DNA of 56,632 bases from Bdellovibrionales bacterium RIFOXYC1_FULL_37_79 (GTDB lineage Bacteria; Bdellovibrionota; Bacteriovoracia; Bacteriovoracales; Bacteriovoracaceae). The DNA is taken from assembly GCA_001770015.1 (NCBI GenBank), contig MEQB01000043.1, positions 1 to 56,632 on the forward strand, in the 5' to 3' direction. This document shows, in pieces, positions 1 to 56,632 of the stretch (positions are counted from its first letter, which is position 1; each line of letters starts with the position of its first letter). Made by a program: the position numbers and the translations under genes. The notes beneath the pieces were generated by a model. The model was not told where the DNA came from, searched no databases, and saw only the letters and a list, made by a program, of their open reading frames with translations.

Positions 1-20
1 TTTTTCGATGTGTTTAAAAA

Positions 21-65
21 ACAAAAGCCTCATTAAATTAGAAACTTAATAAGGCTTTTGTTTTT
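21..65. terminator. bidirectional hairpin terminator behind tRNA-Pro
   Basis: Two 16-nt arms (21-36 and 46-61) pair with one mismatch around a 9-nt loop. The hairpin has an A-run on its left and a T-run on its right, so it can terminate transcription from both directions. On the minus strand it lies just beyond the 3' end of the tRNA gene. Confidence 0.8.
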
Positions 66-93
66 AAGAAACTTTAAGAATTCTACATAAAAA

Positions 94-170
94 TGGTCGG
101 GCAGACTGGAGTTGAACCAGCGACCCCTTGCACCCCATGCAAGTGCGCTACCAAGCTGCGCTACTGCCCG
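94..170 (-). tRNA. tRNA-Pro (anticodon GGG)
   Basis: Read on the minus strand, a full cloverleaf folds. It has a 7-bp acceptor stem (CGGGCAG/CTGCCCG), a GCGC D stem, a 5-bp anticodon stem (CTTGC/GCAAG) around the loop ATGGGGT, and a T arm with GTTCAAC. The anticodon is GGG, which reads the proline codon CCC (and CCU by wobble). The 3' CCA is encoded at 94-96, giving 77 nt. It is a lone tRNA between the end of the MobA-like gene and a strong terminator, with its own promoter. Confidence 0.93.
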
Positions 171-196
171 ACTAGGTTTGATTCGTTGGTTGATCT

Positions 197-225
197 AATG
201 TATCTAAATTTTGAAAATTTGTCCA
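197..225 (-). promoter_or_regulatory. promoter of tRNA-Pro
   Basis: On the minus strand TGGACA (220-225) and TACATT (197-202) are separated by exactly 17 nt. A start about 7 nt downstream would leave a leader of roughly 20 nt before the mature tRNA 5' end at 170. The promoter sits immediately after the stop of the upstream purine operon. Confidence 0.5.
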
Positions 226-227
226 CG

Positions 228-887
228 TTAGCTTTTAAGATTATCTAAAAAGCGCTGTAAATGTTCCTCGTTGTTGATATTGAGATGGATTCCGGGATCA
301 GTTACGCCGATTCTGGTCTTTTTCGATGAGTCAAGAAGCTCGATTTGTTTATCCAGCCTTGAATCTGTATGTTGTGGGTCTAAGGAGACCAGATGACTGG
401 CAAAATCTCTGTTAATGAGCACGGGATGTCCGCCTCGTCCGAAAAGTTCGGGTGTGGTAACCCAAAGATCTTTGTTGAAAACAGATAGAATGCGGTAAAG
501 CACGCTTTCATCAGGTAGGGGAACGTCGATGGGAAGAATAAAGATGAAGTTTTCCCTCAATTTCAAAAATTCGTTAAGTCCAGCTTGTAGCGAAGAGAAT
601 TGTCCAAGTTCATGGTGGATGTTCTCGATTACTTTGACTGAATTGGATTCATAATTAAGCCAGCTTTTCATGGCCCTACCGATCCAGGGTAATTGTGCTA
701 TATATTGGTTTATGTGCGCACCGAGTACCACGATAATTTTTTCCAGGCCAACGGATGTATAGTTTTTGATTTGATATTCAAGCAGTGTTTCAGCAAAAAT
801 TTTAACCAGGCCCTTGGGTTGCCCCATGCGAGTCGAAGAACCTGCGCAGAGGATGAGGAGTGGGGGAAGTGGTATGGGCTTATTCAT
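228..887 (-). CDS. mocA: MobA/MocA-like molybdenum cofactor nucleotidyltransferase
   Basis: A 219-aa protein of the MobA-like NTP transferase fold. The N-terminal nucleotide-binding motif AGSSTRMGQPK (about residues 15-25) is the family signature, and PIDVPLP near residue 120 matches the metal-binding Asp region. In this family the enzyme adds CMP or GMP to molybdopterin, and members next to xanthine dehydrogenase genes usually make the cytosine-dinucleotide form. It is the last gene of the operon and overlaps the XdhC stop by 8 bp. That supports a dedicated role in maturing the neighbouring molybdoenzyme. The base specificity (CTP versus GTP) cannot be read from sequence alone. Confidence 0.82.
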   Translation of the reverse strand: MNKPIPLPPLLILCAGSSTRMGQPKGLVKIFAETLLEYQIKNYTSVGLEKIIVVLGAHINQYIAQLPWIGRAMKSWLNYESNSVKVIENIHHELGQFSSLQAGLNEFLKLRENFIFILPIDVPLPDESVLYRILSVFNKDLWVTTPELFGRGGHPVLINRDFASHLVSLDPQHTDSRLDKQIELLDSSKKTRIGVTDPGIHLNINNEEHLQRFLDNLKS

Positions 888-1638
888 GATTGTAGTAGTA
901 GTCTAAAAGTTCGGCTCCCAGTGAAATAGCTATTTCATAGGGTTCATTTCCCGCTTTGACTAATCCAATAGGTGATTTGATTTTTTTTATATCTTTTTCT
1001 TTAAGACCTGAACGGGTCAGCTGCTTTTTGAAATGAGTCCATTTGTTTTTGCTACCAATCACACCAAGGTATTTTAGTGGCTTTGGGGCGAGTAAGAAGG
1101 CAATGTCTTGATCAAACTCATGATTGGGAGTCATCACTACGGCAAATGATAAATCCTTGCTCCATGCGTTTTGTTTGATGAATTCCTTCCAATGGATTTT
1201 ATGGGCTGTTGAGTGAGTAAGTTTATCCAGCCATTCACTGCGTTCATCGATGACGTGGATATCAAACAGAGTGTTTTTTAAAATGTCACAAACCGCCTGG
1301 CAGACATGTCCTGCTCCAAAAATATAAAGTTTCGGACCGATTCCAAAGGATTCAAAGTGTACGTCAACAGATCCGCCGCAGACTTGACCAGCTTCTTCGT
1401 CGAGGGGGAAGTTTTGTATGGAGGATTCATTTTTACCAAGCATTTTAATTGCCTGGGAAATTACCAAATGTTCCAGATTCCCGCCACCGATGGTGCCATA
1501 AAATTTTTTTTCACTTTCCACGATGATTCTGGTTCCGCCTTTTCTGGGACTGGAACCAATGGTGTTTACAATGGTTGCCAGGCAGAAAATTTTATTGGCC
1601 TGCTTTAGTTCATGTAATTTTTGTATCCAATCATTCAT
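880..1638 (-). CDS. xdhC: XdhC/CoxF-family molybdoenzyme accessory protein
   Basis: A 252-aa protein with the two XdhC halves. The N-terminal part carries GSSPRKGGTR and IGGGNLEH, followed by a cysteine motif (EEAGQVCGGSV). The C-terminal Rossmann-like part begins at IFGAGHVCQAV near residue 105 and includes VMTPNHEFD. XdhC proteins bind molybdenum cofactor, protect it during sulfuration and insert it into xanthine-dehydrogenase-type apoenzymes. The start codon shares one base with the stop of the FAD subunit and the stop overlaps the next gene by 8 bp, so translation is likely coupled. Confidence 0.9.
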   Translation of the reverse strand: MNDWIQKLHELKQANKIFCLATIVNTIGSSPRKGGTRIIVESEKKFYGTIGGGNLEHLVISQAIKMLGKNESSIQNFPLDEEAGQVCGGSVDVHFESFGIGPKLYIFGAGHVCQAVCDILKNTLFDIHVIDERSEWLDKLTHSTAHKIHWKEFIKQNAWSKDLSFAVVMTPNHEFDQDIAFLLAPKPLKYLGVIGSKNKWTHFKKQLTRSGLKEKDIKKIKSPIGLVKAGNEPYEIAISLGAELLDYYYNHE

Positions 1639-2492
1639 CAGAGTAATCCTTTAAGAAAGTTTCTAAGGAGATTGATGGCAACTCTTAGCCGATAGGCTTT
1701 ATTGCTTCGGATATCGTCAATCGGATGAATTTCGCTGGCAATTTGTAAAATAGCCTGATCAATTAAATCCATGGATAATTTATTTCCTTTTAATAAATCT
1801 TCGGTCATATAAACCCGAATGGGCATGGGGGCCACGGCTCCCAGACCAATTTTTATATCGGTAATGGTTTTTTTATCCATGGTAAGTCTGACGGCGATGC
1901 AAGCTTTGGATATGGAGTGAGCGGCCCTGGTTCCCACTTTCTGGTAAAAATCGATGGTCTTGTTGCTTGTTCTTGGGAGGATGATTTTAGTTAAGATTTC
2001 GTCTTGGTTTATTCTCATTAATTTATAATTAATGTGGAAATCCTTATAAAATAATCGTCGAACTTCATTTTTACTGGTGAGTTCAATTTCAGCGCCATAG
2101 GCAAGGAGTGCTGGCGGAGTGTCGGCGGCAGGAGAAGCATTCATGATATTGCCACCAATGGTTCCTCGGTTTTGAATTGCAATAGATCCGGTTAGCATGG
2201 CCGCTTCAATCAGCATGGGAAATTCTTTTTTTATAATCGGGTGATTAATGATTTCACTAAACGTTGAGAGGGCACCAATTTCAATTTCATTTTTATTTAT
2301 ACGAATACCTGATAAATCAGAAATTCCCCAGATATTGATAAGATTTGGTGCCTGCCAGGTTCCCAGATCAAGTTGGACCATAATATCAGTACCTCCAGCC
2401 AGGATGGACCATCGGCCAGGTTCTTTATCCAGCAGGTTTAAAACATCATGAATATTTTTGGCATCGTAAACATTTATGGATGAAATATGCAT
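1638..2492 (-). CDS. xanthine dehydrogenase family FAD-binding subunit
   Basis: 284 aa, the usual size of the CoxM/XdhB-type FAD subunit. LAGGTDIMVQL (about residues 31-41) is the FAD pyrophosphate-binding motif. NRGTIGGNIMNASPAADTPP (about 109-128) is the second flavin-binding signature of this family. Electrons from the molybdenum site pass through the Fe-S subunit to this flavin and then to NAD+ or another acceptor. The gene abuts the [2Fe-2S] subunit upstream with a one-base TAATG overlap, as is typical of three-gene molybdenum hydroxylases. Confidence 0.92.
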   Translation of the reverse strand: MHISSINVYDAKNIHDVLNLLDKEPGRWSILAGGTDIMVQLDLGTWQAPNLINIWGISDLSGIRINKNEIEIGALSTFSEIINHPIIKKEFPMLIEAAMLTGSIAIQNRGTIGGNIMNASPAADTPPALLAYGAEIELTSKNEVRRLFYKDFHINYKLMRINQDEILTKIILPRTSNKTIDFYQKVGTRAAHSISKACIAVRLTMDKKTITDIKIGLGAVAPMPIRVYMTEDLLKGNKLSMDLIDQAILQIASEIHPIDDIRSNKAYRLRVAINLLRNFLKGLL

Positions 2493-2974
2493 TATTTTTT
2501 CCTTATTAACTTGGATGCTTCTTTGACGGAATCCAAAATTTTATTGTAACCGGTGCAGCGGCAAAGATTTCCGGCCAGATTGGTGCGGATTTCCTGTTCG
2601 TTGGGGTTGGCATTTTTCATAAGAAGTGCACTTGAGGCGAGAATCATGCCGGGAGTACAAATGCCACACTGGGCACCATTGTTGTTAATAAACGATTCTT
2701 GAATACGATCAAGTTCAAAGTCAGATGCAAAATTTTCAATAGTGGAAACGATAGTTCCGTCAACCTGAATAATCGGCACCAGGCACGAGTTAACTAGTTC
2801 CCCGTTAATAAATACTGCACAAGCACCACATTCACCTTCGCCGCATCCTTCCTTGGTTCCGGTCAGATGCAAATCATCTCTTAAAACATCAATGAGCCGC
2901 TTCATCGGGTAGGTGGTGATAATCGTCTCTTGATTGTTAAGTGTGAATTGAATTTTTATTTTTTGTGTATTCAT
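2492..2974 (-). CDS. xanthine dehydrogenase family [2Fe-2S] subunit
   Basis: 160 aa with both iron-sulfur clusters of the family visible. Plant-type ferredoxin ligands are C44, C49, C52 and C64 (GCGEGECGACAVF then SCLVP). The second, helical cluster has C103, C106, C138 and C140 (QCGICTPGM and LCRCTGY). The protein relays electrons between the molybdenum site and FAD. Its start overlaps the stop of the molybdenum subunit by 4 bp. Confidence 0.95.
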   Translation of the reverse strand: MNTQKIKIQFTLNNQETIITTYPMKRLIDVLRDDLHLTGTKEGCGEGECGACAVFINGELVNSCLVPIIQVDGTIVSTIENFASDFELDRIQESFINNNGAQCGICTPGMILASSALLMKNANPNEQEIRTNLAGNLCRCTGYNKILDSVKEASKLIRKK

Positions 2975-5169
2975 TTTAAAAACTCCATATCATTCATAAG
3001 ATCTTCTGGAAGATAAGGGATGGTGTCAGGACAGATGTTCAAGGCATCCGCCACGGCGTTAATAACTGCTGGTCCGGAGCCATCTAATGGAAGTTCGCCA
3101 ATCCCTTTGGCGCCTCCTGGCCCATAATCCTTATTCCATTCTTTAAAATAAACATGGATGCGGGGCAGATCAAGGGCAGTAGGCATGATGTAGTTGGTGA
3201 AACTGTTATTAATCATAACACCGTCCTTAAAAATGGCCTTCTCAAAAATGGCAAAGCCAATTCCTTGGGCAATTCCGCCTTCAATTTGCCCTTCAGCCAG
3301 TTTTCTATTAAGCACCCTGCCGACTTCCTGAGTGGCCACAAAGTTATCCACTTTTATTTCATAGGTTAAGGTATTGACGCTAACCTGTGCACCATAACAG
3401 GCCCACGCAAAAGTGGGATAGGCGTCACCTTGGTAAGTTTGATCGTCCCACTTTATATGTTCTGGTTGTTTATATTGGTGAAAACTTTTTAAGGTGCCAT
3501 ACTTTTTCTTATAAATTTTTAGGGCCTGGATAAATTTTGCTTCAGTATATTTTTCAGGGATAAGTCCGGCAGCCAATAAAGTGTTTCTTAGTCCATTGGC
3601 TGCATGTTCAAGTAATTTTCCTACAATCATGGACGTTCGGGAAGCCACTGTAGGCCCTGAATTGGGAGCTTCCAAGGTATCAGGAGCGGGAGTTAAAATA
3701 TGGTGGGGATCAATTCCCAGCGTTTCACTTACTACTTGAGCGAAGATAGTGTTTCTTCCTTGTCCCATTTCGGTACTGGCGCATAGTATTTTTATTTTGC
3801 CATCATCCATGGCCTCGATACCAGCGACGGAAGCTAGATATTTTTCTCCTGAACCTGTAAAGCCTGCTCCGTGCATAAAGGTGGCAATTCCTATTCCTGA
3901 TTTTATGTGCTTGTGCTTGGATTTTTTGGTGTCTTTTTTTAGTTTGGATAAAGTGGTGGAAAGCAGACTGTCAAAATCCAGTTTTTCATCCAATACCTGG
4001 TTGGTGGCCGTGGTTTGTCCACGCTTGATAAAATTAATTGTTCTTATTTTTTCCGGAGTGATGCCAATTGATCTGGCCACGTTATCGAGGTGTCTTTCCA
4101 TGGCAAAAATACTCTGAGGGGCGCCGAAGCCTCGGAATGCCCCGTTGGGGGGACTGTTGGTGGCCATGACCTTTGATTTTATTCTTATGTTTTCGCAAAA
4201 ATAGGGGCCGGCTGCATGGAGAGTTCCACGGGATAAAACCACTTCGGACAGGGTGGCATAGGCTCCTCCATCGAGTAAAAATGCAATATCCATCGCCAGT
4301 AATTTTCCCCCTTCATCAACAGCTGTTTTAATCGTCGTTTGAGAAGGATGTCTTTTGGTGGTAACTTGTAAATCTTCGGCCCTTTTGTAAATCAATTTGA
4401 CCGGTTTTTTTGCCTTATAAGCTAAGAGAGCGGCATGTCCGGCAATCATGGAGGGATAATCCTCTTTGCCACCAAAGGCTCCACCAGTTTCAGATTGGAT
4501 AATGCGTACTTTTTCGTTTGAAAAATTAAATAAATTGGTTAAGGCTCCATGGACATAATAAGGGCATTGCAAACTGCCCCAGACCGTGATGCCCTCTAAT
4601 TCGTTGTAAGCAGCGATGGCCCCTTGGGGTTCAATATAAAGCTGTTCTTGATGAAGAGTTCGATAGGTCTGTTCAAAAACATGAAAGGCATCCTTGAATG
4701 CTAAATCTATATCCCCCTTATTGATATAGTACTTTTTAAAACAGTTATCATCCCCCCAGATGATTTCTTTTTTATTGATCGAATCATCGATGGTAAAGAT
4801 GGCGGGGAGTGTTTCTATCTCAAAGCTGATTTTGGTGGAAGCTTCGCTTAATTTTTGCTGATCGTGGTGAGCTAGCAAGACGATGGCTTCCCCCTTGTGA
4901 TTGATTCTTTCACCAACTAAAAAAGGCCAATCTTCCTTGATCAGGTGGATAATATTTTGGCCGGGAATATCTTTTGCAGTTACGATCACAAAATCATTCC
5001 AGTTAATGCTGGGATCAAAATGTATTTTTTTCAAAATGCCTCGGGCCACTGGAGACCTGACGGTTATCCCGTGAAGCATGTCGGGAAAATTAAGATCATC
5101 AATAAATAGAGCCGTTCCGGTAACTTTGCTTTTACCTTCGACCCGTCTTAAGTTGGAAAATTTTTTCAT
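2971..5169 (-). CDS. xanthine dehydrogenase family molybdenum-binding subunit
   Basis: 732 aa, slightly short for the family (about 750-780). It has the GGAFGGKE molybdopterin loop, GAFRGFGAPQ with the arginine used in purine binding, EMGQG, and the active-site glutamate in KGIGELPLDGSGP (E692). This is the hydroxylase subunit that oxidises hypoxanthine/xanthine-like heterocycles at the molybdenum centre. The match to GIGELP and the neighbouring apt favour a purine substrate, but aldehyde or nicotinate-type specificity cannot be excluded. It starts 5 nt after apt ends, so both probably share a transcript. Confidence 0.9.
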   Translation of the reverse strand: MKKFSNLRRVEGKSKVTGTALFIDDLNFPDMLHGITVRSPVARGILKKIHFDPSINWNDFVIVTAKDIPGQNIIHLIKEDWPFLVGERINHKGEAIVLLAHHDQQKLSEASTKISFEIETLPAIFTIDDSINKKEIIWGDDNCFKKYYINKGDIDLAFKDAFHVFEQTYRTLHQEQLYIEPQGAIAAYNELEGITVWGSLQCPYYVHGALTNLFNFSNEKVRIIQSETGGAFGGKEDYPSMIAGHAALLAYKAKKPVKLIYKRAEDLQVTTKRHPSQTTIKTAVDEGGKLLAMDIAFLLDGGAYATLSEVVLSRGTLHAAGPYFCENIRIKSKVMATNSPPNGAFRGFGAPQSIFAMERHLDNVARSIGITPEKIRTINFIKRGQTTATNQVLDEKLDFDSLLSTTLSKLKKDTKKSKHKHIKSGIGIATFMHGAGFTGSGEKYLASVAGIEAMDDGKIKILCASTEMGQGRNTIFAQVVSETLGIDPHHILTPAPDTLEAPNSGPTVASRTSMIVGKLLEHAANGLRNTLLAAGLIPEKYTEAKFIQALKIYKKKYGTLKSFHQYKQPEHIKWDDQTYQGDAYPTFAWACYGAQVSVNTLTYEIKVDNFVATQEVGRVLNRKLAEGQIEGGIAQGIGFAIFEKAIFKDGVMINNSFTNYIMPTALDLPRIHVYFKEWNKDYGPGGAKGIGELPLDGSGPAVINAVADALNICPDTIPYLPEDLMNDMEFLK

Positions 5170-5174
5170 ATTTT

Positions 5175-5708
5175 TTATTCGCCTTCGAAATTAATAAGTT
5201 TAAAAACTTTGATACCTTTTTTTTCAAGCTTGGCTTTTCCATGTAAATCGGGAAGATCAATCACCACCATGACTTCTGGAACTGTTCCGCCCAATTCCTC
5301 AATCAGGGAAATGGCGCCAAGTGCAGTTCCACCAGTTGCCAACAGATCATCTATGACTAAAACTTTTTCGCCTTTTTTAATACTGTCGGTGTGCATCTCG
5401 ATGGTGTCTGTCCCGTATTCAAGAGCATATTCTTTTCTTTTTACCTCGCCAGGAAGTTTGCCTTTTTTTCTAACGGGAATAAATCCCTTGTTCATCGCAT
5501 ACGCCATGGCAGCACCAATGATGAAACCGCGTGCTTCTAGACCTACAATCTTATCAAAATTTATTTTTTCAGCGTGTTGGACGAGCTGATTAATGGTTTC
5601 TTTAAAACCTTCTGGATGTTTAAGCAGGGTGGTGATATCCCGAAACATGATGCCTTTTTTGGGATAATCCGGAATGGTGCGGACCAGTTCTTTTAAATTA
5701 ACTTTCAC
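5175..5708 (-). CDS. apt: adenine phosphoribosyltransferase
   Basis: 177 aa with the type I phosphoribosyltransferase PRPP loop VLVIDDLLATGGTA (about residues 115-128). The APT-specific beginning IPDYPKKGIMFRDITTLL and GLEARGFIIGAA are also present. It salvages adenine to AMP in the cytoplasm. The start is GTG at 5706-5708, chosen because AAGGAG lies 6-7 nt before it. It is the first gene of the operon with xanthine dehydrogenase, so purine salvage and purine oxidation appear co-expressed. Confidence 0.95.
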   Translation of the reverse strand: MKVNLKELVRTIPDYPKKGIMFRDITTLLKHPEGFKETINQLVQHAEKINFDKIVGLEARGFIIGAAMAYAMNKGFIPVRKKGKLPGEVKRKEYALEYGTDTIEMHTDSIKKGEKVLVIDDLLATGGTALGAISLIEELGGTVPEVMVVIDLPDLHGKAKLEKKGIKVFKLINFEGE

Positions 5709-5737
5709 GATATTCTCCTTTTAGAAATAGGTTTTAT

Positions 5738-5767
5738 TTTATATCATGTCTATGCTTATCAACGCAA
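5738..5767 (-). promoter_or_regulatory. candidate promoter of the apt-xdh operon
   Basis: On the minus strand TTGCGT (5762-5767) and TATAAA (5738-5743) are 18 nt apart, about 30 nt upstream of the GTG start of apt. The -35 element is weak. The site lies in the short gap shared with the divergent GIY-YIG gene. Confidence 0.35.
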
Positions 5768-5779
5768 AAGTTATTGTTA

Positions 5780-6070
5780 ATGATTAAGAAAAAAACAAAG
5801 TGGACCATTTATATTATCGAAACCCAAAGTGGCAAGTATTACACAGGTATTACGATAGATATGGCCAGAAGATTTTCTGAACATTTAAATTCCTCTAAGG
5901 GCGCTAAATTTTTTAACACTTCGCTACCTAAAAGCATAGTATATGTGGAGTATGCAAAAAATCGTTCAATGGCCCAGATAAGAGAGGCAGTCATTAAAAA
6001 AATGAGTAGAGCGCAAAAACATGCGCTGATAACTCTAAACCGGGAGAAAAAAATTGAAAGTGTTAATTGA
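5780..6070 (+). CDS. GIY-YIG nuclease family protein (YhbQ-like)
   Basis: About 96 aa forming a single GIY-YIG domain. YIIETQSGKYYTGITIDMARRFSEH carries the Y-I and Y-T-G-I elements with the catalytic Arg in the following helix, in a small stand-alone layout like YhbQ/UPF0213. Such proteins are single-domain endonuclease-fold proteins whose role is poorly defined. A TTG 6 nt upstream (5774) is an alternative start, and no strong ribosome site separates the two. The gene overlaps the downstream start, suggesting coupled translation. Confidence 0.8.
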   Translation: MIKKKTKWTIYIIETQSGKYYTGITIDMARRFSEHLNSSKGAKFFNTSLPKSIVYVEYAKNRSMAQIREAVIKKMSRAQKHALITLNREKKIESVN

Positions 6071-6359
6071 TTTCACCATTATTCCACTGGGAGTGGGTGT
6101 CAGCCTTTCCCCATATGTGGCCCGATGCCACGAGATTTTTGAGAAGAGAAAGATAACCAGCACACTTCACGCCAATGGAACCAATCTGGAAGGGGAGTGG
6201 GATGATGTGATGGGCGCTATAAAAGAATGTCATGAACTCATTCATCAGACAGGAGTTCCAAGAATTGCTTCCATTATAAAAGTAGGGACCAGAACTGATC
6301 GATCTCAAACGATGGATGACAAAATTAAAAGTGTAAATTCAAAGTTACACCGGGCATAA
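6054..6359 (+). CDS. MTH1187/YkoF-like thiamine-binding family protein
   Basis: 101 aa of the DUF77/MTH1187 family. It has the opening DFTIIPLGVG, then LSPYVARCHEI, the STLHANGTNLEGEWDDVM strand-turn, and a C-terminal RIASIIKVGTRTDR segment. The family adopts a ferredoxin-like fold and several members bind thiamine or its pyrimidine part. The TTG start is favoured because GGGAG lies 8-9 nt upstream and the next in-frame Met is too late. It overlaps the GIY-YIG gene by 17 bp. Confidence 0.8.
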   Translation: MKVLIDFTIIPLGVGVSLSPYVARCHEIFEKRKITSTLHANGTNLEGEWDDVMGAIKECHELIHQTGVPRIASIIKVGTRTDRSQTMDDKIKSVNSKLHRA

Positions 6360-6472
6360 TATTTTTTTAAAAAAACTGACAATTAACTTTCCATATATAC
6401 TTGATACTGTTAAGATTATTTGATCAAACTTCTTGGATAATAATTACACACTTAATATAGGAGAGACTTAAA

Positions 6473-7732
6473 ATGAGTGATAAGCAAGTAATGAACAGAT
6501 GGTTGGTGGTGCTGGGTGCCATCATGATACAGTTTTGCCTTGGCGCATTGTATGCATGGTCGGTCTTTACGCCGTCTTTGAAAAATGATTATGGCTGGTC
6601 AGTTGGCCAAACTCAAGGTGTGTTTGCTGCCAGCTTGGCAGTATTTGCTATCGTCATGGTTATGGCCGGTAAAGTGATGCCTAAATTTGGACCAAGATTG
6701 CTTGCCATGGTAGGTGGCGTGGTGGTTGGTCTTGGATATATTCTAGGAGGATTGGTGGATCCTTCCAATTTTTGGCTAATGTTTCTGTTTATCGGCGTGG
6801 TTGGTGGAGCCGGTATCGGTATTACTTACGTTGTTCCTATCGCCGTGGGTATGCGCTGGTTTCCAGATAAAAAAGGTTTGATAACGGGGCTGGCGGTAGC
6901 AGGATTTGGATTTGGTGCTCTTTTATGGGTGAAATTGGCAGCTGATTGGGGAAACCTGATTGCTAATTTTGGTTTACCAACTACTTTTGTTATCTACGGA
7001 ATAATCTTTTTAATCGTAGTTGTTATTGGAGGTATCTGGATGGTTTTTCCTCCCGAAGGTTGGGTACCTGCTGGCTGGACAGGCGTAAGTGTTGCAACTG
7101 GTAATAAAAAAGCGGTGGCTTTAAAAGATTATGTGGCCAAAGAAATGTTGGCGACTCCGCAATTCTATATGATCTTTTTTGCCTTTGTGGCCGGTTCTGG
7201 TGCCGGGCTTATGAGTATAGGACTGATGAAACTTTTTCCAATGCAAGCCTTACAGGCTAACGGTTATGATATGGCAGAAGCCTCGGTCATCGCTGGCACT
7301 GCTATCGCGGTTTATTTTTCTATCTTCAACGGATTGGGAAGAATTGCCTGGGGAATGATCGCCGACTATATTGGTGGTAAGTGGTCAGTGTTTTTAATGA
7401 TGTTAACTCAAGGGATTATTGTTATTTTATTTCCCTTCATGGCCGGAACAAAAGTTCTTTTATATCTAGGTGCCGCCATCATCGGTTTCAATTTTGGTGG
7501 AAATTTTTCTCTCTTCCCGACGATTACAGCGGGAGCATTTGGATCGAAAAATATCGCCCAACTTTATCCATGGGTTTTTCTAGCTTATGGAGTGGGCGGA
7601 ATCTTTGGTCCAATGATTGGTGGAAAACTGGGTGATCTGGGCAATTTTCCGCTGGCTTTCACTATTTGTGGGATTTTATGCATTATTGCTGCCATCGTCG
7701 TGGCTTGCATAAGACGTCAAAAAAAAGCATAA
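6473..7732 (+). CDS. OFA-type MFS transporter (oxalate/formate antiporter family)
   Basis: 419 aa with about 12 hydrophobic segments and no large soluble domain. The N-terminus (NRWLVVLGAIMIQFCLGALY followed by AWSVFTPSL) matches the OFA subfamily of the major facilitator superfamily, whose members exchange small carboxylates such as oxalate, formate or pyruvate. The start has AGGAGAG about 8 nt upstream. It stands alone between a 113-nt leader and a strong terminator, so it is probably monocistronic. The substrate cannot be assigned: no oxalate or formate metabolism genes lie nearby. Confidence 0.85.
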   Translation: MSDKQVMNRWLVVLGAIMIQFCLGALYAWSVFTPSLKNDYGWSVGQTQGVFAASLAVFAIVMVMAGKVMPKFGPRLLAMVGGVVVGLGYILGGLVDPSNFWLMFLFIGVVGGAGIGITYVVPIAVGMRWFPDKKGLITGLAVAGFGFGALLWVKLAADWGNLIANFGLPTTFVIYGIIFLIVVVIGGIWMVFPPEGWVPAGWTGVSVATGNKKAVALKDYVAKEMLATPQFYMIFFAFVAGSGAGLMSIGLMKLFPMQALQANGYDMAEASVIAGTAIAVYFSIFNGLGRIAWGMIADYIGGKWSVFLMMLTQGIIVILFPFMAGTKVLLYLGAAIIGFNFGGNFSLFPTITAGAFGSKNIAQLYPWVFLAYGVGGIFGPMIGGKLGDLGNFPLAFTICGILCIIAAIVVACIRRQKKA

Positions 7733-7756
7733 CAAGTTAAAAAAACTTTATATAAT

Positions 7757-7785
7757 AAAAGGGCCATTAAAATGTGGCCCTTTTT
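7757..7785 (+). terminator. Rho-independent terminator after the OFA transporter
   Basis: AAAGGGCCA and TGGCCCTTT pair perfectly around an 8-nt loop and run into a T-tract. It lies 25 nt beyond the transporter stop and 20 nt before zupT. Confidence 0.9.
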
Positions 7786-7803
7786 GTTTGAGGGAGAATG
7801 AGT

Positions 7804-8619
7804 ATGTTTCCTACGGAAAATCTTATACCGGCTTTCTTGTTGACTTTATTTGCGGGACTTTCCACTGGGGTTGGTAGCTTGATTGCTTTTAATAGCAAGA
7901 AAACTAATCCCAAATTTCTTTCCGTCTCCCTGGGCTTTTCAGCGGGAGTGATGATTTATGTTTCATTTGTTGAATTATTTCCGGTGGCCTTAAAAAGTAT
8001 TGAACACCTCTATCCCAACGGGATTGCCACCTGGATCACTACGCTTGCTTTCTTCGGGGGAATTTTTGTTATTGGTATAATTGATAAACTCATTCCTGAT
8101 ATTGACAATCCTCATGAAATGAGAGGTGCCGAACAGATGAATGAAAAAAATTTACTTGAGCGTTATAGTAAACTAAAACGTACAGGTTTACTTATGGCAC
8201 TGGCCATTGGAATACATAATTTCCCAGAGGGATTGGCAACGTTTTTGACTGCAGTAAACAATCCCCAATTGGGTGTAACCATTGCGATTGCCATAGCCAT
8301 TCACAATATTCCAGAAGGTATATCTGTATCCGTGCCGATTTATTATGCCACCGGAAGTAAGAAAAAGGCCTTTATCTGGTCTTTTTTATCCGGACTGGCG
8401 GAGCCAATCGGCGCAATTATCGGTTATTTGATATTACTTCCTTTTATGAATGATATGATTTTAGGTATAATGTTTGCGATAGTGGCAGGAATCATGGTTT
8501 TTATTTCCTTGGATGAATTATTGCCTGCTGCAGAGGAATACGGGGAGCACCATCTTGCCATTTATGGATTGATTGGTGGAATGGGAGTGATGGCCTTAAG
8601 CCTTTTATTATTATTGTAG
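7804..8619 (+). CDS. zupT: ZIP family metal transporter ZupT
   Basis: About 271 aa with eight predicted membrane segments. The paired metal-site motifs HNFPEGLATF and HNIPEGISVS (TM4 and TM5) are diagnostic of ZIP transporters of the ZupT type, which import Zn2+ and other divalent metals. The hydrophilic loop after TM3 (PDIDNPHEM) is short. ATG at 7804 is preferred because GGAG ends 7 nt before it. ATG at 7798 would leave only one base of spacing. The next gene starts 7 nt after the stop. Confidence 0.92.
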   Translation: MFPTENLIPAFLLTLFAGLSTGVGSLIAFNSKKTNPKFLSVSLGFSAGVMIYVSFVELFPVALKSIEHLYPNGIATWITTLAFFGGIFVIGIIDKLIPDIDNPHEMRGAEQMNEKNLLERYSKLKRTGLLMALAIGIHNFPEGLATFLTAVNNPQLGVTIAIAIAIHNIPEGISVSVPIYYATGSKKKAFIWSFLSGLAEPIGAIIGYLILLPFMNDMILGIMFAIVAGIMVFISLDELLPAAEEYGEHHLAIYGLIGGMGVMALSLLLLL

Positions 8620-8626
8620 GTAGGTT

Positions 8627-9955
8627 GTGAAGAAAGTCCTTTTTGTTGGAAAAAATAGCCAGTTTAATAATGCAATTGCATTAAATCTGGATGTTATTTT
8701 AAAGATTGAAGTTGTGTTCAAGTCAAAGATTGAAGATGTTTTAGAGTATTTAAAAGGCGGATCTGAGGTGGTTGATTTAATCATCGTGGCCAGTATGGTC
8801 AATGAAAAACATACCGCAGTTGAGATTTATAAGCATTTGCAAACCTATCAAATGGAAATTCCATTGGTATCCATGGAAAAAGATAGTGTTGGTGAAAAAG
8901 TTATTCGAAAATTGGATCCGGATCGCCCGGTGGAGGAAATTGTCAGCGAGATGGCCCAAATATTACAAATCGCTCCAGTTTTGGAAAATGAATCAACTCC
9001 AGAATTTTTTCCCATTCCAATCAAATATTATTATTTTATTGATGAGATTTTCGTACATACCTACATCAGGATAAAAAAAGAGAACAATCCTGACCATTAT
9101 GTGATGCGCTTTAGAAAAGGCGATATGTATATCAAAGGGGATATTAAAAAGTATTATGAAAAAGGGGTCAGTTTTTTTTATGTGAAATTTAACGATCGAC
9201 TCTATTTTGTCAACGAGGTCACTGATCGGATTATTTCTAAATTACAAAGTGAGCTGTCCGATGATGCTGAGAAAATTGCCTTGCTGGAAGACTGTAATGA
9301 CATTGTTTCAGGTCTTTTACTCACTCGGGGAATTTCTGACGAGACTGTCAAGCTCGCCAAAGCGAGCATGAAAAAAATGGAGGAAATTGTCTATACCTAT
9401 CCCAAACTGGGGGATTTGTTAAAACTGCTTTTAAACAATCCCACCAGCTTTAGATTCAGAAGAACCCAGCTGACCACTTATGTGGCCTTTCATATTGTTT
9501 CCAATATGGAATGGGGATCTACGGAACAGCAGGAGAAGCTGTCATTTGTGGCCTATTTTCATGACATAACTTTGCAGTGTGATAAGTATGCCATGATCAA
9601 AAACAATGAGGAAGTCATTGCAGCCAATTTAAATCAGTTTGACGAGCAGACGATTGTCTATCACGCCAAGAAAGCGGCAGAGCTGGTGAGAGATTATCCG
9701 CGGTTGCCCATTGGGGCGGATACCATCATACTCAGACATCATGGAACCATGGGGGGGCGGGGATTTGCTAAAACATTCAGCAATAATCTGGAGCCGCTTA
9801 CAGTAGTTTTTCTGATTGCCGAAGCTTATGCTAATTATTTATTGGAGTATTATGGAAATATAACTAATGCAGAAATTATGGATGAATTAAATATTGATTT
9901 TCCCAAAAGTCAGTATCGAAAAATAATAAAAACGCTGGTTAACTTCGAGTTTTAA
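8627..9955 (+). CDS. receiver-like / divergent HD-GYP domain protein
   Basis: 442 aa, GTG start after TAGGTAGG. Residues 1-110 resemble a response-regulator receiver fold, but the usual phosphoacceptor position reads DLIIVAS, so it may not be phosphorylated. The middle is unassigned. Residues about 290-430 look like an HD hydrolase domain: YFHD (H312-D313) and RHHGTMGGRGF (from R370), where a canonical HD-GYP has HHE and GxGYP. The GYP equivalent is degenerate, so c-di-GMP cleavage is uncertain. It is followed after 2 nt by an ABC transporter gene, implying one operon. Confidence 0.65.
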   Translation: MKKVLFVGKNSQFNNAIALNLDVILKIEVVFKSKIEDVLEYLKGGSEVVDLIIVASMVNEKHTAVEIYKHLQTYQMEIPLVSMEKDSVGEKVIRKLDPDRPVEEIVSEMAQILQIAPVLENESTPEFFPIPIKYYYFIDEIFVHTYIRIKKENNPDHYVMRFRKGDMYIKGDIKKYYEKGVSFFYVKFNDRLYFVNEVTDRIISKLQSELSDDAEKIALLEDCNDIVSGLLLTRGISDETVKLAKASMKKMEEIVYTYPKLGDLLKLLLNNPTSFRFRRTQLTTYVAFHIVSNMEWGSTEQQEKLSFVAYFHDITLQCDKYAMIKNNEEVIAANLNQFDEQTIVYHAKKAAELVRDYPRLPIGADTIILRHHGTMGGRGFAKTFSNNLEPLTVVFLIAEAYANYLLEYYGNITNAEIMDELNIDFPKSQYRKIIKTLVNFEF

Positions 9956-9957
9956 AA

Positions 9958-10674
9958 ATGAATGCTATTAATATCAAAAATCTTAAAAAGTTTTATGGAA
10001 ATCGTCTGATCTTGAATAATGTCAATTTAACGGTGCCAACCGGAGTGATTTTTGCCTTGCTAGGCCCAAACGGTGCCGGTAAAACAACTCTCTTAAAATC
10101 AATTTTGGGAATTACCAGATTTAAAGAAGGGGAGGTGGAGATTTTTGGCCAGATAAGTAAAAATCATGAGTCGCATACAAAGTTGGCTTACTTTCCCGAG
10201 AAGTTTAATTTTTTTCCTTATTTTACGGTGGAAGGTGTTTTGAAGTTTTATGGGAAGATGTATGGAGTGTCTTTCCAGGATTTAAACCAGCAAATCGATC
10301 AGGCTTTGGAGAAGGTCGAAATCATGGCTTTAAAAAATAGAAGGATTTCCCAAATTTCCAAAGGTGAATTGCAACGGGTGGGGATTGCTTCCATATTACT
10401 GGCCAGAGCCGAGCTTTATATTTTTGATGAACCTTTCTATGGGCTTGATCCGATTGGCATTAAAATTATAAAAAATATTTTTCAGGATCTGGCATCCCAC
10501 CATAAAACCGTATTTATCAATTCTCACATCCTGGGTGAAGTTGAAAAAATCGCCAGAGAAATTGCCATCATCAACAAAGGACAGATTTTATATAGTGGGG
10601 ATGTGGAGGCGTTTATGAATGGTAGCAGCCTGGAGGATTCTTTTTACACGATCATAAAAGGGGTGCCAGCATGA
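9958..10674 (+). CDS. ABC transporter ATP-binding protein
   Basis: 238 aa with Walker A GPNGAGKTT (residues 36-44), a degenerate signature ISKGELQRV in place of LSGGQ, Walker B LYIFDEP and a switch histidine in INSHILGE. The size and the PFYGLDP motif fit exporters that pair with ABC-2 type permeases such as NosF/NosY. The last four bases overlap the permease start. The substrate is unknown. Confidence 0.92.
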   Translation: MNAINIKNLKKFYGNRLILNNVNLTVPTGVIFALLGPNGAGKTTLLKSILGITRFKEGEVEIFGQISKNHESHTKLAYFPEKFNFFPYFTVEGVLKFYGKMYGVSFQDLNQQIDQALEKVEIMALKNRRISQISKGELQRVGIASILLARAELYIFDEPFYGLDPIGIKIIKNIFQDLASHHKTVFINSHILGEVEKIAREIAIINKGQILYSGDVEAFMNGSSLEDSFYTIIKGVPA

Positions 10675-11486
10675 ATAATGTAATCATGAAAGCGTTGTTG
10701 ATCAACACTTTTCAAAAAGAAATTCGAAATAAAACTTTATTATTTTTATTTGTGTTATCGCTTTTTTTAATCATATTGATCAATCAAATCTCGGTTTTTT
10801 TTGTGAGCAATCCCTCCGTGGGACAAGGATTTGAGTGGAGTCATACTAAAATGTCTTTTTTGTACGAAATCATTTCTGCCTGGGGGGGCATGCTGGGCTT
10901 TATATTGGGGGTCAGTACCATTAAAAGTGATATGGATTGCGGGGTCTCTCAGCAAATCGTGGCATTTCCGGTCAGACCAGCTTTTTATCTCGCTAATCGC
11001 TTGCTTGGGACTTGGTTGATAGTTAATTTTTATTATATTGTGACCTTGGTTTTAGCTTTGTTGGTATTTGCATTTTCTGGCGATCAGCTGGCACTAAGTT
11101 ATAAAATATTTTTGTCGTTTGGGGTCTTTAGTCTCAAAATATTGGTATGTATCACGTTGGCAGCTCTTCTTTCTATTCATTTTTCAAAAGTCATAGCATT
11201 TGTATCAAGCATTGTACTTTTTACGATTATGAATATATCCAATGCTCATTTTGCCAAGGAATTTGCGTGGAGTGAGCTAGGTCCGTTTTCGGTGATTGGC
11301 CTGCTGGTTCATTGGCTGCTTCCCAGAGTGGACACCATCAGTGGATTATCCAAAAATCTATTAATGGATCAAAATGCTTTGATGTTTAATTTATATGAGG
11401 GAGGACATTTTTTATTTTCCTACGCATTTTTGTTCTGGGTTACTTATCTGTCACTAAAGAGCAAGGATTATCAGGGGGGTGAATAG
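10671..11486 (+). CDS. ABC-2 type transporter permease
   Basis: 271 aa with about six membrane helices. The first helix starts near residue 22, and a cytoplasmic stretch around GVSTIKSDMDCGVSQQIVAF is typical of NosY-like ABC-2 permeases, where it contacts the ATPase. It overlaps the ATPase gene by 4 bp, so the two form one exporter. No substrate-binding protein is present. Confidence 0.85.
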   Translation: MNNVIMKALLINTFQKEIRNKTLLFLFVLSLFLIILINQISVFFVSNPSVGQGFEWSHTKMSFLYEIISAWGGMLGFILGVSTIKSDMDCGVSQQIVAFPVRPAFYLANRLLGTWLIVNFYYIVTLVLALLVFAFSGDQLALSYKIFLSFGVFSLKILVCITLAALLSIHFSKVIAFVSSIVLFTIMNISNAHFAKEFAWSELGPFSVIGLLVHWLLPRVDTISGLSKNLLMDQNALMFNLYEGGHFLFSYAFLFWVTYLSLKSKDYQGGE

Positions 11487-11576
11487 TCAATTCCCCGGTA
11501 AAACTAACCCAGTTGTTAATAATGGTCAGGGTTATATCATGATATATGAAAAGAATTTTCAAGGTTAAATTAAAAA

Positions 11577-12827
11577 ATGATGATGATGAAGAAAATAACA
11601 AAAGATTTTTATAATCAATTGATTCAAGCGTACAAGATTGTCGACGTGAAAAAATGGATTCGTACCTCCTTGCTGTTTGGTATGGCCTTCATGGGCTTGT
11701 TCGTGGTTATTGTGCTGGTTATTTTATCTCTGGTGCAATATGGGGGGGGGGTTACCCCGTATCTGGTGGATCTATTCCCCCAGAGTTATTTGATGTTACA
11801 AAAAATTGATAAAAGTTTTGGCGAACCCAATACTTTTGGATTGTTATTATTTTTCTTTCCAGTAGCTTTGATGATGATCGGATATGTTTTATACCTGATG
11901 GAAAATTATCTGGATAAGTTGCTGGGATTTCTCCAAGAGAGAAGTTCTATAAAGCGAGCTGCCTTGTATTGGACTCTCCTGGCCTTGGTCCCTATTCCAT
12001 ACTACGGTTCCTGGGCCTATTCAATTTTCAGTTCGATTGTCCCCATGGATTACGGTGATTTTTTTATTTTTGAGTTGTTAATTGGAGTCGGCATTCTTTT
12101 TCTTTCCATTTTCTCCTATACCATTACATATAAGATACTCAGCAAGCATATTTTTGACTGGGAATCATCGATAAAAGCTGGTCTGGTGGCGGGGATTACT
12201 TTTGAAATATTTAAGTATATTTTCATTTTCTTTTTGAAAAATAATATGGAATTTGCCGCTACAAAATCCTTGGTTATCGGCTTTGTACTTTTTGGAATTT
12301 GGTTTTGTGTCAATGGTGCTATTTATGCAATGAGCGGGATCATTGGTTATTACATCCAGTTTAGAAAAGTGTTCAATCAAAAAAATAAAAACTTATTATT
12401 AATAAGTGAGGGTCGTTCTACCAGGGAAATCGCCCTTATTTGCTTGTTGGAACTTATTAAAAGATTTTATAATACGAAAGATGTTTGTGATTACAACAGT
12501 GTGGGGCTTACGGTGCAAGAGATTTGCGAGCATTGTATGATCACTCCTAAACGGGCAAAAAATATATTGCTGCATTTAAAGAAAGTTAAGCTGGTAAGAA
12601 TTCTTTATGACGACGAGATGGAATTGGTGGTGCTTAATTTTTTCCCAGAAAATTTGAAATTGGTGAATTTTATATCCATCATAGAAGAGAGGAAAAATAT
12701 AGAGGATTTATCCAAACTACCGGATAACAAGGCCTCTGCATGGTTCTGGTTGAGTTATCAAGAGGGTCTGAATAAAGCTTATGGCGAAAAATCCATGAAG
12801 GATCTTTACGAGACTCAAGTCAGTTAA
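11577..12827 (+). CDS. YihY/BrkB-like membrane protein with C-terminal winged helix
   Basis: 416 aa. Six hydrophobic segments lie between residues 28 and 260, arranged like the YihY (formerly 'RNase BN') family. A soluble C-terminus of about 150 residues follows, in which GLTVQEICEHCMITPKRAKNILLHL has a winged-helix pattern. Some YihY-type proteins carry such an extension. The function of the family is unresolved, with envelope or transport roles suggested. The ATG cluster at 11577-11585 makes the exact start uncertain. The stop overlaps the convergent recJ stop by 4 bp. Confidence 0.6.
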   Translation: MMMMKKITKDFYNQLIQAYKIVDVKKWIRTSLLFGMAFMGLFVVIVLVILSLVQYGGGVTPYLVDLFPQSYLMLQKIDKSFGEPNTFGLLLFFFPVALMMIGYVLYLMENYLDKLLGFLQERSSIKRAALYWTLLALVPIPYYGSWAYSIFSSIVPMDYGDFFIFELLIGVGILFLSIFSYTITYKILSKHIFDWESSIKAGLVAGITFEIFKYIFIFFLKNNMEFAATKSLVIGFVLFGIWFCVNGAIYAMSGIIGYYIQFRKVFNQKNKNLLLISEGRSTREIALICLLELIKRFYNTKDVCDYNSVGLTVQEICEHCMITPKRAKNILLHLKKVKLVRILYDDEMELVVLNFFPENLKLVNFISIIEERKNIEDLSKLPDNKASAWFWLSYQEGLNKAYGEKSMKDLYETQVS

Positions 12828-14569
12828 AACCCCCATTTGATTTTTTTGATTTGAAGCTGGATATATTGATTTCCATTCCATCTATTTATACCTAGATTAT
12901 AAAACACCCATAAAGGGGTGTGATTTTTTTGCTGTTCGAGGTAGAGTTTTTCGGGATGAGGATTGTTCCAAGAGCCGATATAGTTGAAACTGATTCCTCT
13001 AAGTTTTATGGAAGGATCGTTCAAGCACCCCAGCTCAAAGCGCACATGTTTTTCCTTTAAGATTTCAAAGGAGAGTATTTTGACGTCAGAGGATCGAAAT
13101 AATGGTTTGGGGTTGGCGTTTCCAAACGGTTCAAGATATTCCAGCTGTTTCAAAAGACCCGGTGAAATGTCTTTAAATTTTATTTCAAGATCGTGTTCAA
13201 GGGTATGAACTCTTTCTGCAAAAGGGATCCGGGAGATAATGGATCTTATTCTTTGCTCAAAAAGGGGCAAATTGTTTTTATCCATGGTCAGGCCGGCTGC
13301 CGAGGCATGACCGCCAAATTTAATAAATAAATCAGAACATTCTTTCAAGCATTCATAAATGTTTAGTGTCCCGGCCGTGCGGGCAGAAGCTTTCACCAGG
13401 CCTGGTTCGCTGGCATCTGTAAAAATGATGGCGGGATGGGAGAATTCCTCGACTAGTTTGGAGGCAACTATACCGATTACCCCCTCATGCCAATGAGGGG
13501 CGTAGCAGATGCTGATAAGATTATCATCACTGCTCATTTTTTTCTTGAGGAGTTCCTTGGCCTCTTCAAAAATATCGTTTTGCAGACGTTTTCTTTCATT
13601 GTTACAATTTTCCAAGTGATTGTAGTTTAAAAAAACCACCTCTGAATCGTTGCTGGTCAGTAGCTCCAGGGCCTTTCGGGGATGATCAAGCCTTCCTTTG
13701 GAATTAATCAGTGGACCAATATTAAAGGCGATGTGTTCGCTTGGTAAAAAATCCATGTGAAAATGTTCCCGATCAAGGAATTTTTTTAGCCCCAAGAAAC
13801 TGCTTTTGGTGATTTGCTTGAGCCCATGGCGCACCAGCAATAGATTGGTATTTTTCAGAGGAGCCAGGTCACTGATGGTACCAATTGCTACCAGCTCCAA
13901 CAGACTATAGATGGAGGGACATGGGGTGTTTTTTTCTTCCAGTAATCTTTTGACTTGCAAAGCAAGGGCAAAAGCCACCCCCACTCCGGCCAGGCATTTA
14001 AGCGGGGAATCAGCGGGTTCATCTCTGCGGTTGGGATTGATCACCAGCGCACAAGGGAGATCCTGGTCCGGATCATCCTTGTGATGGTCAGTGATAATCA
14101 AGTTCATTCCTTTTTCTTTGGCGTATAATGCTGCCTCATGACTGTTAATTCCGCAATCAACGGTGATGAGGAGATCAATGTGGTGGAAAAGGGCCTGGTC
14201 AATGGAGGAAAGATGAAGTCCGTATCCTTCAATAAACCGGTCCGGTTGAAAAACTTTTATTTCAACCCCGATAAGTTTAAAAAAATGATAAAGCAGGGCA
14301 CACGAAGTGGTTCCATCCACGTCATAGTCACCAAAAACCGCAATGTTTTTATTTTCGTTTACGCATTTTACAATCAGTTCACCGGCGTTTCGAAGATCGA
14401 GCAGGTTGGTCAAATCAGGGAGATCATTTAAATTCCAGGAAAAGAACTCATTAATTTCCGATTGCCCCCAACCCCTTTTGCTGAGAATTTGTAAAATAAT
14501 GGGATGAATGTTGCTTAAATTTATTTGATCCATAAAATACTTGAGTAAAGGACTATAGCGTTCAATCAA
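12824..14569 (-). CDS. recJ: single-stranded-DNA-specific 5'-3' exonuclease RecJ
   Basis: 581 aa, normal RecJ length. The DHH-family metal motifs are present: GDYDVDGTTS (residues 80-89), VDCGIN and TDHH (160-163). A DHHA1 motif GGHASAAGLT lies near residue 405, followed by the OB-like C-terminal part. RecJ degrades single-stranded DNA in recombination and mismatch repair. The start is TTG and has no evident Shine-Dalgarno sequence. The next Met (MDQIN, codon 13) also lacks one, so the N-terminus is approximate. No terminator separates its 3' end from the convergent gene. Confidence 0.95.
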   Translation of the reverse strand: MIERYSPLLKYFMDQINLSNIHPIILQILSKRGWGQSEINEFFSWNLNDLPDLTNLLDLRNAGELIVKCVNENKNIAVFGDYDVDGTTSCALLYHFFKLIGVEIKVFQPDRFIEGYGLHLSSIDQALFHHIDLLITVDCGINSHEAALYAKEKGMNLIITDHHKDDPDQDLPCALVINPNRRDEPADSPLKCLAGVGVAFALALQVKRLLEEKNTPCPSIYSLLELVAIGTISDLAPLKNTNLLLVRHGLKQITKSSFLGLKKFLDREHFHMDFLPSEHIAFNIGPLINSKGRLDHPRKALELLTSNDSEVVFLNYNHLENCNNERKRLQNDIFEEAKELLKKKMSSDDNLISICYAPHWHEGVIGIVASKLVEEFSHPAIIFTDASEPGLVKASARTAGTLNIYECLKECSDLFIKFGGHASAAGLTMDKNNLPLFEQRIRSIISRIPFAERVHTLEHDLEIKFKDISPGLLKQLEYLEPFGNANPKPLFRSSDVKILSFEILKEKHVRFELGCLNDPSIKLRGISFNYIGSWNNPHPEKLYLEQQKNHTPLWVFYNLGINRWNGNQYIQLQIKKIKWGF

Positions 14570-14605
14570 GATTTATGGAACAAAATATTGTAAAAATTTG
14601 AAATT

Positions 14606-14854
14606 CTACCAAATCGTATAGAGGCCTTTGATCAGTAGATCCTCTTGAAGTTCTGATACATGTGAAAACAACTGCTTAAATTCACTGGTATTTTTGGCGT
14701 GCACCTTGCCAAAGTACTGGCATGGCAGGAATGGTTTTTTACAATGGGGACATCTTTCCACTTCATGTAGCGACTCGATAATTTCCCCGCAGATATGACA
14801 TTTTTTGATGATTGTTTTGTCTTTGACCTTGGATGGTATTAATTCCATACTCAT
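14606..14854 (-). CDS. small zinc-ribbon protein, function unknown
   Basis: 82 aa. Four cysteines in CHICGE and CPHCKK, about 16 residues apart, form a treble-clef or rubredoxin-like zinc ribbon. A further Cys (PCQYFGK) follows. AGAGG sits 6 nt before the ATG. It lies directly upstream of recJ on the same strand with a 36-nt gap, so the two may share a transcript. No enzymatic motif is visible. Confidence 0.7.
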   Translation of the reverse strand: MSMELIPSKVKDKTIIKKCHICGEIIESLHEVERCPHCKKPFLPCQYFGKVHAKNTSEFKQLFSHVSELQEDLLIKGLYTIW

Positions 14855-14990
14855 TGTAAACCTCTAAAGTTTTCCAGGCGGTCCCTGCTTTTATTTGCTT
14901 GCTTCATGCTGCAAATATTACCTACCCTCTCCTCGTCATAGATATGAAAATGTTTAGGAAAAATTTGCCGCTACATTTTAGTCAATTATT

Positions 14991-15024
14991 AACAAAAAAG
15001 ACCCCCGCAGGAGTCTTCTTTGTT
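14991..15024 (-). terminator. terminator of the coiled-coil repeat protein gene
   Basis: AAGAC-N-CC (14998-15005) pairs with GG-N-GTCTT (15010-15017) around a four-base loop. Read on the minus strand, a run of T follows. It lies about 45 nt downstream of the stop at 15066. Confidence 0.75.
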
Positions 15025-15065
15025 TTGATTATTTATCTATTTAAAGAGACTTAGAATAAAGCTCT

Positions 15066-16625
15066 TTAGGATTGGTTTACGGTTCCATTACCACCCCATT
15101 GATTGACAGTTCCAAAATTAAAGCCAACATTTGGTCTATTCCCTCTAAAAAAGTTATTACCACCGACATATTTATTCATCCAACTTTCTTCTGCATTATA
15201 GTGTTGCGAAAAGGGATTGAAAGGATTAAACGTCGCTCCCTGGGGATTGTAGTCACCCTTTAGCATGGCACCGAGGACCAGTCCCTGGAATAGTCCGTTA
15301 TTCATCTGACTGTTGTTTTGCATGTTGCTGGCGATACCGGCCAGGGTTACGGACATTTGCTTTTGAGTTTCTATCATGGCAGCTAGGCCCTGGGAAATGG
15401 GGGTCATGATCTTCTCAAGTATGGGTGCCATAAATTTTTCAATGCCTGCCAAATAATTTCCAGATTCTTTTTCTTTTTCTTCTTTTGCTTTTTTCTTTCT
15501 GGTGAAAAAGCGATCGAATTTTTTAGTTAAACTGGTGATGCTTCCTTCGAGTGCGCTGATTCTTTTATCCACCTTTTCTTCCTTGCAGTCGCCGATGCAA
15601 TCCTGGTCGGCGTCGGCTTTAGCAATTTCATCTGCCTGTTCCTCCATACGATCATCTACTTCACTCAAGAATGCTTTTTCTTCTTGTTCAGCTTTGTAAG
15701 CCTTTTCTGCCTCGGCTCGCAGCTCTTTGCCGTCCAGATTTCCTTTTTTATATTTAGTCAGGGCCATTTGAATTTCTTCTTCAATGGCTTCCTTTTTTTC
15801 ATGTAATTTAGCCAATCGTTCTTGAAAGGCGTTCGGAAAATTGGCTGCCTTAAAGTCCTGGCCAGCTAGTTTGGGGCCAACTTCTAACACCTTGGCTATA
15901 AGTTCTGCTTGTGCCACTAACTCTTTCCCGTCAAGATTTTCGTTATTGTATTTGTTCATAGCCGTTTTAATAATTTGCTCCTCGATAGTTTCTCTTTTGC
16001 GATGTAATTCAGCTAGCCGATCAATGGCTTCTTTAGTTAATTTGTTTTTTACAATTAAATAATCTGGATTACCGAAAGACAGTTGTGCCTCATAATCTTT
16101 TTTTCTTTCAATTGCTATTTTTTCCAATTGATAGTCAACATCGGCCCAGGCCAGTGAATCTTCATGTTCTTGTTCTCGTTTTAAGTATTCTTTTTCAGCA
16201 TTTGTAAGGTTTACTGTGCTTGAAGTAAAAGTGGTTTTATTGGATTGTTTTGTTGTTCCTGGATCAGTCGGTGTTGGTTTATTGGATTTGTAATCAAGTT
16301 CCTTTCTATCACGTAATTCTTCTTCTTCATATTTAGCTTTAGTTATTTTTTCTGCTTTCTTTTTTTCTAGCTCACGAAGTTCCTTTCCATCGAGATAAGC
16401 AATTTTTTTTCGTTCCTGATCGGCAATAAGCAAATTAGTTATCATTTTACGTATTTCTTTTCCTCTTTCTAGGTTTGCTTCAGCCAGTTGTTTTTTTAGT
16501 GCATCTACTCGTCGTTGTTCTAGGATAGAACTTGTTGCTACTGAGTCATCAGCAAAAGTCTTGATGGGAACTGCAATGGCACTTAGTAGTGCGATACTGA
16601 GTAAATAGTGCTTAAACTTAAACAT
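15066..16625 (-). CDS. secreted coiled-coil protein with LDGKEL repeats
   Basis: 519 aa from the ATG at 16625, which has AGAGGAGG just upstream (an in-frame TTG at 16646 would place that site inside the gene). Residues 1-25 are a signal peptide ending TFA. The body is highly charged and helical, with three degenerate copies of a unit ending in LDGKEL (residues 78-83, 231-236, 297-302). The last two copies are about 66 residues apart and also share a (D/E)RLA(E/K)LH start. A CIGDC pair follows near 343-347, then a lysine-rich coil. The tail is Asn/Gly/Phe-rich. No known family is recognised. Periplasmic or surface location is inferred. Confidence 0.75.
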   Translation of the reverse strand: MFKFKHYLLSIALLSAIAVPIKTFADDSVATSSILEQRRVDALKKQLAEANLERGKEIRKMITNLLIADQERKKIAYLDGKELRELEKKKAEKITKAKYEEEELRDRKELDYKSNKPTPTDPGTTKQSNKTTFTSSTVNLTNAEKEYLKREQEHEDSLAWADVDYQLEKIAIERKKDYEAQLSFGNPDYLIVKNKLTKEAIDRLAELHRKRETIEEQIIKTAMNKYNNENLDGKELVAQAELIAKVLEVGPKLAGQDFKAANFPNAFQERLAKLHEKKEAIEEEIQMALTKYKKGNLDGKELRAEAEKAYKAEQEEKAFLSEVDDRMEEQADEIAKADADQDCIGDCKEEKVDKRISALEGSITSLTKKFDRFFTRKKKAKEEKEKESGNYLAGIEKFMAPILEKIMTPISQGLAAMIETQKQMSVTLAGIASNMQNNSQMNNGLFQGLVLGAMLKGDYNPQGATFNPFNPFSQHYNAEESWMNKYVGGNNFFRGNRPNVGFNFGTVNQWGGNGTVNQS

Positions 16626-16809
16626 AAGGCCTCCTCTTGTGGTCAATCGAATAAAAAAAACGTATGTCTAAGTTTGATTCGTGCAATTATGGTGCCATGC
16701 AAAATATAGGCAAAGCGCTATAAAATCAATATATTCGATTAAATAAAATGTATAAATATCATACAACTAGGTAAAATTGTGTAGAAAAATTAGTTAAAAA
16801 TAAATATAT

Positions 16810-17178
16810 TTAATTTATGCTTTCGATAGCCTGCATTTGTTGATTGAAAATCTTTTGCAGCTTTTTGGTCATTTTCATTTCTTGTCTTAGTCTTAAGGAC
16901 TCAATTTTTCTTTTAACCAGCAGTTCATTTTGTTTTTCAAGCTTGGCCCGAAGATTTTTCATACGATCCGCCTGACTGGTTTTTTCGGTGTATTTGCCAT
17001 CTATGGATATGGGTTCGTAGGTTAAGGAGCGGTCTTCGCTGTCATCGGCTATGTTTAATGGTTCTTCGGTTTGAGTGGTTTTAGTGGAGGGGTCACTTGC
17101 TATTTTATCGGAGGGTTGTTCATTTGCAATGGTGTGTAAGGAGAGGGCCAAAAGGGTGAGAATCAGTACAAGTTTCAT
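16810..17178 (-). CDS. small exported coiled-coil protein
   Basis: 122 aa with a signal peptide (MKLVLILTLLALSLHTIANE). A Ser/Thr/Asp-rich linker follows, then a basic helical segment (about residues 68-118) with heptad-like leucines. It is not recognised as a known family. It lies upstream of the larger coiled-coil exported protein on the same strand, and the 185-nt gap between them leaves room for a separate promoter. The two may act together, but this is only positional inference. Confidence 0.65.
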   Translation of the reverse strand: MKLVLILTLLALSLHTIANEQPSDKIASDPSTKTTQTEEPLNIADDSEDRSLTYEPISIDGKYTEKTSQADRMKNLRAKLEKQNELLVKRKIESLRLRQEMKMTKKLQKIFNQQMQAIESIN

Positions 17179-17353
17179 ACGGTGAGCTCCTAAAAACTGG
17201 TGAATTAGGGGTGATATATCAAGTTAAAGACGATCTGCAAATACTTTTAGTAATATTTTCAAAAAAGTACTGGTTTGTATTTATAGAGGCAAACAGCTGC
17301 TTGAAATGAGATTTTATTATATAATAATCTTATTTTTGTAAGGTTAACGACGG

Positions 17354-18544
17354 ATGATTATCCAATATTTAAAAAAAAATGGATTAATTACTTTGGCCTT
17401 GGTGATCCATTTGTCCTTTTATGTCTCCTATATTTTCAAAACGGACAGCTGGATTTATCCAGCTGGTTATTACCATAACAATTATAAGGGTTTGGATTTT
17501 TACCAGGTTCCCAAGGCGGCTGCCTCGTGGTTTCGTGCTCAAACTTTTTCCCCGGAAATTGATGATTATTGGGGAGACCGGATCATCCGAAGTAATAGGA
17601 ATGTTTACCATCCATTGTTGGTGATGGTGCTAGGAGTTCCACTACATTTCCTTTCTCCCGAAGTGGCCTTTGAATGGTGGGTGCTTTTCAAGGCTATCCT
17701 TTGGTTACTGGGAGGGATTTATTTATGGAGAAATTATCGTGATCATCCCTACGGGCACTGGGCATTGTTTTTTTTTGCGGCCCACAGTGCTCTAGGGCTT
17801 GAAATTAGAATTGGCCAATTTCAAGAATTGCTGAATTTATGCCTGTTGTTTGCTTTACTGGCATGGTTTAAGGGGAATATTTTTAAATTTAATATCACAT
17901 ATGCTCTTTCTTTGCTTATCAAGCCAACGGCTCTTTTGTGGTTGCCGCTACTACTTATCCGGCGGCATTTGAAAATTGTGGGAATGTGTGCATTGCTGGT
18001 GGTTTTGGCGACGGTGCCGTTTTTTTGGCACAATTATATTGGTTATTATATCGAAAATATCAATATGCGCCTAAACACTAGAACCATTTTTGGGCCGCCG
18101 GATATTATGTCCTTGAATGCGCTTTTGCAAAGTTGGGGTGTTTCCCAGGGAGTGCTTTTTAATTTTAAAGTAGTGGTGATGTTAGCAACGTTGATGCTGG
18201 CTTTTTTTCGCCGGGTATCCATGTTCACTCTTTTTTACCTGCTTGGCCTGGTCAACATTTTTTTTGATGTTTATGTTTATGAATATCATTACTCAGTATT
18301 AATTCCTTTTTTTGTGACAGGATTATTATATATTTCTTCCATGCAAAAACCCTTTGCTCTAATTTTGATGATATGGGCAGCACTACCTAGTGCTTACGGT
18401 TTTTTCAGGTTAATGGGCAGTTCACATTTGTTAAATGGCATGCCGGATGAGTTTATTTGGCAGTGGATGGTGGCCATGAAGTTGTTGCCGGTTTGTGCTT
18501 TGGCAATTTACCTGCTATTTTTTGATATTGTTAATTCGAATTGA
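17354..18544 (+). CDS. GT87-like (DUF2029) polytopic glycosyltransferase
   Basis: 396 aa with about ten membrane helices. The pattern fits GT-C glycosyltransferases of family 87, in which lipid-linked mannosyl or arabinosyl donors are used on the outer face of the membrane. Supporting features are the first periplasmic loop with DFYQVPKAAASWF, then YHPLLVMVLGVPL, GQFQELLNLCLL, and IKPTALLWLPLL. The acidic loop residues (PEIDDYWGDR) could hold the catalytic base. The 3' part contains one copy of a 33-nt repeat (18432-18464) whose partner lies beyond the DUF4143 gene. The donor and acceptor are unknown. Confidence 0.7.
   Translation: MIIQYLKKNGLITLALVIHLSFYVSYIFKTDSWIYPAGYYHNNYKGLDFYQVPKAAASWFRAQTFSPEIDDYWGDRIIRSNRNVYHPLLVMVLGVPLHFLSPEVAFEWWVLFKAILWLLGGIYLWRNYRDHPYGHWALFFFAAHSALGLEIRIGQFQELLNLCLLFALLAWFKGNIFKFNITYALSLLIKPTALLWLPLLLIRRHLKIVGMCALLVVLATVPFFWHNYIGYYIENINMRLNTRTIFGPPDIMSLNALLQSWGVSQGVLFNFKVVVMLATLMLAFFRRVSMFTLFYLLGLVNIFFDVYVYEYHYSVLIPFFVTGLLYISSMQKPFALILMIWAALPSAYGFFRLMGSSHLLNGMPDEFIWQWMVAMKLLPVCALAIYLLFFDIVNSN
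18432..18464 (+). repeat. 33-nt direct repeat, left copy (in the GT87-like gene)
   Basis: This stretch recurs at 19968-20000 with a single mismatch (G at 18445, T at 19981). In the GT87-like gene it encodes LNGMPDEFIWQ. The two copies bracket the DUF4143 ATPase gene and its operators. Confidence 0.85.
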
Positions 18545-18629
18545 TAAAATGGCAGGTAGTTGGTTTCTTTGTCTGATACCTCTTAGATATTTGAACAATT
18601 CAAAAAGTCTCATAGGTGCTTTGGGGGGC

Positions 18630-19766
18630 CTACATCAATTGAAAATCGCCTAACCATGTGGCGGCATTACGAATTTCAGATAATCGATCAAGAGTTATTT
18701 CTCTTGGTAAATTGGCCACTAATTGGACTTTCTTAATGTTTGGAAAATATTTTGCATAAGAATTAAATGCTTTAGCGAAATTGTCATCGCTCCATTTTAC
18801 TTCACATAACAGTTTAGGCATGCGATCAATGAGCACGCAAAAATCTATCTCTTCTCCGCGTTTGTTTCTTATATAGTGTAAATTGATATCCAATCCCTTG
18901 GTATCTTCAAGATAATGAAGCTCTTTTAGCAAAGCACATGCAACTAAATTTTCCAATTTGGTCCCGGAGTCCCCACTCACCATGGCGGTATCGTAAAAAT
19001 AATATTTTGGTGCCTTTAAAAGAGAATCTCTTATTTTTTTAGAGTATGGAGTAACCTTAAAAACAATGAATAGACGCTCTAATATGTCTAACCACTTCAT
19101 TACGGTTTTAGGATCAACCTCTAAATCACGAGCAATATTGGTATATGAACAGGTGGCCCCGACTCGCTCTCTCATTAGGAGTAGCAGGTTTTCAATTCCG
19201 GTAATATTACGGACGTTTTCCAGTGTAATCAAATCTTGTTTTATGATTATATCCTGATAACCTTTTCTCCAACGACGATAATATTCTTGTGTTCCATTTA
19301 AAAATGGTTCTGGAAACGGGCCTGTAGCAAATAAACGTTCAAGGGCATCTTTCGAGGAAATTTCTGGCAAATATTTCATTATTTCTTTTATGTCGAGTGG
19401 GTGAAGTCGATATGAAAAAAAACGACCAGCCAGTGAATCACCAACTTTGCGATAAGTATCAAGCTTAGAACTACCAGTTACAATAATTGGTGGATGCATA
19501 CCCTCTACATCGTATACTCCTTTTAACCAACCTTTCCATTTGTTCATCTTATGAAGTTCATCTAATATGAGCAGATCACTTGATCGGTCCCATCTTTTTT
19601 TAAGTATGATTCTTCTATCGTCATCATTGTCAAAATTAAGATAATTACACTTGTTTTCAAACATTTTTGAAAGAGTGGTCTTTCCCGATTGGCGAGGGCC
19701 AGAAATAAAAACCAGCTTTTTACCTAAATCGTTTTTTATTGATTCAAAAAGATATCGTTTTATCAT
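18630..19766 (-). CDS. AAA family ATPase with DUF4143 domain (AAA_14)
   Basis: 378 aa. The Walker A GPRQSGKTT (residues 23-31) is followed by a Walker B LLILDELHKM. A sensor-like VTGSSKLDTYRKVGDSLAGR leads into a DUF4143 C-terminus with a winged-helix part and a DFCVLIDRMPKLLCEVKWS segment resembling a PD-(D/E)XK nuclease core (E-I-D, E-V-K). These orphan P-loop proteins are widespread, patchily distributed and functionally obscure. Two palindromic sites lie 24-87 nt upstream, and 33-nt direct repeats flank the gene, so it looks like a self-contained cassette. Confidence 0.88.
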   Translation of the reverse strand: MIKRYLFESIKNDLGKKLVFISGPRQSGKTTLSKMFENKCNYLNFDNDDDRRIILKKRWDRSSDLLILDELHKMNKWKGWLKGVYDVEGMHPPIIVTGSSKLDTYRKVGDSLAGRFFSYRLHPLDIKEIMKYLPEISSKDALERLFATGPFPEPFLNGTQEYYRRWRKGYQDIIIKQDLITLENVRNITGIENLLLLMRERVGATCSYTNIARDLEVDPKTVMKWLDILERLFIVFKVTPYSKKIRDSLLKAPKYYFYDTAMVSGDSGTKLENLVACALLKELHYLEDTKGLDINLHYIRNKRGEEIDFCVLIDRMPKLLCEVKWSDDNFAKAFNSYAKYFPNIKKVQLVANLPREITLDRLSEIRNAATWLGDFQLM

Positions 19767-19789
19767 TATTTTTTTCTCAAATAGGTTTA

Positions 19790-19853
19790 AAACTATTATG
19801 GATCATAATCCACAAAAGTACAAACTATTATGGATCTTGATCCATAATAGTTT
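19790..19853 (-). promoter_or_regulatory. tandem palindromic operator of the DUF4143 ATPase
   Basis: AAACTATTATGGATC (19822-19836) and its exact complement (19839-19853) form a perfect 15-bp inverted repeat around TT. The same 15-mer recurs at 19790-19804, followed by a partial inverted arm (ATAATCCA, 19805-19812). The block begins 24 nt upstream of the ATPase start. Two spaced copies of one symmetric site point to a DNA-binding regulator, possibly the ATPase's own winged-helix domain. Confidence 0.75.
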
Positions 19854-19967
19854 ATACTTTTCATAACTGCATTGATCGAGAAGTTTTGTCATAGTCAGGC
19901 AGCCACTTTTCCACAACTTACGACAATTTTAGAAAAATCTTGAGATATATCTTCATGTTTTTTTTGG

Positions 19968-20000
19968 TAAATGGCATGCCTGATGAGTTTATTTGGCAGT
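19968..20000 (+). repeat. 33-nt direct repeat, right copy (GT87 gene remnant)
   Basis: It matches 18432-18464 at 32 of 33 bases. In the same reading frame it encodes VNGMPDEFIWQ and is followed directly by TAG. Upstream of the copy the similarity to the GT87-like gene stops. It therefore looks like a remnant or regenerated gene end produced when the DUF4143 cassette arrived. Confidence 0.8.
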
Positions 20001-20029
20001 AGCTTGCTGGTCCTTAAGCTATCGGATCA

Positions 20030-22984
20030 TTAACTGCTGATGGGAGTTTCGATATATTCCTTGATGATTCCGTGATTTTTCTTGCCGTTAATGATGATCG
20101 AGAGGGGTTTTTTCAAGCTTATATGTTTGATGTATTCAGTTTCTTCCACCACATTTTGTTTTAAAAACCAATCCCAGTTTAAAAAATCTTCATGGCCATA
20201 AATGGTGAAATAAATAACTCCCAGGGAGGTGATATTTTGAAAAAAATGGGTTCCTTGGGAAGGGTCGGCATTGAGGTTTGGGATTTTGGCTTCCACAATG
20301 GCATGAGCACCAGATATATCATTCCATTTAACAGGGATACCCAAGGAGTGATCACGGGAACCCCAGCGGCCGGGGCCAACTAACAGGTAAGGTTTTTTTT
20401 CTTTTTCCAGGAGGGAATTAATTTTGGAAATATCGCTTACCATTTCGATACTGGATTTGGAGTTAAAAGTTTCCGGTTTAACAAAAATAATATCTGAAAT
20501 GTTATTGATCATTCCGTGTCCTAGGGCATTGGTGGAATGGCAAAAACAATTTTTGATATCTTCTTTGTGAATATCAACCGGTCCGGTTTCCTGGGTGATG
20601 GTCAGAGGTCTCACTTGCAAAACGGTGAATTCGTGGGGGGCATCGTCGCTTTCGGAAATATTGAAGGAAAATTCAATTTCCACATCACAACCAAATCCCA
20701 GCCTGGAGATTTGCAGAATTTTCTTGATTAATTTTGCCAGTGGTATTTCATTGTATTTAAGTGCCCGGGCAAATGTGATCACCGGCGGAAGGTGGGGATA
20801 GTGCCCGTCCCTGATCATATGATCGGATGGATCGTACCTGCTGGAAAAATATTGAACAGGTCTTTCATTGACGGCATCACCAATATTTCGTTTTACCAAG
20901 TAGGCTGCTTCATCCGTGTTTAAATCAAATTTTTGGTTACTCATAGACAGGGCATAAAAACTTTTTTGGGAATTTTTTAAAATACTGCTGACGTCAGAAA
21001 ATTGGGGCAGATTATTGGGATATTCGGGGCAAAAGCGCAAGGTTTCTCCGCCTTCAACGACAATTTTGCCAAGACCAATGGAAATTTGAGCGATTCCATT
21101 CAAGGCCCGCATCGGACTGAGGGGATAAAAGTTATATGACTGGGCCGTGCCTGATACTGCCGGATAAAAATAATCTCCATATTGTTTGCCAACCACTGAC
21201 TGGATAATAATCGCCATCTTTTCTTCTTCAATTCTATTCTGGGTGGTTTTGGCAAAGGCCTTGGGCTCGCAATAAAAAACGGAGGCGTAGATCAATTTGA
21301 TCGCATCAGAAAGTTGGTACAGCCGGTCATCTAGTGCTGGCTGATTGTTAGGAAGCATGTAGGTGGCATAAAACCCGGCGTAGGGGGTATCCTTACTATC
21401 CTCTAAAAGGCTGGAGGACCTCACCGCAATGGGAGTTTTTACTTCTTTTAGGTACTGGGTGAGGGCATGGATCAGGGAAGTTGGCAGACTGGAATCTTTA
21501 AAAATTTGGGCAATATCCTCGTCGGAGTGATCGGAATAGGCATAGCCTTCCAAGTGGTTGACGTCGATAAAATCATCAAAAGCCTCAGTGGAAATAACAA
21601 TGGTTTTGGGTATGGATATATTGACATCCTTGAATTCAACAAAGGATTTTAAATTGTCAAAAAGGTATTTGGATATAAAGGCGAGACCACGGGCCTTGCC
21701 ACCAAGGGAACCGTTGCCTATTCTTAAAAAATCGGAATCGGGTGTAAAGCCATCCGGTCGGAAAAAAGCGATGTTGGTCTTTTGCATGCGAATGCGATGG
21801 TTTTTGAGTGATGAAATTAAAAATTGTCTGACCTTTTCCAAATTTTCAAAATCACTGTGCTTGGCAATTAAAAATTTGGATGCCAAGGTAATTTCAGTAC
21901 GGGCCATCAGCCAGTTGGAAAAATGATTTAAACTTACATGATAGAGTAATGAGATATCGGGAATGGTTTCTAATTTTTTTTCAAGAGAATAAAGGTTATG
22001 GGCCCGGTCCAATTCCTCACCCTTGGGGTTTCTAAAAACAAAATCACCAAATCCCATATAATTCTTCATGAAGTTTCTGATTTCATGATGCAAGTAGGGT
22101 GAGTTTTTGTCTAAAAAATGCAAACTGGCGATATCGGCCTTGGTTTTATTCTGGCTTTCACTAGAAAGCAGCAGCAGTGGCAAGTGGGGCATTTCTTCCC
22201 TAACGTGTTTTAAAAAATGAATGCCTGCTTCCGGATTCAACTTATCTTCCTTGAAATAACTGGCATCGGAGAAAACTCCAATAAGATGAGGACGGTACTT
22301 TTGATAAAGATCCATGCCTTCTTCATAATCTTTGGCCAGCAAAACTTTGGTGCGCGCCCGAAGCTTCCATAGTTGATGTTCTTCGTTAAAAGAGTCGTCG
22401 ATGATATCCTGGGTTTGACTGACAATGGATTTATAGAGAATTGGCAGGATCGAGGAATAATAGTAGGGAGAATCCTCAATTAATATAAGCACCCGAACCC
22501 TGGCAGTTTGAATGTCCCGATCCACATTGAGTCGGTCTTCAACCCACTTAATAATCGCCCACATCAGATTACGGTTACCAGACCAGACAAATATTTTATC
22601 AATACTTTTGTCGGGTAATTTTTTGGTATATCTTTTAGGTAATGCCCGGTGCCCGTGGGCCAGTAAAACAACAGGTGTTTGCTCAACAATTTCTTTAATC
22701 TTGCTTCCTAGGGTTAGCGCATCCATTCCCAGGTATTTGGGATAATTGATGACGATTAAATCATATTTGTTTTTCTCCACTTTTTTTAAGGCCTCTTGAG
22801 CGGTTCTTACTTTGGTAAAAGTGGGGGGAGTGGTCAGGGACAGTCCTCGATAGCTATAAAAAACATTATCTAGAATTCCACCATCTTCTTGCATGATATA
22901 GGCGTCATAGGGACTGGAGACAATCAGGATATTGACCACCCGATGGTGCATTAATTCTTTAAAAAGATCAAAATTGAAATCCAC
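20030..22984 (-). CDS. receiver-like / PEP-pyruvate-binding domain fusion protein
   Basis: 984 aa, GTG start with AAAGGTGGT upstream. The first ~340 residues contain two receiver-like segments (around ILIVSSPYDAY and VLILIEDSPYYYS). From about 425 the ATP-grasp PEP/pyruvate-binding domain of PPDK/PEP synthase is clear: SLGGKARGLAFI, AVRSSSLLEDS, AGFYATYML and finally VLQVRPLT near 830. The phosphohistidine swivel and TIM-barrel domains of true PEP synthase are absent. A family-specific C-terminus with LLVGPGRWGSRD and DPSQGTHFFQ replaces them. It is probably a signalling phosphotransferase rather than a glycolytic enzyme. It is divergent from the nucleoside kinase gene. Confidence 0.75.
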   Translation of the reverse strand: MDFNFDLFKELMHHRVVNILIVSSPYDAYIMQEDGGILDNVFYSYRGLSLTTPPTFTKVRTAQEALKKVEKNKYDLIVINYPKYLGMDALTLGSKIKEIVEQTPVVLLAHGHRALPKRYTKKLPDKSIDKIFVWSGNRNLMWAIIKWVEDRLNVDRDIQTARVRVLILIEDSPYYYSSILPILYKSIVSQTQDIIDDSFNEEHQLWKLRARTKVLLAKDYEEGMDLYQKYRPHLIGVFSDASYFKEDKLNPEAGIHFLKHVREEMPHLPLLLLSSESQNKTKADIASLHFLDKNSPYLHHEIRNFMKNYMGFGDFVFRNPKGEELDRAHNLYSLEKKLETIPDISLLYHVSLNHFSNWLMARTEITLASKFLIAKHSDFENLEKVRQFLISSLKNHRIRMQKTNIAFFRPDGFTPDSDFLRIGNGSLGGKARGLAFISKYLFDNLKSFVEFKDVNISIPKTIVISTEAFDDFIDVNHLEGYAYSDHSDEDIAQIFKDSSLPTSLIHALTQYLKEVKTPIAVRSSSLLEDSKDTPYAGFYATYMLPNNQPALDDRLYQLSDAIKLIYASVFYCEPKAFAKTTQNRIEEEKMAIIIQSVVGKQYGDYFYPAVSGTAQSYNFYPLSPMRALNGIAQISIGLGKIVVEGGETLRFCPEYPNNLPQFSDVSSILKNSQKSFYALSMSNQKFDLNTDEAAYLVKRNIGDAVNERPVQYFSSRYDPSDHMIRDGHYPHLPPVITFARALKYNEIPLAKLIKKILQISRLGFGCDVEIEFSFNISESDDAPHEFTVLQVRPLTITQETGPVDIHKEDIKNCFCHSTNALGHGMINNISDIIFVKPETFNSKSSIEMVSDISKINSLLEKEKKPYLLVGPGRWGSRDHSLGIPVKWNDISGAHAIVEAKIPNLNADPSQGTHFFQNITSLGVIYFTIYGHEDFLNWDWFLKQNVVEETEYIKHISLKKPLSIIINGKKNHGIIKEYIETPISS

Positions 22985-23069
22985 CCTGGGACCACCTTTA
23001 AGATTGATTGAACTTTGTTAATTCATTATAATTGTGATTATAGATTAACCTAAAAAAAGAAAGAAAGAA

Positions 23070-24719
23070 ATGGAACCGGTCAATATTGAATACAAAAATA
23101 AAGTTTATAAATGCGCTCCCTTGACCAATACACTTGAGTTTATTAGTCAGCATAATTTAAAAATTAAAGACCCGGTGGCAGCCGTGGTAAATGGATATTT
23201 AACCAGATTGAATAAAAAATTTAAAGTGGATGGAACCTTGGAAATAATTGAATTGGCCACTTCGCAAGGGAGAAGAATTTACGAAAGTAGCATTCTTTTT
23301 CTTTTTAGGGTGGCCTTTGAAAAGAAATACCCCTCCCGTAAAATATTTATCAATCATTCGTTGCATATGGGAGTTTATGCGGAGGTGGAAGGAGAGGTAT
23401 TAACTGAAAATGAAGTAAGTGATATAGAAAATCTGATGAAAGAGATGGTTAAAAGAAATCTTCCAATTGAAAGAAAGACCAGGGATTGGGATATTTCCAT
23501 GCAGATATTGGAACAAACTGACCGCCAGGATCTGATTAATTTGTATCGCTATTATACCCCGACTATTTATAAATTCTATGAACTGGATGGGGTGGAAGAA
23601 AATTTATATCTACCCCAGTTGCCTTCCACCGGTTACTTGAAAAATTTCCGATTGCAAAAGTATCAACAGGGTGTGGTCATTATTATTCCGGATTTTGAGG
23701 AAAACAGCATTGTTCCGGAATTTGTGGACCGACCCAAGTTGTTTAATTCGTACAAGGAATATCATCAGTGGAGTCGTATTTTAAAAGTAAGAACGGTGGG
23801 GCAGCTTAATCGCTATATTATGAACGGAGAAATTCAAGAGATGATCCAGGTGGCGGAAGCCTTGCATGAGAAAAAAATCGCCGAGATTGCCGATTTTATT
23901 GCAAGAAAGGCTAAGGTTCCCAAGATGATTCTGATCGCAGGTCCTTCTTCCTCGGGAAAAACCACCTTTTCCAAAAGATTGGGAATTCAACTCAGGGTAA
24001 ATAGACTCAGACCGGTGGCCATTAATTTGGATAATTATTTTGTGGACCGGGATTTAACGCCCAAGGATGCCGAAGGAAATTATGATTTTGAAGCACTTAA
24101 TGCGATTGACGTGGAGCTATTCAATGTTCATTTACAGAAATTGATTGCCGGCGAGGAGATCGAGGTTCCCCGTTTTGATTTTCAAACCGGAACCAAGAAA
24201 AAACAAGGTGTGAATTTACGATTGAAAGAAGATGAAATCATGATTGTGGAGGGTATTCATGGACTCAATCCAGAACTGACCAAGGCAGTTGAGGATGGGG
24301 ATAAGTTTAAAATATATATTTCGGCGCTCACCCAGCTGAATACGCATCGACATGACCGCATTCCCACTTCAGATACCCGGTTGATTAGACGGATTGTAAG
24401 GGATAGTTATTTTCGAGGTTATAGTGCCACGGAAACCCTGGACCGATGGAGATCAGTACGTTCTGGAGAGAAAAAGAATATTTTTCCGCTCCAGGAAAAT
24501 GCCGATGTTATTTTTAACTCTGCCTTGTTTTATGAACTGGCAGTTTTAAAACTTCCTGCCGAAAGAGAGCTTCGGAGAGTGGAAAGAAACACTCCTCTTT
24601 ATGGTGAGGCCAGAAGATTGTTGAAATTTTTATCCTTCTTTTTACCCATCGAGTCGGCGGATATTCCCAGGACTTCGCTTCTTAAGGAGTTTACGGGTGG
24701 TTCTTCATTTAAGTATTAA
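23070..24719 (+). CDS. TGS domain-uridine kinase-like nucleoside kinase
   Basis: 549 aa. Residues 1-70 resemble a TGS domain. Residues 75-200 are related to the threonyl-tRNA-synthetase second additional domain (INHSLHMGVYAEVEGE). From about 285 a uridine/phosphoribulokinase domain follows, with P-loop GPSSSGKTTFSKRL, INLDNYFVDRD, VPRFDF and VEGIHGLNP. This fusion is known in other bacteria and is usually called nucleoside kinase. The exact substrate is unverified. No strong ribosome site precedes the ATG beyond an A/G-rich stretch. The 85-nt gap to the PEP-binding gene must hold divergent promoters. Confidence 0.82.
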   Translation: MEPVNIEYKNKVYKCAPLTNTLEFISQHNLKIKDPVAAVVNGYLTRLNKKFKVDGTLEIIELATSQGRRIYESSILFLFRVAFEKKYPSRKIFINHSLHMGVYAEVEGEVLTENEVSDIENLMKEMVKRNLPIERKTRDWDISMQILEQTDRQDLINLYRYYTPTIYKFYELDGVEENLYLPQLPSTGYLKNFRLQKYQQGVVIIIPDFEENSIVPEFVDRPKLFNSYKEYHQWSRILKVRTVGQLNRYIMNGEIQEMIQVAEALHEKKIAEIADFIARKAKVPKMILIAGPSSSGKTTFSKRLGIQLRVNRLRPVAINLDNYFVDRDLTPKDAEGNYDFEALNAIDVELFNVHLQKLIAGEEIEVPRFDFQTGTKKKQGVNLRLKEDEIMIVEGIHGLNPELTKAVEDGDKFKIYISALTQLNTHRHDRIPTSDTRLIRRIVRDSYFRGYSATETLDRWRSVRSGEKKNIFPLQENADVIFNSALFYELAVLKLPAERELRRVERNTPLYGEARRLLKFLSFFLPIESADIPRTSLLKEFTGGSSFKY

Positions 24720-24903
24720 TAAGTGATTTGATCAAATATGCTGACCAAAATTCCACTTGGTTCATAGATAAATAAACATGAATTCACACAAAAGTCTGAG
24801 CTTGACTTATTTTAGAAAAGTATCAAACTAATATCTGTTACAGAAATAACGTACAATTATTTATCAATAATATTAGAAATAAATTTTGCGGAGTCCATTC
24901 GAT

Positions 24904-26466
24904 ATGAAGAAATTTTTAGAAGTTTTCACTGGGTTGAGCTTTGGTTTAAAGTTAATGCTGGCATTTGTTTTATTATTGATACTGGCGATTACTTCAAACA
25001 TTATACTTTATAGAAAATTTGATAGTGCCTCTATCTCCAATCAAATTGTCAAAGAAGAATTTCCTTTTCTTTTAGCTTTGAGTAAAATTCAAACCTTTAG
25101 AACCAACCTTAAAGTTGCAGAAAGGACTCTCTCCAATGCTAAAATGGATTGGGATGAACGGGTGAGCCAGTATAAGGTTTTGGTGGCGGTATGGACCGGA
25201 GTGGTTGCGATTATCAAGGATGTTGATGAAAAAATTGTTTCTGCTGCAGGCAAGGAAGCTTGGGCAAAATTTAAAATACTTTGGAATAGATCCAAAGAAA
25301 ATCATGATACCTTTATAAAATTATGCAAGGAAAGAGACGATTTTCTGGCGGCTGGTTACTCGGCAACTGATCAAGAACTTATAGATAAAGAAAAACAAAT
25401 GATCGATCTTTTGATGAGCAGTCGACAGTTGATTGGAGAGATGGATCAGGTTACAGGTGAGATGATGTCTGTCGCTGAAATTAATTTCTTGGAAAGTCAA
25501 ATAAAGAAGGAAAAAGATGACTCAGCAACTAAATTTCTGATTGTTATAATGAGTCTGATCAGCGTCGGGGTGACCCTGGCCTTTTCAATCTTTTTTCCAG
25601 CAGCAGTCACCCGGCCGGTAATCAAATTATCAAAAGAGTTAAAGGCCAGTGCCGATAAACTCAGTAGTGAGACTCACTCACTTTCCAGTGTTAGTACCCA
25701 GCTTTCGAGTTCATCCAGCCAACAAGCGGCAGGGACCCAGGAATCGGTGGCGGCCATGACCGAAATGGAATCTATGATTAATCACACTACTGATTATTCG
25801 CAACAATCAAAACTGTTGGTTTCCACGATCAGGGAGAAAACCACGGTGGGAGATGAGGCCATGCATGAATTGGCAGACTCTATGGATGGAATCAGCAAGT
25901 CTAATGTGAAACTGGTCGAGATGCAGGAGATTATCAAGGATATTGATAATAAGACCAAAGTGATCAATGATATTGTTTTTAAAACCCAACTGCTCTCGTT
26001 TAATGCTTCTATTGAGGCAGCCAGGGCCGGGCAGCATGGTAAAGGATTTGCGGTGGTAGCCGAGGAAGTGGGGAAATTGGCGCAGATGAGTGGTGAGGCA
26101 GCCACTCAAATCAAGGAGCTTTTGGAAAATAGTCAAAAAGAAGTTGCTTCAATTGTCGAGACCACCAAGAAAACGGTATCTCAAGGACAATCAACTTCTG
26201 AAAAGGCCTTGAGAATCTTTAAGGAAATTTTTGAAGGTGTTGATCAGGTGGTGGATAAGATTGCTCAAATAGCTTCAGCTTCATCCAACCAACAAGAAGG
26301 GATAAAGCAAACCGGCAAGGCCATGAGTGAGCTCGATAAGGCCATCACGATGAACGTCGGTATTGCCGATACGGTAATGGAGTCTGCGCGTAGATTGGAA
26401 AGTGTTTCTGATCTGATAAATACTCATCTGGTCGATTTGCAGCAGGTTATTCTAGGAAAAAAATAA
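24904..26466 (+). CDS. methyl-accepting chemotaxis protein
   Basis: About 520 aa from the ATG at 24904, where GGAG lies 10 nt upstream. TM1 covers residues 15-35, a helical-bundle periplasmic domain residues 40-205, and TM2 about 208-235. A cytoplasmic coiled coil with the conserved hairpin tip ([20 protein letters not shown], about 357-376, then [15 protein letters not shown]) follows. No clear HAMP is visible after TM2. The tip would bind CheW and CheA, which are not in this window. The C-terminus lacks an NWETF-like receptor tether. It is followed by a free Cache protein and is probably co-transcribed with it. Confidence 0.93.
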
Positions 26467-26521
26467 AAATTAAAAATTTTTTTTAAATGCATTCTTGATG
26501 CATTCAACTATTGGAGGTTTT

Positions 26522-27028
26522 ATGAAATTATTAGTTTTATGTTTTGCTTTCTTACTTGTTAGTGCCCAGACTTTGCAGGCTGCCCCTGATTTTGGTGAAA
26601 AAGTTAAAAAATCTATGGCATCTTTAAAGGACCGATGCACCAAACTTGGTGCTCCCAAGCTTGAAGGAGAAGCTGCGGTTGCCGGTAAAAAAGTACCTGT
26701 ACTTTATTTTGGAACCACTAAAATGAATGAAGATACTAAAGTTGTTGATGCACTTAAAGATGAGATGGGTGGCACGGCTACTTTGTTTGTGAAATCTGGC
26801 AACGAATTTGTCCGGGTTACCACTAATGTACAACTCCCAAGCGGTGACAGGGCCATTGGAACTGTTTTGGATCCAGTTGGTAAAGCCATTGTAAATATTA
26901 ATAAAGGCGAAGCCTACTATGGAGAAGCTAATATCCTTGGAAAAATGTATACGACGGGATATGAGCCTATTAAAGATGCAGCAGGAAAAACCATCGGTGT
27001 TTTTTATGTGGGTTATTTAAAACTTTAG
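26522..27028 (+). CDS. periplasmic single Cache domain protein
   Basis: 168 aa from the ATG at 26522, preceded by GGAGG at 26513-26517. A signal peptide (to about SAQTLQA-AP) is followed by one Cache domain: GTATLFVKSGNEFVRVTTNV, then INKGEAYYGEANILGKMYTT and a closing GVFYVGY strand. In most bacteria this sCache_3-type module is the extracellular sensor of chemoreceptors. Here it is a free secreted protein 55 nt after a chemoreceptor. It may act as a soluble ligand-binding partner. A strong terminator ends the unit. Confidence 0.82.
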   Translation: MKLLVLCFAFLLVSAQTLQAAPDFGEKVKKSMASLKDRCTKLGAPKLEGEAAVAGKKVPVLYFGTTKMNEDTKVVDALKDEMGGTATLFVKSGNEFVRVTTNVQLPSGDRAIGTVLDPVGKAIVNINKGEAYYGEANILGKMYTTGYEPIKDAAGKTIGVFYVGYLKL

Positions 27029-27042
27029 TTTGAGATTTTATT

Positions 27043-27077
27043 GGCTGCATTTGTATAAATGCAGCCGGTTTTTTTTT
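27043..27077 (+). terminator. Rho-independent terminator after the Cache gene
   Basis: GGCTGCATTT (27043-27052) pairs perfectly with AAATGCAGCC (27057-27066) around GTAT, then GG and a long T-run. It ends at the stop of the convergent lepB gene. Confidence 0.93.
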
Positions 27078-27078
27078 G

Positions 27079-27822
27079 TTATATATTATCGATTTTAGTT
27101 CCAATGCGGCTAAATCTAAACTGGAATGGGCTGTCACTGAAAGGTGAAACCATGGAAAACCAGATAAAGAGCGCTTTCCCTAGTATTTCTTCCTTGGATA
27201 CAAATCCCCAATATCTGGAATCCGCCGAAAAATCCCGGTTGTCTCCCATCATAAAATATTTGTCAGGGGGAATGATAATCTTGGCCCGGTTGGAAGGAAA
27301 TGATCTTCTGGAGAGCTGGATGACGTGCGAGTGTTCTCCGGTTTTTGATTGGTAAAAATCAAATTCATAATGCTTGAATTTAAAATCCATGTCCTTCATG
27401 ATATTTTCGCCGGGGATTTTGACATTGTCGTAACTTTTGCCATTTATATAGACGATGTTGTCAATTATTTCGAGTTCATCCCCGGGCAGTCCGACGACCC
27501 TTTTGATATAATTGATGCTTTTGTCTTTGGGATATTTGAAAACAACCACATCCCCCCGGCTTGGAGCTTTAAAGGGGGTGATATAAATGGGGTTCCATTC
27601 CTTGGTGGGGTCTATTCCCGGGAAACCTTCACTAAAAGGAATTTTGAAACCATATGACCATTTGTCAACCAGGATGTAATCACCTATTTTTAAGGTAGGA
27701 ATCATCGATCCTGACGGAATAGTGTAGGGTTCATAAAAAGTGGATCTGAAGGCAAAAACCCCGATAAAGATGAAAAAAATGGACACCGCTTCTTTGATAA
27801 TTTTTTGTTTGTTAAACCGCAT
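27079..27822 (-). CDS. lepB: signal peptidase I
   Basis: 247 aa with a single N-terminal membrane anchor (residues 10-28). The catalytic serine is S39 in SGSMIPTL and the general-base lysine K107 in YIKRVVGLPGD. The box-E motif MGDNRDFSADSRYWG is present. The enzyme removes signal peptides on the periplasmic side of the inner membrane. AGGAAG precedes the ATG. A single transmembrane anchor instead of the two of E. coli is common in other groups. Confidence 0.96.
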   Translation of the reverse strand: MRFNKQKIIKEAVSIFFIFIGVFAFRSTFYEPYTIPSGSMIPTLKIGDYILVDKWSYGFKIPFSEGFPGIDPTKEWNPIYITPFKAPSRGDVVVFKYPKDKSINYIKRVVGLPGDELEIIDNIVYINGKSYDNVKIPGENIMKDMDFKFKHYEFDFYQSKTGEHSHVIQLSRRSFPSNRAKIIIPPDKYFMMGDNRDFSADSRYWGFVSKEEILGKALFIWFSMVSPFSDSPFQFRFSRIGTKIDNI

Positions 27823-27990
27823 AAATTCTTCCTGTCTGAATTAAATAGGTCTATAGTCTACATGACTTGCTTAGAGTTGTATATTAGCTTAATTTTTTTG
27901 ATACAAATGTTAAAAAAAATATAGTTTAGGTTGAATTAAATAGTTTGGGCAATTATTATATTTATTATTTAAGCTTGTTTGAGGAGACTG

Positions 27991-28782
27991 ATGAAAAACT
28001 ATTATATCTGGTTTTCTTTTGGTTTGATGATTTTATTCTTGTCCTGTCAGGGTTGGGGATATGACACCTGTACTGATAAAAATATTGAATTTTGCTTGGA
28101 AGATGGCAAACCGCCTGTTTTTGATTATGCGCCACCAAAAAAAATTCCTAAAATAGTGAAGAAAAAGCCCCCTGAGGAAGACAATAGGGTTGTTTTGGAC
28201 ACGAGTACTGGTTTTAAAAAAGGAGAGATTGCCAAGGAAGTGGAAACGCTTGGATACGGTGATAGTGCCATTTATGAAAAACTTTCCAAAGAGGGATTTA
28301 ACCCGGAACAGGATTATTTTGTCGAGGATAAAAGTGGTAAAGAGGTGCTTTTGTTGGGAGGGGAAAAAATCACGGTTAGAAGATTGAGTCAACCTGCCTC
28401 GGGGCAAACCAGACTAAGTCCTTCTGGGGTGGTGATGAAATCTACTGTCGTTGCTCCAAAGAGTGTGACCACTGCCGTCTCAGGGGTTGCATCCGGGAGT
28501 CCGGAGACGGTTAGTGAAGCCTCGACTGGCTTAGAGACTAAAAGGGTTTTTATGGTGGATAGCAAGGGAACGGTGGTTGCTAAAAATATCCAAATTGCGA
28601 CCAATCCAGTAAAAAGTCCGATAAAATTTCCCGTGGTGTCAGCTGCACCTGTTCAAAAAAATTTGTGGAGAGATTTTAAAAGTAAATACCAATCATTCAA
28701 AACTTCAATCCTGATGCCGAGGTATGAAAAGGCCAAGGCAAAAATTAAAAATCTTCTGAGTCGTTTTTTAAAAAGAGAATAA
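27991..28782 (+). CDS. exported protein of unknown function
   Basis: 263 aa from the ATG at 27991, which has GAGGAG 5 nt upstream (the TTG at 27979 would include that site). A signal sequence of about 22-25 residues ends in FLSCQGWG, so a lipoprotein cysteine is possible but the lipobox is poor. The mature part is proline/lysine-rich at first, then a small folded segment, a Ser/Thr/Val-rich linker, and a strongly basic C-terminus. No family is recognised. Its stop abuts the DUF502 gene start directly, indicating one operon. Confidence 0.6.
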   Translation: MKNYYIWFSFGLMILFLSCQGWGYDTCTDKNIEFCLEDGKPPVFDYAPPKKIPKIVKKKPPEEDNRVVLDTSTGFKKGEIAKEVETLGYGDSAIYEKLSKEGFNPEQDYFVEDKSGKEVLLLGGEKITVRRLSQPASGQTRLSPSGVVMKSTVVAPKSVTTAVSGVASGSPETVSEASTGLETKRVFMVDSKGTVVAKNIQIATNPVKSPIKFPVVSAAPVQKNLWRDFKSKYQSFKTSILMPRYEKAKAKIKNLLSRFLKRE

Positions 28783-29388
28783 ATGATGATGAAAAAATTA
28801 AAAGTATTTTTTCTAACAGCCATTTTTGGTGGACTCACGGTGATTATGCCTATTGCGATTTTTAGCATGGTAACTATGTGGCTGATGAGAAAAATTCTGG
28901 TGTTTATCTCTCCGCTTACACTTTTTCTGGCTTCCAATTCAAATTTGCACGATCATGTTGCCAATATAATTGTTATTATTATTTTAATCTTTGCCTGCTT
29001 TTTTGTGGGGCTGATCGGGCGCACCAGACTGGGCAAATTCGTTGAGGATAATCTGGATAAATATCTACTAAAAAGACTCCCGGGATACACCTTGGTAAAG
29101 GATACCATTGTGCAACTCATTGGCAGCAAAGAGACTCCTTTTTCTAAAGTTGCTCTCATCAAACTTTATGGGGATCAAGTCAGGTTTACAGCCTTTGTGA
29201 CAGATGAACATGTGGATGGTAGTTATACGGTTTTTATTCCAACCGGCCCCAATCCGACCTCGGGTAATATTTGTCATTTACCAAAAGAATCTGTGGAAAT
29301 CATTGACGTTACCGTCGAGACGGCCATGAAGTCAGTCATCGGCTGCGGGGTTGGATCTAAAAGTCTAATAGAAAAAAGTAAAAATTAA
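28783..29388 (+). CDS. DUF502 family membrane protein
   Basis: 201 aa. Two N-terminal membrane helices (about residues 10-32 and 60-80) lead to a soluble domain. This has the DUF502 marks GRTRLGKFVED, PGYTLVKDTIVQ, the VFIPTGPNPTSGNICHLP loop and VETAMKSVIGCG. The family is broadly distributed and uncharacterised, probably a small membrane-associated scaffold or channel-like protein. It begins on the base after the previous stop. Confidence 0.85.
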   Translation: MMMKKLKVFFLTAIFGGLTVIMPIAIFSMVTMWLMRKILVFISPLTLFLASNSNLHDHVANIIVIIILIFACFFVGLIGRTRLGKFVEDNLDKYLLKRLPGYTLVKDTIVQLIGSKETPFSKVALIKLYGDQVRFTAFVTDEHVDGSYTVFIPTGPNPTSGNICHLPKESVEIIDVTVETAMKSVIGCGVGSKSLIEKSKN

Positions 29389-29406
29389 CAGGCTTTTGCC
29401 TGTTAA
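29385..29406. terminator. bidirectional hairpin between convergent genes
   Basis: TTAACAGGC and GCCTGTTAA form a perfect 9-bp stem with a TTTT loop. It spans the stop of the DUF502 gene and ends just before the stop of the convergent exported protein. Confidence 0.75.
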
Positions 29407-29407
29407 T

Positions 29408-30631
29408 TTATTTGATAGTTTCAAACGGATTCATGGTCTGACGAATCATCCGGTTTTTCATTTCATCCATTTGATGGGCCTCAAAGAAGGCGTAAAGCGA
29501 TCCTTCGGTGAGTCTTTGTTTAGCATAAGTGGATTCAATATATGAGGTTATGGTATCTTTAAAAAAAGCAGGGATGGTGATAAAACTCATACCAACTTGA
29601 ACCAGTCTATGCAGCTCTCTTCTTCTTTTTACGAAGTTGGGTCTGGTGTAGTCATATGCGACCGAAGGGTACCACTGGATCATGGATTGCTGATCAAATA
29701 AATTGATAATAACTTTTTTGTCATTCAAGGTAACATCATTAAAGGCATGGGTTAATCTTTCGCCAATTTCCCCATAGCGTTGTTGATTAATCAGCAAGGT
29801 CCGGTTAGCCATTCGCCAGCCGTTGTAGAAAGCATCAGTTCCATAGGTCAGCCACTGGGCCTGTGCCTGGTTTGATTCCCAGTAGGAGATGGCCGAAATT
29901 CTGGATTCATAAATCGAGGAAAAGGCGCGATCCGCTTCATCCTTGGTAAGTCCAAGTGTCTCAGGAGCAAAATTATCCAGGTAATAAAGCAGCATATTTT
30001 GATGATAAATGCGTCTTTCTCTGACTAATTTTTCAACTTTAACGATAATGTCGCTTGCGGCGTTCAAAAGGGGAATGGTGCTTAGTTTTTTTCTGGCGAG
30101 GTCAAGACCAAATTTCACAGCCTGGTAACCCAGGTTTCTTGTATAAAAATACTTTGGATCATCCAATTGGGCGACGACATCCAATCTTAAATTCATCATG
30201 AGTGATTTAAGTTTGGTCTCATAGGATGAAATGACTTCCTTTAAAACCGAGTTATTAAAGATGGTGTTGATATTTAATTTTTCCACACCGTATAAGGAAT
30301 CCATCATATAAGTTTTAAAAATATTATCGTTGGAAGAATTATTGGACTTTTTAAAAATGCCATCTTCAAAGAGAATATTCTTGGCATCAGAAAAATAATT
30401 TCCTTTGTTTTTCATTTCGTTTTGTTCATTTAAAAGTTCTTTTTTCAATGCATCAACATAAGTCCAGACTGAAAAATTTAAACTTAGTGATTTGTCTGTA
30501 ATGGCCACCACGGTGCCTTGATCGTTACGGATAAATTTGAACCTTTTATGAAACCCATCCAACGAGGGATTGGCGCCAAAGGCTTGCACGGAATAAATAA
30601 AAATAATGCTTATTAATAGTTTGAGGTTCAT
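29408..30631 (-). CDS. exported protein of unknown function
   Basis: 407 aa with a clear signal peptide (MNLKLLISIIFIYSVQAFGA) and a perfect AGGAGG before the ATG. The rest is mostly helical and hydrophilic, without cysteines or repeats and without a recognisable catalytic motif. A hydrophobic stretch near residues 355-370 (VGMSFITIPAFF) may be membrane-associated. It is divergent from the subtilase gene across a 194-nt gap. Nothing in the sequence identifies a function. Confidence 0.6.
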   Translation of the reverse strand: MNLKLLISIIFIYSVQAFGANPSLDGFHKRFKFIRNDQGTVVAITDKSLSLNFSVWTYVDALKKELLNEQNEMKNKGNYFSDAKNILFEDGIFKKSNNSSNDNIFKTYMMDSLYGVEKLNINTIFNNSVLKEVISSYETKLKSLMMNLRLDVVAQLDDPKYFYTRNLGYQAVKFGLDLARKKLSTIPLLNAASDIIVKVEKLVRERRIYHQNMLLYYLDNFAPETLGLTKDEADRAFSSIYESRISAISYWESNQAQAQWLTYGTDAFYNGWRMANRTLLINQQRYGEIGERLTHAFNDVTLNDKKVIINLFDQQSMIQWYPSVAYDYTRPNFVKRRRELHRLVQVGMSFITIPAFFKDTITSYIESTYAKQRLTEGSLYAFFEAHQMDEMKNRMIRQTMNPFETIK

Positions 30632-30825
30632 CTTTTTCCTCCTGAAAAATAGTACCCAGATTTATTGCTCTCTTACAAATTGTAACCGGATTCTTGATTG
30701 AGATATATCAATCTAGATCAAATGTAAGACTTTGTTTTGAAATGTTGCTTTAGTGGACAAGAAATTTGGTATAGTATTGCGACGGTTTTGAAACTCTATC
30801 GTGGATGGGTTCATTCGGAGGAAAT

Positions 30826-32169
30826 ATGTTTAGATTAGTCGCATTTTGTATTTGTTTTATGACACAGAACTTGCTCGCCGCAACAATCGGAGTTATTGAT
30901 TCAGGCACAGATATCAAGCATAAGGATCTGTCTGAGTTTATCTGGGTAAACCCCGTAGAGATCGATAATAATAACCGCGATGAAGATCGTAATGGTTATC
31001 AGGATGATATCAATGGTTGGAATTTTGCTGAAAATAATAAAAATTTAATTGATTATAAATATCTGGGCACTTTTTCTGCGGATGTTTATAAATTTTTTGA
31101 ACTTCAATTTTTAGCTATGCTTGGTACGGCTACTCCTGAACAGATGGACTGGTTAAGGAGCAAAGTGCAAGAAGAAGCCTTTATCAAAGAGGTTTCGGTA
31201 TTTGGTAATTTTGTTCACGGCACTCATGTGGCCGGGATTTCGGTTAATGGGCTTACTCAGTCAAAAGTCATTTCGGTAAAACTAATCCCAACCGAAGTCA
31301 ATCTTCCAAAATCGGAAGAAGCCAGCGCAAATAAGATTTTAGGTTTCGGCATGACGGTGGTTAAAAAAGCTTTAAGTGAATTGGCCAAGACGCAGATGAC
31401 CACCATGGTGGTTATTTCATCTTATCTTAAGGGACATAAAGCTGATGTTGTCAATGGCTCTTTTGGAACCGGATACAGCCAAGCTGCGATGATTGCTGGT
31501 TATGTGTTTAAGGGTGTTTTTTGGAGAGAAGCGAAGCAAGAGGAACTTCACGAAGCCACTATGCATTTCATGGGCGCTTTACTGGAGGAAGGAAAACGGA
31601 TGCTACAGGAAGCACCTGATACATTATTTGTTTTTGCTGCAGGAAATGATGGTTCAGATAATGATGATTTTCCCATTTCTCCTGCAAATATAGTGGGAGA
31701 AAACCGAATTTCGGTGGCGGCTACCTATCAAAGGCAAGTCTTGGCTTCCTTTTCAAATTATGGAGTGGAGATGGTGGATGTTGCGGCACCAGGCATGGGT
31801 ATTAATTCCACCATTCCAGGTGATGAATATATTGTTATCTCAGGCACCAGTCAGGCTGCTCCCTATGTCACCCGGGTAGCTGCAGGGATTAAAGAAATCA
31901 ACCCTGCGTTAAAGCCGGCTGAAATTAGGAAAATTCTAATGGGAACCGTGGATAAAAAAACATTTTTAGCAGGAAAAGTTAAATCAGGTGGAATGATTAA
32001 CGATGTAAGGGCCTTGGAAGCAGCGAAATTCAGCTTGTCCAACTCGGTTGAAGAAGCGATCAGGCTTAGTCTGGTTTCGGTGCTTGATTTACCGGTAGAT
32101 AAAGGTCTGGCGAAAGAGAATTTGTTCTTGGATTTTGTTTTACCACTTCCAAGTGTGTTTAAGTTTTAA
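30826..32169 (+). CDS. secreted subtilisin-like serine protease (S8)
   Basis: 447 aa from the ATG at 30826, preceded by GGAGG. The catalytic triad is visible as D25 (IDSGTD), H131 (HGTHVAG) and S342 (GTSQAAP). The oxyanion-region motif AAGNDG is also present. An Asp/Asn-rich insert (NNNRDEDRNGYQDD) resembles calcium-binding loops of surface subtilases. The signal peptide ends near residue 18, so the catalytic Asp lies only about 7 residues into the mature protein. No room is left for an inhibitory propeptide. A -10-like TATAGT lies at 30770-30775. A hydrolytic role on host or surface proteins is plausible. Confidence 0.92.
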   Translation: MFRLVAFCICFMTQNLLAATIGVIDSGTDIKHKDLSEFIWVNPVEIDNNNRDEDRNGYQDDINGWNFAENNKNLIDYKYLGTFSADVYKFFELQFLAMLGTATPEQMDWLRSKVQEEAFIKEVSVFGNFVHGTHVAGISVNGLTQSKVISVKLIPTEVNLPKSEEASANKILGFGMTVVKKALSELAKTQMTTMVVISSYLKGHKADVVNGSFGTGYSQAAMIAGYVFKGVFWREAKQEELHEATMHFMGALLEEGKRMLQEAPDTLFVFAAGNDGSDNDDFPISPANIVGENRISVAATYQRQVLASFSNYGVEMVDVAAPGMGINSTIPGDEYIVISGTSQAAPYVTRVAAGIKEINPALKPAEIRKILMGTVDKKTFLAGKVKSGGMINDVRALEAAKFSLSNSVEEAIRLSLVSVLDLPVDKGLAKENLFLDFVLPLPSVFKF

Positions 32170-32195
32170 TATAATCGAATCATAGTTTTTAATAG

Positions 32196-32224
32196 GGGGC
32201 TCGCAAAACGGGCCCCGTTTTTTT
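32196..32224 (+). terminator. Rho-independent terminator after the subtilase gene
   Basis: GGGGCTCG (32196-32203) and CGGGCCCC (32209-32216) pair with one G-T, then seven T. It ends only about 10 nt before the next start codon. Confidence 0.88.
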
Positions 32225-32234
32225 GAGGAAAAAA

Positions 32235-33074
32235 ATGGGGAAAATTGATCTCAGAGTGGATGATTCAAACAAAGTCAGAAGAAAGATTGCGATGGGTACC
32301 TGGAATCAACCTAAAGATTGCCAGGTTTATGGTTATTTAGAAGTTGATATCACCGACTTGCTTCCGAAAATGAAAAAATTCTCTGAACAGGTAGGACGAA
32401 AAATTAATCTTAATCATGTGATAGGAAAAGCGGTTACCATTTGTTTTCAAAATCGTCCCGAGTTGAATGGTCTTATACGCAAAAACAGGGTGTATTTAAG
32501 AAAACATGTCAAACTTTGTTATCTGGTTAATATGCCTTCGCCGGATGGTGACGTTAAGAAAAATAATCTTTCTGCTTGCGGTATAGACTATGCAGAAGAG
32601 CTTAAGATTTCGGAATTTGCCAGAGTAATGGAAGAAAAGGCGGCTGCTGCCAGAGAGGGACGAGACAAAGAAATTAGACAGAATATGGACGCCTTTAAGT
32701 TTATTCCGTGGTGTCTGGTTAAAGCTTATATGAATTTTGCATCCTTTTTAATTTATGGCCTAAACTTAGATTTGGAAAAATTTGGGGTTCCCAAGGATCC
32801 TTTTGGCTCGGTGATCATCACTAATATTGGTAGTTTGGGAATTGATGTGGCCTGGGCACCTTTGGTCCCTTATGCCAGAACACCGATGGTTATTACTATT
32901 TGTGGTGCTACCGACAAACCCTGGGTTCATGCAGGTGAAATAAAAATCAGAAAAATTCTTCCGATCGCTTGTACCTTTGACCATCGTTTTGCAGACGGTG
33001 CCCAGATGGCAAGGATGACCGAAGACTTTAAAAAATGCATTAACGAACCTGAGAAGTATCTTTTCGATGGATAG
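32235..33074 (+). CDS. stand-alone 2-oxoacid dehydrogenase E2 catalytic domain protein
   Basis: 279 aa from the ATG at 32235 (GAGG 7 nt upstream). It corresponds to the acyltransferase core of E2 proteins. It has the N-terminal strand with QVYGYLEVDITDLL, the FGSVIITNIGSLGID motif and the CoA-acyltransferase active site HRFADG (H250, D254). Lipoyl and E1/E3-binding domains are missing, and no E1 or E3 genes are nearby. It may transfer acyl groups between CoA and a free thiol or carrier, but the substrate is unknown. The two catalytic residues are intact, so it is probably active. Confidence 0.85.
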   Translation: MGKIDLRVDDSNKVRRKIAMGTWNQPKDCQVYGYLEVDITDLLPKMKKFSEQVGRKINLNHVIGKAVTICFQNRPELNGLIRKNRVYLRKHVKLCYLVNMPSPDGDVKKNNLSACGIDYAEELKISEFARVMEEKAAAAREGRDKEIRQNMDAFKFIPWCLVKAYMNFASFLIYGLNLDLEKFGVPKDPFGSVIITNIGSLGIDVAWAPLVPYARTPMVITICGATDKPWVHAGEIKIRKILPIACTFDHRFADGAQMARMTEDFKKCINEPEKYLFDG

Positions 33075-33108
33075 AAAACATTGGAAAACTCAGGAAAATA
33101 GGCGCTGA

Positions 33109-34254
33109 TTAGACGATTATTCTAGGAACATGCCCACCAATTCTAGTGGTTACTTCGTAGTTGATGGTATCAGACCAAGCAGCGATATTTTCGGCTTTTA
33201 TTTCTTCCGCACCATCATATCCAAGCATAGTGGCAACGACCCTTTCGTTACTTCTTTGTATTTTGGTGATGTCCACTACGATGTGATTCATCATTACCCG
33301 TCCGATGAGAGGACATCTTTGGCCATTGATGAGTACATAGGCTTTATTGGCCAGGCTTCGGGGAAAGCCATCAAAATATCCCACTGGAAAAACAGCAATT
33401 TTGGTTTTTGATTCGCATTTATAAGTGCAGCCATAGCCAATGTAGGAGCCGGCGTTTACGTCCTTTACAATCTGGCTTTTTACCTTCCACTCTAAAGCTG
33501 GACGCAGTTCAATTTTATTTTTTGAAATAATACTGTAGGACAGCTTGGTTTCTTTGGATGGCCACATTCCATAAAGAGCAATTCCAATGCGAACAGCATC
33601 ATGGTGTGATTCATTTAGAATTAAAGTGGCGGCACTGGCGCAAAAATGTTTTTCAACACTCAGTTGGTTTTTTTTAAAGTATTGGCGGAAATTAGCTAGT
33701 TGTTTCTTAGCATATTCTTGTTCGGTTACGTCCTCGGTATTGGCAAAATGGCTCATGAATCCAATTAACTTGATTTTTGCTGCGTGCTTTTTTAAAAGAG
33801 CCTTGAGCTCTTTGGAATCAATTGAAAAGCCTTCCCTCCCGAGTCCGGTATCTAAATGGATATGGGCCAGAACTTTTTTCTTTGATTTGTGATTACTTAA
33901 TATTTCATCCCAATCATTACCATAAATAACCAGTTCAATTTTATTTTGGATGCAAACGGATAAATGTTCCTTATTAATGGCCCCTAGAACCAATATGCGG
34001 ACCGGTGAAAGATTATTTTTCAGCTCATAATTTCTAATATACAAAGCATCTTCCGGGGTGATGACATGGATAATATCGACCAGATCATGAATACAGGCAA
34101 GCACTTCAAACAGTCCGTGTCCGTAGGCATTGCTTTTTAAAACGACCCCCAGCTTGGTTTTTTGATTAATGAGATTTCTAAAAACATTTATATTGTGTTT
34201 TAAGTTTTCTTCGTTTATTTCGAGCCATGAGGTATGGAAATTAAAATTTTTCAC
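33109..34254 (-). CDS. alr: alanine racemase
   Basis: 381 aa with the PLP lysine K40 in VVLKSNAYGHG and GLGREGF in the barrel. The C-terminal domain has the GYGCTYK tyrosine region and RVMMNHIVVDIT. The enzyme makes D-alanine for peptidoglycan. The start overlaps the stop of the upstream transporter by 4 bp, so both are translated together. Confidence 0.95.
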   Translation of the reverse strand: MKNFNFHTSWLEINEENLKHNINVFRNLINQKTKLGVVLKSNAYGHGLFEVLACIHDLVDIIHVITPEDALYIRNYELKNNLSPVRILVLGAINKEHLSVCIQNKIELVIYGNDWDEILSNHKSKKKVLAHIHLDTGLGREGFSIDSKELKALLKKHAAKIKLIGFMSHFANTEDVTEQEYAKKQLANFRQYFKKNQLSVEKHFCASAATLILNESHHDAVRIGIALYGMWPSKETKLSYSIISKNKIELRPALEWKVKSQIVKDVNAGSYIGYGCTYKCESKTKIAVFPVGYFDGFPRSLANKAYVLINGQRCPLIGRVMMNHIVVDITKIQRSNERVVATMLGYDGAEEIKAENIAAWSDTINYEVTTRIGGHVPRIIV

Positions 34255-35168
34255 TTGTTAATACTATCCATGGGGAAGTTGTTCGTAAAGAGACGGACGA
34301 TTTTTTTATGAGCAAAAGTACTTGGTACCATGATGTAAGTACAACAGGCGAGGATCAAAGTGCCACCAATGATCGAATAGACATCAAGGAGTTCACCAAA
34401 AGCCAAATAGCCCCACAAACCATGGTGAATAACCGCACTGAAACCGATAATAGAAACGATTCCAGCTTTTTCCAGTTGATAGGCCCGGGTTAGACAAATT
34501 TGTCCGAAGGCAGAAAAAACGCCAATCATCAGGAGATAAAGAATTTCACTGAGGGTGGGTATTTTAAAGGCGGGTATCATCAGTGGAATAGAAAACAATA
34601 TGGAACCACCAATAAAATAACAGGTAATGAGAAAAGGACTATGGTGAATGCCTAATTTTCTAATTGAAATATAAGCTGCCGCTGCAAATACGGCACTTGA
34701 AATTCCAGTTATGGCAGGAAAGCTGATCAAGTTTTCAAAGGTTGGTTTGATGACAAAAATGGCCCCAGTTAAGGCCAAAAGAATAATCAGATAAAAACTC
34801 TTCGGTATGGGCTCTTTAAGAAAGACTCTGGCAAAGAGGATAACGAAGACCGGTGCCATTTGCAGCAAGATACTGGCATCACCCAGTTTCATTTTGGAGA
34901 TGGTGTAAAAGAAAGTAAGTAGCCCAAGGCCTCCAAAAATTCCCCGGGTGATGAGCATTTTTTTATCGCCCGCCACGAAAGAATCATGTCTGTAAATCAT
35001 GACGGATGCAATGATGACCAGACTAAAAACGCCTCTAAAAAAAACGATTTCAGAGGAGGGCATGGTGAATGAAACTTTTTTGGCAAGGGCCCCGATAACT
35101 CCCAGCAGAAGCGCATTTAATAGCGAATATATGATTCCGGGGTTTTTAAAATGATCAAGTTTTAACAT
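34251..35168 (-). CDS. EamA-type DMT superfamily transporter
   Basis: 305 aa with ten predicted helices in two EamA repeats. The first repeat includes EIVFFRGVFSLV and a GDASILLQMAPVFVILFARV stretch. The second includes GQICLTRAYQLEKAGIVSI. Family members export or import metabolites, amino acids or nucleotide sugars, and the substrate is unknown. Translation is coupled to alr through a 4-bp overlap, so a D-alanine or peptidoglycan-precursor link is possible but unproven. Confidence 0.88.
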   Translation of the reverse strand: MLKLDHFKNPGIIYSLLNALLLGVIGALAKKVSFTMPSSEIVFFRGVFSLVIIASVMIYRHDSFVAGDKKMLITRGIFGGLGLLTFFYTISKMKLGDASILLQMAPVFVILFARVFLKEPIPKSFYLIILLALTGAIFVIKPTFENLISFPAITGISSAVFAAAAYISIRKLGIHHSPFLITCYFIGGSILFSIPLMIPAFKIPTLSEILYLLMIGVFSAFGQICLTRAYQLEKAGIVSIIGFSAVIHHGLWGYLAFGELLDVYSIIGGTLILACCTYIMVPSTFAHKKIVRLFTNNFPMDSINK

Positions 35169-35323
35169 AAGCTGCTCTCGAATTTAGCAAATCCTACTCT
35201 TAAGTTCGTGCAATCGCAATGTGAGAGTATGACTGATTTACTCGGTTTTTAGCAGTTCATTCCTCATGACTCGGAAAGTCTATTTGTGAGATAATAGTCT
35301 TTGAAAATCAAAAGGGGTGACTT

Positions 35324-36154
35324 TTGAGTTTGGTTATAAATAGCAATGTTTTGGCCCAGGAGTCAGCCAGAAAACTGGTTGATAACAGCGAAAAATATAA
35401 TAAGACGCTCAGGCAGCTTGCCTCGGGTAATCGAATTAATACTGCGGGGGATGATCCTTCTGGAGCGGCCATTAGTAAATTGTTGGAAAGTAAAGTGAGG
35501 AGTTCGAACCAGGCGCTTCGAAACACTAATGACAGTATTAGCTTAATGCAGATTATGGATGGTGGATTTGTTGGAATTTCAGATGTCTTGACCAGACTAA
35601 GGGAACTTACCCTGCAGGCCAGCTCCGACACCATTGGTGATACGGAGAGATCTTTTATTCAAGAGGAAGTCAGAAATAGTTTGGAAGAAATAACGAGAAT
35701 CACCCAAAGTACCAAGTTTAATGATACCCAACTATTATCCCAGACCAAGGGGGATTTGGATTTTCAGATAGGCATCAATCACGGAGGACTTGGACGAAAA
35801 ACGTTTGATTTAGGTTCGGTCAATTGTTCCCTGGAAAATTTAGGCCTGACCACTTTTAACACCAGTACAAAAGAGAATGCGCAAAAGTCCATTGAGCTGG
35901 TTAATAACGCCATTTTACAACTTAACCAGAAGCGCGCATCGATTGGGGGCTTTCAAAATGGATTAGAAGCAACCCGGGCAAAAAATGAAGAATATACTTT
36001 TAACACTGATGCGGCGAAGTCCCGGATCAGGGATGCTGATTTTGCGGAAAAGGCATCAGATCTGGCGAGAGAAAAGATAATGACCGAAGCCACTGCAGGG
36101 GTTTTGGTCAACGCCAACCAAAAGAACGCTCTGGCACTTAAATTAATCATCTAA
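35324..36154 (+). CDS. fliC: flagellin
   Basis: 276 aa, typical of short flagellins without a variable surface domain. The N-terminal D0/D1 helices (LASGNRINTAGDDPSGAAIS) and the C-terminal D1/D0 helices (AKSRIRDADFAEKASDL, then ATAGVLVNANQKNALAL) are both intact. The start is TTG, supported by AGGGGTG 5-6 nt upstream. The gene is isolated from other flagellar genes in this window, and predatory bacteria often carry several flagellin copies. No clear sigma-28 promoter was found upstream. Confidence 0.96.
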   Translation: MSLVINSNVLAQESARKLVDNSEKYNKTLRQLASGNRINTAGDDPSGAAISKLLESKVRSSNQALRNTNDSISLMQIMDGGFVGISDVLTRLRELTLQASSDTIGDTERSFIQEEVRNSLEEITRITQSTKFNDTQLLSQTKGDLDFQIGINHGGLGRKTFDLGSVNCSLENLGLTTFNTSTKENAQKSIELVNNAILQLNQKRASIGGFQNGLEATRAKNEEYTFNTDAAKSRIRDADFAEKASDLAREKIMTEATAGVLVNANQKNALALKLII

Positions 36155-36295
36155 TCTTGTAAAATCCAAAAGTTATCTTGGTGGTAAATAATTACAAAAC
36201 CGTAGTTTGGTGATGGTCTTATCATTATAATGCCAAAATCACTTACCCAGAGTAGCGTTTAGAAAATTAATGTGAATAATTTGTCGGAGTTAAAT

Positions 36296-37588
36296 GTGAA
36301 CCGATTGAAGCTAGTTGTGATATTGAATTTTTACTTTTTTTCATTTCAAATGTATGCAACGATCAGTGATACATTTGGAATTAACCCTGAAACACTCTCT
36401 CTTGCTCGCTCAAATATTTATTCCCAGTCAAACGTCTATGCGGCCAAGGATAATCCTGCCGGCCTATCAAAACTTTCAAGACCTGCTTTTTCAATTTCAT
36501 ATTTTTATACCAATTTTAATTTAGCAAATGCTAACCAGGGGAGGATCTCTCCTGCCAGTTCTAGAATTGTGGATGATCAGTATGATTCCAGTAAAGCATC
36601 GAGTATCAAGAATTCAATTGTTTCCTTGGCGATACCTCTTTTTGATAATTTGGCTTTTGGATTAACTGGACTCTTGCCAACCACCACGCTTGCCACGGTG
36701 TATACCTCCACTAAAAATGAAGTCAGATACCTGCTTTACGATGATCGCAGTCAACGACCGGAAATCTATTCATCCCTCGGATATAAATTGAGTAAACATT
36801 TTTCTATTGGAGCGGGACTGTTTTATTCGGTGAAAGCCGATGGTACAGTGCAAATTGGCATGAGTACAACTGACGCCGATGCCAGAACCTTGCTTGAGTT
36901 GACTCCAGAATTAATACCTTTTGGAAGCATGAATTTTGATTTTGATCATTTAACCCTGGGAATGTTTTATAGGGCCCCTCAAAAGGCCAAAACCACTATT
37001 AAATACGATATTGACTTTGCGGTACCGGTTGGTTCCGTGCCCTTTACTGGCGGATCTAGTCTGGTGGCTTACTATGATCCACAGATATTGGGTCTGGGGG
37101 CTAGTTATAGTATCAATGCCAAAAATACTCTGCATACTTCCGTTAGAAAAAGTTTTTGGTCGTCATATACTCCCCCCATTATAAGATTGTCGGGAAAGGA
37201 TTTGGAAAGTTATACCAGCGGAAATTATATTTTTGATAGGGTTAGATTAAAAGACAGCTATGATGTTGGTGTCGGGTATGAAATAAAAAAGACAAATCTC
37301 GCCACGAGTTTTCAAAATAATTTTAAATGGGGACTTGCTTATCATGAATCAGCGCTGCCCGATCATCCTCAGAGTTTGGCGGTGGTGGATACCGATCGGG
37401 TGGATATTTCCACCGGAACTGATTTCCTGTTTGGCCCGATGGGAAAGTTTTTGCACAGTGGTCTGACCTTGAATCTGGGATTGGTCTATTCAATTTTAAA
37501 AAAGCAAACATTGATTTCGGATAGTCAAGTTGTGCAGGTCGGGAAGAATATATTTTCTGCAGCTGGAGGGGTAAGTTTTGAGTATTAA
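36296..37588 (+). CDS. FadL/OmpP1-like outer-membrane beta-barrel protein
   Basis: 430 aa from the GTG at 36296, where GGAG is 6 nt upstream. An upstream GTG at 36272 lacks a site. A signal peptide ends near MYAT. The mature start (SDTFGINPETLSLARSNIYS) followed by VYAAKDNPAGLSKL is the N-terminal plug pattern of the FadL family. Alternating hydrophobic strands fill the rest, ending in FEY. FadL-type barrels take up hydrophobic compounds across the outer membrane. The stop overlaps the next gene by 11 bp. A TATAAT lies at 36226-36231, without a good -35. Confidence 0.75.
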   Translation: MNRLKLVVILNFYFFSFQMYATISDTFGINPETLSLARSNIYSQSNVYAAKDNPAGLSKLSRPAFSISYFYTNFNLANANQGRISPASSRIVDDQYDSSKASSIKNSIVSLAIPLFDNLAFGLTGLLPTTTLATVYTSTKNEVRYLLYDDRSQRPEIYSSLGYKLSKHFSIGAGLFYSVKADGTVQIGMSTTDADARTLLELTPELIPFGSMNFDFDHLTLGMFYRAPQKAKTTIKYDIDFAVPVGSVPFTGGSSLVAYYDPQILGLGASYSINAKNTLHTSVRKSFWSSYTPPIIRLSGKDLESYTSGNYIFDRVRLKDSYDVGVGYEIKKTNLATSFQNNFKWGLAYHESALPDHPQSLAVVDTDRVDISTGTDFLFGPMGKFLHSGLTLNLGLVYSILKKQTLISDSQVVQVGKNIFSAAGGVSFEY

Positions 37589-40500
37589 AAAAATAATTCC
37601 TCTTGTGCTTTTCATTATGGTTTTCTGCTTATCTTGCACAAAACAGAAAATTCAAAAACTATCGAACGATCGTACGATGTACAAGTCGGCTCAGGCCTTA
37701 AAGTCTTGTGAGGCGATTGAACTCCCCACTAGTATAGATTTTAATGGAAAATTTCTATATCATTTTTTCAGGTGTTTTTCGGACAAGACTCCGGATGGAC
37801 AGGAGACCATGGGTAGTCTGCTTGACATCATGACCAGTTTTGAAGTGGCCGGAATGGAAAATTTGACCAGCCTTTTAAAATATTCCAAGACCACAAAAAA
37901 TTCTAAAATTGAATATCCTCTGATGCGGACCATGGTTACCTGGGTGGAAAGAGGGGTAGTGAGTGATGATCAGATTGATAGTAAAAACTTTAGTGAGCGC
38001 TTTGGGATCTTGCAAGATTTGCTCAAAGATTTTGATCCATCATTTGCGTTTAATTTACTTTTGGAGAGTCAAAATGATCAGCAATTGCAAACCATCTTGA
38101 ATCTGTCTGGGGATTTGTTTAACAAAATTGATCCCAATATATTTCTTTCTTATTGGAGGAGTTTTTTAGAAAACCATGAGAGCAGACAAAAAGTTATTTC
38201 GGTCATAGATAGTACGGTCAATGATGAGGATTTATGGAGTGAGCTTACTTCTTTAACGAGTTTTTCCCCATCATTTGATTTAAGTAGTGCAAGTCAAACC
38301 AATTGTCTGGATGATTTTCTGGTTACTTATAGTAGAACTGACACTGAAGTTTTATGTCAGATGGATACGGTCCATGAATTGAAAGACGCTGGTGACCGGT
38401 TGGATGAGTTACTGAGAAAACTCGATCAACCAACTAAAAAACAATTTTATCAGTCAACCGGTGAGTTTTTTAAAAATATTACCCAGGTGCCACCGGATCT
38501 GCGATTATCCAGATTACTTAGATTTAAAAAGGGGGCAAGTGATGCCTGGCTTGAACAAAAAAATCCTCTCTTGAACACGATAGGGATTGGCAATCTGCTG
38601 GCAAGTACCAAAGTGCAAGATTTAGATCATTTAATTGCAGCCATCAAGGCCCTGATTGAAGATCCCAATATTCCAGCTTTGTTTTTTGCCAATCTAAAAC
38701 TGGGTAATACTCGCTTGGAAAAGAAGATTATTGATTTGATTTACAAGGGTGGACAGGTCGCTGGATGTAAAAATTTAGTGTTAAGAGGAACCCAGGGTAT
38801 TTCTCAGCAAAACGATTTTTATCGTGTGATTTCCACCTTTTTTTATCCGCATCCCCAGTGTGAGCATGAATTGTCACCAGTTATCAGTTTGGTGGTTCAT
38901 GAACTCAATCGCTTTAATAATTGTGAAAATGATTTTAATGATGAATTCTGTATTTCCCCGGAGACTTTGGCTAAATTCAAAAAATCATTTGCGCAAATTC
39001 CCTTTGATCAATTTTTAAATAATCAAGAAGTGGAGCCGGATCTTTTAAAGAGAGTGGTTGAAAATGCCTTGATGGAGGTGGCCAGTGAGCTTAAAAAAGA
39101 ACCTTATTATTTAAGGTTTAACCATCTGGCTTACGGATTAGTGGATGAAAAGGTTATGAGCGATCTGCGAGATAAGATTTCCAATATGGACCATCTGTCG
39201 CCTGGGTCGCTGGCACTTTTGGATCAGGAGATTAATAATGACGAAAATCTGAATAAAATTTTAGTGAGTGACTTTTTAGAAAAAATCATTGCCCATAAGA
39301 TTGAAAGATTAAAAATGATCTCGTATGAGTTTAATAACGTTGCCATTCATGGCTCGGATTATCGGTTATATAGGGTTTTATCGGGACTCTACTCCAGTGG
39401 GCCTTTGGAAAATTTAATTAACGATGAGTTGAGTTATCCAAGAGTTAAAAAAATATTTGGAGAAAATTTACCAGGCTCAGTTTATAGACTTAAAGAGACA
39501 CTGATGCGAGCTCACGGAAGTGCCAATTTGTTTCATGATAACCGATTGGAGTTTAACGATAGCGAACTGGATTTTAGACTCATTGGAGACAAAAACCGGG
39601 GTATGACTTTTGATGAGAAAGGGGTTTTCAAATTTACCAGGCAAAAACCCCGCCAGCTCAAGGATGTTTTTTCCAACCATTTTTTACGTTTTGAAAGTCT
39701 TTTTAACAATGGTGATTTGATGGGAAAAGACGTGGCGGAACAAAAAGCCGATGAATTCAGCTCATGGATTGAAAATGTTTTTTTTAAACAGGTATCAGCG
39801 ACTGCATATTGGAAGGAAGCACTTAAAAACCATCAGTTTATGCCAAGGCTTGCCAATGAGCGGGATTTTTTTGCGATAACACCTTATACGGTAAATGAAT
39901 TTAGAAAAATTGCCCATTTCAATGCTATTAATTACCTGTCAGTGGTGAATTTTCTTCCATCTGGTGATGAAAATCGCTTTTACATCAGCCAGGACAAGGT
40001 CATCAAAAAGCAATTTATGGGGCCTATGATTAACGGTGAATTTAATTGGAGCACATTTAATTGGCATTATCCGGCAATGTTCAATTGGAAACCGGGGGAA
40101 GATGGCACCATTGCTTTTTCCCATATAAGAAAAACCATAGCTGAATTGATTACACTTGAAAGTTATAAAAAAATGACCAGTAGCGGTCCGTTTCAATTTT
40201 CTCTTGATGAGAAAAATCAAGTTTATGATGTTATAAATCTTTTTGACCATGAAAAAGAAATATTTAAAATATTACAAAGTTTAAACCTGCTTACCCAAAA
40301 CAAGAACAAGGATTATTTACCAGTCTTATCCCTCAAAAACGGTTGTCATTCAGATGCTTCGTCGGCAAGCGATTGTCCCATTACTTTTTTCAAGGATGGA
40401 GAAAATGAGCAACGGGCTTTTAATGATTTGAAAAATTATATCGCTGATATTTATTTGCTTTCACTTTGTCCGTACTTGGATGCCACCCAAGGGGGCATTG

Positions 40501-42182
40501 ATCTGGGAATTATATTGGATAAGAAAGCAGATCTGGATTTTTGCAATAATTTAAATAATAACTATCTGACTGATGCGCACAGTGGTTTCTCAAACGATGA
40601 AATCTATCCCCATAGCTTAAAAAAATCGATCATGATGGATGTCTTAACCATGGGTAAAAGTAATCATTTGCGACCGGGACTGGATAATCTGGTCTCTCAA
40701 ATCCGGTACCATAAGGCCAAACAGCAAAAATATTCAGACACATTGTTGCTTAATTTTTGGTTGAATTCCCCTGCCAGCGTGACCCAGGATATGATGGCAT
40801 ACTCATATAAGTTTAATGGGGATCACAAAGGCTTTAGTTCAGTGAAAAATGGGTTGATGAATGCCTATTTATTTTATGTGGAAAATATGATCAATCATTA
40901 TGCCTCGTCTAGGGTGTATGAGAATGCCCAGGCCAGGTATGGTGCCGAAGTGGCTTATAATGAAGATCCAGAAAAAGGGAAATTATATCATTTTATCTAT
41001 GATGTGATTATCAATACCCACGCGAGATGCCAGCGTAATGAAGTGGTGACTGATTGGTTGGTGGAGATTTTTCATGAACTTAAAAAGAATGATGAATACA
41101 CCGATATGGCGGTGAGATTATTGATCAATCCTTCAGACAGTCAAACCATCAATATGTTCAAAAATCTTTTAGGTCTTTTTATCAAGCGCATAAGAGAAAT
41201 CATGGAAGCAGATCCCGCTTTCTTGCACTTTACCTGGCAACAAAAAGGTAATAAGGTCATCAAACAAGCTTTAAAGCAAGATATCTGGTGGATGCTTACT
41301 GATGTGGTTAATGAGTTCACGCAAGATGAATTAAAGTCTTTTGTAAAGGCGGGACTTGACCTCATTTTGCAGGAACCAAGTGAGCTAGGCCGTACTAAAA
41401 TTTTAATTAAAGAGCTGATAAAATACCTAGGCTTTCAGTCTAGCGCCTTACTGGTGGTCGAGGAAAAGTCAACATCGGTGGGAAAGATTATCCAACACCA
41501 GGTAGCGCAAATATTAAAGACTAAAAACAGTGACCAGGCCATCTTGAGCGTTAATACTCTAATCGAAGAGATTAATAAAAAGCATCTTGATTTTTATGAT
41601 CATGAACCCACCCAGTTAGTTGAACATTTTAACCAGTTGAGTGAATGGGGTTTTGAATCAATGCCCAGGCTCATGAAAACTTATCAGAATCTGGTGGTGA
41701 AAAGGGATAAACTTAAATTACATGATAATTATTTAAAAAATTTAATCAACTCTTTCATATACCCATTTAGAAAGAGTGATGAGGCTCAAGCCAGAGGGGT
41801 AGCTCTTTTTAATTTGTTAAAAATTGATGAATTCGGTTCTTTTGAGACCATTATCAGGCCGATCTTGTTTCCAAGCGAGGATAGGCGATATCAAACCATG
41901 TTTCTTAACTTAATTGATTCGCTTGGAAAAGTTGATGCCGAAGTTTACAAATCATCAATTCTTGTCATGGATCAATTGCTAAGGGGAGCAAAAGTATTAT
42001 TAAATTTTATAACAGAAAAAATAAATTGGGAGTCAGAAACTTCGGATGATGCCATCCTTGCTATTAAGAGTATCAACCGCCTGACTGATTACGATAATGG
42101 AATTTGGAAGGCCCAGGAGGAATTACTTAATACTTGGCTGGAAAAGGGAATAATGTATAGACAAATACCGTTAAAGGAGTAA
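37578..42182 (+). CDS. very large exported, probable lipoprotein of unknown function
   Basis: 1534 aa. The TTG start follows GGAGGGG. The signal sequence (IIPLVLFIMVFCLSC) ends in a lipobox-like LSC, so lipid attachment at about C20 is probable though the -3 residue is atypical. The rest is a helical, mostly hydrophilic protein with scattered cysteines and many DxxF/NxL segments. No repeat unit or catalytic motif is recognised. It is sandwiched in an operon between a FadL-like barrel and three exported START-like proteins. A structural or bridging role in the envelope is inferred from size and context only. Confidence 0.75.
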   Translation: MSIKKIIPLVLFIMVFCLSCTKQKIQKLSNDRTMYKSAQALKSCEAIELPTSIDFNGKFLYHFFRCFSDKTPDGQETMGSLLDIMTSFEVAGMENLTSLLKYSKTTKNSKIEYPLMRTMVTWVERGVVSDDQIDSKNFSERFGILQDLLKDFDPSFAFNLLLESQNDQQLQTILNLSGDLFNKIDPNIFLSYWRSFLENHESRQKVISVIDSTVNDEDLWSELTSLTSFSPSFDLSSASQTNCLDDFLVTYSRTDTEVLCQMDTVHELKDAGDRLDELLRKLDQPTKKQFYQSTGEFFKNITQVPPDLRLSRLLRFKKGASDAWLEQKNPLLNTIGIGNLLASTKVQDLDHLIAAIKALIEDPNIPALFFANLKLGNTRLEKKIIDLIYKGGQVAGCKNLVLRGTQGISQQNDFYRVISTFFYPHPQCEHELSPVISLVVHELNRFNNCENDFNDEFCISPETLAKFKKSFAQIPFDQFLNNQEVEPDLLKRVVENALMEVASELKKEPYYLRFNHLAYGLVDEKVMSDLRDKISNMDHLSPGSLALLDQEINNDENLNKILVSDFLEKIIAHKIERLKMISYEFNNVAIHGSDYRLYRVLSGLYSSGPLENLINDELSYPRVKKIFGENLPGSVYRLKETLMRAHGSANLFHDNRLEFNDSELDFRLIGDKNRGMTFDEKGVFKFTRQKPRQLKDVFSNHFLRFESLFNNGDLMGKDVAEQKADEFSSWIENVFFKQVSATAYWKEALKNHQFMPRLANERDFFAITPYTVNEFRKIAHFNAINYLSVVNFLPSGDENRFYISQDKVIKKQFMGPMINGEFNWSTFNWHYPAMFNWKPGEDGTIAFSHIRKTIAELITLESYKKMTSSGPFQFSLDEKNQVYDVINLFDHEKEIFKILQSLNLLTQNKNKDYLPVLSLKNGCHSDASSASDCPITFFKDGENEQRAFNDLKNYIADIYLLSLCPYLDATQGGIDLGIILDKKADLDFCNNLNNNYLTDAHSGFSNDEIYPHSLKKSIMMDVLTMGKSNHLRPGLDNLVSQIRYHKAKQQKYSDTLLLNFWLNSPASVTQDMMAYSYKFNGDHKGFSSVKNGLMNAYLFYVENMINHYASSRVYENAQARYGAEVAYNEDPEKGKLYHFIYDVIINTHARCQRNEVVTDWLVEIFHELKKNDEYTDMAVRLLINPSDSQTINMFKNLLGLFIKRIREIMEADPAFLHFTWQQKGNKVIKQALKQDIWWMLTDVVNEFTQDELKSFVKAGLDLILQEPSELGRTKILIKELIKYLGFQSSALLVVEEKSTSVGKIIQHQVAQILKTKNSDQAILSVNTLIEEINKKHLDFYDHEPTQLVEHFNQLSEWGFESMPRLMKTYQNLVVKRDKLKLHDNYLKNLINSFIYPFRKSDEAQARGVALFNLLKIDEFGSFETIIRPILFPSEDRRYQTMFLNLIDSLGKVDAEVYKSSILVMDQLLRGAKVLLNFITEKINWESETSDDAILAIKSINRLTDYDNGIWKAQEELLNTWLEKGIMYRQIPLKE

Positions 42183-42187
42183 AAATT

Positions 42188-42889
42188 TTGGCCGTGAATA
42201 AGTTAATCTTGTTTTTTATTATATTGATCCAGAGTTTGGCGATTTGGCCGAGTACTGGTTCTAAATGCATGGATGCAGCCAATTATCGTGAATCATTAAT
42301 TTGCACGGAAAGTCACATAGTATTTAGGGATATAAAAGGTCAGAGGGTGAAAACCATTCATACCCAGCTGGGGGCAATTATTAATTCAGTGGACGTCCAA
42401 AATGAGAGTGATTTGATTGCTACTTTCCTTGATTTTGATTCGTGGGGTAAATATGCTTTGCGAGAAGGTGGAGAGATTCTAGTCTTTAGATCGTCAAAAA
42501 AGCTTAAAGCGCTAACTCAAAATGGAAATGAAATTCTGAGACACTATGCTTATTTTGGCACCAAGGCACCTGCCCCTCTCTATAGACAGTGGGTGCGGAC
42601 GGTGATTAACTACTGGAAGGTGCCATCTCCCCTAAATGTTTTATTGACTTATAAATTTATTAGTGATGATGGCATTAGCCATGTGGAAGGTGAAAAAGTC
42701 CTTATTGGTTCCGAGGGCATGAAATACTACGAAGGGTTTGTGAGCATTATACATGATCCTAAAAGTCTTGATTATATTGTTTACACCGAGTTTTGGTTGG
42801 TGCCTTCAATCAATATTTTGCCTGAATTTGCAATTCCCTCTATCGAACGAGGTTTGGTTGCGTTAGTGAGAGGAATGTTTGAATTATGA
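42188..42889 (+). CDS. exported START-like protein, paralogue 1
   Basis: 233 aa. The TTG start lies 8 nt after AAGGAG, which overlaps the previous stop. A signal peptide ends about GSKCMDA. The core shares with the next two genes: I-CTES, a helix with FLDFDSWGKY, a central RHYAYFGTKAPAP strand, INYWKVPSP, GEKVLIGSEGMKYYEG, and a C-terminal amphipathic helix (PSIERGLVALVRGMFEL). This beta-alpha-beta(6)-alpha plan suits a START/SRPBCC ligand-binding fold, though this is inferred from pattern only. It is the most divergent of the three paralogues. Confidence 0.7.
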   Translation: MAVNKLILFFIILIQSLAIWPSTGSKCMDAANYRESLICTESHIVFRDIKGQRVKTIHTQLGAIINSVDVQNESDLIATFLDFDSWGKYALREGGEILVFRSSKKLKALTQNGNEILRHYAYFGTKAPAPLYRQWVRTVINYWKVPSPLNVLLTYKFISDDGISHVEGEKVLIGSEGMKYYEGFVSIIHDPKSLDYIVYTEFWLVPSINILPEFAIPSIERGLVALVRGMFEL

Positions 42890-43581
42890 AATTGCGTCAA
42901 TTATGGTTATGTTTTGTTATTGTTTTTTCAACTCAAATCTGTGCATCGTTACCGGCGACCATACCCACCAATTGTTTTCAAGAGGATTTAATTTGTTCGT
43001 CGTCTCAGGTGGTCAGCAAGGTTATCGAGGGAATCAAAGAAAAAGTAATTAATATAAACATCTTTGCCCTTTTATCCAAGGAAGATTACTCAGACTATAA
43101 TCAAATCATCAAAATATTTTACGATTTTAATGCTTGGGAAAAAGCGATTTTAAAAACCGGGACGAATAAGGTTAAAATTAAAAAATCGCTTCAACTTGAA
43201 TCCATTATGGTGGGGGATGGAACAGTTATTTATCGACAATATCTTAATTATTCAGTTAAAGGTCCCTCGCCTTTGTTTTACGTCCCGGCCAGGGCGGTTG
43301 GGCATTATTGGCAGATTCCCTCGCCTGAGGAAGTCCTTTATAGCGGGGAATTTATGCATTTAAATAAAGGTGTGTTTGAAATTCCCGGAGAAGATGTTTT
43401 GACAGGAAGCGTTGGCTACCGGTACCACGCAGGTGACTATCATGTTACGGAAGATTTACAGAATTACTATTTGCATTTTAGAGCATTTATAATTCCAGAT
43501 ATCGAATATTTACATGAAGCACTAGCGGTTTTTATTGAAGATGGTTATAAGGCCATTTTAAAAGGATTGTATTTCTTTTAA
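42886..43581 (+). CDS. exported START-like protein, paralogue 2
   Basis: 231 aa with a signal peptide (LWLCFVIVFSTQICA). It overlaps paralogue 1 by 4 bp (ATGA), so translation is coupled. Shared positions include FYDFNAWEKA, RQYLNYSVKGPSP, VRAVGHYW-like PARAVGHYWQIPSP, FEIPGEDVLTGS and a final helix ending in AILKGLYFF. Two cysteines (NCFQEDLICSS) near the mature N-terminus match those in the other copies and may form a disulfide. Confidence 0.7.
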   Translation: MKLRQLWLCFVIVFSTQICASLPATIPTNCFQEDLICSSSQVVSKVIEGIKEKVININIFALLSKEDYSDYNQIIKIFYDFNAWEKAILKTGTNKVKIKKSLQLESIMVGDGTVIYRQYLNYSVKGPSPLFYVPARAVGHYWQIPSPEEVLYSGEFMHLNKGVFEIPGEDVLTGSVGYRYHAGDYHVTEDLQNYYLHFRAFIIPDIEYLHEALAVFIEDGYKAILKGLYFF

Positions 43582-43668
43582 AACCGCTTGATACGATAAA
43601 TCTTTCAACGGGACTTGCTATATTGTAAGTAATCGATAAAATGCCGGTGATAAAGATCAGGAGTTGGT

Positions 43669-44379
43669 ATGTTTAAATGGATTAATCTTTTTTTTAGTAC
43701 ATTCTTTTTATTAGGACTTTCACTTAAAATTTCAGCAGAAACATTGCCGGTAATTCCTGCGGGTTGTTTTGACGAAGCCGTGTTTTGTACTGAAGCTGAT
43801 GTAGTCAATAAAGTTATTGATGGCATGGAACGGGAAGTGATTAATGTCAAAGTATTTATGGTGGCGGGTTTTTCTGATTTTGCCAGTGTTGATGATTTAC
43901 TGGCGCGTTTTTTTGATTTCAATTCATGGGATGAATATTCCAGGAAAGAAGGATCTGAGCGCATCAAATTTAAAGGTCAGACTTCTTCTCAAAATTTAGG
44001 GCCGATTGTCGTGGGCGGCGTTGAGACCCAAAGACATTATGCCCATTATAAAATCAAATCCCCTATTGGCTATATTACGGTTCGTGCGGTTGGATATTAT
44101 TGGATGGTGGAGCCATTTGAAGGTGCAACCGTTAGTGCTAAATTTGAAAATCAAACTTCTGGTACTTTTGAAATTCCTGGCGAGGATGTGCTTCATGGAG
44201 GTGAAGGTTTTAAATATACAGCAGGTAATTTCCATATTAGGAAAGATGAAGAAAATGAGGAATATGTTATGTATTTCAATGCTGATGTAATCCCCAGCAT
44301 TACCATTCTTCCCCATGTTGCCAAGAAACCCATCTTGGGTGGATTTGAATCGATACTCAAAGGGATGTTTAATTTGTAA
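43669..44379 (+). CDS. exported START-like protein, paralogue 3
   Basis: 236 aa with AGGAG just before the ATG and a signal peptide ending near ISAE. It resembles paralogue 2 most closely: GCFDEAVFCTEADVVNKVI, FFDFNSWDEY, RHYAHYKIKSPIG, VRAVGYYWMVEP, FEIPGEDVLHGGEGF and a C-terminal helix ending SILKGMFNL. An 87-nt gap separates it from paralogue 2, unlike the other joints. The function is unknown. Carriage of a hydrophobic ligand between the FadL-like barrel and the inner membrane is a hypothesis. Confidence 0.7.
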   Translation: MFKWINLFFSTFFLLGLSLKISAETLPVIPAGCFDEAVFCTEADVVNKVIDGMEREVINVKVFMVAGFSDFASVDDLLARFFDFNSWDEYSRKEGSERIKFKGQTSSQNLGPIVVGGVETQRHYAHYKIKSPIGYITVRAVGYYWMVEPFEGATVSAKFENQTSGTFEIPGEDVLHGGEGFKYTAGNFHIRKDEENEEYVMYFNADVIPSITILPHVAKKPILGGFESILKGMFNL

Positions 44380-44408
44380 TCCATTTTTATAGATCAGTTA
44401 GAAAGTAT

Positions 44409-44825
44409 TTATGGGTTAACTACAACACCTTTTATGCGAACCTTGTGAGAGAGACCAAGCGCAGATCTCGAAATTTCAGAGATAAAATTATAAGATAAAT
44501 CAAGTTGTGATAAGGATACTAAACCTCGAAAGGTGTTGGCGGGGATCGTCTCGATGTAGTTACTCGCAAGGTTAATCTGTTCCAGTGCCGTTAACCCTTG
44601 GAATGCATCGTGGGAAATTGTAGATATTTCCTCGAATTCCAGACTAAGCTTTTTTATCTGGGCCATTTTTTGCGTAGATACCCGTTTGCAACTTTCTGCC
44701 TCGGTGATTTGCTTGATTTTTAGTCCGATGAGACCACGATGGCATATATTAGTCAGCGTATCTGGAAAAGCTGAACTTATGTTTACTATCATAAAAACCA
44801 TCGTCATTGTCCAAAATTTTTTCAT
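44409..44825 (-). CDS. short secreted leucine-rich-repeat protein
   Basis: 138 aa from the ATG at 44825, preceded by AAAGGAG (an upstream Met at 44855 has none). A signal peptide ends about SSAFP. An N-terminal cap with ICHRGLIGLKI and AESCKRVS, then three 24-residue repeats (LxxINLASNYIxxIP... type), and a C-terminal cap ending GVVVNP. Both caps match the longer neighbour, so this looks like a paralogue that has lost about ten repeats. Secreted LRR proteins usually bind other proteins. Confidence 0.75.
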   Translation of the reverse strand: MKKFWTMTMVFMIVNISSAFPDTLTNICHRGLIGLKIKQITEAESCKRVSTQKMAQIKKLSLEFEEISTISHDAFQGLTALEQINLASNYIETIPANTFRGLVSLSQLDLSYNFISEISRSALGLSHKVRIKGVVVNP

Positions 44826-44861
44826 CAGTAACTCCTTTAAGCACTTTGTTTTCATAGATCC

Positions 44862-45998
44862 TTACGGATTAACAGTAACCCCAAAAATGGTTGTGATTGG
44901 TGACAGCCCTACATCCGACAAGGATATCTCTGAAATTGGGTTGTAAGTAAGATATAGCCATCGAAGGGAGGTCAAGTCCTTAAATGCATTATTTGAAATA
45001 GTGTTGATTTGGTTATTGAAAAGATGAAGTGCCTCCAGTGAGACTAAATTTCTAAAAACATTTTTAGAAATAGTCTGTATCTGGTTAAAGTAAAGATGAA
45101 GGGTTCTCAACGATTTTAAATCTTGAAAGAGATGGTCGGGAATATTCGTGATTTGGTTGCCATATAACAGCAGATGTTCCAAGGAAGTTAAACCATAAAA
45201 AATTTTTTCCGGGAAGATAGTGATAAGATTGTAAGCCAGATGGATCTGGGTTAAGGATTTTAAATTTTGAAAGGTTTTTTCTGAAATTTTGTCAATAGAA
45301 TTTCTAAAAAGAAAAAGTTGGTGAATCTTGGGTAAGTGTTCAAAGGTTTTTTCCGTGAGGGTGCTTAATTGGTTATTGGATAGATTCAAATCCTTCAAGG
45401 ACACCATACCCTTAAAAGCATGTTCGGAAATACTTTTGATTTGATTTAAGGAGAGATTTATTTCTTCTAGGGATTTCAGGTGTTCAAATGCATTGGCGGG
45501 AATGGCACTGATCTCGTTTCGGGATAGATCGAGCATTTCCACGGAGGATAGCCAATGGAAAGTTTCTCTGGAGATGGTGCTGAGCTGGTTATGGGAAAGA
45601 CCCAGCCATTTTAAGGCAGGCAGGTAATAAAAAGCATTTTCCCCGATGGTTTGGATTTGGTTGACATTAAGATTGAGTGCCACCAGTGAATTCAGGTTTT
45701 GAAAGGTATAGGGTGCGATGGAAATAATTTGATTAAAGGAAAGATCCAGTTCCTGCAGGGACCAAAGACCTTGAAAGGAATTTTCGTTGATGGATTGGAT
45801 GCCCCGGTTGGGAAGTGATAGTTGCTGGATATCAGCCATATTTTCCACAGACACTTCCTGGCAACTGACAGCGCCAGCAGCTTGGGCAATTTCATCACCT
45901 ATAATTCCGCGATCACAGATGTTGATAAAAGTCTGGGCTTTCAGAGAGGTTATGGGGCCAAACAAAAGTATCAAGACAATTGCTATAAGATTTTTCAT
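44862..45998 (-). CDS. secreted leucine-rich-repeat protein (13 repeats)
   Basis: 378 aa with a signal peptide (to about SLKA). A capping region has ICDRGIIGDEI and VSC. About thirteen tandem 24-residue repeats of the pattern LxxLxLxxNxIxxIxxxxFxxLxSL run from residue 63 to the end, closing with a cap ending GVTVNP. The repeats are regular enough to read as 72-bp units in the DNA, the longer 'typical' LRR class. There is no membrane anchor, so it is exported free or held by other factors. A 36-nt gap leads to the short paralogue. Adhesion or prey recognition is a possible role, not shown. Confidence 0.88.
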   Translation of the reverse strand: MKNLIAIVLILLFGPITSLKAQTFINICDRGIIGDEIAQAAGAVSCQEVSVENMADIQQLSLPNRGIQSINENSFQGLWSLQELDLSFNQIISIAPYTFQNLNSLVALNLNVNQIQTIGENAFYYLPALKWLGLSHNQLSTISRETFHWLSSVEMLDLSRNEISAIPANAFEHLKSLEEINLSLNQIKSISEHAFKGMVSLKDLNLSNNQLSTLTEKTFEHLPKIHQLFLFRNSIDKISEKTFQNLKSLTQIHLAYNLITIFPEKIFYGLTSLEHLLLYGNQITNIPDHLFQDLKSLRTLHLYFNQIQTISKNVFRNLVSLEALHLFNNQINTISNNAFKDLTSLRWLYLTYNPISEISLSDVGLSPITTIFGVTVNP

Positions 45999-46081
45999 AT
46001 TCCCCCACCAATAAGTATTAAGATCACTTGTTTATAATAATAATTATGTCAGAGTTTTCAAACTAATAAAATAGCAGATTA

Positions 46082-46429
46082 TTATTCTTTTTCCTTGGGG
46101 ACCGCACAGATAACCACCAATGGTTCATTGGATTTATTGACATATTGGTGCATTTCATCCGCTAATATCAGAGAAAAATACCCGGTTTCTATAGCTATCT
46201 CCTCGTTATCACTTTTTTTTATAGCCCCTTTCCCACTGATAATATAGTTCAGATGCTCGTATGGGTGGCTATGATAAGGAGTATGACCATCTTTTCCAAT
46301 CGTAAACACTCGAAAGGAAAAGTGGGGGCTACCATCCATGCTGCCGATAGGAATTTGTTTGACCAGATTTTTAACTCCGTCCATATTAATTTCAGAAGTT
46401 GGAACGTCATTAAGCTTTACAATTTTCAT
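46082..46429 (-). CDS. cupin domain protein
   Basis: 115 aa with one small cupin barrel. Motif 1 reads HTPYHSHPYEHLNYIISGKG with the metal-binding His and Glu residues, and motif 2 includes GYFSLILADEMHQYVN with the last His. The function in small cupins ranges from sensing to dioxygenase or isomerase activity and is not identifiable here. The start overlaps the stop of the S10 peptidase by 4 bp. Confidence 0.85.
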   Translation of the reverse strand: MKIVKLNDVPTSEINMDGVKNLVKQIPIGSMDGSPHFSFRVFTIGKDGHTPYHSHPYEHLNYIISGKGAIKKSDNEEIAIETGYFSLILADEMHQYVNKSNEPLVVICAVPKEKE

Positions 46430-47922
46430 TTTGATTGCTCCATAAATTGCTCAATATCAGCTTTAAACTGTTCCCTAGATTCTTTCCATGAATAAAACAT
46501 ATGTCCACCGTTATAGTTTTTAATGATAATATTTTTTTGCTGTTCTGGCATGAGTCTCATTTGGTTCACTAGTCGCTTGGATGAATAATAAGGAGTTACT
46601 AAGTCATGATAGCCGTGGCACAGAAAAATTTTCATGTGAGGATTTAAGGCCATGCCGTAGCGAAGTTCATCCGTTGCACCAATCGATCTTTGGAATGCAT
46701 GGGTTTCATCCATCTTCCATGATCGATTTACTTCCATATTAAGCAGATGATAATCCCGATCCGTTTCTATTTCTAAATTTTTTCTGATGTGGGCATTGAT
46801 GCCGGAGGTATAAACTCTTTCGGTTGTATCCAAGCTTGGATCTGGCCCCTCCAGCACATCTCTATCTGGGAATGGATCAATTCCTAGCTGGGTTGAATCA
46901 TAGTAACCAAGAACTTTATTTTCTGATTTGAGTAAAAGACGTGTAAATCGCCAGAATGGAATTCTTCCCTCACTCTTTTTGATTACGGCTTCATCAATCC
47001 CTAGATAATCACTCATCTTTTTTATAATAACTGCTTTTTCGTCCGGATTCATATCCGATCCCATGGAGAACATTTTGACCAACTCACTGTGGGCGAATTT
47101 TTCAGCAGAGCGAATAACATCTTCAATTGGTGTTTCTTTTTTAAAAATTTTTGATTTCCCATGCCACATGGCCGTGACCGCTAGAGATGGAAATTCATCA
47201 CTCCAGCCTTGTATATCGTAATCACTTGGACTTAGTAGAACAAATTCAAGCGCGGGAGAAATGATAATTACCCCGTTTAAGCTGACTCCATGATTAAGCT
47301 GAAGTCTTTTGGCCATGGCCGCCACCCTGAATCCGCCATACGATTCTCCGGCTATATAAGCGGGCGATTCCCAACGATTGTGCTTGGAAAGGAATCGTTG
47401 AATAAATTCCCCCATGGATTCAAGATCACGATTAAGGTTATAATACTCCTTGGTGTCAACTTTTTGTTTGCTCTCTTTTTCTTTACCCTTATTAATCTCT
47501 TCTTCGTCGATCATACGGGAAAACCCCGTCCCGATAGGATCAATAAAACAAAGATCGGTAAATTTTAACCAACTGTCTTCGTTATCAGTCAATTTAACAG
47601 GAGGTTTCGGGATTGATCCGTCGTCATTAAAGGGTACTTTTTTGGGACCAACTGCGCCTAAATGTAAAAACGCCGAAGCTGCTCCAGGCCCTCCGTTAAA
47701 AACAAAAGTAATAGGGCGACTTAGGTCGTTATCATCTTTTATATAGGCGATGTGAAACATTTCCGATAATGGTTTGTCGTTTTTATTAAGCACAATCCAA
47801 TCGGCGTAGGCCTTATAATTAATTTTTTCGTGTTTAGTCGCCAGCGTGTGCTCAGTGGTTTTTCCCTTGGGAGGGAGGTATTTGTTTTTATCGTTTTCAG
47901 GCGTTTTGTTTTCTTCGGTCAT
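46426..47922 (-). CDS. S10 family serine carboxypeptidase-like protein
   Basis: About 498 aa from the ATG at 47922, chosen because AGAGGA lies about 7 nt upstream. The oxyanion motif NGGPGAAS, the nucleophile S194 in GESYGG, the Asp in GYHDLVTP and the His in GGHMFY complete the S10 catalytic triad. No signal peptide is present, so the enzyme should be cytoplasmic, unlike the secreted or vacuolar eukaryotic enzymes. It would remove C-terminal residues from peptides, which fits use of imported peptide material. It is translationally coupled to a cupin gene. Confidence 0.88.
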   Translation of the reverse strand: MTEENKTPENDKNKYLPPKGKTTEHTLATKHEKINYKAYADWIVLNKNDKPLSEMFHIAYIKDDNDLSRPITFVFNGGPGAASAFLHLGAVGPKKVPFNDDGSIPKPPVKLTDNEDSWLKFTDLCFIDPIGTGFSRMIDEEEINKGKEKESKQKVDTKEYYNLNRDLESMGEFIQRFLSKHNRWESPAYIAGESYGGFRVAAMAKRLQLNHGVSLNGVIIISPALEFVLLSPSDYDIQGWSDEFPSLAVTAMWHGKSKIFKKETPIEDVIRSAEKFAHSELVKMFSMGSDMNPDEKAVIIKKMSDYLGIDEAVIKKSEGRIPFWRFTRLLLKSENKVLGYYDSTQLGIDPFPDRDVLEGPDPSLDTTERVYTSGINAHIRKNLEIETDRDYHLLNMEVNRSWKMDETHAFQRSIGATDELRYGMALNPHMKIFLCHGYHDLVTPYYSSKRLVNQMRLMPEQQKNIIIKNYNGGHMFYSWKESREQFKADIEQFMEQSK

Positions 47923-48078
47923 AAAAAATCCTCTCAAATTATTTGATCTCTTATGATAAAGCAATTATAAAAGTCCGTCCATAACTGTGAGGTGATGGGC
48001 GTTATTCAAATGCGAAAAAGTTTATCCTTTCGTTTTATTAAGTTTTGAAAAAATTGATAACCCATTGTTTATAGGCTT

Positions 48079-48591
48079 ATGCTAAGAAACAATCTGATTC
48101 GTACCGAAGAATATTTTTATCATGTAACCACTAGATCAAAGCATCAGGAATGGTTTCCAATTCCGCTGAATAAGGTTTGGGAAATTTCAATAGAAGCATT
48201 TTTTAGTGCCCAAGCAAAATGTCCTGCCATAGTTTCACAATATGTATTGATGTCCAACCATTACCATATGCTGATTAGAACTCCTAGAAGTGATGTTGAC
48301 CAGTTTATCCATTTTTTCAATACAACATTTAACAATATGCTTGATGATGGGTTTCGGTGGAGTTTGATATCGAATGAAAAACATTTCAAAAAAGTATTTT
48401 GCTATATTTATCAAAATCCCCGAAGGGCCAATCTGGTAGAGCGATGCGAATATTATCCTTATTCAACACTTTTTTATACGTCCAGGCATCTTCAGATACC
48501 TTTTCCGTTTGTTTCGCTTGAGCATTTGGAGAGTGATTTAAATATGATTAATCGTTATTTTTTAAAATTTGACAAAATTATCGAGTTATGA
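48079..48591 (+). CDS. REP-associated tyrosine transposase (RAYT, Y1_Tnp)
   Basis: 170 aa. HUH motif SNHYHMLI with a Y1 transposase core and the IYQNPRRANLVERCEYYPYST segment typical of RAYTs. RAYTs are single-copy domesticated relatives of IS200/IS605 transposases that act on REP hairpins. The region between HUH and the conserved NP motif is shorter than usual, but the core looks intact. No clear REP hairpins flank it. The higBA promoter begins within its last 23 bp. It marks the start of an accessory stretch. Confidence 0.85.
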   Translation: MLRNNLIRTEEYFYHVTTRSKHQEWFPIPLNKVWEISIEAFFSAQAKCPAIVSQYVLMSNHYHMLIRTPRSDVDQFIHFFNTTFNNMLDDGFRWSLISNEKHFKKVFCYIYQNPRRANLVERCEYYPYSTLFYTSRHLQIPFPFVSLEHLESDLNMINRYFLKFDKIIEL

Positions 48592-48611
48592 TAATATGAT
48601 AATGTTGTCAA
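48569..48611 (+). promoter_or_regulatory. higBA promoter overlapping a palindromic operator
   Basis: A near-consensus promoter: TTGACA (48569-48574), 17 nt, TAATAT (48592-48597). It lies within an inverted repeat whose 14-nt arms (48569-48582 and 48598-48611) match at 13 positions. The right arm overlaps the start region of the transcript. Autorepression by HigA or the HigBA complex on such sites is well known in this family. Confidence 0.8.
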
Positions 48612-48624
48612 GGAGAGGTGGCAA

Positions 48625-48915
48625 ATGATTGTGAGTTCTGGCAACAAATTAGCGGCAGACTTGTGCGACGATTTAGACACAAAAACCGTCCGGTTATTCC
48701 CATCGCAATTAAAACGAGTTGCCAGGAGAAAATTGGCCTATTTGCATGATGCTGGTGAGTTTGCTGATTTGAAAGCGCCGCCTGGTAATAAACTAGAAAG
48801 CTTGTCGGGAAATTGGAAGGGGTTTTATTCAATTAGAATCAATGATCAGTGGCGATTACTATTTAAATGGCATGCAAGTGATGCCTATGAAGTAACGATA
48901 ATTGATTACCACTGA
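48625..48915 (+). CDS. higB: HigB-type toxin (RelE/ParE superfamily)
   Basis: 96 aa. The sequence ends in the fold RWRLLFKWHASDAYEVTIIDYH and contains PPGNKLESLSGNWKGFYSIRINDQWR, the HigB signature. Family members are ribosome-dependent mRNA endonucleases. The conserved basic and Tyr residues of the active pocket are present. Toxin precedes antitoxin, the order specific to HigBA. The start follows an AGGAG/GGTGG site. Confidence 0.92.
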   Translation: MIVSSGNKLAADLCDDLDTKTVRLFPSQLKRVARRKLAYLHDAGEFADLKAPPGNKLESLSGNWKGFYSIRINDQWRLLFKWHASDAYEVTIIDYH

Positions 48916-48935
48916 AATACTTGTTGAGGTCATAG

Positions 48936-49214
48936 ATGAAAAAAGTAAATAAAAATTTTCCTAATCCATTTCATCCCGGGGAAATTCTGCTCGAAGAATT
49001 TTTAATTCCAAAGGGACTAACTCAAGCTGAATTTGCCCAAAAATTAAAATGGACCAAGGCCAAGCTGAACGAATTGATCAAGAAAAAGCGTGGCATTACT
49101 GCTGAAACGGCCTTGGATTTAGCCGAAGCATTAGGTACTTCTCCCAAACTTTGGATGAATCTGCAAGCAACCTGGGATCTTGATATTGCGTTGAAGGCGA
49201 GAAAGTGTGCTTGA
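48936..49214 (+). CDS. higA: HigA-type antitoxin
   Basis: 92 aa with an Xre helix-turn-helix. NPFHPGEILLEEFL, LTQAEFAQKLKWTKAKLNELI and LAEALGTSPKLWMNLQ match HigA. It neutralises HigB and represses its own promoter. GAGG sits before the ATG. The stop overlaps the start of a broken DUF4143 ATPase by one base (TGATG), so three genes may have been one operon. Confidence 0.93.
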   Translation: MKKVNKNFPNPFHPGEILLEEFLIPKGLTQAEFAQKLKWTKAKLNELIKKKRGITAETALDLAEALGTSPKLWMNLQATWDLDIALKARKCA

Positions 49215-49470
49215 TGATTTATTTTGTCAAAATGACTATTATAGAGAGATCCCTGTCCAAACAAATAACTGATTTAGCTTTTAAAAATAAAAAGATGGCT
49301 TTTTTATCAGGTCCCAGACAATCCGGAAAAACCACGCTGGCTAAATCCCTGCTTCCTGCAGAGAAAACTGGATATTATAATTGAGATTAAGCGGAAGTTA
49401 GAAAGTTATGGACGAAATCTTCATTGAATTTTTGGAAATGGAAAATTAATCTCAAATCGTTGTGTGTTGC
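49214..49470 (+). pseudogene. truncated AAA/DUF4143 ATPase remnant after higA
   Basis: An open stretch of 56 codons (49214-49384) contains LSGPRQSGKTT, the same Walker A as the intact DUF4143 proteins, ending at an in-frame TGA after TGYYN. Reading past it in the same frame gives D, another stop (TAA), then AEVRKLWTKSSLNFWKWK, which fits the segment after Walker A in the family. The rest of the gene is missing. It is therefore a decayed copy with two stops, joined to higA. Confidence 0.75.
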
Positions 49471-49741
49471 CTGGACTACAAGATTCCAATAATTTCTCAA
49501 CCTAAGAAGTGATTATACTGTGCTTTAATTTAAATAATCTTAGTTCAAAGACAAGATAAATAGCTTTGATTTTATCAATTTCATAAGTTGTATGTGCGAT
49601 CAACAAATTGAAGATTATTTGGGTTTGTTAAAAGTGCTGTATAACAAATGAAAAAAGCCGAGTTTTAATACCCGGCTTTTTAATTACTTATGACAGTTTT
49701 TGCAAGATCAAAAATACTGATCGAGCTATCTAGTGATATGA
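49471..49741. other. intergenic stretch behind the broken ATPase
   Basis: No open reading frame with a plausible ribosome site and no promoter or RNA fold could be supported. The stretch is A/T-rich. The only structured element is the terminator at 49652-49681. It may contain unrecognisable remains of the DUF4143 gene. Confidence 0.4.
49652..49684. terminator. bidirectional hairpin terminator
   Basis: AAAAAGCCG (49652-49660) pairs perfectly with CGGCTTTTT (49673-49681) around a 12-nt loop. It serves the minus-strand exported protein gene that ends at 49742 and would also stop read-through from the higBA unit. Confidence 0.85.
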
Positions 49742-50113
49742 TTATCTACAATCTGATAAAGTAGCCAGTACTGAATAACCAGCCACGCCGCCGTGAGATA
49801 TCGTTACATCTGTTTCTGTAAGTAAGCTTTCTACCAGTAAGCTTTCTACAACAGTAATAACGTATCCGTTAATTATATACTGTGCGTAGGTAGATGTGTA
49901 TGTTTGAACGCCAGCATAATAAGTACCAGAGGCTTTTTGAAATTCCAGGACTGCAACTTCTTGTCCGTTAAGAAATAAAGCTGCGGTAATATCTTTTGCA
50001 ATAACCACTTTGTAGCCATTGTCATTTCCGCACTCGATTTGCTCAACCTGGGAGGCCATGGCCGTTGCAACAATTAAAGAAAGATTCATTAGGACTGTTA
50101 AAAATAATTTCAT
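49742..50113 (-). CDS. small exported protein of unknown function
   Basis: 123 aa with a signal peptide (to about TAMAS). The mature part has two cysteines (IECGN and a terminal LSDCR) that could form one disulfide, and alternating hydrophobic strands, suggesting a small beta-rich domain. No family is recognised. A duplicated VVESLLVESLLTE segment near residue 90 is unusual. It is preceded by AAGGAG and followed by a terminator. Confidence 0.6.
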   Translation of the reverse strand: MKLFLTVLMNLSLIVATAMASQVEQIECGNDNGYKVVIAKDITAALFLNGQEVAVLEFQKASGTYYAGVQTYTSTYAQYIINGYVITVVESLLVESLLTETDVTISHGGVAGYSVLATLSDCR

Positions 50114-50205
50114 AATATCTCCTTGTTAGTGTCCCACATTGTGTGGAATCACGGTTAGTTAGTGTTCTTTATAGAAATCTAATATTTTTAGTATTTCTGT
50201 TTGAT

Positions 50206-51636
50206 CTATAATGGTGCAGCTTTTATAACCAGACCATTTTCGTTCAAAGTTAGATAGGTATGTTTTTTATATATTATTGTGTCTCCATTAGCATTTTTAA
50301 GTTTTGCGTTTTTAGCTAATCTTAAAAAACGAGGAATACCGTTTTCATAAAATTCTATTAGAGATATCACAGGAATGTTTTTATCCTGAACGACAACATT
50401 TGTTATGTCGCTCAAAGATGCTAACCGAGGAATACCGTTGGAATAAAAATTTAAGTTTCCACTTTTCGCAGGAAAAGAAATTGAGGAATTATTTCCCAAC
50501 GGAATTAAAGCATCACTGTTTAAATAACCACTTAATGTTTTTATCATACCATTCGGCCAGAATACGATGTGTTTACCGGTAGCGTAGATGTTAAGTTTAA
50601 ATGTTTCAAAGTTTAACGTTGTATTTTGATACAGATCTCCATACTCAAGATGACCATCATTAGAATCAGTGTATTTCAAAGATCCCGCAACAAGGACATG
50701 ATTGGTTTCGTTCTTATAGGGTATTGCCTCCATTACGGGAGTATTAGTTCTGACCGCTTCCAAGTTTCCACTTTGATAGAAAGATGGACCAGGACATTCT
50801 CCTAAATTTGTAAATTTGGGACTATAAATTTTTATTTCTTTGTTTTTAAAAATTATAGAACTCTGATCACCAATCCTACCAGAACATTTCAATTGTCCGT
50901 TGCTATAAAACGATATCTCTTGATGAATAAGAGCTTCAAAATAATAATTTGAGCCTTTGAAGGTAAATATCCCAAGAGGAAACATGTCCATGTTTGCCAA
51001 TAATTCAATTAATTGTGCTGTATTGTAATTTTCAATTTTATCGGATGATAATAAGGCATTAAAACGTCTTGTTCTGATTGAATTTGTATGCCCATTTTTT
51101 ATGGCCTCTCTATAAATTATTTCATGTAATACCAATCCAGCTTTATTATTGTTATCCAAACGATTCCATAGGTCTTGATTGATTACATATCTTGGATCAT
51201 CGCTAAAGATTGGATTATTTTGGATTGCAATCTGTTCAATATCGCAGCCGTTGGGGAGAGCTAAATGGAGTGAATCAGGAATGTCGGTTAATGTGGTATT
51301 TGCCACAAAGGATGTTTCATTTTCATCATTTAGCAATATATCAGCTTGTTCTCGATATAACTTGGCCCTTTCAGATGAGAAATGTTCTAATCTTTTAAGA
51401 GCGATCATGATTTTATTTTCAACTGATAAATTGTTTGGGCCTAAGTTATAATTTAACTTTTTCAAAGTTCTGGCTTCAAAAAAATCTAAAAGCTCTATTG
51501 ACTTGATCGAACCATCATCGTTTTTACAAACAACTACATCGCCACCGTTGCCGATTTCTTTGCCGCCTTCAGAGGGTTGGGCCAGTAAGTTTCCTGATAA
51601 AATCAAAAGTAATAGTAAAAATAAGTGTGTTTTCAT
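50206..51636 (-). CDS. exported protein with YwqK-like repeats, partner of a TIGR02147 regulator
   Basis: 476 aa with a signal peptide (to about LLAQP). EGGKEIGNGGDVVVC after it is a motif common in exported proteins of this group. A central LVLHEIIYREAIKNGHTNS segment has a HExxxxE-like pattern whose significance is unproven. The C-terminal half holds about six YwqK/MORN-like units: FYSNGQLKCSG, FYQSGNLEA, FWPNGMIKTLSG, FYSNGIPRL, FYENGIPRF, LNENGLV. It starts 3 nt downstream of the TIGR02147 gene, so regulator and exported protein are one operon. Confidence 0.72.
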   Translation of the reverse strand: MKTHLFLLLLLILSGNLLAQPSEGGKEIGNGGDVVVCKNDDGSIKSIELLDFFEARTLKKLNYNLGPNNLSVENKIMIALKRLEHFSSERAKLYREQADILLNDENETSFVANTTLTDIPDSLHLALPNGCDIEQIAIQNNPIFSDDPRYVINQDLWNRLDNNNKAGLVLHEIIYREAIKNGHTNSIRTRRFNALLSSDKIENYNTAQLIELLANMDMFPLGIFTFKGSNYYFEALIHQEISFYSNGQLKCSGRIGDQSSIIFKNKEIKIYSPKFTNLGECPGPSFYQSGNLEAVRTNTPVMEAIPYKNETNHVLVAGSLKYTDSNDGHLEYGDLYQNTTLNFETFKLNIYATGKHIVFWPNGMIKTLSGYLNSDALIPLGNNSSISFPAKSGNLNFYSNGIPRLASLSDITNVVVQDKNIPVISLIEFYENGIPRFLRLAKNAKLKNANGDTIIYKKHTYLTLNENGLVIKAAPL

Positions 51637-51639
51637 AAA

Positions 51640-52455
51640 TTATATCTCCTTAGCGTTGTCTTGTTCGCTTAGCTTGAAAAATTGAGCACCTAAACAATAG
51701 ACAGCATTTTTATTTTTTGATTTATTTAAATATTCACAAATTGATCTTCGAAATTCTTTAATACGTTTTTTTACTTCAGGAATATCCTTCGTGTCGATGG
51801 CCATGATGATGGAAGTGACGTCTCGTTGCTCTATGCTTTGTTCATCTATGGCCTGTTTTGCCTTGTCGAGAATTTGTTTTTGCATTCGTTGAATGCTTTT
51901 TGATGGAATTCCATCAGTGGTTGCCAGATTAGTCTCGACGTCTTTCCATTTATTATTCTTTATCTCTAAAAGTCCAAGTTTGATTAGGCGATCAACTGCA
52001 CTTTGTACTTCCAGATTGGTGATCCGTAATGTTTTAGCGATCCAATCAATGTCACCTTTAAAGTTTTTTAGGTAGGTGAGTTCCAAAATGGCCATGTGGT
52101 ACCACTCTGTGATAATTTTCATCATGTCTATTTGAAGGTCGGTAAATTGAGTGGATTTATATTTATTCAGTCTTATTTTGGCCTGATCGCGTTTGATGTT
52201 GCTTCTGGCATGATTGCTTTCCACCAGGTCACAAAAATAATCACTTTCATCCTTATTTAATTTTAATGTTTGAGTAATTTTCTTGGCCTTCTCGATAGAA
52301 AGTCCTTGTTTTCCTTTTAACACGTCACTTAAGCTAGCAGCGGAGATATTTAAATCTCGGGCAAAAGCGCGCAGCGAGTAGAGTGGGTTTTGATTGGCCC
52401 GCAGTTCGTACTCGTCTTTAAGAATGTTTCTGTAGCAGTTTCTTTCGTAAATCAT
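51640..52455 (-). CDS. TIGR02147 / DUF4423 family regulator
   Basis: 271 aa. An N-terminal Xre-like helix-turn-helix (SLRAFARDLNISAASLSDVL, about residues 28-47, followed by GLSIEKAKKI) precedes the DUF4423 C-terminal domain that defines TIGR02147. This family is concentrated in Fibrobacter and the Bdellovibrio lineage, and is usually found next to exported proteins. A short inverted repeat TTGAC-N6-GTCAA (52475-52490) lies 20-35 nt upstream of the ATG and may be its operator. No Shine-Dalgarno is evident. Confidence 0.88.
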   Translation of the reverse strand: MIYERNCYRNILKDEYELRANQNPLYSLRAFARDLNISAASLSDVLKGKQGLSIEKAKKITQTLKLNKDESDYFCDLVESNHARSNIKRDQAKIRLNKYKSTQFTDLQIDMMKIITEWYHMAILELTYLKNFKGDIDWIAKTLRITNLEVQSAVDRLIKLGLLEIKNNKWKDVETNLATTDGIPSKSIQRMQKQILDKAKQAIDEQSIEQRDVTSIIMAIDTKDIPEVKKRIKEFRRSICEYLNKSKNKNAVYCLGAQFFKLSEQDNAKEI

Positions 52456-52474
52456 GTAGCGGTTTTATTACATA

Positions 52475-52490
52475 TTGACTCGGCCGTCAA
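52475..52490. promoter_or_regulatory. candidate operator of the TIGR02147 operon
   Basis: TTGAC and GTCAA, exact complements, flank a 6-nt centre. The site lies directly upstream of the TIGR02147 start codon. It could be autoregulatory or part of the -35 region (TTGACG on the minus strand). Confidence 0.35.
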
Positions 52491-52609
52491 TGGTTTACCG
52501 AACAAAGTGTCAGGTGAGTTTCGGTGGATCTGCAAATCCTGTATTTTTTACACATTAAAAGCCGCAATAGTCTTATTAATATGTAAAATTTGGACAAAAT
52601 AAGAGTGAG

Positions 52610-53764
52610 CTATAACCCCATTTTTTTGAGGCCCTCTTGCCATGGCAAAACTTCTATAGATCCACGTTTGGAGGTTTTTGTTCCCATGTGAAAAATAAAA
52701 AGTTTGATATGGGGGTGTTTAATGTTTTCTTTAAAATATGAGAGAGCAAAGAGATCATCATCAATAATATTATCTGAATTTTTAACTTCAATTGCGTAGA
52801 GTGTTTTTTCAATTTCGACAATAAAATCCACCTCAGTTCCTGACCTTGTTCTAAAGCTGGAAATAGTGATATCCAACTCTCGGGCCCAGGCACTATGAAG
52901 GATCTGGGTAAAAACAAGTTGTTCGGACAGTGCTCCGATGCGGTCAGAGCTTGCGGTAAAATTTCCGAGGATGCCATTATAAACGCCATTATCAAAAAAA
53001 TAGAACTTGGGGTGTTTAATTAAATCAAGTGATTGATAATCTTCCTTTAAGGGGAAAATTCTTTTACCCACGAGTGTGTCTTCTAATATTTCAAAATATC
53101 TGGGAATTGCATGGCGAGAAATTTTGGAATGTTTTGCAAGTTTGGTATGATCGATAAACTGGCCAATATGCTTGATACATTCGCTAAAAAAACGGGCAAA
53201 AGAGTCGAGATTTCTAACCAAAGCTTCAGCCTTGATTTCTTCTTTTATATAATTTGCGGCATAAGATTTAAGTACACGTTTTTTTTCCATTTCGTCATTG
53301 GAAAGATACATTTCGGGAAGTGCTCCAAATTCCAAAATTTTTCGTGTATTCATTTGATAATCAAATTCACTTGAAATAAATGGTCCAAGGTAGAAATTAA
53401 CTAATCTTCCAGGAAGAAGATTGGCCCTTTCTCGTTTTAATTTTCTAGGACTCGATCCCGTCAGATAAAATTTAATTTTTTTATTTTTGTCTTGGTCGAT
53501 GATAGTCTGAATAGTGTTGAGAAGTTTGGGAAGTCTTTGAATCTCATCAATGAAAATAGATTTTGCATTATTTTGAGAAATGAATTCATTTAAAAGATTT
53601 GGTTGGGTTGAATAATCTAAAAAAGTTATTTCATCAGCTAAATTAATCACCAAATCCATGGAGATGCTTTCCATTAGGGTGGATTTTCCTACTTGCCGAG
53701 GGCCAAGAAGCAGAACGGACTTTCGGGATGTTAGGACGTTTTCTGTGATAATTCTGATGATCAT
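52610..53764 (-). CDS. AAA family ATPase with DUF4143 domain (second intact copy)
   Basis: 384 aa. Walker A GPRQVGKST (residues 21-29), Walker B SIFIDEIQRLP, a YLTGSSPRKLKRERANLLPGR sensor segment, a winged-helix region, and a nuclease-like C-terminal motif FIVEIEKTLYAIEVKNS (E-I-E, E-V-K). It shares the plan of the copy at 18630-19766 but is clearly divergent in sequence. The start codon is inside a palindrome (53762-53795) and no ribosome site is seen. It lies convergent to nothing nearby. Function obscure. Confidence 0.9.
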   Translation of the reverse strand: MIIRIITENVLTSRKSVLLLGPRQVGKSTLMESISMDLVINLADEITFLDYSTQPNLLNEFISQNNAKSIFIDEIQRLPKLLNTIQTIIDQDKNKKIKFYLTGSSPRKLKRERANLLPGRLVNFYLGPFISSEFDYQMNTRKILEFGALPEMYLSNDEMEKKRVLKSYAANYIKEEIKAEALVRNLDSFARFFSECIKHIGQFIDHTKLAKHSKISRHAIPRYFEILEDTLVGKRIFPLKEDYQSLDLIKHPKFYFFDNGVYNGILGNFTASSDRIGALSEQLVFTQILHSAWARELDITISSFRTRSGTEVDFIVEIEKTLYAIEVKNSDNIIDDDLFALSYFKENIKHPHIKLFIFHMGTKTSKRGSIEVLPWQEGLKKMGL

Positions 53765-53795
53765 ATGCTCATTATTTCAAAATTATGAGCATATG
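53762..53795 (-). promoter_or_regulatory. palindrome covering the start codon of the second DUF4143 gene
   Basis: CATATGCTCAT (53762-53772) and its exact complement (53785-53795) are separated by 12 nt. The left arm contains the start codon. TTTACA and TATACA elements just upstream, 19 nt apart on the minus strand, would place transcription initiation inside it, so the site could block both transcription and translation. Confidence 0.65.
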
Positions 53796-54110
53796 TATAC
53801 CAGAATATATTTCCTGATTGTAAATGAGGTAATATATTCTTTTTCCTGTGATATCTTTTTTGTAAGATTAAAATCCGTGGTAGCGCCATGTTAAGTGACC
53901 ACTATAACTACTCACTGACGACAATTAGAATTACGCATAAAAAGATGCAGAATTTGGCATAAATGAAGCATTAAAATGGAATTTAAGGATTAACAAATTT
54001 ATCAAAACCAGCCCCGTGTGGTCATAACGCAGATCCTGGTGGCGGTTTTTTAACAAATGTAATTTTATTCTTATAGCCTTTCGCTAGAATATTTTAGGTT
54101 CATAGTTACA
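53796..54110. other. intergenic region without a recognisable gene
   Basis: No coding stretch with a ribosome site was found. A possible hairpin with a T-run (54004-54050, arms AAAACC-A-GCC and GGC-GGTTTT, long loop) could be a terminator or part of a small RNA, but nothing supports a promoter for it. Confidence 0.35.
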
Positions 54111-54485
54111 TCAATCTATAAAAAAGCTCTTTCGTATCTCCGATACACGTTTATCTTGATTAAACACAACCCACCTCTGATCAAAATCAGAAGTCCCTGA
54201 ATCTTGTTTTGTATAAAACCAAAAGCAACTATTCACGCACGACTCCTGTAATGCATTTAGAGGTTTTCCCATTAACAGCAGAACTTCTGTTTCAGTCATA
54301 CCAATCTTAATTTTACTAAAATTTTCTTCATTAAAATTGGGGGCCCAAATGGTGCCTTCATCAATGGCCCAAGCAACTCTCCAGAATGCATCGTTAATAC
54401 CATAACCATATTTATACATGTTGTTGCCTATACCTATTAATAATCCAGAAATAAATAATGTAAGTAGGATAACGATATATTTCAA
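54111..54485 (-). CDS. BamE/SmpA-like domain protein with membrane anchor
   Basis: 124 aa. An N-terminal membrane helix (residues 3-20) precedes a small domain with FSKIKIGMTETEVLLLMGKP, the pattern of the SmpA/OmlA (BamE) fold. There is no lipobox, so it differs from BamE itself. A CVNSC pair follows. It overlaps the upstream unknown gene by 4 bp. The fold is used in many unrelated exported proteins, so the role is open. Confidence 0.65.
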   Translation of the reverse strand: MKYIVILLTLFISGLLIGIGNNMYKYGYGINDAFWRVAWAIDEGTIWAPNFNEENFSKIKIGMTETEVLLLMGKPLNALQESCVNSCFWFYTKQDSGTSDFDQRWVVFNQDKRVSEIRKSFFID

Positions 54486-55060
54486 ACTTTTCCCTTTTCA
54501 TCTAAATTGTTCAAGAAATATTTGTCACGCTTCCTTCTTATATAAGGTTTTCCTTTGATGGGGAAAACTGGTCTTGCATTATCAATCTCGTGATAACAGG
54601 TCATTTTAAAAGTAGTTTCAAAATCCAACCACCCATATCCGTTAACATAATATGAAATAATTTTATTACTTGAATCTCGCTTAACATCAATTATTGCTAC
54701 TATTGGCGATCCCCAGTTCTCGTGAATGTAAGTAACTTTTCCAAAATGATCTTCTTTTACTGCAGTTTTGGTAATCATAGATATTTTTAGACCTTTTTTA
54801 CCTTCTTCAACATTAACAATTGATAGATCGTAAAATTTCCACCAATTTGTATGGCCAGAAACAGATTTACCATCAACACGTTTAAATCCGTCAATATCAA
54901 TATCTTTGGGTGTTTTATAACCAGGAGGAAGGATATGAGCAATGGGAATTCCCTTGGTATCATTTTCAAGCACCGATAGTTCAACTGATGAGTAGTTTCT
55001 AACCTGTCCATTTATGCCAAGTTTCTTCCAAATAGTCTTGAGCTCTGAAAATAAACTCAT
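54482..55060 (-). CDS. protein of unknown function
   Basis: 192 aa without a signal peptide or membrane helix. It has a predicted mixed alpha/beta layout with aromatic-rich segments (HTNWWKFYDLS and YVNGYGWLDFETTF). No known family is recognised. GGAGAAGAA precedes the ATG. It overlaps the BamE-like gene by 4 bp, so the pair works together or is co-regulated. A two-gene pair of a soluble and an anchored small protein in an accessory stretch could be an effector/immunity-like pair, but nothing proves this. Confidence 0.6.
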   Translation of the reverse strand: MSLFSELKTIWKKLGINGQVRNYSSVELSVLENDTKGIPIAHILPPGYKTPKDIDIDGFKRVDGKSVSGHTNWWKFYDLSIVNVEEGKKGLKISMITKTAVKEDHFGKVTYIHENWGSPIVAIIDVKRDSSNKIISYYVNGYGWLDFETTFKMTCYHEIDNARPVFPIKGKPYIRRKRDKYFLNNLDEKGKV

Positions 55061-55220
55061 TTCTTCTCCAAAAATTTGTTATACAATTTTATCATCCAGT
55101 ACAGACTTTATCAATAAAACATCTCCTTAAAGGGTAACAACTAAATTAACTGGTGATGCTATCTTAAATCCAATATTAGGCCGAATGGTTGTGTGGCGTT
55201 GTTATAAAAAGAGCTTATTT

Positions 55221-55850
55221 TTATTTTAACGAGATGCTTGGATCAGTTACCCCATAGAGGAAGGTATTAAGAGTCGTTTTTAGATAACTAAACGTATTTT
55301 GCTTCTTGGGCGAAGTATCTTGGATCCAGTAATAAACGCTCGTGATGTAGATGGCCCAAAAGAAGGATTTTAAATTTTCATAATTATGGGGGTTGGGGTT
55401 TATGTTGTGTTTAATCAGCACTTCAAGAACGAAATTCCAAAAGGTGGTTTTGTATTCTGATATTTTGTCCTTGTAGATAGAGCTTTTCATGACTAGATTG
55501 GGATTGGTCACAATATTAAAAAATTCCTTAACAATAAATATTTTTTTGGAAAAGATGTCAAAGTGAAGCTTAAACACCAAGGTGAGAATGCCCGTTACGT
55601 CACTGGCTTGTTTTTCCATATTTTCACTGGACCATTTCTTGAAAAGATCAGGGACGATTTCATCGATCAGTGCAAAGACAATATCTTCCTTGGTGGTAAA
55701 ATAATTATAGTATGTTCCAATACTGATACCGCTTTTGCTGACGATATCTCTGATACCAACATTATCAAAACCGTTTTTTAAAAAAAGGGAAGTGCTGACC
55801 GCCAATATCTTATTTTTGGTTTTTAATTTATTTTGCTCTCTGAGTCCCAT
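55221..55850 (-). CDS. TetR family transcriptional regulator
   Basis: 209 aa. The N-terminal TetR helix-turn-helix is clear (IVSKSGISIGTYYNYFTTKE, residues about 38-57). The C-terminal ligand domain is helical and aromatic-rich, suggesting a hydrophobic ligand. GGAG lies about 7 nt before the ATG. It is divergent from a small exported protein gene with paired operator-like sites between them, the classic TetR arrangement. Confidence 0.92.
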   Translation of the reverse strand: MGLREQNKLKTKNKILAVSTSLFLKNGFDNVGIRDIVSKSGISIGTYYNYFTTKEDIVFALIDEIVPDLFKKWSSENMEKQASDVTGILTLVFKLHFDIFSKKIFIVKEFFNIVTNPNLVMKSSIYKDKISEYKTTFWNFVLEVLIKHNINPNPHNYENLKSFFWAIYITSVYYWIQDTSPKKQNTFSYLKTTLNTFLYGVTDPSISLK

Positions 55851-55924
55851 ACAGATCTCCGTTTAGGTTATGGATCTAATATTAACTATATATAATTACT
55901 CATTTTTTAACAAGTGTGTAAAAA

Positions 55925-56004
55925 ATGAACGTGTTATATAAATAAGTATTGACTCTAGCGTGAAGTCGGGTTATAAGCTGTTTAATAAAAATGAACACGT
56001 TCAT
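55925..56004. promoter_or_regulatory. TetR operator-like sites and promoter of the divergent exported gene
   Basis: ATGAACACGTTCAT (55991-56004) is a 6+2+6 palindrome, and ATGAACGTGTTATA (55925-55938) shares its left arm and has a degenerate right arm. Between them lies a plus-strand promoter, TTGACT (55949-55954) and TTATAA (55971-55976). The first site would cover the tetR promoter side, and the second lies just after the predicted transcription start. Confidence 0.6.
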
Positions 56005-56045
56005 AAATATGATGGTTCAAATAACAAATAAAAGGAGAAATGATT

Positions 56046-56480
56046 ATGAAAAAGTTAATGGTAAGTTTAATGGTTTTGTTTTTTGCGGTTAGTGGTTCTA
56101 GCTTTGCGCTTGAATCCAATTTTGGTCTTGGTTTTTTCGTACCTTACTTTAAAAAACCTTATTGCAACGATTCACAGGCCGCTTATTGGTTTCCTGACGT
56201 AATTCGCAAAGTAAATTTAAATGTAAAAAAATACAACGAAGATAGCAAGGAAGCGTTGGTTGATTTGATTATGGAACAGTTGAATGCCTGGGATCATAAG
56301 CTGGATGATACTTATGACAGTGTAGGTGGCCTTGATGTTATTGGGGATCAACTTATGAGTCAAAGTTACTCGGAAATTGTTTCGGACATTTCTAAACTAA
56401 ATAGATTATATGATCGCGGTAGATTGACAAGATATTTCTGTGAGTGGCGTGAGGCTGTAGCGTGGTCACTGGGCAATTGA
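56046..56480 (+). CDS. small exported protein, probably TetR-controlled
   Basis: 144 aa from the ATG at 56046, with GGAG 8 nt upstream. The in-frame ATG at 56040 leaves only 2 nt. A signal peptide ends about SSFALE. The mature part has two cysteines (YCND and YFCEW) and helical segments with many Tyr and Trp. No family is recognised. The TetR gene is divergent and operator-like sites flank the promoter, so it is probably induced by the regulator's ligand. Confidence 0.65.
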   Translation: MKKLMVSLMVLFFAVSGSSFALESNFGLGFFVPYFKKPYCNDSQAAYWFPDVIRKVNLNVKKYNEDSKEALVDLIMEQLNAWDHKLDDTYDSVGGLDVIGDQLMSQSYSEIVSDISKLNRLYDRGRLTRYFCEWREAVAWSLGN

Positions 56481-56632
56481 TCACTTGAGCTTACACAACT
56501 AATGGTTTAGAAAAATTCAATAAAAAGGCCTGGGTTTTATACTAGTACTCTGATTTTTAAGTTTATCGAGATGAGACAATTTCATAGCTGAATTTTTCAC
56601 GGGCCTTCTTTCGATTAAATTCCCACTGAATG

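Follow-up and report, generated by a model that had tools for sequence, protein, structure and literature searches.

Five consecutive genes on the plus strand of the 56,632-nt window (the whole stretch of DNA analyzed here) raise the question of whether they form an envelope system that takes up a hydrophobic ligand and shuttles it onward, as the initial annotation proposed. Each of the five open reading frames was found where that annotation had placed it. The first (36296 to 37588) encodes a FadL-family outer-membrane beta-barrel of 430 residues with a signal peptide and an NPA motif, and its GTG start at 36296 is accompanied by a GGAG Shine-Dalgarno-like site. The second (37578 to 42182, TTG start) encodes a giant exported protein of 1,534 residues that is probably lipidated. 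Three exported START/SRPBCC-like paralogues follow: paralogue 1 (42188 to 42889; 233 residues, TTG start), which is the most divergent copy, paralogue 2 (42886 to 43581; 231 residues, ATG start), and paralogue 3 (43669 to 44379; 236 residues, ATG start).

The junctions between these genes, from the barrel to paralogue 3, measure -11, +5, -4, and +87 nt, the -4 being an ATGA shared by paralogues 1 and 2 (42886 to 42889). The proposal that most of the genes are joined by overlaps or coupled starts thus holds for the first three junctions but not for the last gene, since the 87-nt gap after paralogue 2 leaves paralogue 3 uncoupled. Scans for promoters and terminators returned hits no more numerous than in shuffled sequence, so the operon boundary cannot be read from them. 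A flagellin gene on the same strand (35324 to 36154) stops about 140 nt upstream of the barrel start, and a tandem pair of exported LRR proteins with BspA-type repeats lies just downstream of the locus on the minus strand (44409 to 45998).

Conservation of a three-gene unit in one bacterial family

A profile search found the giant protein in 9 of 129 genomes of the same bacterial family, representing 8 of its 48 genera, and no further occurrence among 369 genomes of the phylum; a single-protein pattern search of the genome contigs had returned no relatives. A FadL gene sits directly upstream of the giant in all nine genomes (eight genera, one family). Similarly, a START gene lies downstream of the giant in all eight loci that could be assessed, in one of them (genome G025 in our numbering) beyond a two-gene insert. 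A contig break divides the unit in G031, and both halves fit. The nine loci occupy about six genomic contexts, one shared by G007 and G110, one shared by G019, G025, and G104, and one each in G000, G022, G031, and G103. Five of the nine are in metagenome-assembled genomes labelled Bacteriovoracaceae, Bdellovibrionales, Oligoflexia or, probably by mislabelling, Epsilonproteobacteria.

Three START copies in the operon occur in the window only. The five-gene order anticipated by the initial annotation is therefore not what relatives keep; the unit retained is FadL, giant, and one START gene. We conclude that a genuine three-gene envelope module, confined to one family and conserved repeatedly within it, has been amplified at this locus to five genes.

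The partners are not strictly obligate, since START-like genes occur without a giant in seven genomes (for example, between apparent ndk and carD genes) and a second copy of the giant in G104 lies near a broken START gene but lacks an adjacent FadL gene. START genes also occur alone and so are not exclusive to the module. Six of the seven START-only genomes have a FadL-type gene, a post hoc count that is phylogenetically dependent. The START gene by the second G104 giant (L069:3387-4140) appears divided between two frames, possibly reflecting a pseudogene or a sequencing error.

The barrel and its probable coupling to the giant

The barrel matches Pfam PF03349 at 51.6 bits, above the cut-off of 29.7, and is the sole Toluene_X match in its own genome. 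A profile of eight operon-type relatives matched the solved FadL, TbuX, and 3dwo structures at E values of 7e-6 to 1e-3. Residues N53-P54-A55, the NPA motif of the FadL family, are invariant in all eight operon-type FadL proteins with a full N terminus. Together these results bear out the assignment of a FadL-like barrel. The top-ranked NCBIfam model was BamG (NF053685), yet it scored 41.1 bits against a cut-off of 250 bits, and we rejected this identity for the barrel.

Scored with their own profile, operon-type FadL proteins reach 590 to 635 bits and other FadL proteins in the bacterial family at most about 101 bits, a gap that arises partly by construction because the profile was built from operon-type rows. 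The G022 protein, whose gene is divided by a contig break, scores 247 plus 211 bits. The only operon-type FadL away from a giant (G019:C51) is intermediate, at 355 bits. Many genomes of the family also carry a distant second FadL-type gene between apparent rsmA and smpB genes (L106-L122; for example, L106:2590-5162 and L112:1623-4276), and a profile search found none in the genome of the window. The idea that the operon FadL replaces this distant gene was rejected, as G103, G031, and G110 have both types.

The barrel and giant genes overlap by 11 nt (37578 to 37588). The end of the barrel gene, TTT GAG TAT TAA, contains the start of the giant, TTG AGT ATT AA, so that the TTG falls within the codons for a C-terminal Phe-Glu pair; a GGAG-type site precedes it. 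Eight of the nine loci can be read with this 11-nt TTG overlap; in G019, a TTG lies 17 nt in. The giant and the barrel are probably translationally coupled. A C terminus ending in an aromatic residue is itself an expected barrel-assembly signal, and conservation of the overlap may for that reason partly reflect protein constraint.

A giant exported protein without a known family

Searches of Pfam, NCBIfam, and PDB returned no relative of the giant. Its only membrane-like hydrophobic segment is the N-terminal signal, and eight cysteines are invariant besides that of the lipobox, as would suit a protein of an oxidizing compartment. The lipobox in the window, VFCLSC (CLSC), is one position off the strict Prosite-type pattern, and the second G104 copy also misses it; the operon copies in all eight other genomes match it. 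Judged from these sequence features, the exported protein is very probably a lipoprotein, without a known family, in agreement with what had been proposed for it. By the Lol rule of E. coli, lipoproteins lacking Asp at position +2 go to the outer membrane. None of the giants has Asp at this position, which points to an outer-membrane location.

An AlphaFold2 model of residues 21 to 1200, built from five sequences, reached a pLDDT of 41, too low for a fold search, and suggests at most that the protein is mostly helical. Segment-against-segment comparison with hhalign detected no internal repeats (best probability, 7%).

Exported START-like paralogues

The tandem copies are true paralogues, sharing 33 to 38% identity. 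Searches of the whole 4.36-Mb genome recovered paralogue 2 with paralogue 3 at 38% identity (E = 3e-46) and paralogue 1 with paralogue 3 at 33 to 34% (E = 4e-30), and no further convincing homologue. Two motifs had been singled out as shared among the three. FDFNSW persists as a loose form of an invariant D-F-x-x-W, which sits where the second helix begins, but conservation of GEDVL-G does not extend to the wider family. The complete set of invariant residues is C, C, D, F, W, Y, G, G, Y, P, and G; both cysteines are N terminal, and their conservation fits an oxidizing compartment.

The predicted structure of paralogue 3, modelled with AlphaFold2 from seven sequences (pLDDT, 90.1; pTM, 0.87), is a helix-grip START/SRPBCC fold: strands (residues 16 to 44), two short helices (51 to 72), antiparallel strands (76 to 186), and a long C-terminal helix (192 to 210). 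A Foldseek search of PDB with this model gave 30 matches at E ≤ 0.001 with TM-scores near 0.5. It was led at probability 1.00 by the ceramide-bound START domain of CERT (E = 8.6e-5), the StAR-related protein 3qsz from Xanthomonas, and TTHA0849, which upholds the START-like fold proposed initially. The matches span the whole SRPBCC superfamily, enzymes and receptors among them. Neither the three paralogues nor four solo copies matched a START or Polyketide_cyc family in Pfam or NCBIfam. The model shares with the START and StAR-related domains of CERT, STARD4, and 3qsz a predicted helix-grip fold with a long C-terminal helix, but differs from them in its identity of about 10%, its TM-score near 0.5, its lack of a Pfam match, its signal peptide, and an extra N-terminal segment with the two invariant cysteines.

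When 19 START proteins were placed in a tree, copy 3 grouped with the only START gene of the G022 operon (support, 98/86), its orthologue at about 55% identity, and copy 2 with a solo G022 gene (support, 98/94). Because each pairs with a different G022 gene, copies 2 and 3 diverged before the split from the nearest relative. This pairing rejects the triplication as a recent event confined to the window.

A candidate route for a hydrophobic ligand

Known FadL channels let hydrophobic substrates out sideways into the outer membrane and act in uptake (PMC7728783). The locus barrel resembles the FadL, TodX, and TbuX channels of PF03349 in its sequence family (above the cut-off), NPA motif, and length, and differs from them in that barrels of its type make up a separate group of high scores and are accompanied by a giant lipoprotein dedicated to them and by exported START proteins. 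The best explanation, with the case for and against about balanced, is in our view uptake and shuttling, in which the module would move a hydrophobic ligand between outer membrane and periplasm. The barrel, as a FadL-type protein, would take a lipophilic molecule from outside and free it sideways into the outer membrane. The exported START-fold proteins would then extract the molecule, enclose it in the helix-grip cavity, and ferry it across the periplasm, each of the three copies with a ligand or load of its own. The giant, as a probable outer-membrane lipoprotein, could serve as a scaffold or bridge where barrel and shuttle meet, and the hand-off at the inner membrane would fall to other machinery. 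With the giant modelled at pLDDT 41, we infer its bridging role as well as ligand and direction, and a complex among the partners is likewise presumed. The genome of the window encodes two FadB-sized open frames of about 710 residues with a 3-hydroxyacyl-CoA dehydrogenase domain of beta-oxidation type, and one MCE (MlaD) protein; the ligand could accordingly be used as carbon or passed on to an inner-membrane lipid system.

The same class of ligand could travel in the opposite direction, with the START proteins carrying a self-made lipid to the outer membrane, where barrel and giant would insert it or keep lipid asymmetry. START proteins are direction-neutral carriers, the MCE protein could supply the lipid, and FadL-fold barrels with other roles exist, as the weak BamG and PorV matches recall. 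We nevertheless regard outward or maintenance transport as unlikely: the known FadL channels are importers (PMC7728783), and a patchy spread over 9 of 129 genomes is unlike that of a core envelope-maintenance function.

The FadL-like proteins BamG and PorV assemble or secrete surface proteins in Bacteroidota. By analogy, barrel and giant could form an outer-membrane complex with such a task, with the START proteins binding no lipid and serving as chaperones or structural subunits. BamG is the best NCBIfam match of the barrel (41 bits, far under the cut-off), PorV is weakly present in the structure search, and a giant lipoprotein would suit a machine part. Weak matches of this kind are expected within the FadL family, however, the START fold is matched best by ligand carriers, and no secretion-system genes were seen adjoining the module, and we hold this account to be quite improbable. 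Least probable, to our minds, is that the START-like proteins are SRPBCC enzymes or ligand sensors, cyclase- or receptor-like, which act on an imported molecule rather than shuttle it. The Foldseek list does include aromatase/cyclases, thebaine synthase, and abscisic-acid receptors; its top matches are nonetheless START lipid-transfer domains, and the invariant residues show no evident catalytic set.

Comparison with known envelope transport systems

Uptake and shuttling by the module would parallel the MlaA-OmpC/MlaC/MlaFEDB shuttle in combining an outer-membrane barrel, an outer-membrane lipoprotein, and a soluble periplasmic lipid carrier. In contrast to that system, barrel, lipoprotein, and carrier here belong to unrelated families and the operon has no inner-membrane transporter. 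The BstA/BstB/BstC sterol transporters (PMC10942540) likewise provide a hydrophobic lipid path through several envelope compartments, but the protein families differ, BstB being PhnD-like and BstC all helical (PMC10942540). The parts of the module are of known kinds except for the giant, and a limited search of open-access text did not find the FadL-giant-START combination in published work. More tentatively, and with considerable doubt, the module might represent an undescribed lipid-trafficking system in which exported START proteins shuttle lipid among FadL, a giant of periplasm-spanning length, and the inner membrane, the lipids possibly coming from prey or surroundings.

It is largely unclear what takes over hydrophobic cargo from FadL channels at their periplasmic face, and the FadL-lipoprotein-START unit offers a concrete candidate. 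The unit would also allow START-type lipid shuttling to be studied in a non-cytoplasmic setting, and it supplies a functional hypothesis for an unannotated family of giant proteins, found here in one Bdellovibrionota family only.

Additional genes at related loci

The insert between giant and START gene in G025 (L026:11874-15909) comprises two genes. The product of one combines a hydrophobic N terminus with a C-terminal protein-kinase match (E = 5e-18), which is odd for an exported protein. Further, an exported family of about 200 residues without a Pfam match, 38% identical between two genomes (L157:3132-5300 and L069:4246-4839), is encoded next to the additional operon-type FadL of G019 and, in G104, next to the second copy of the giant; these proteins may represent one more type of ligand carrier.
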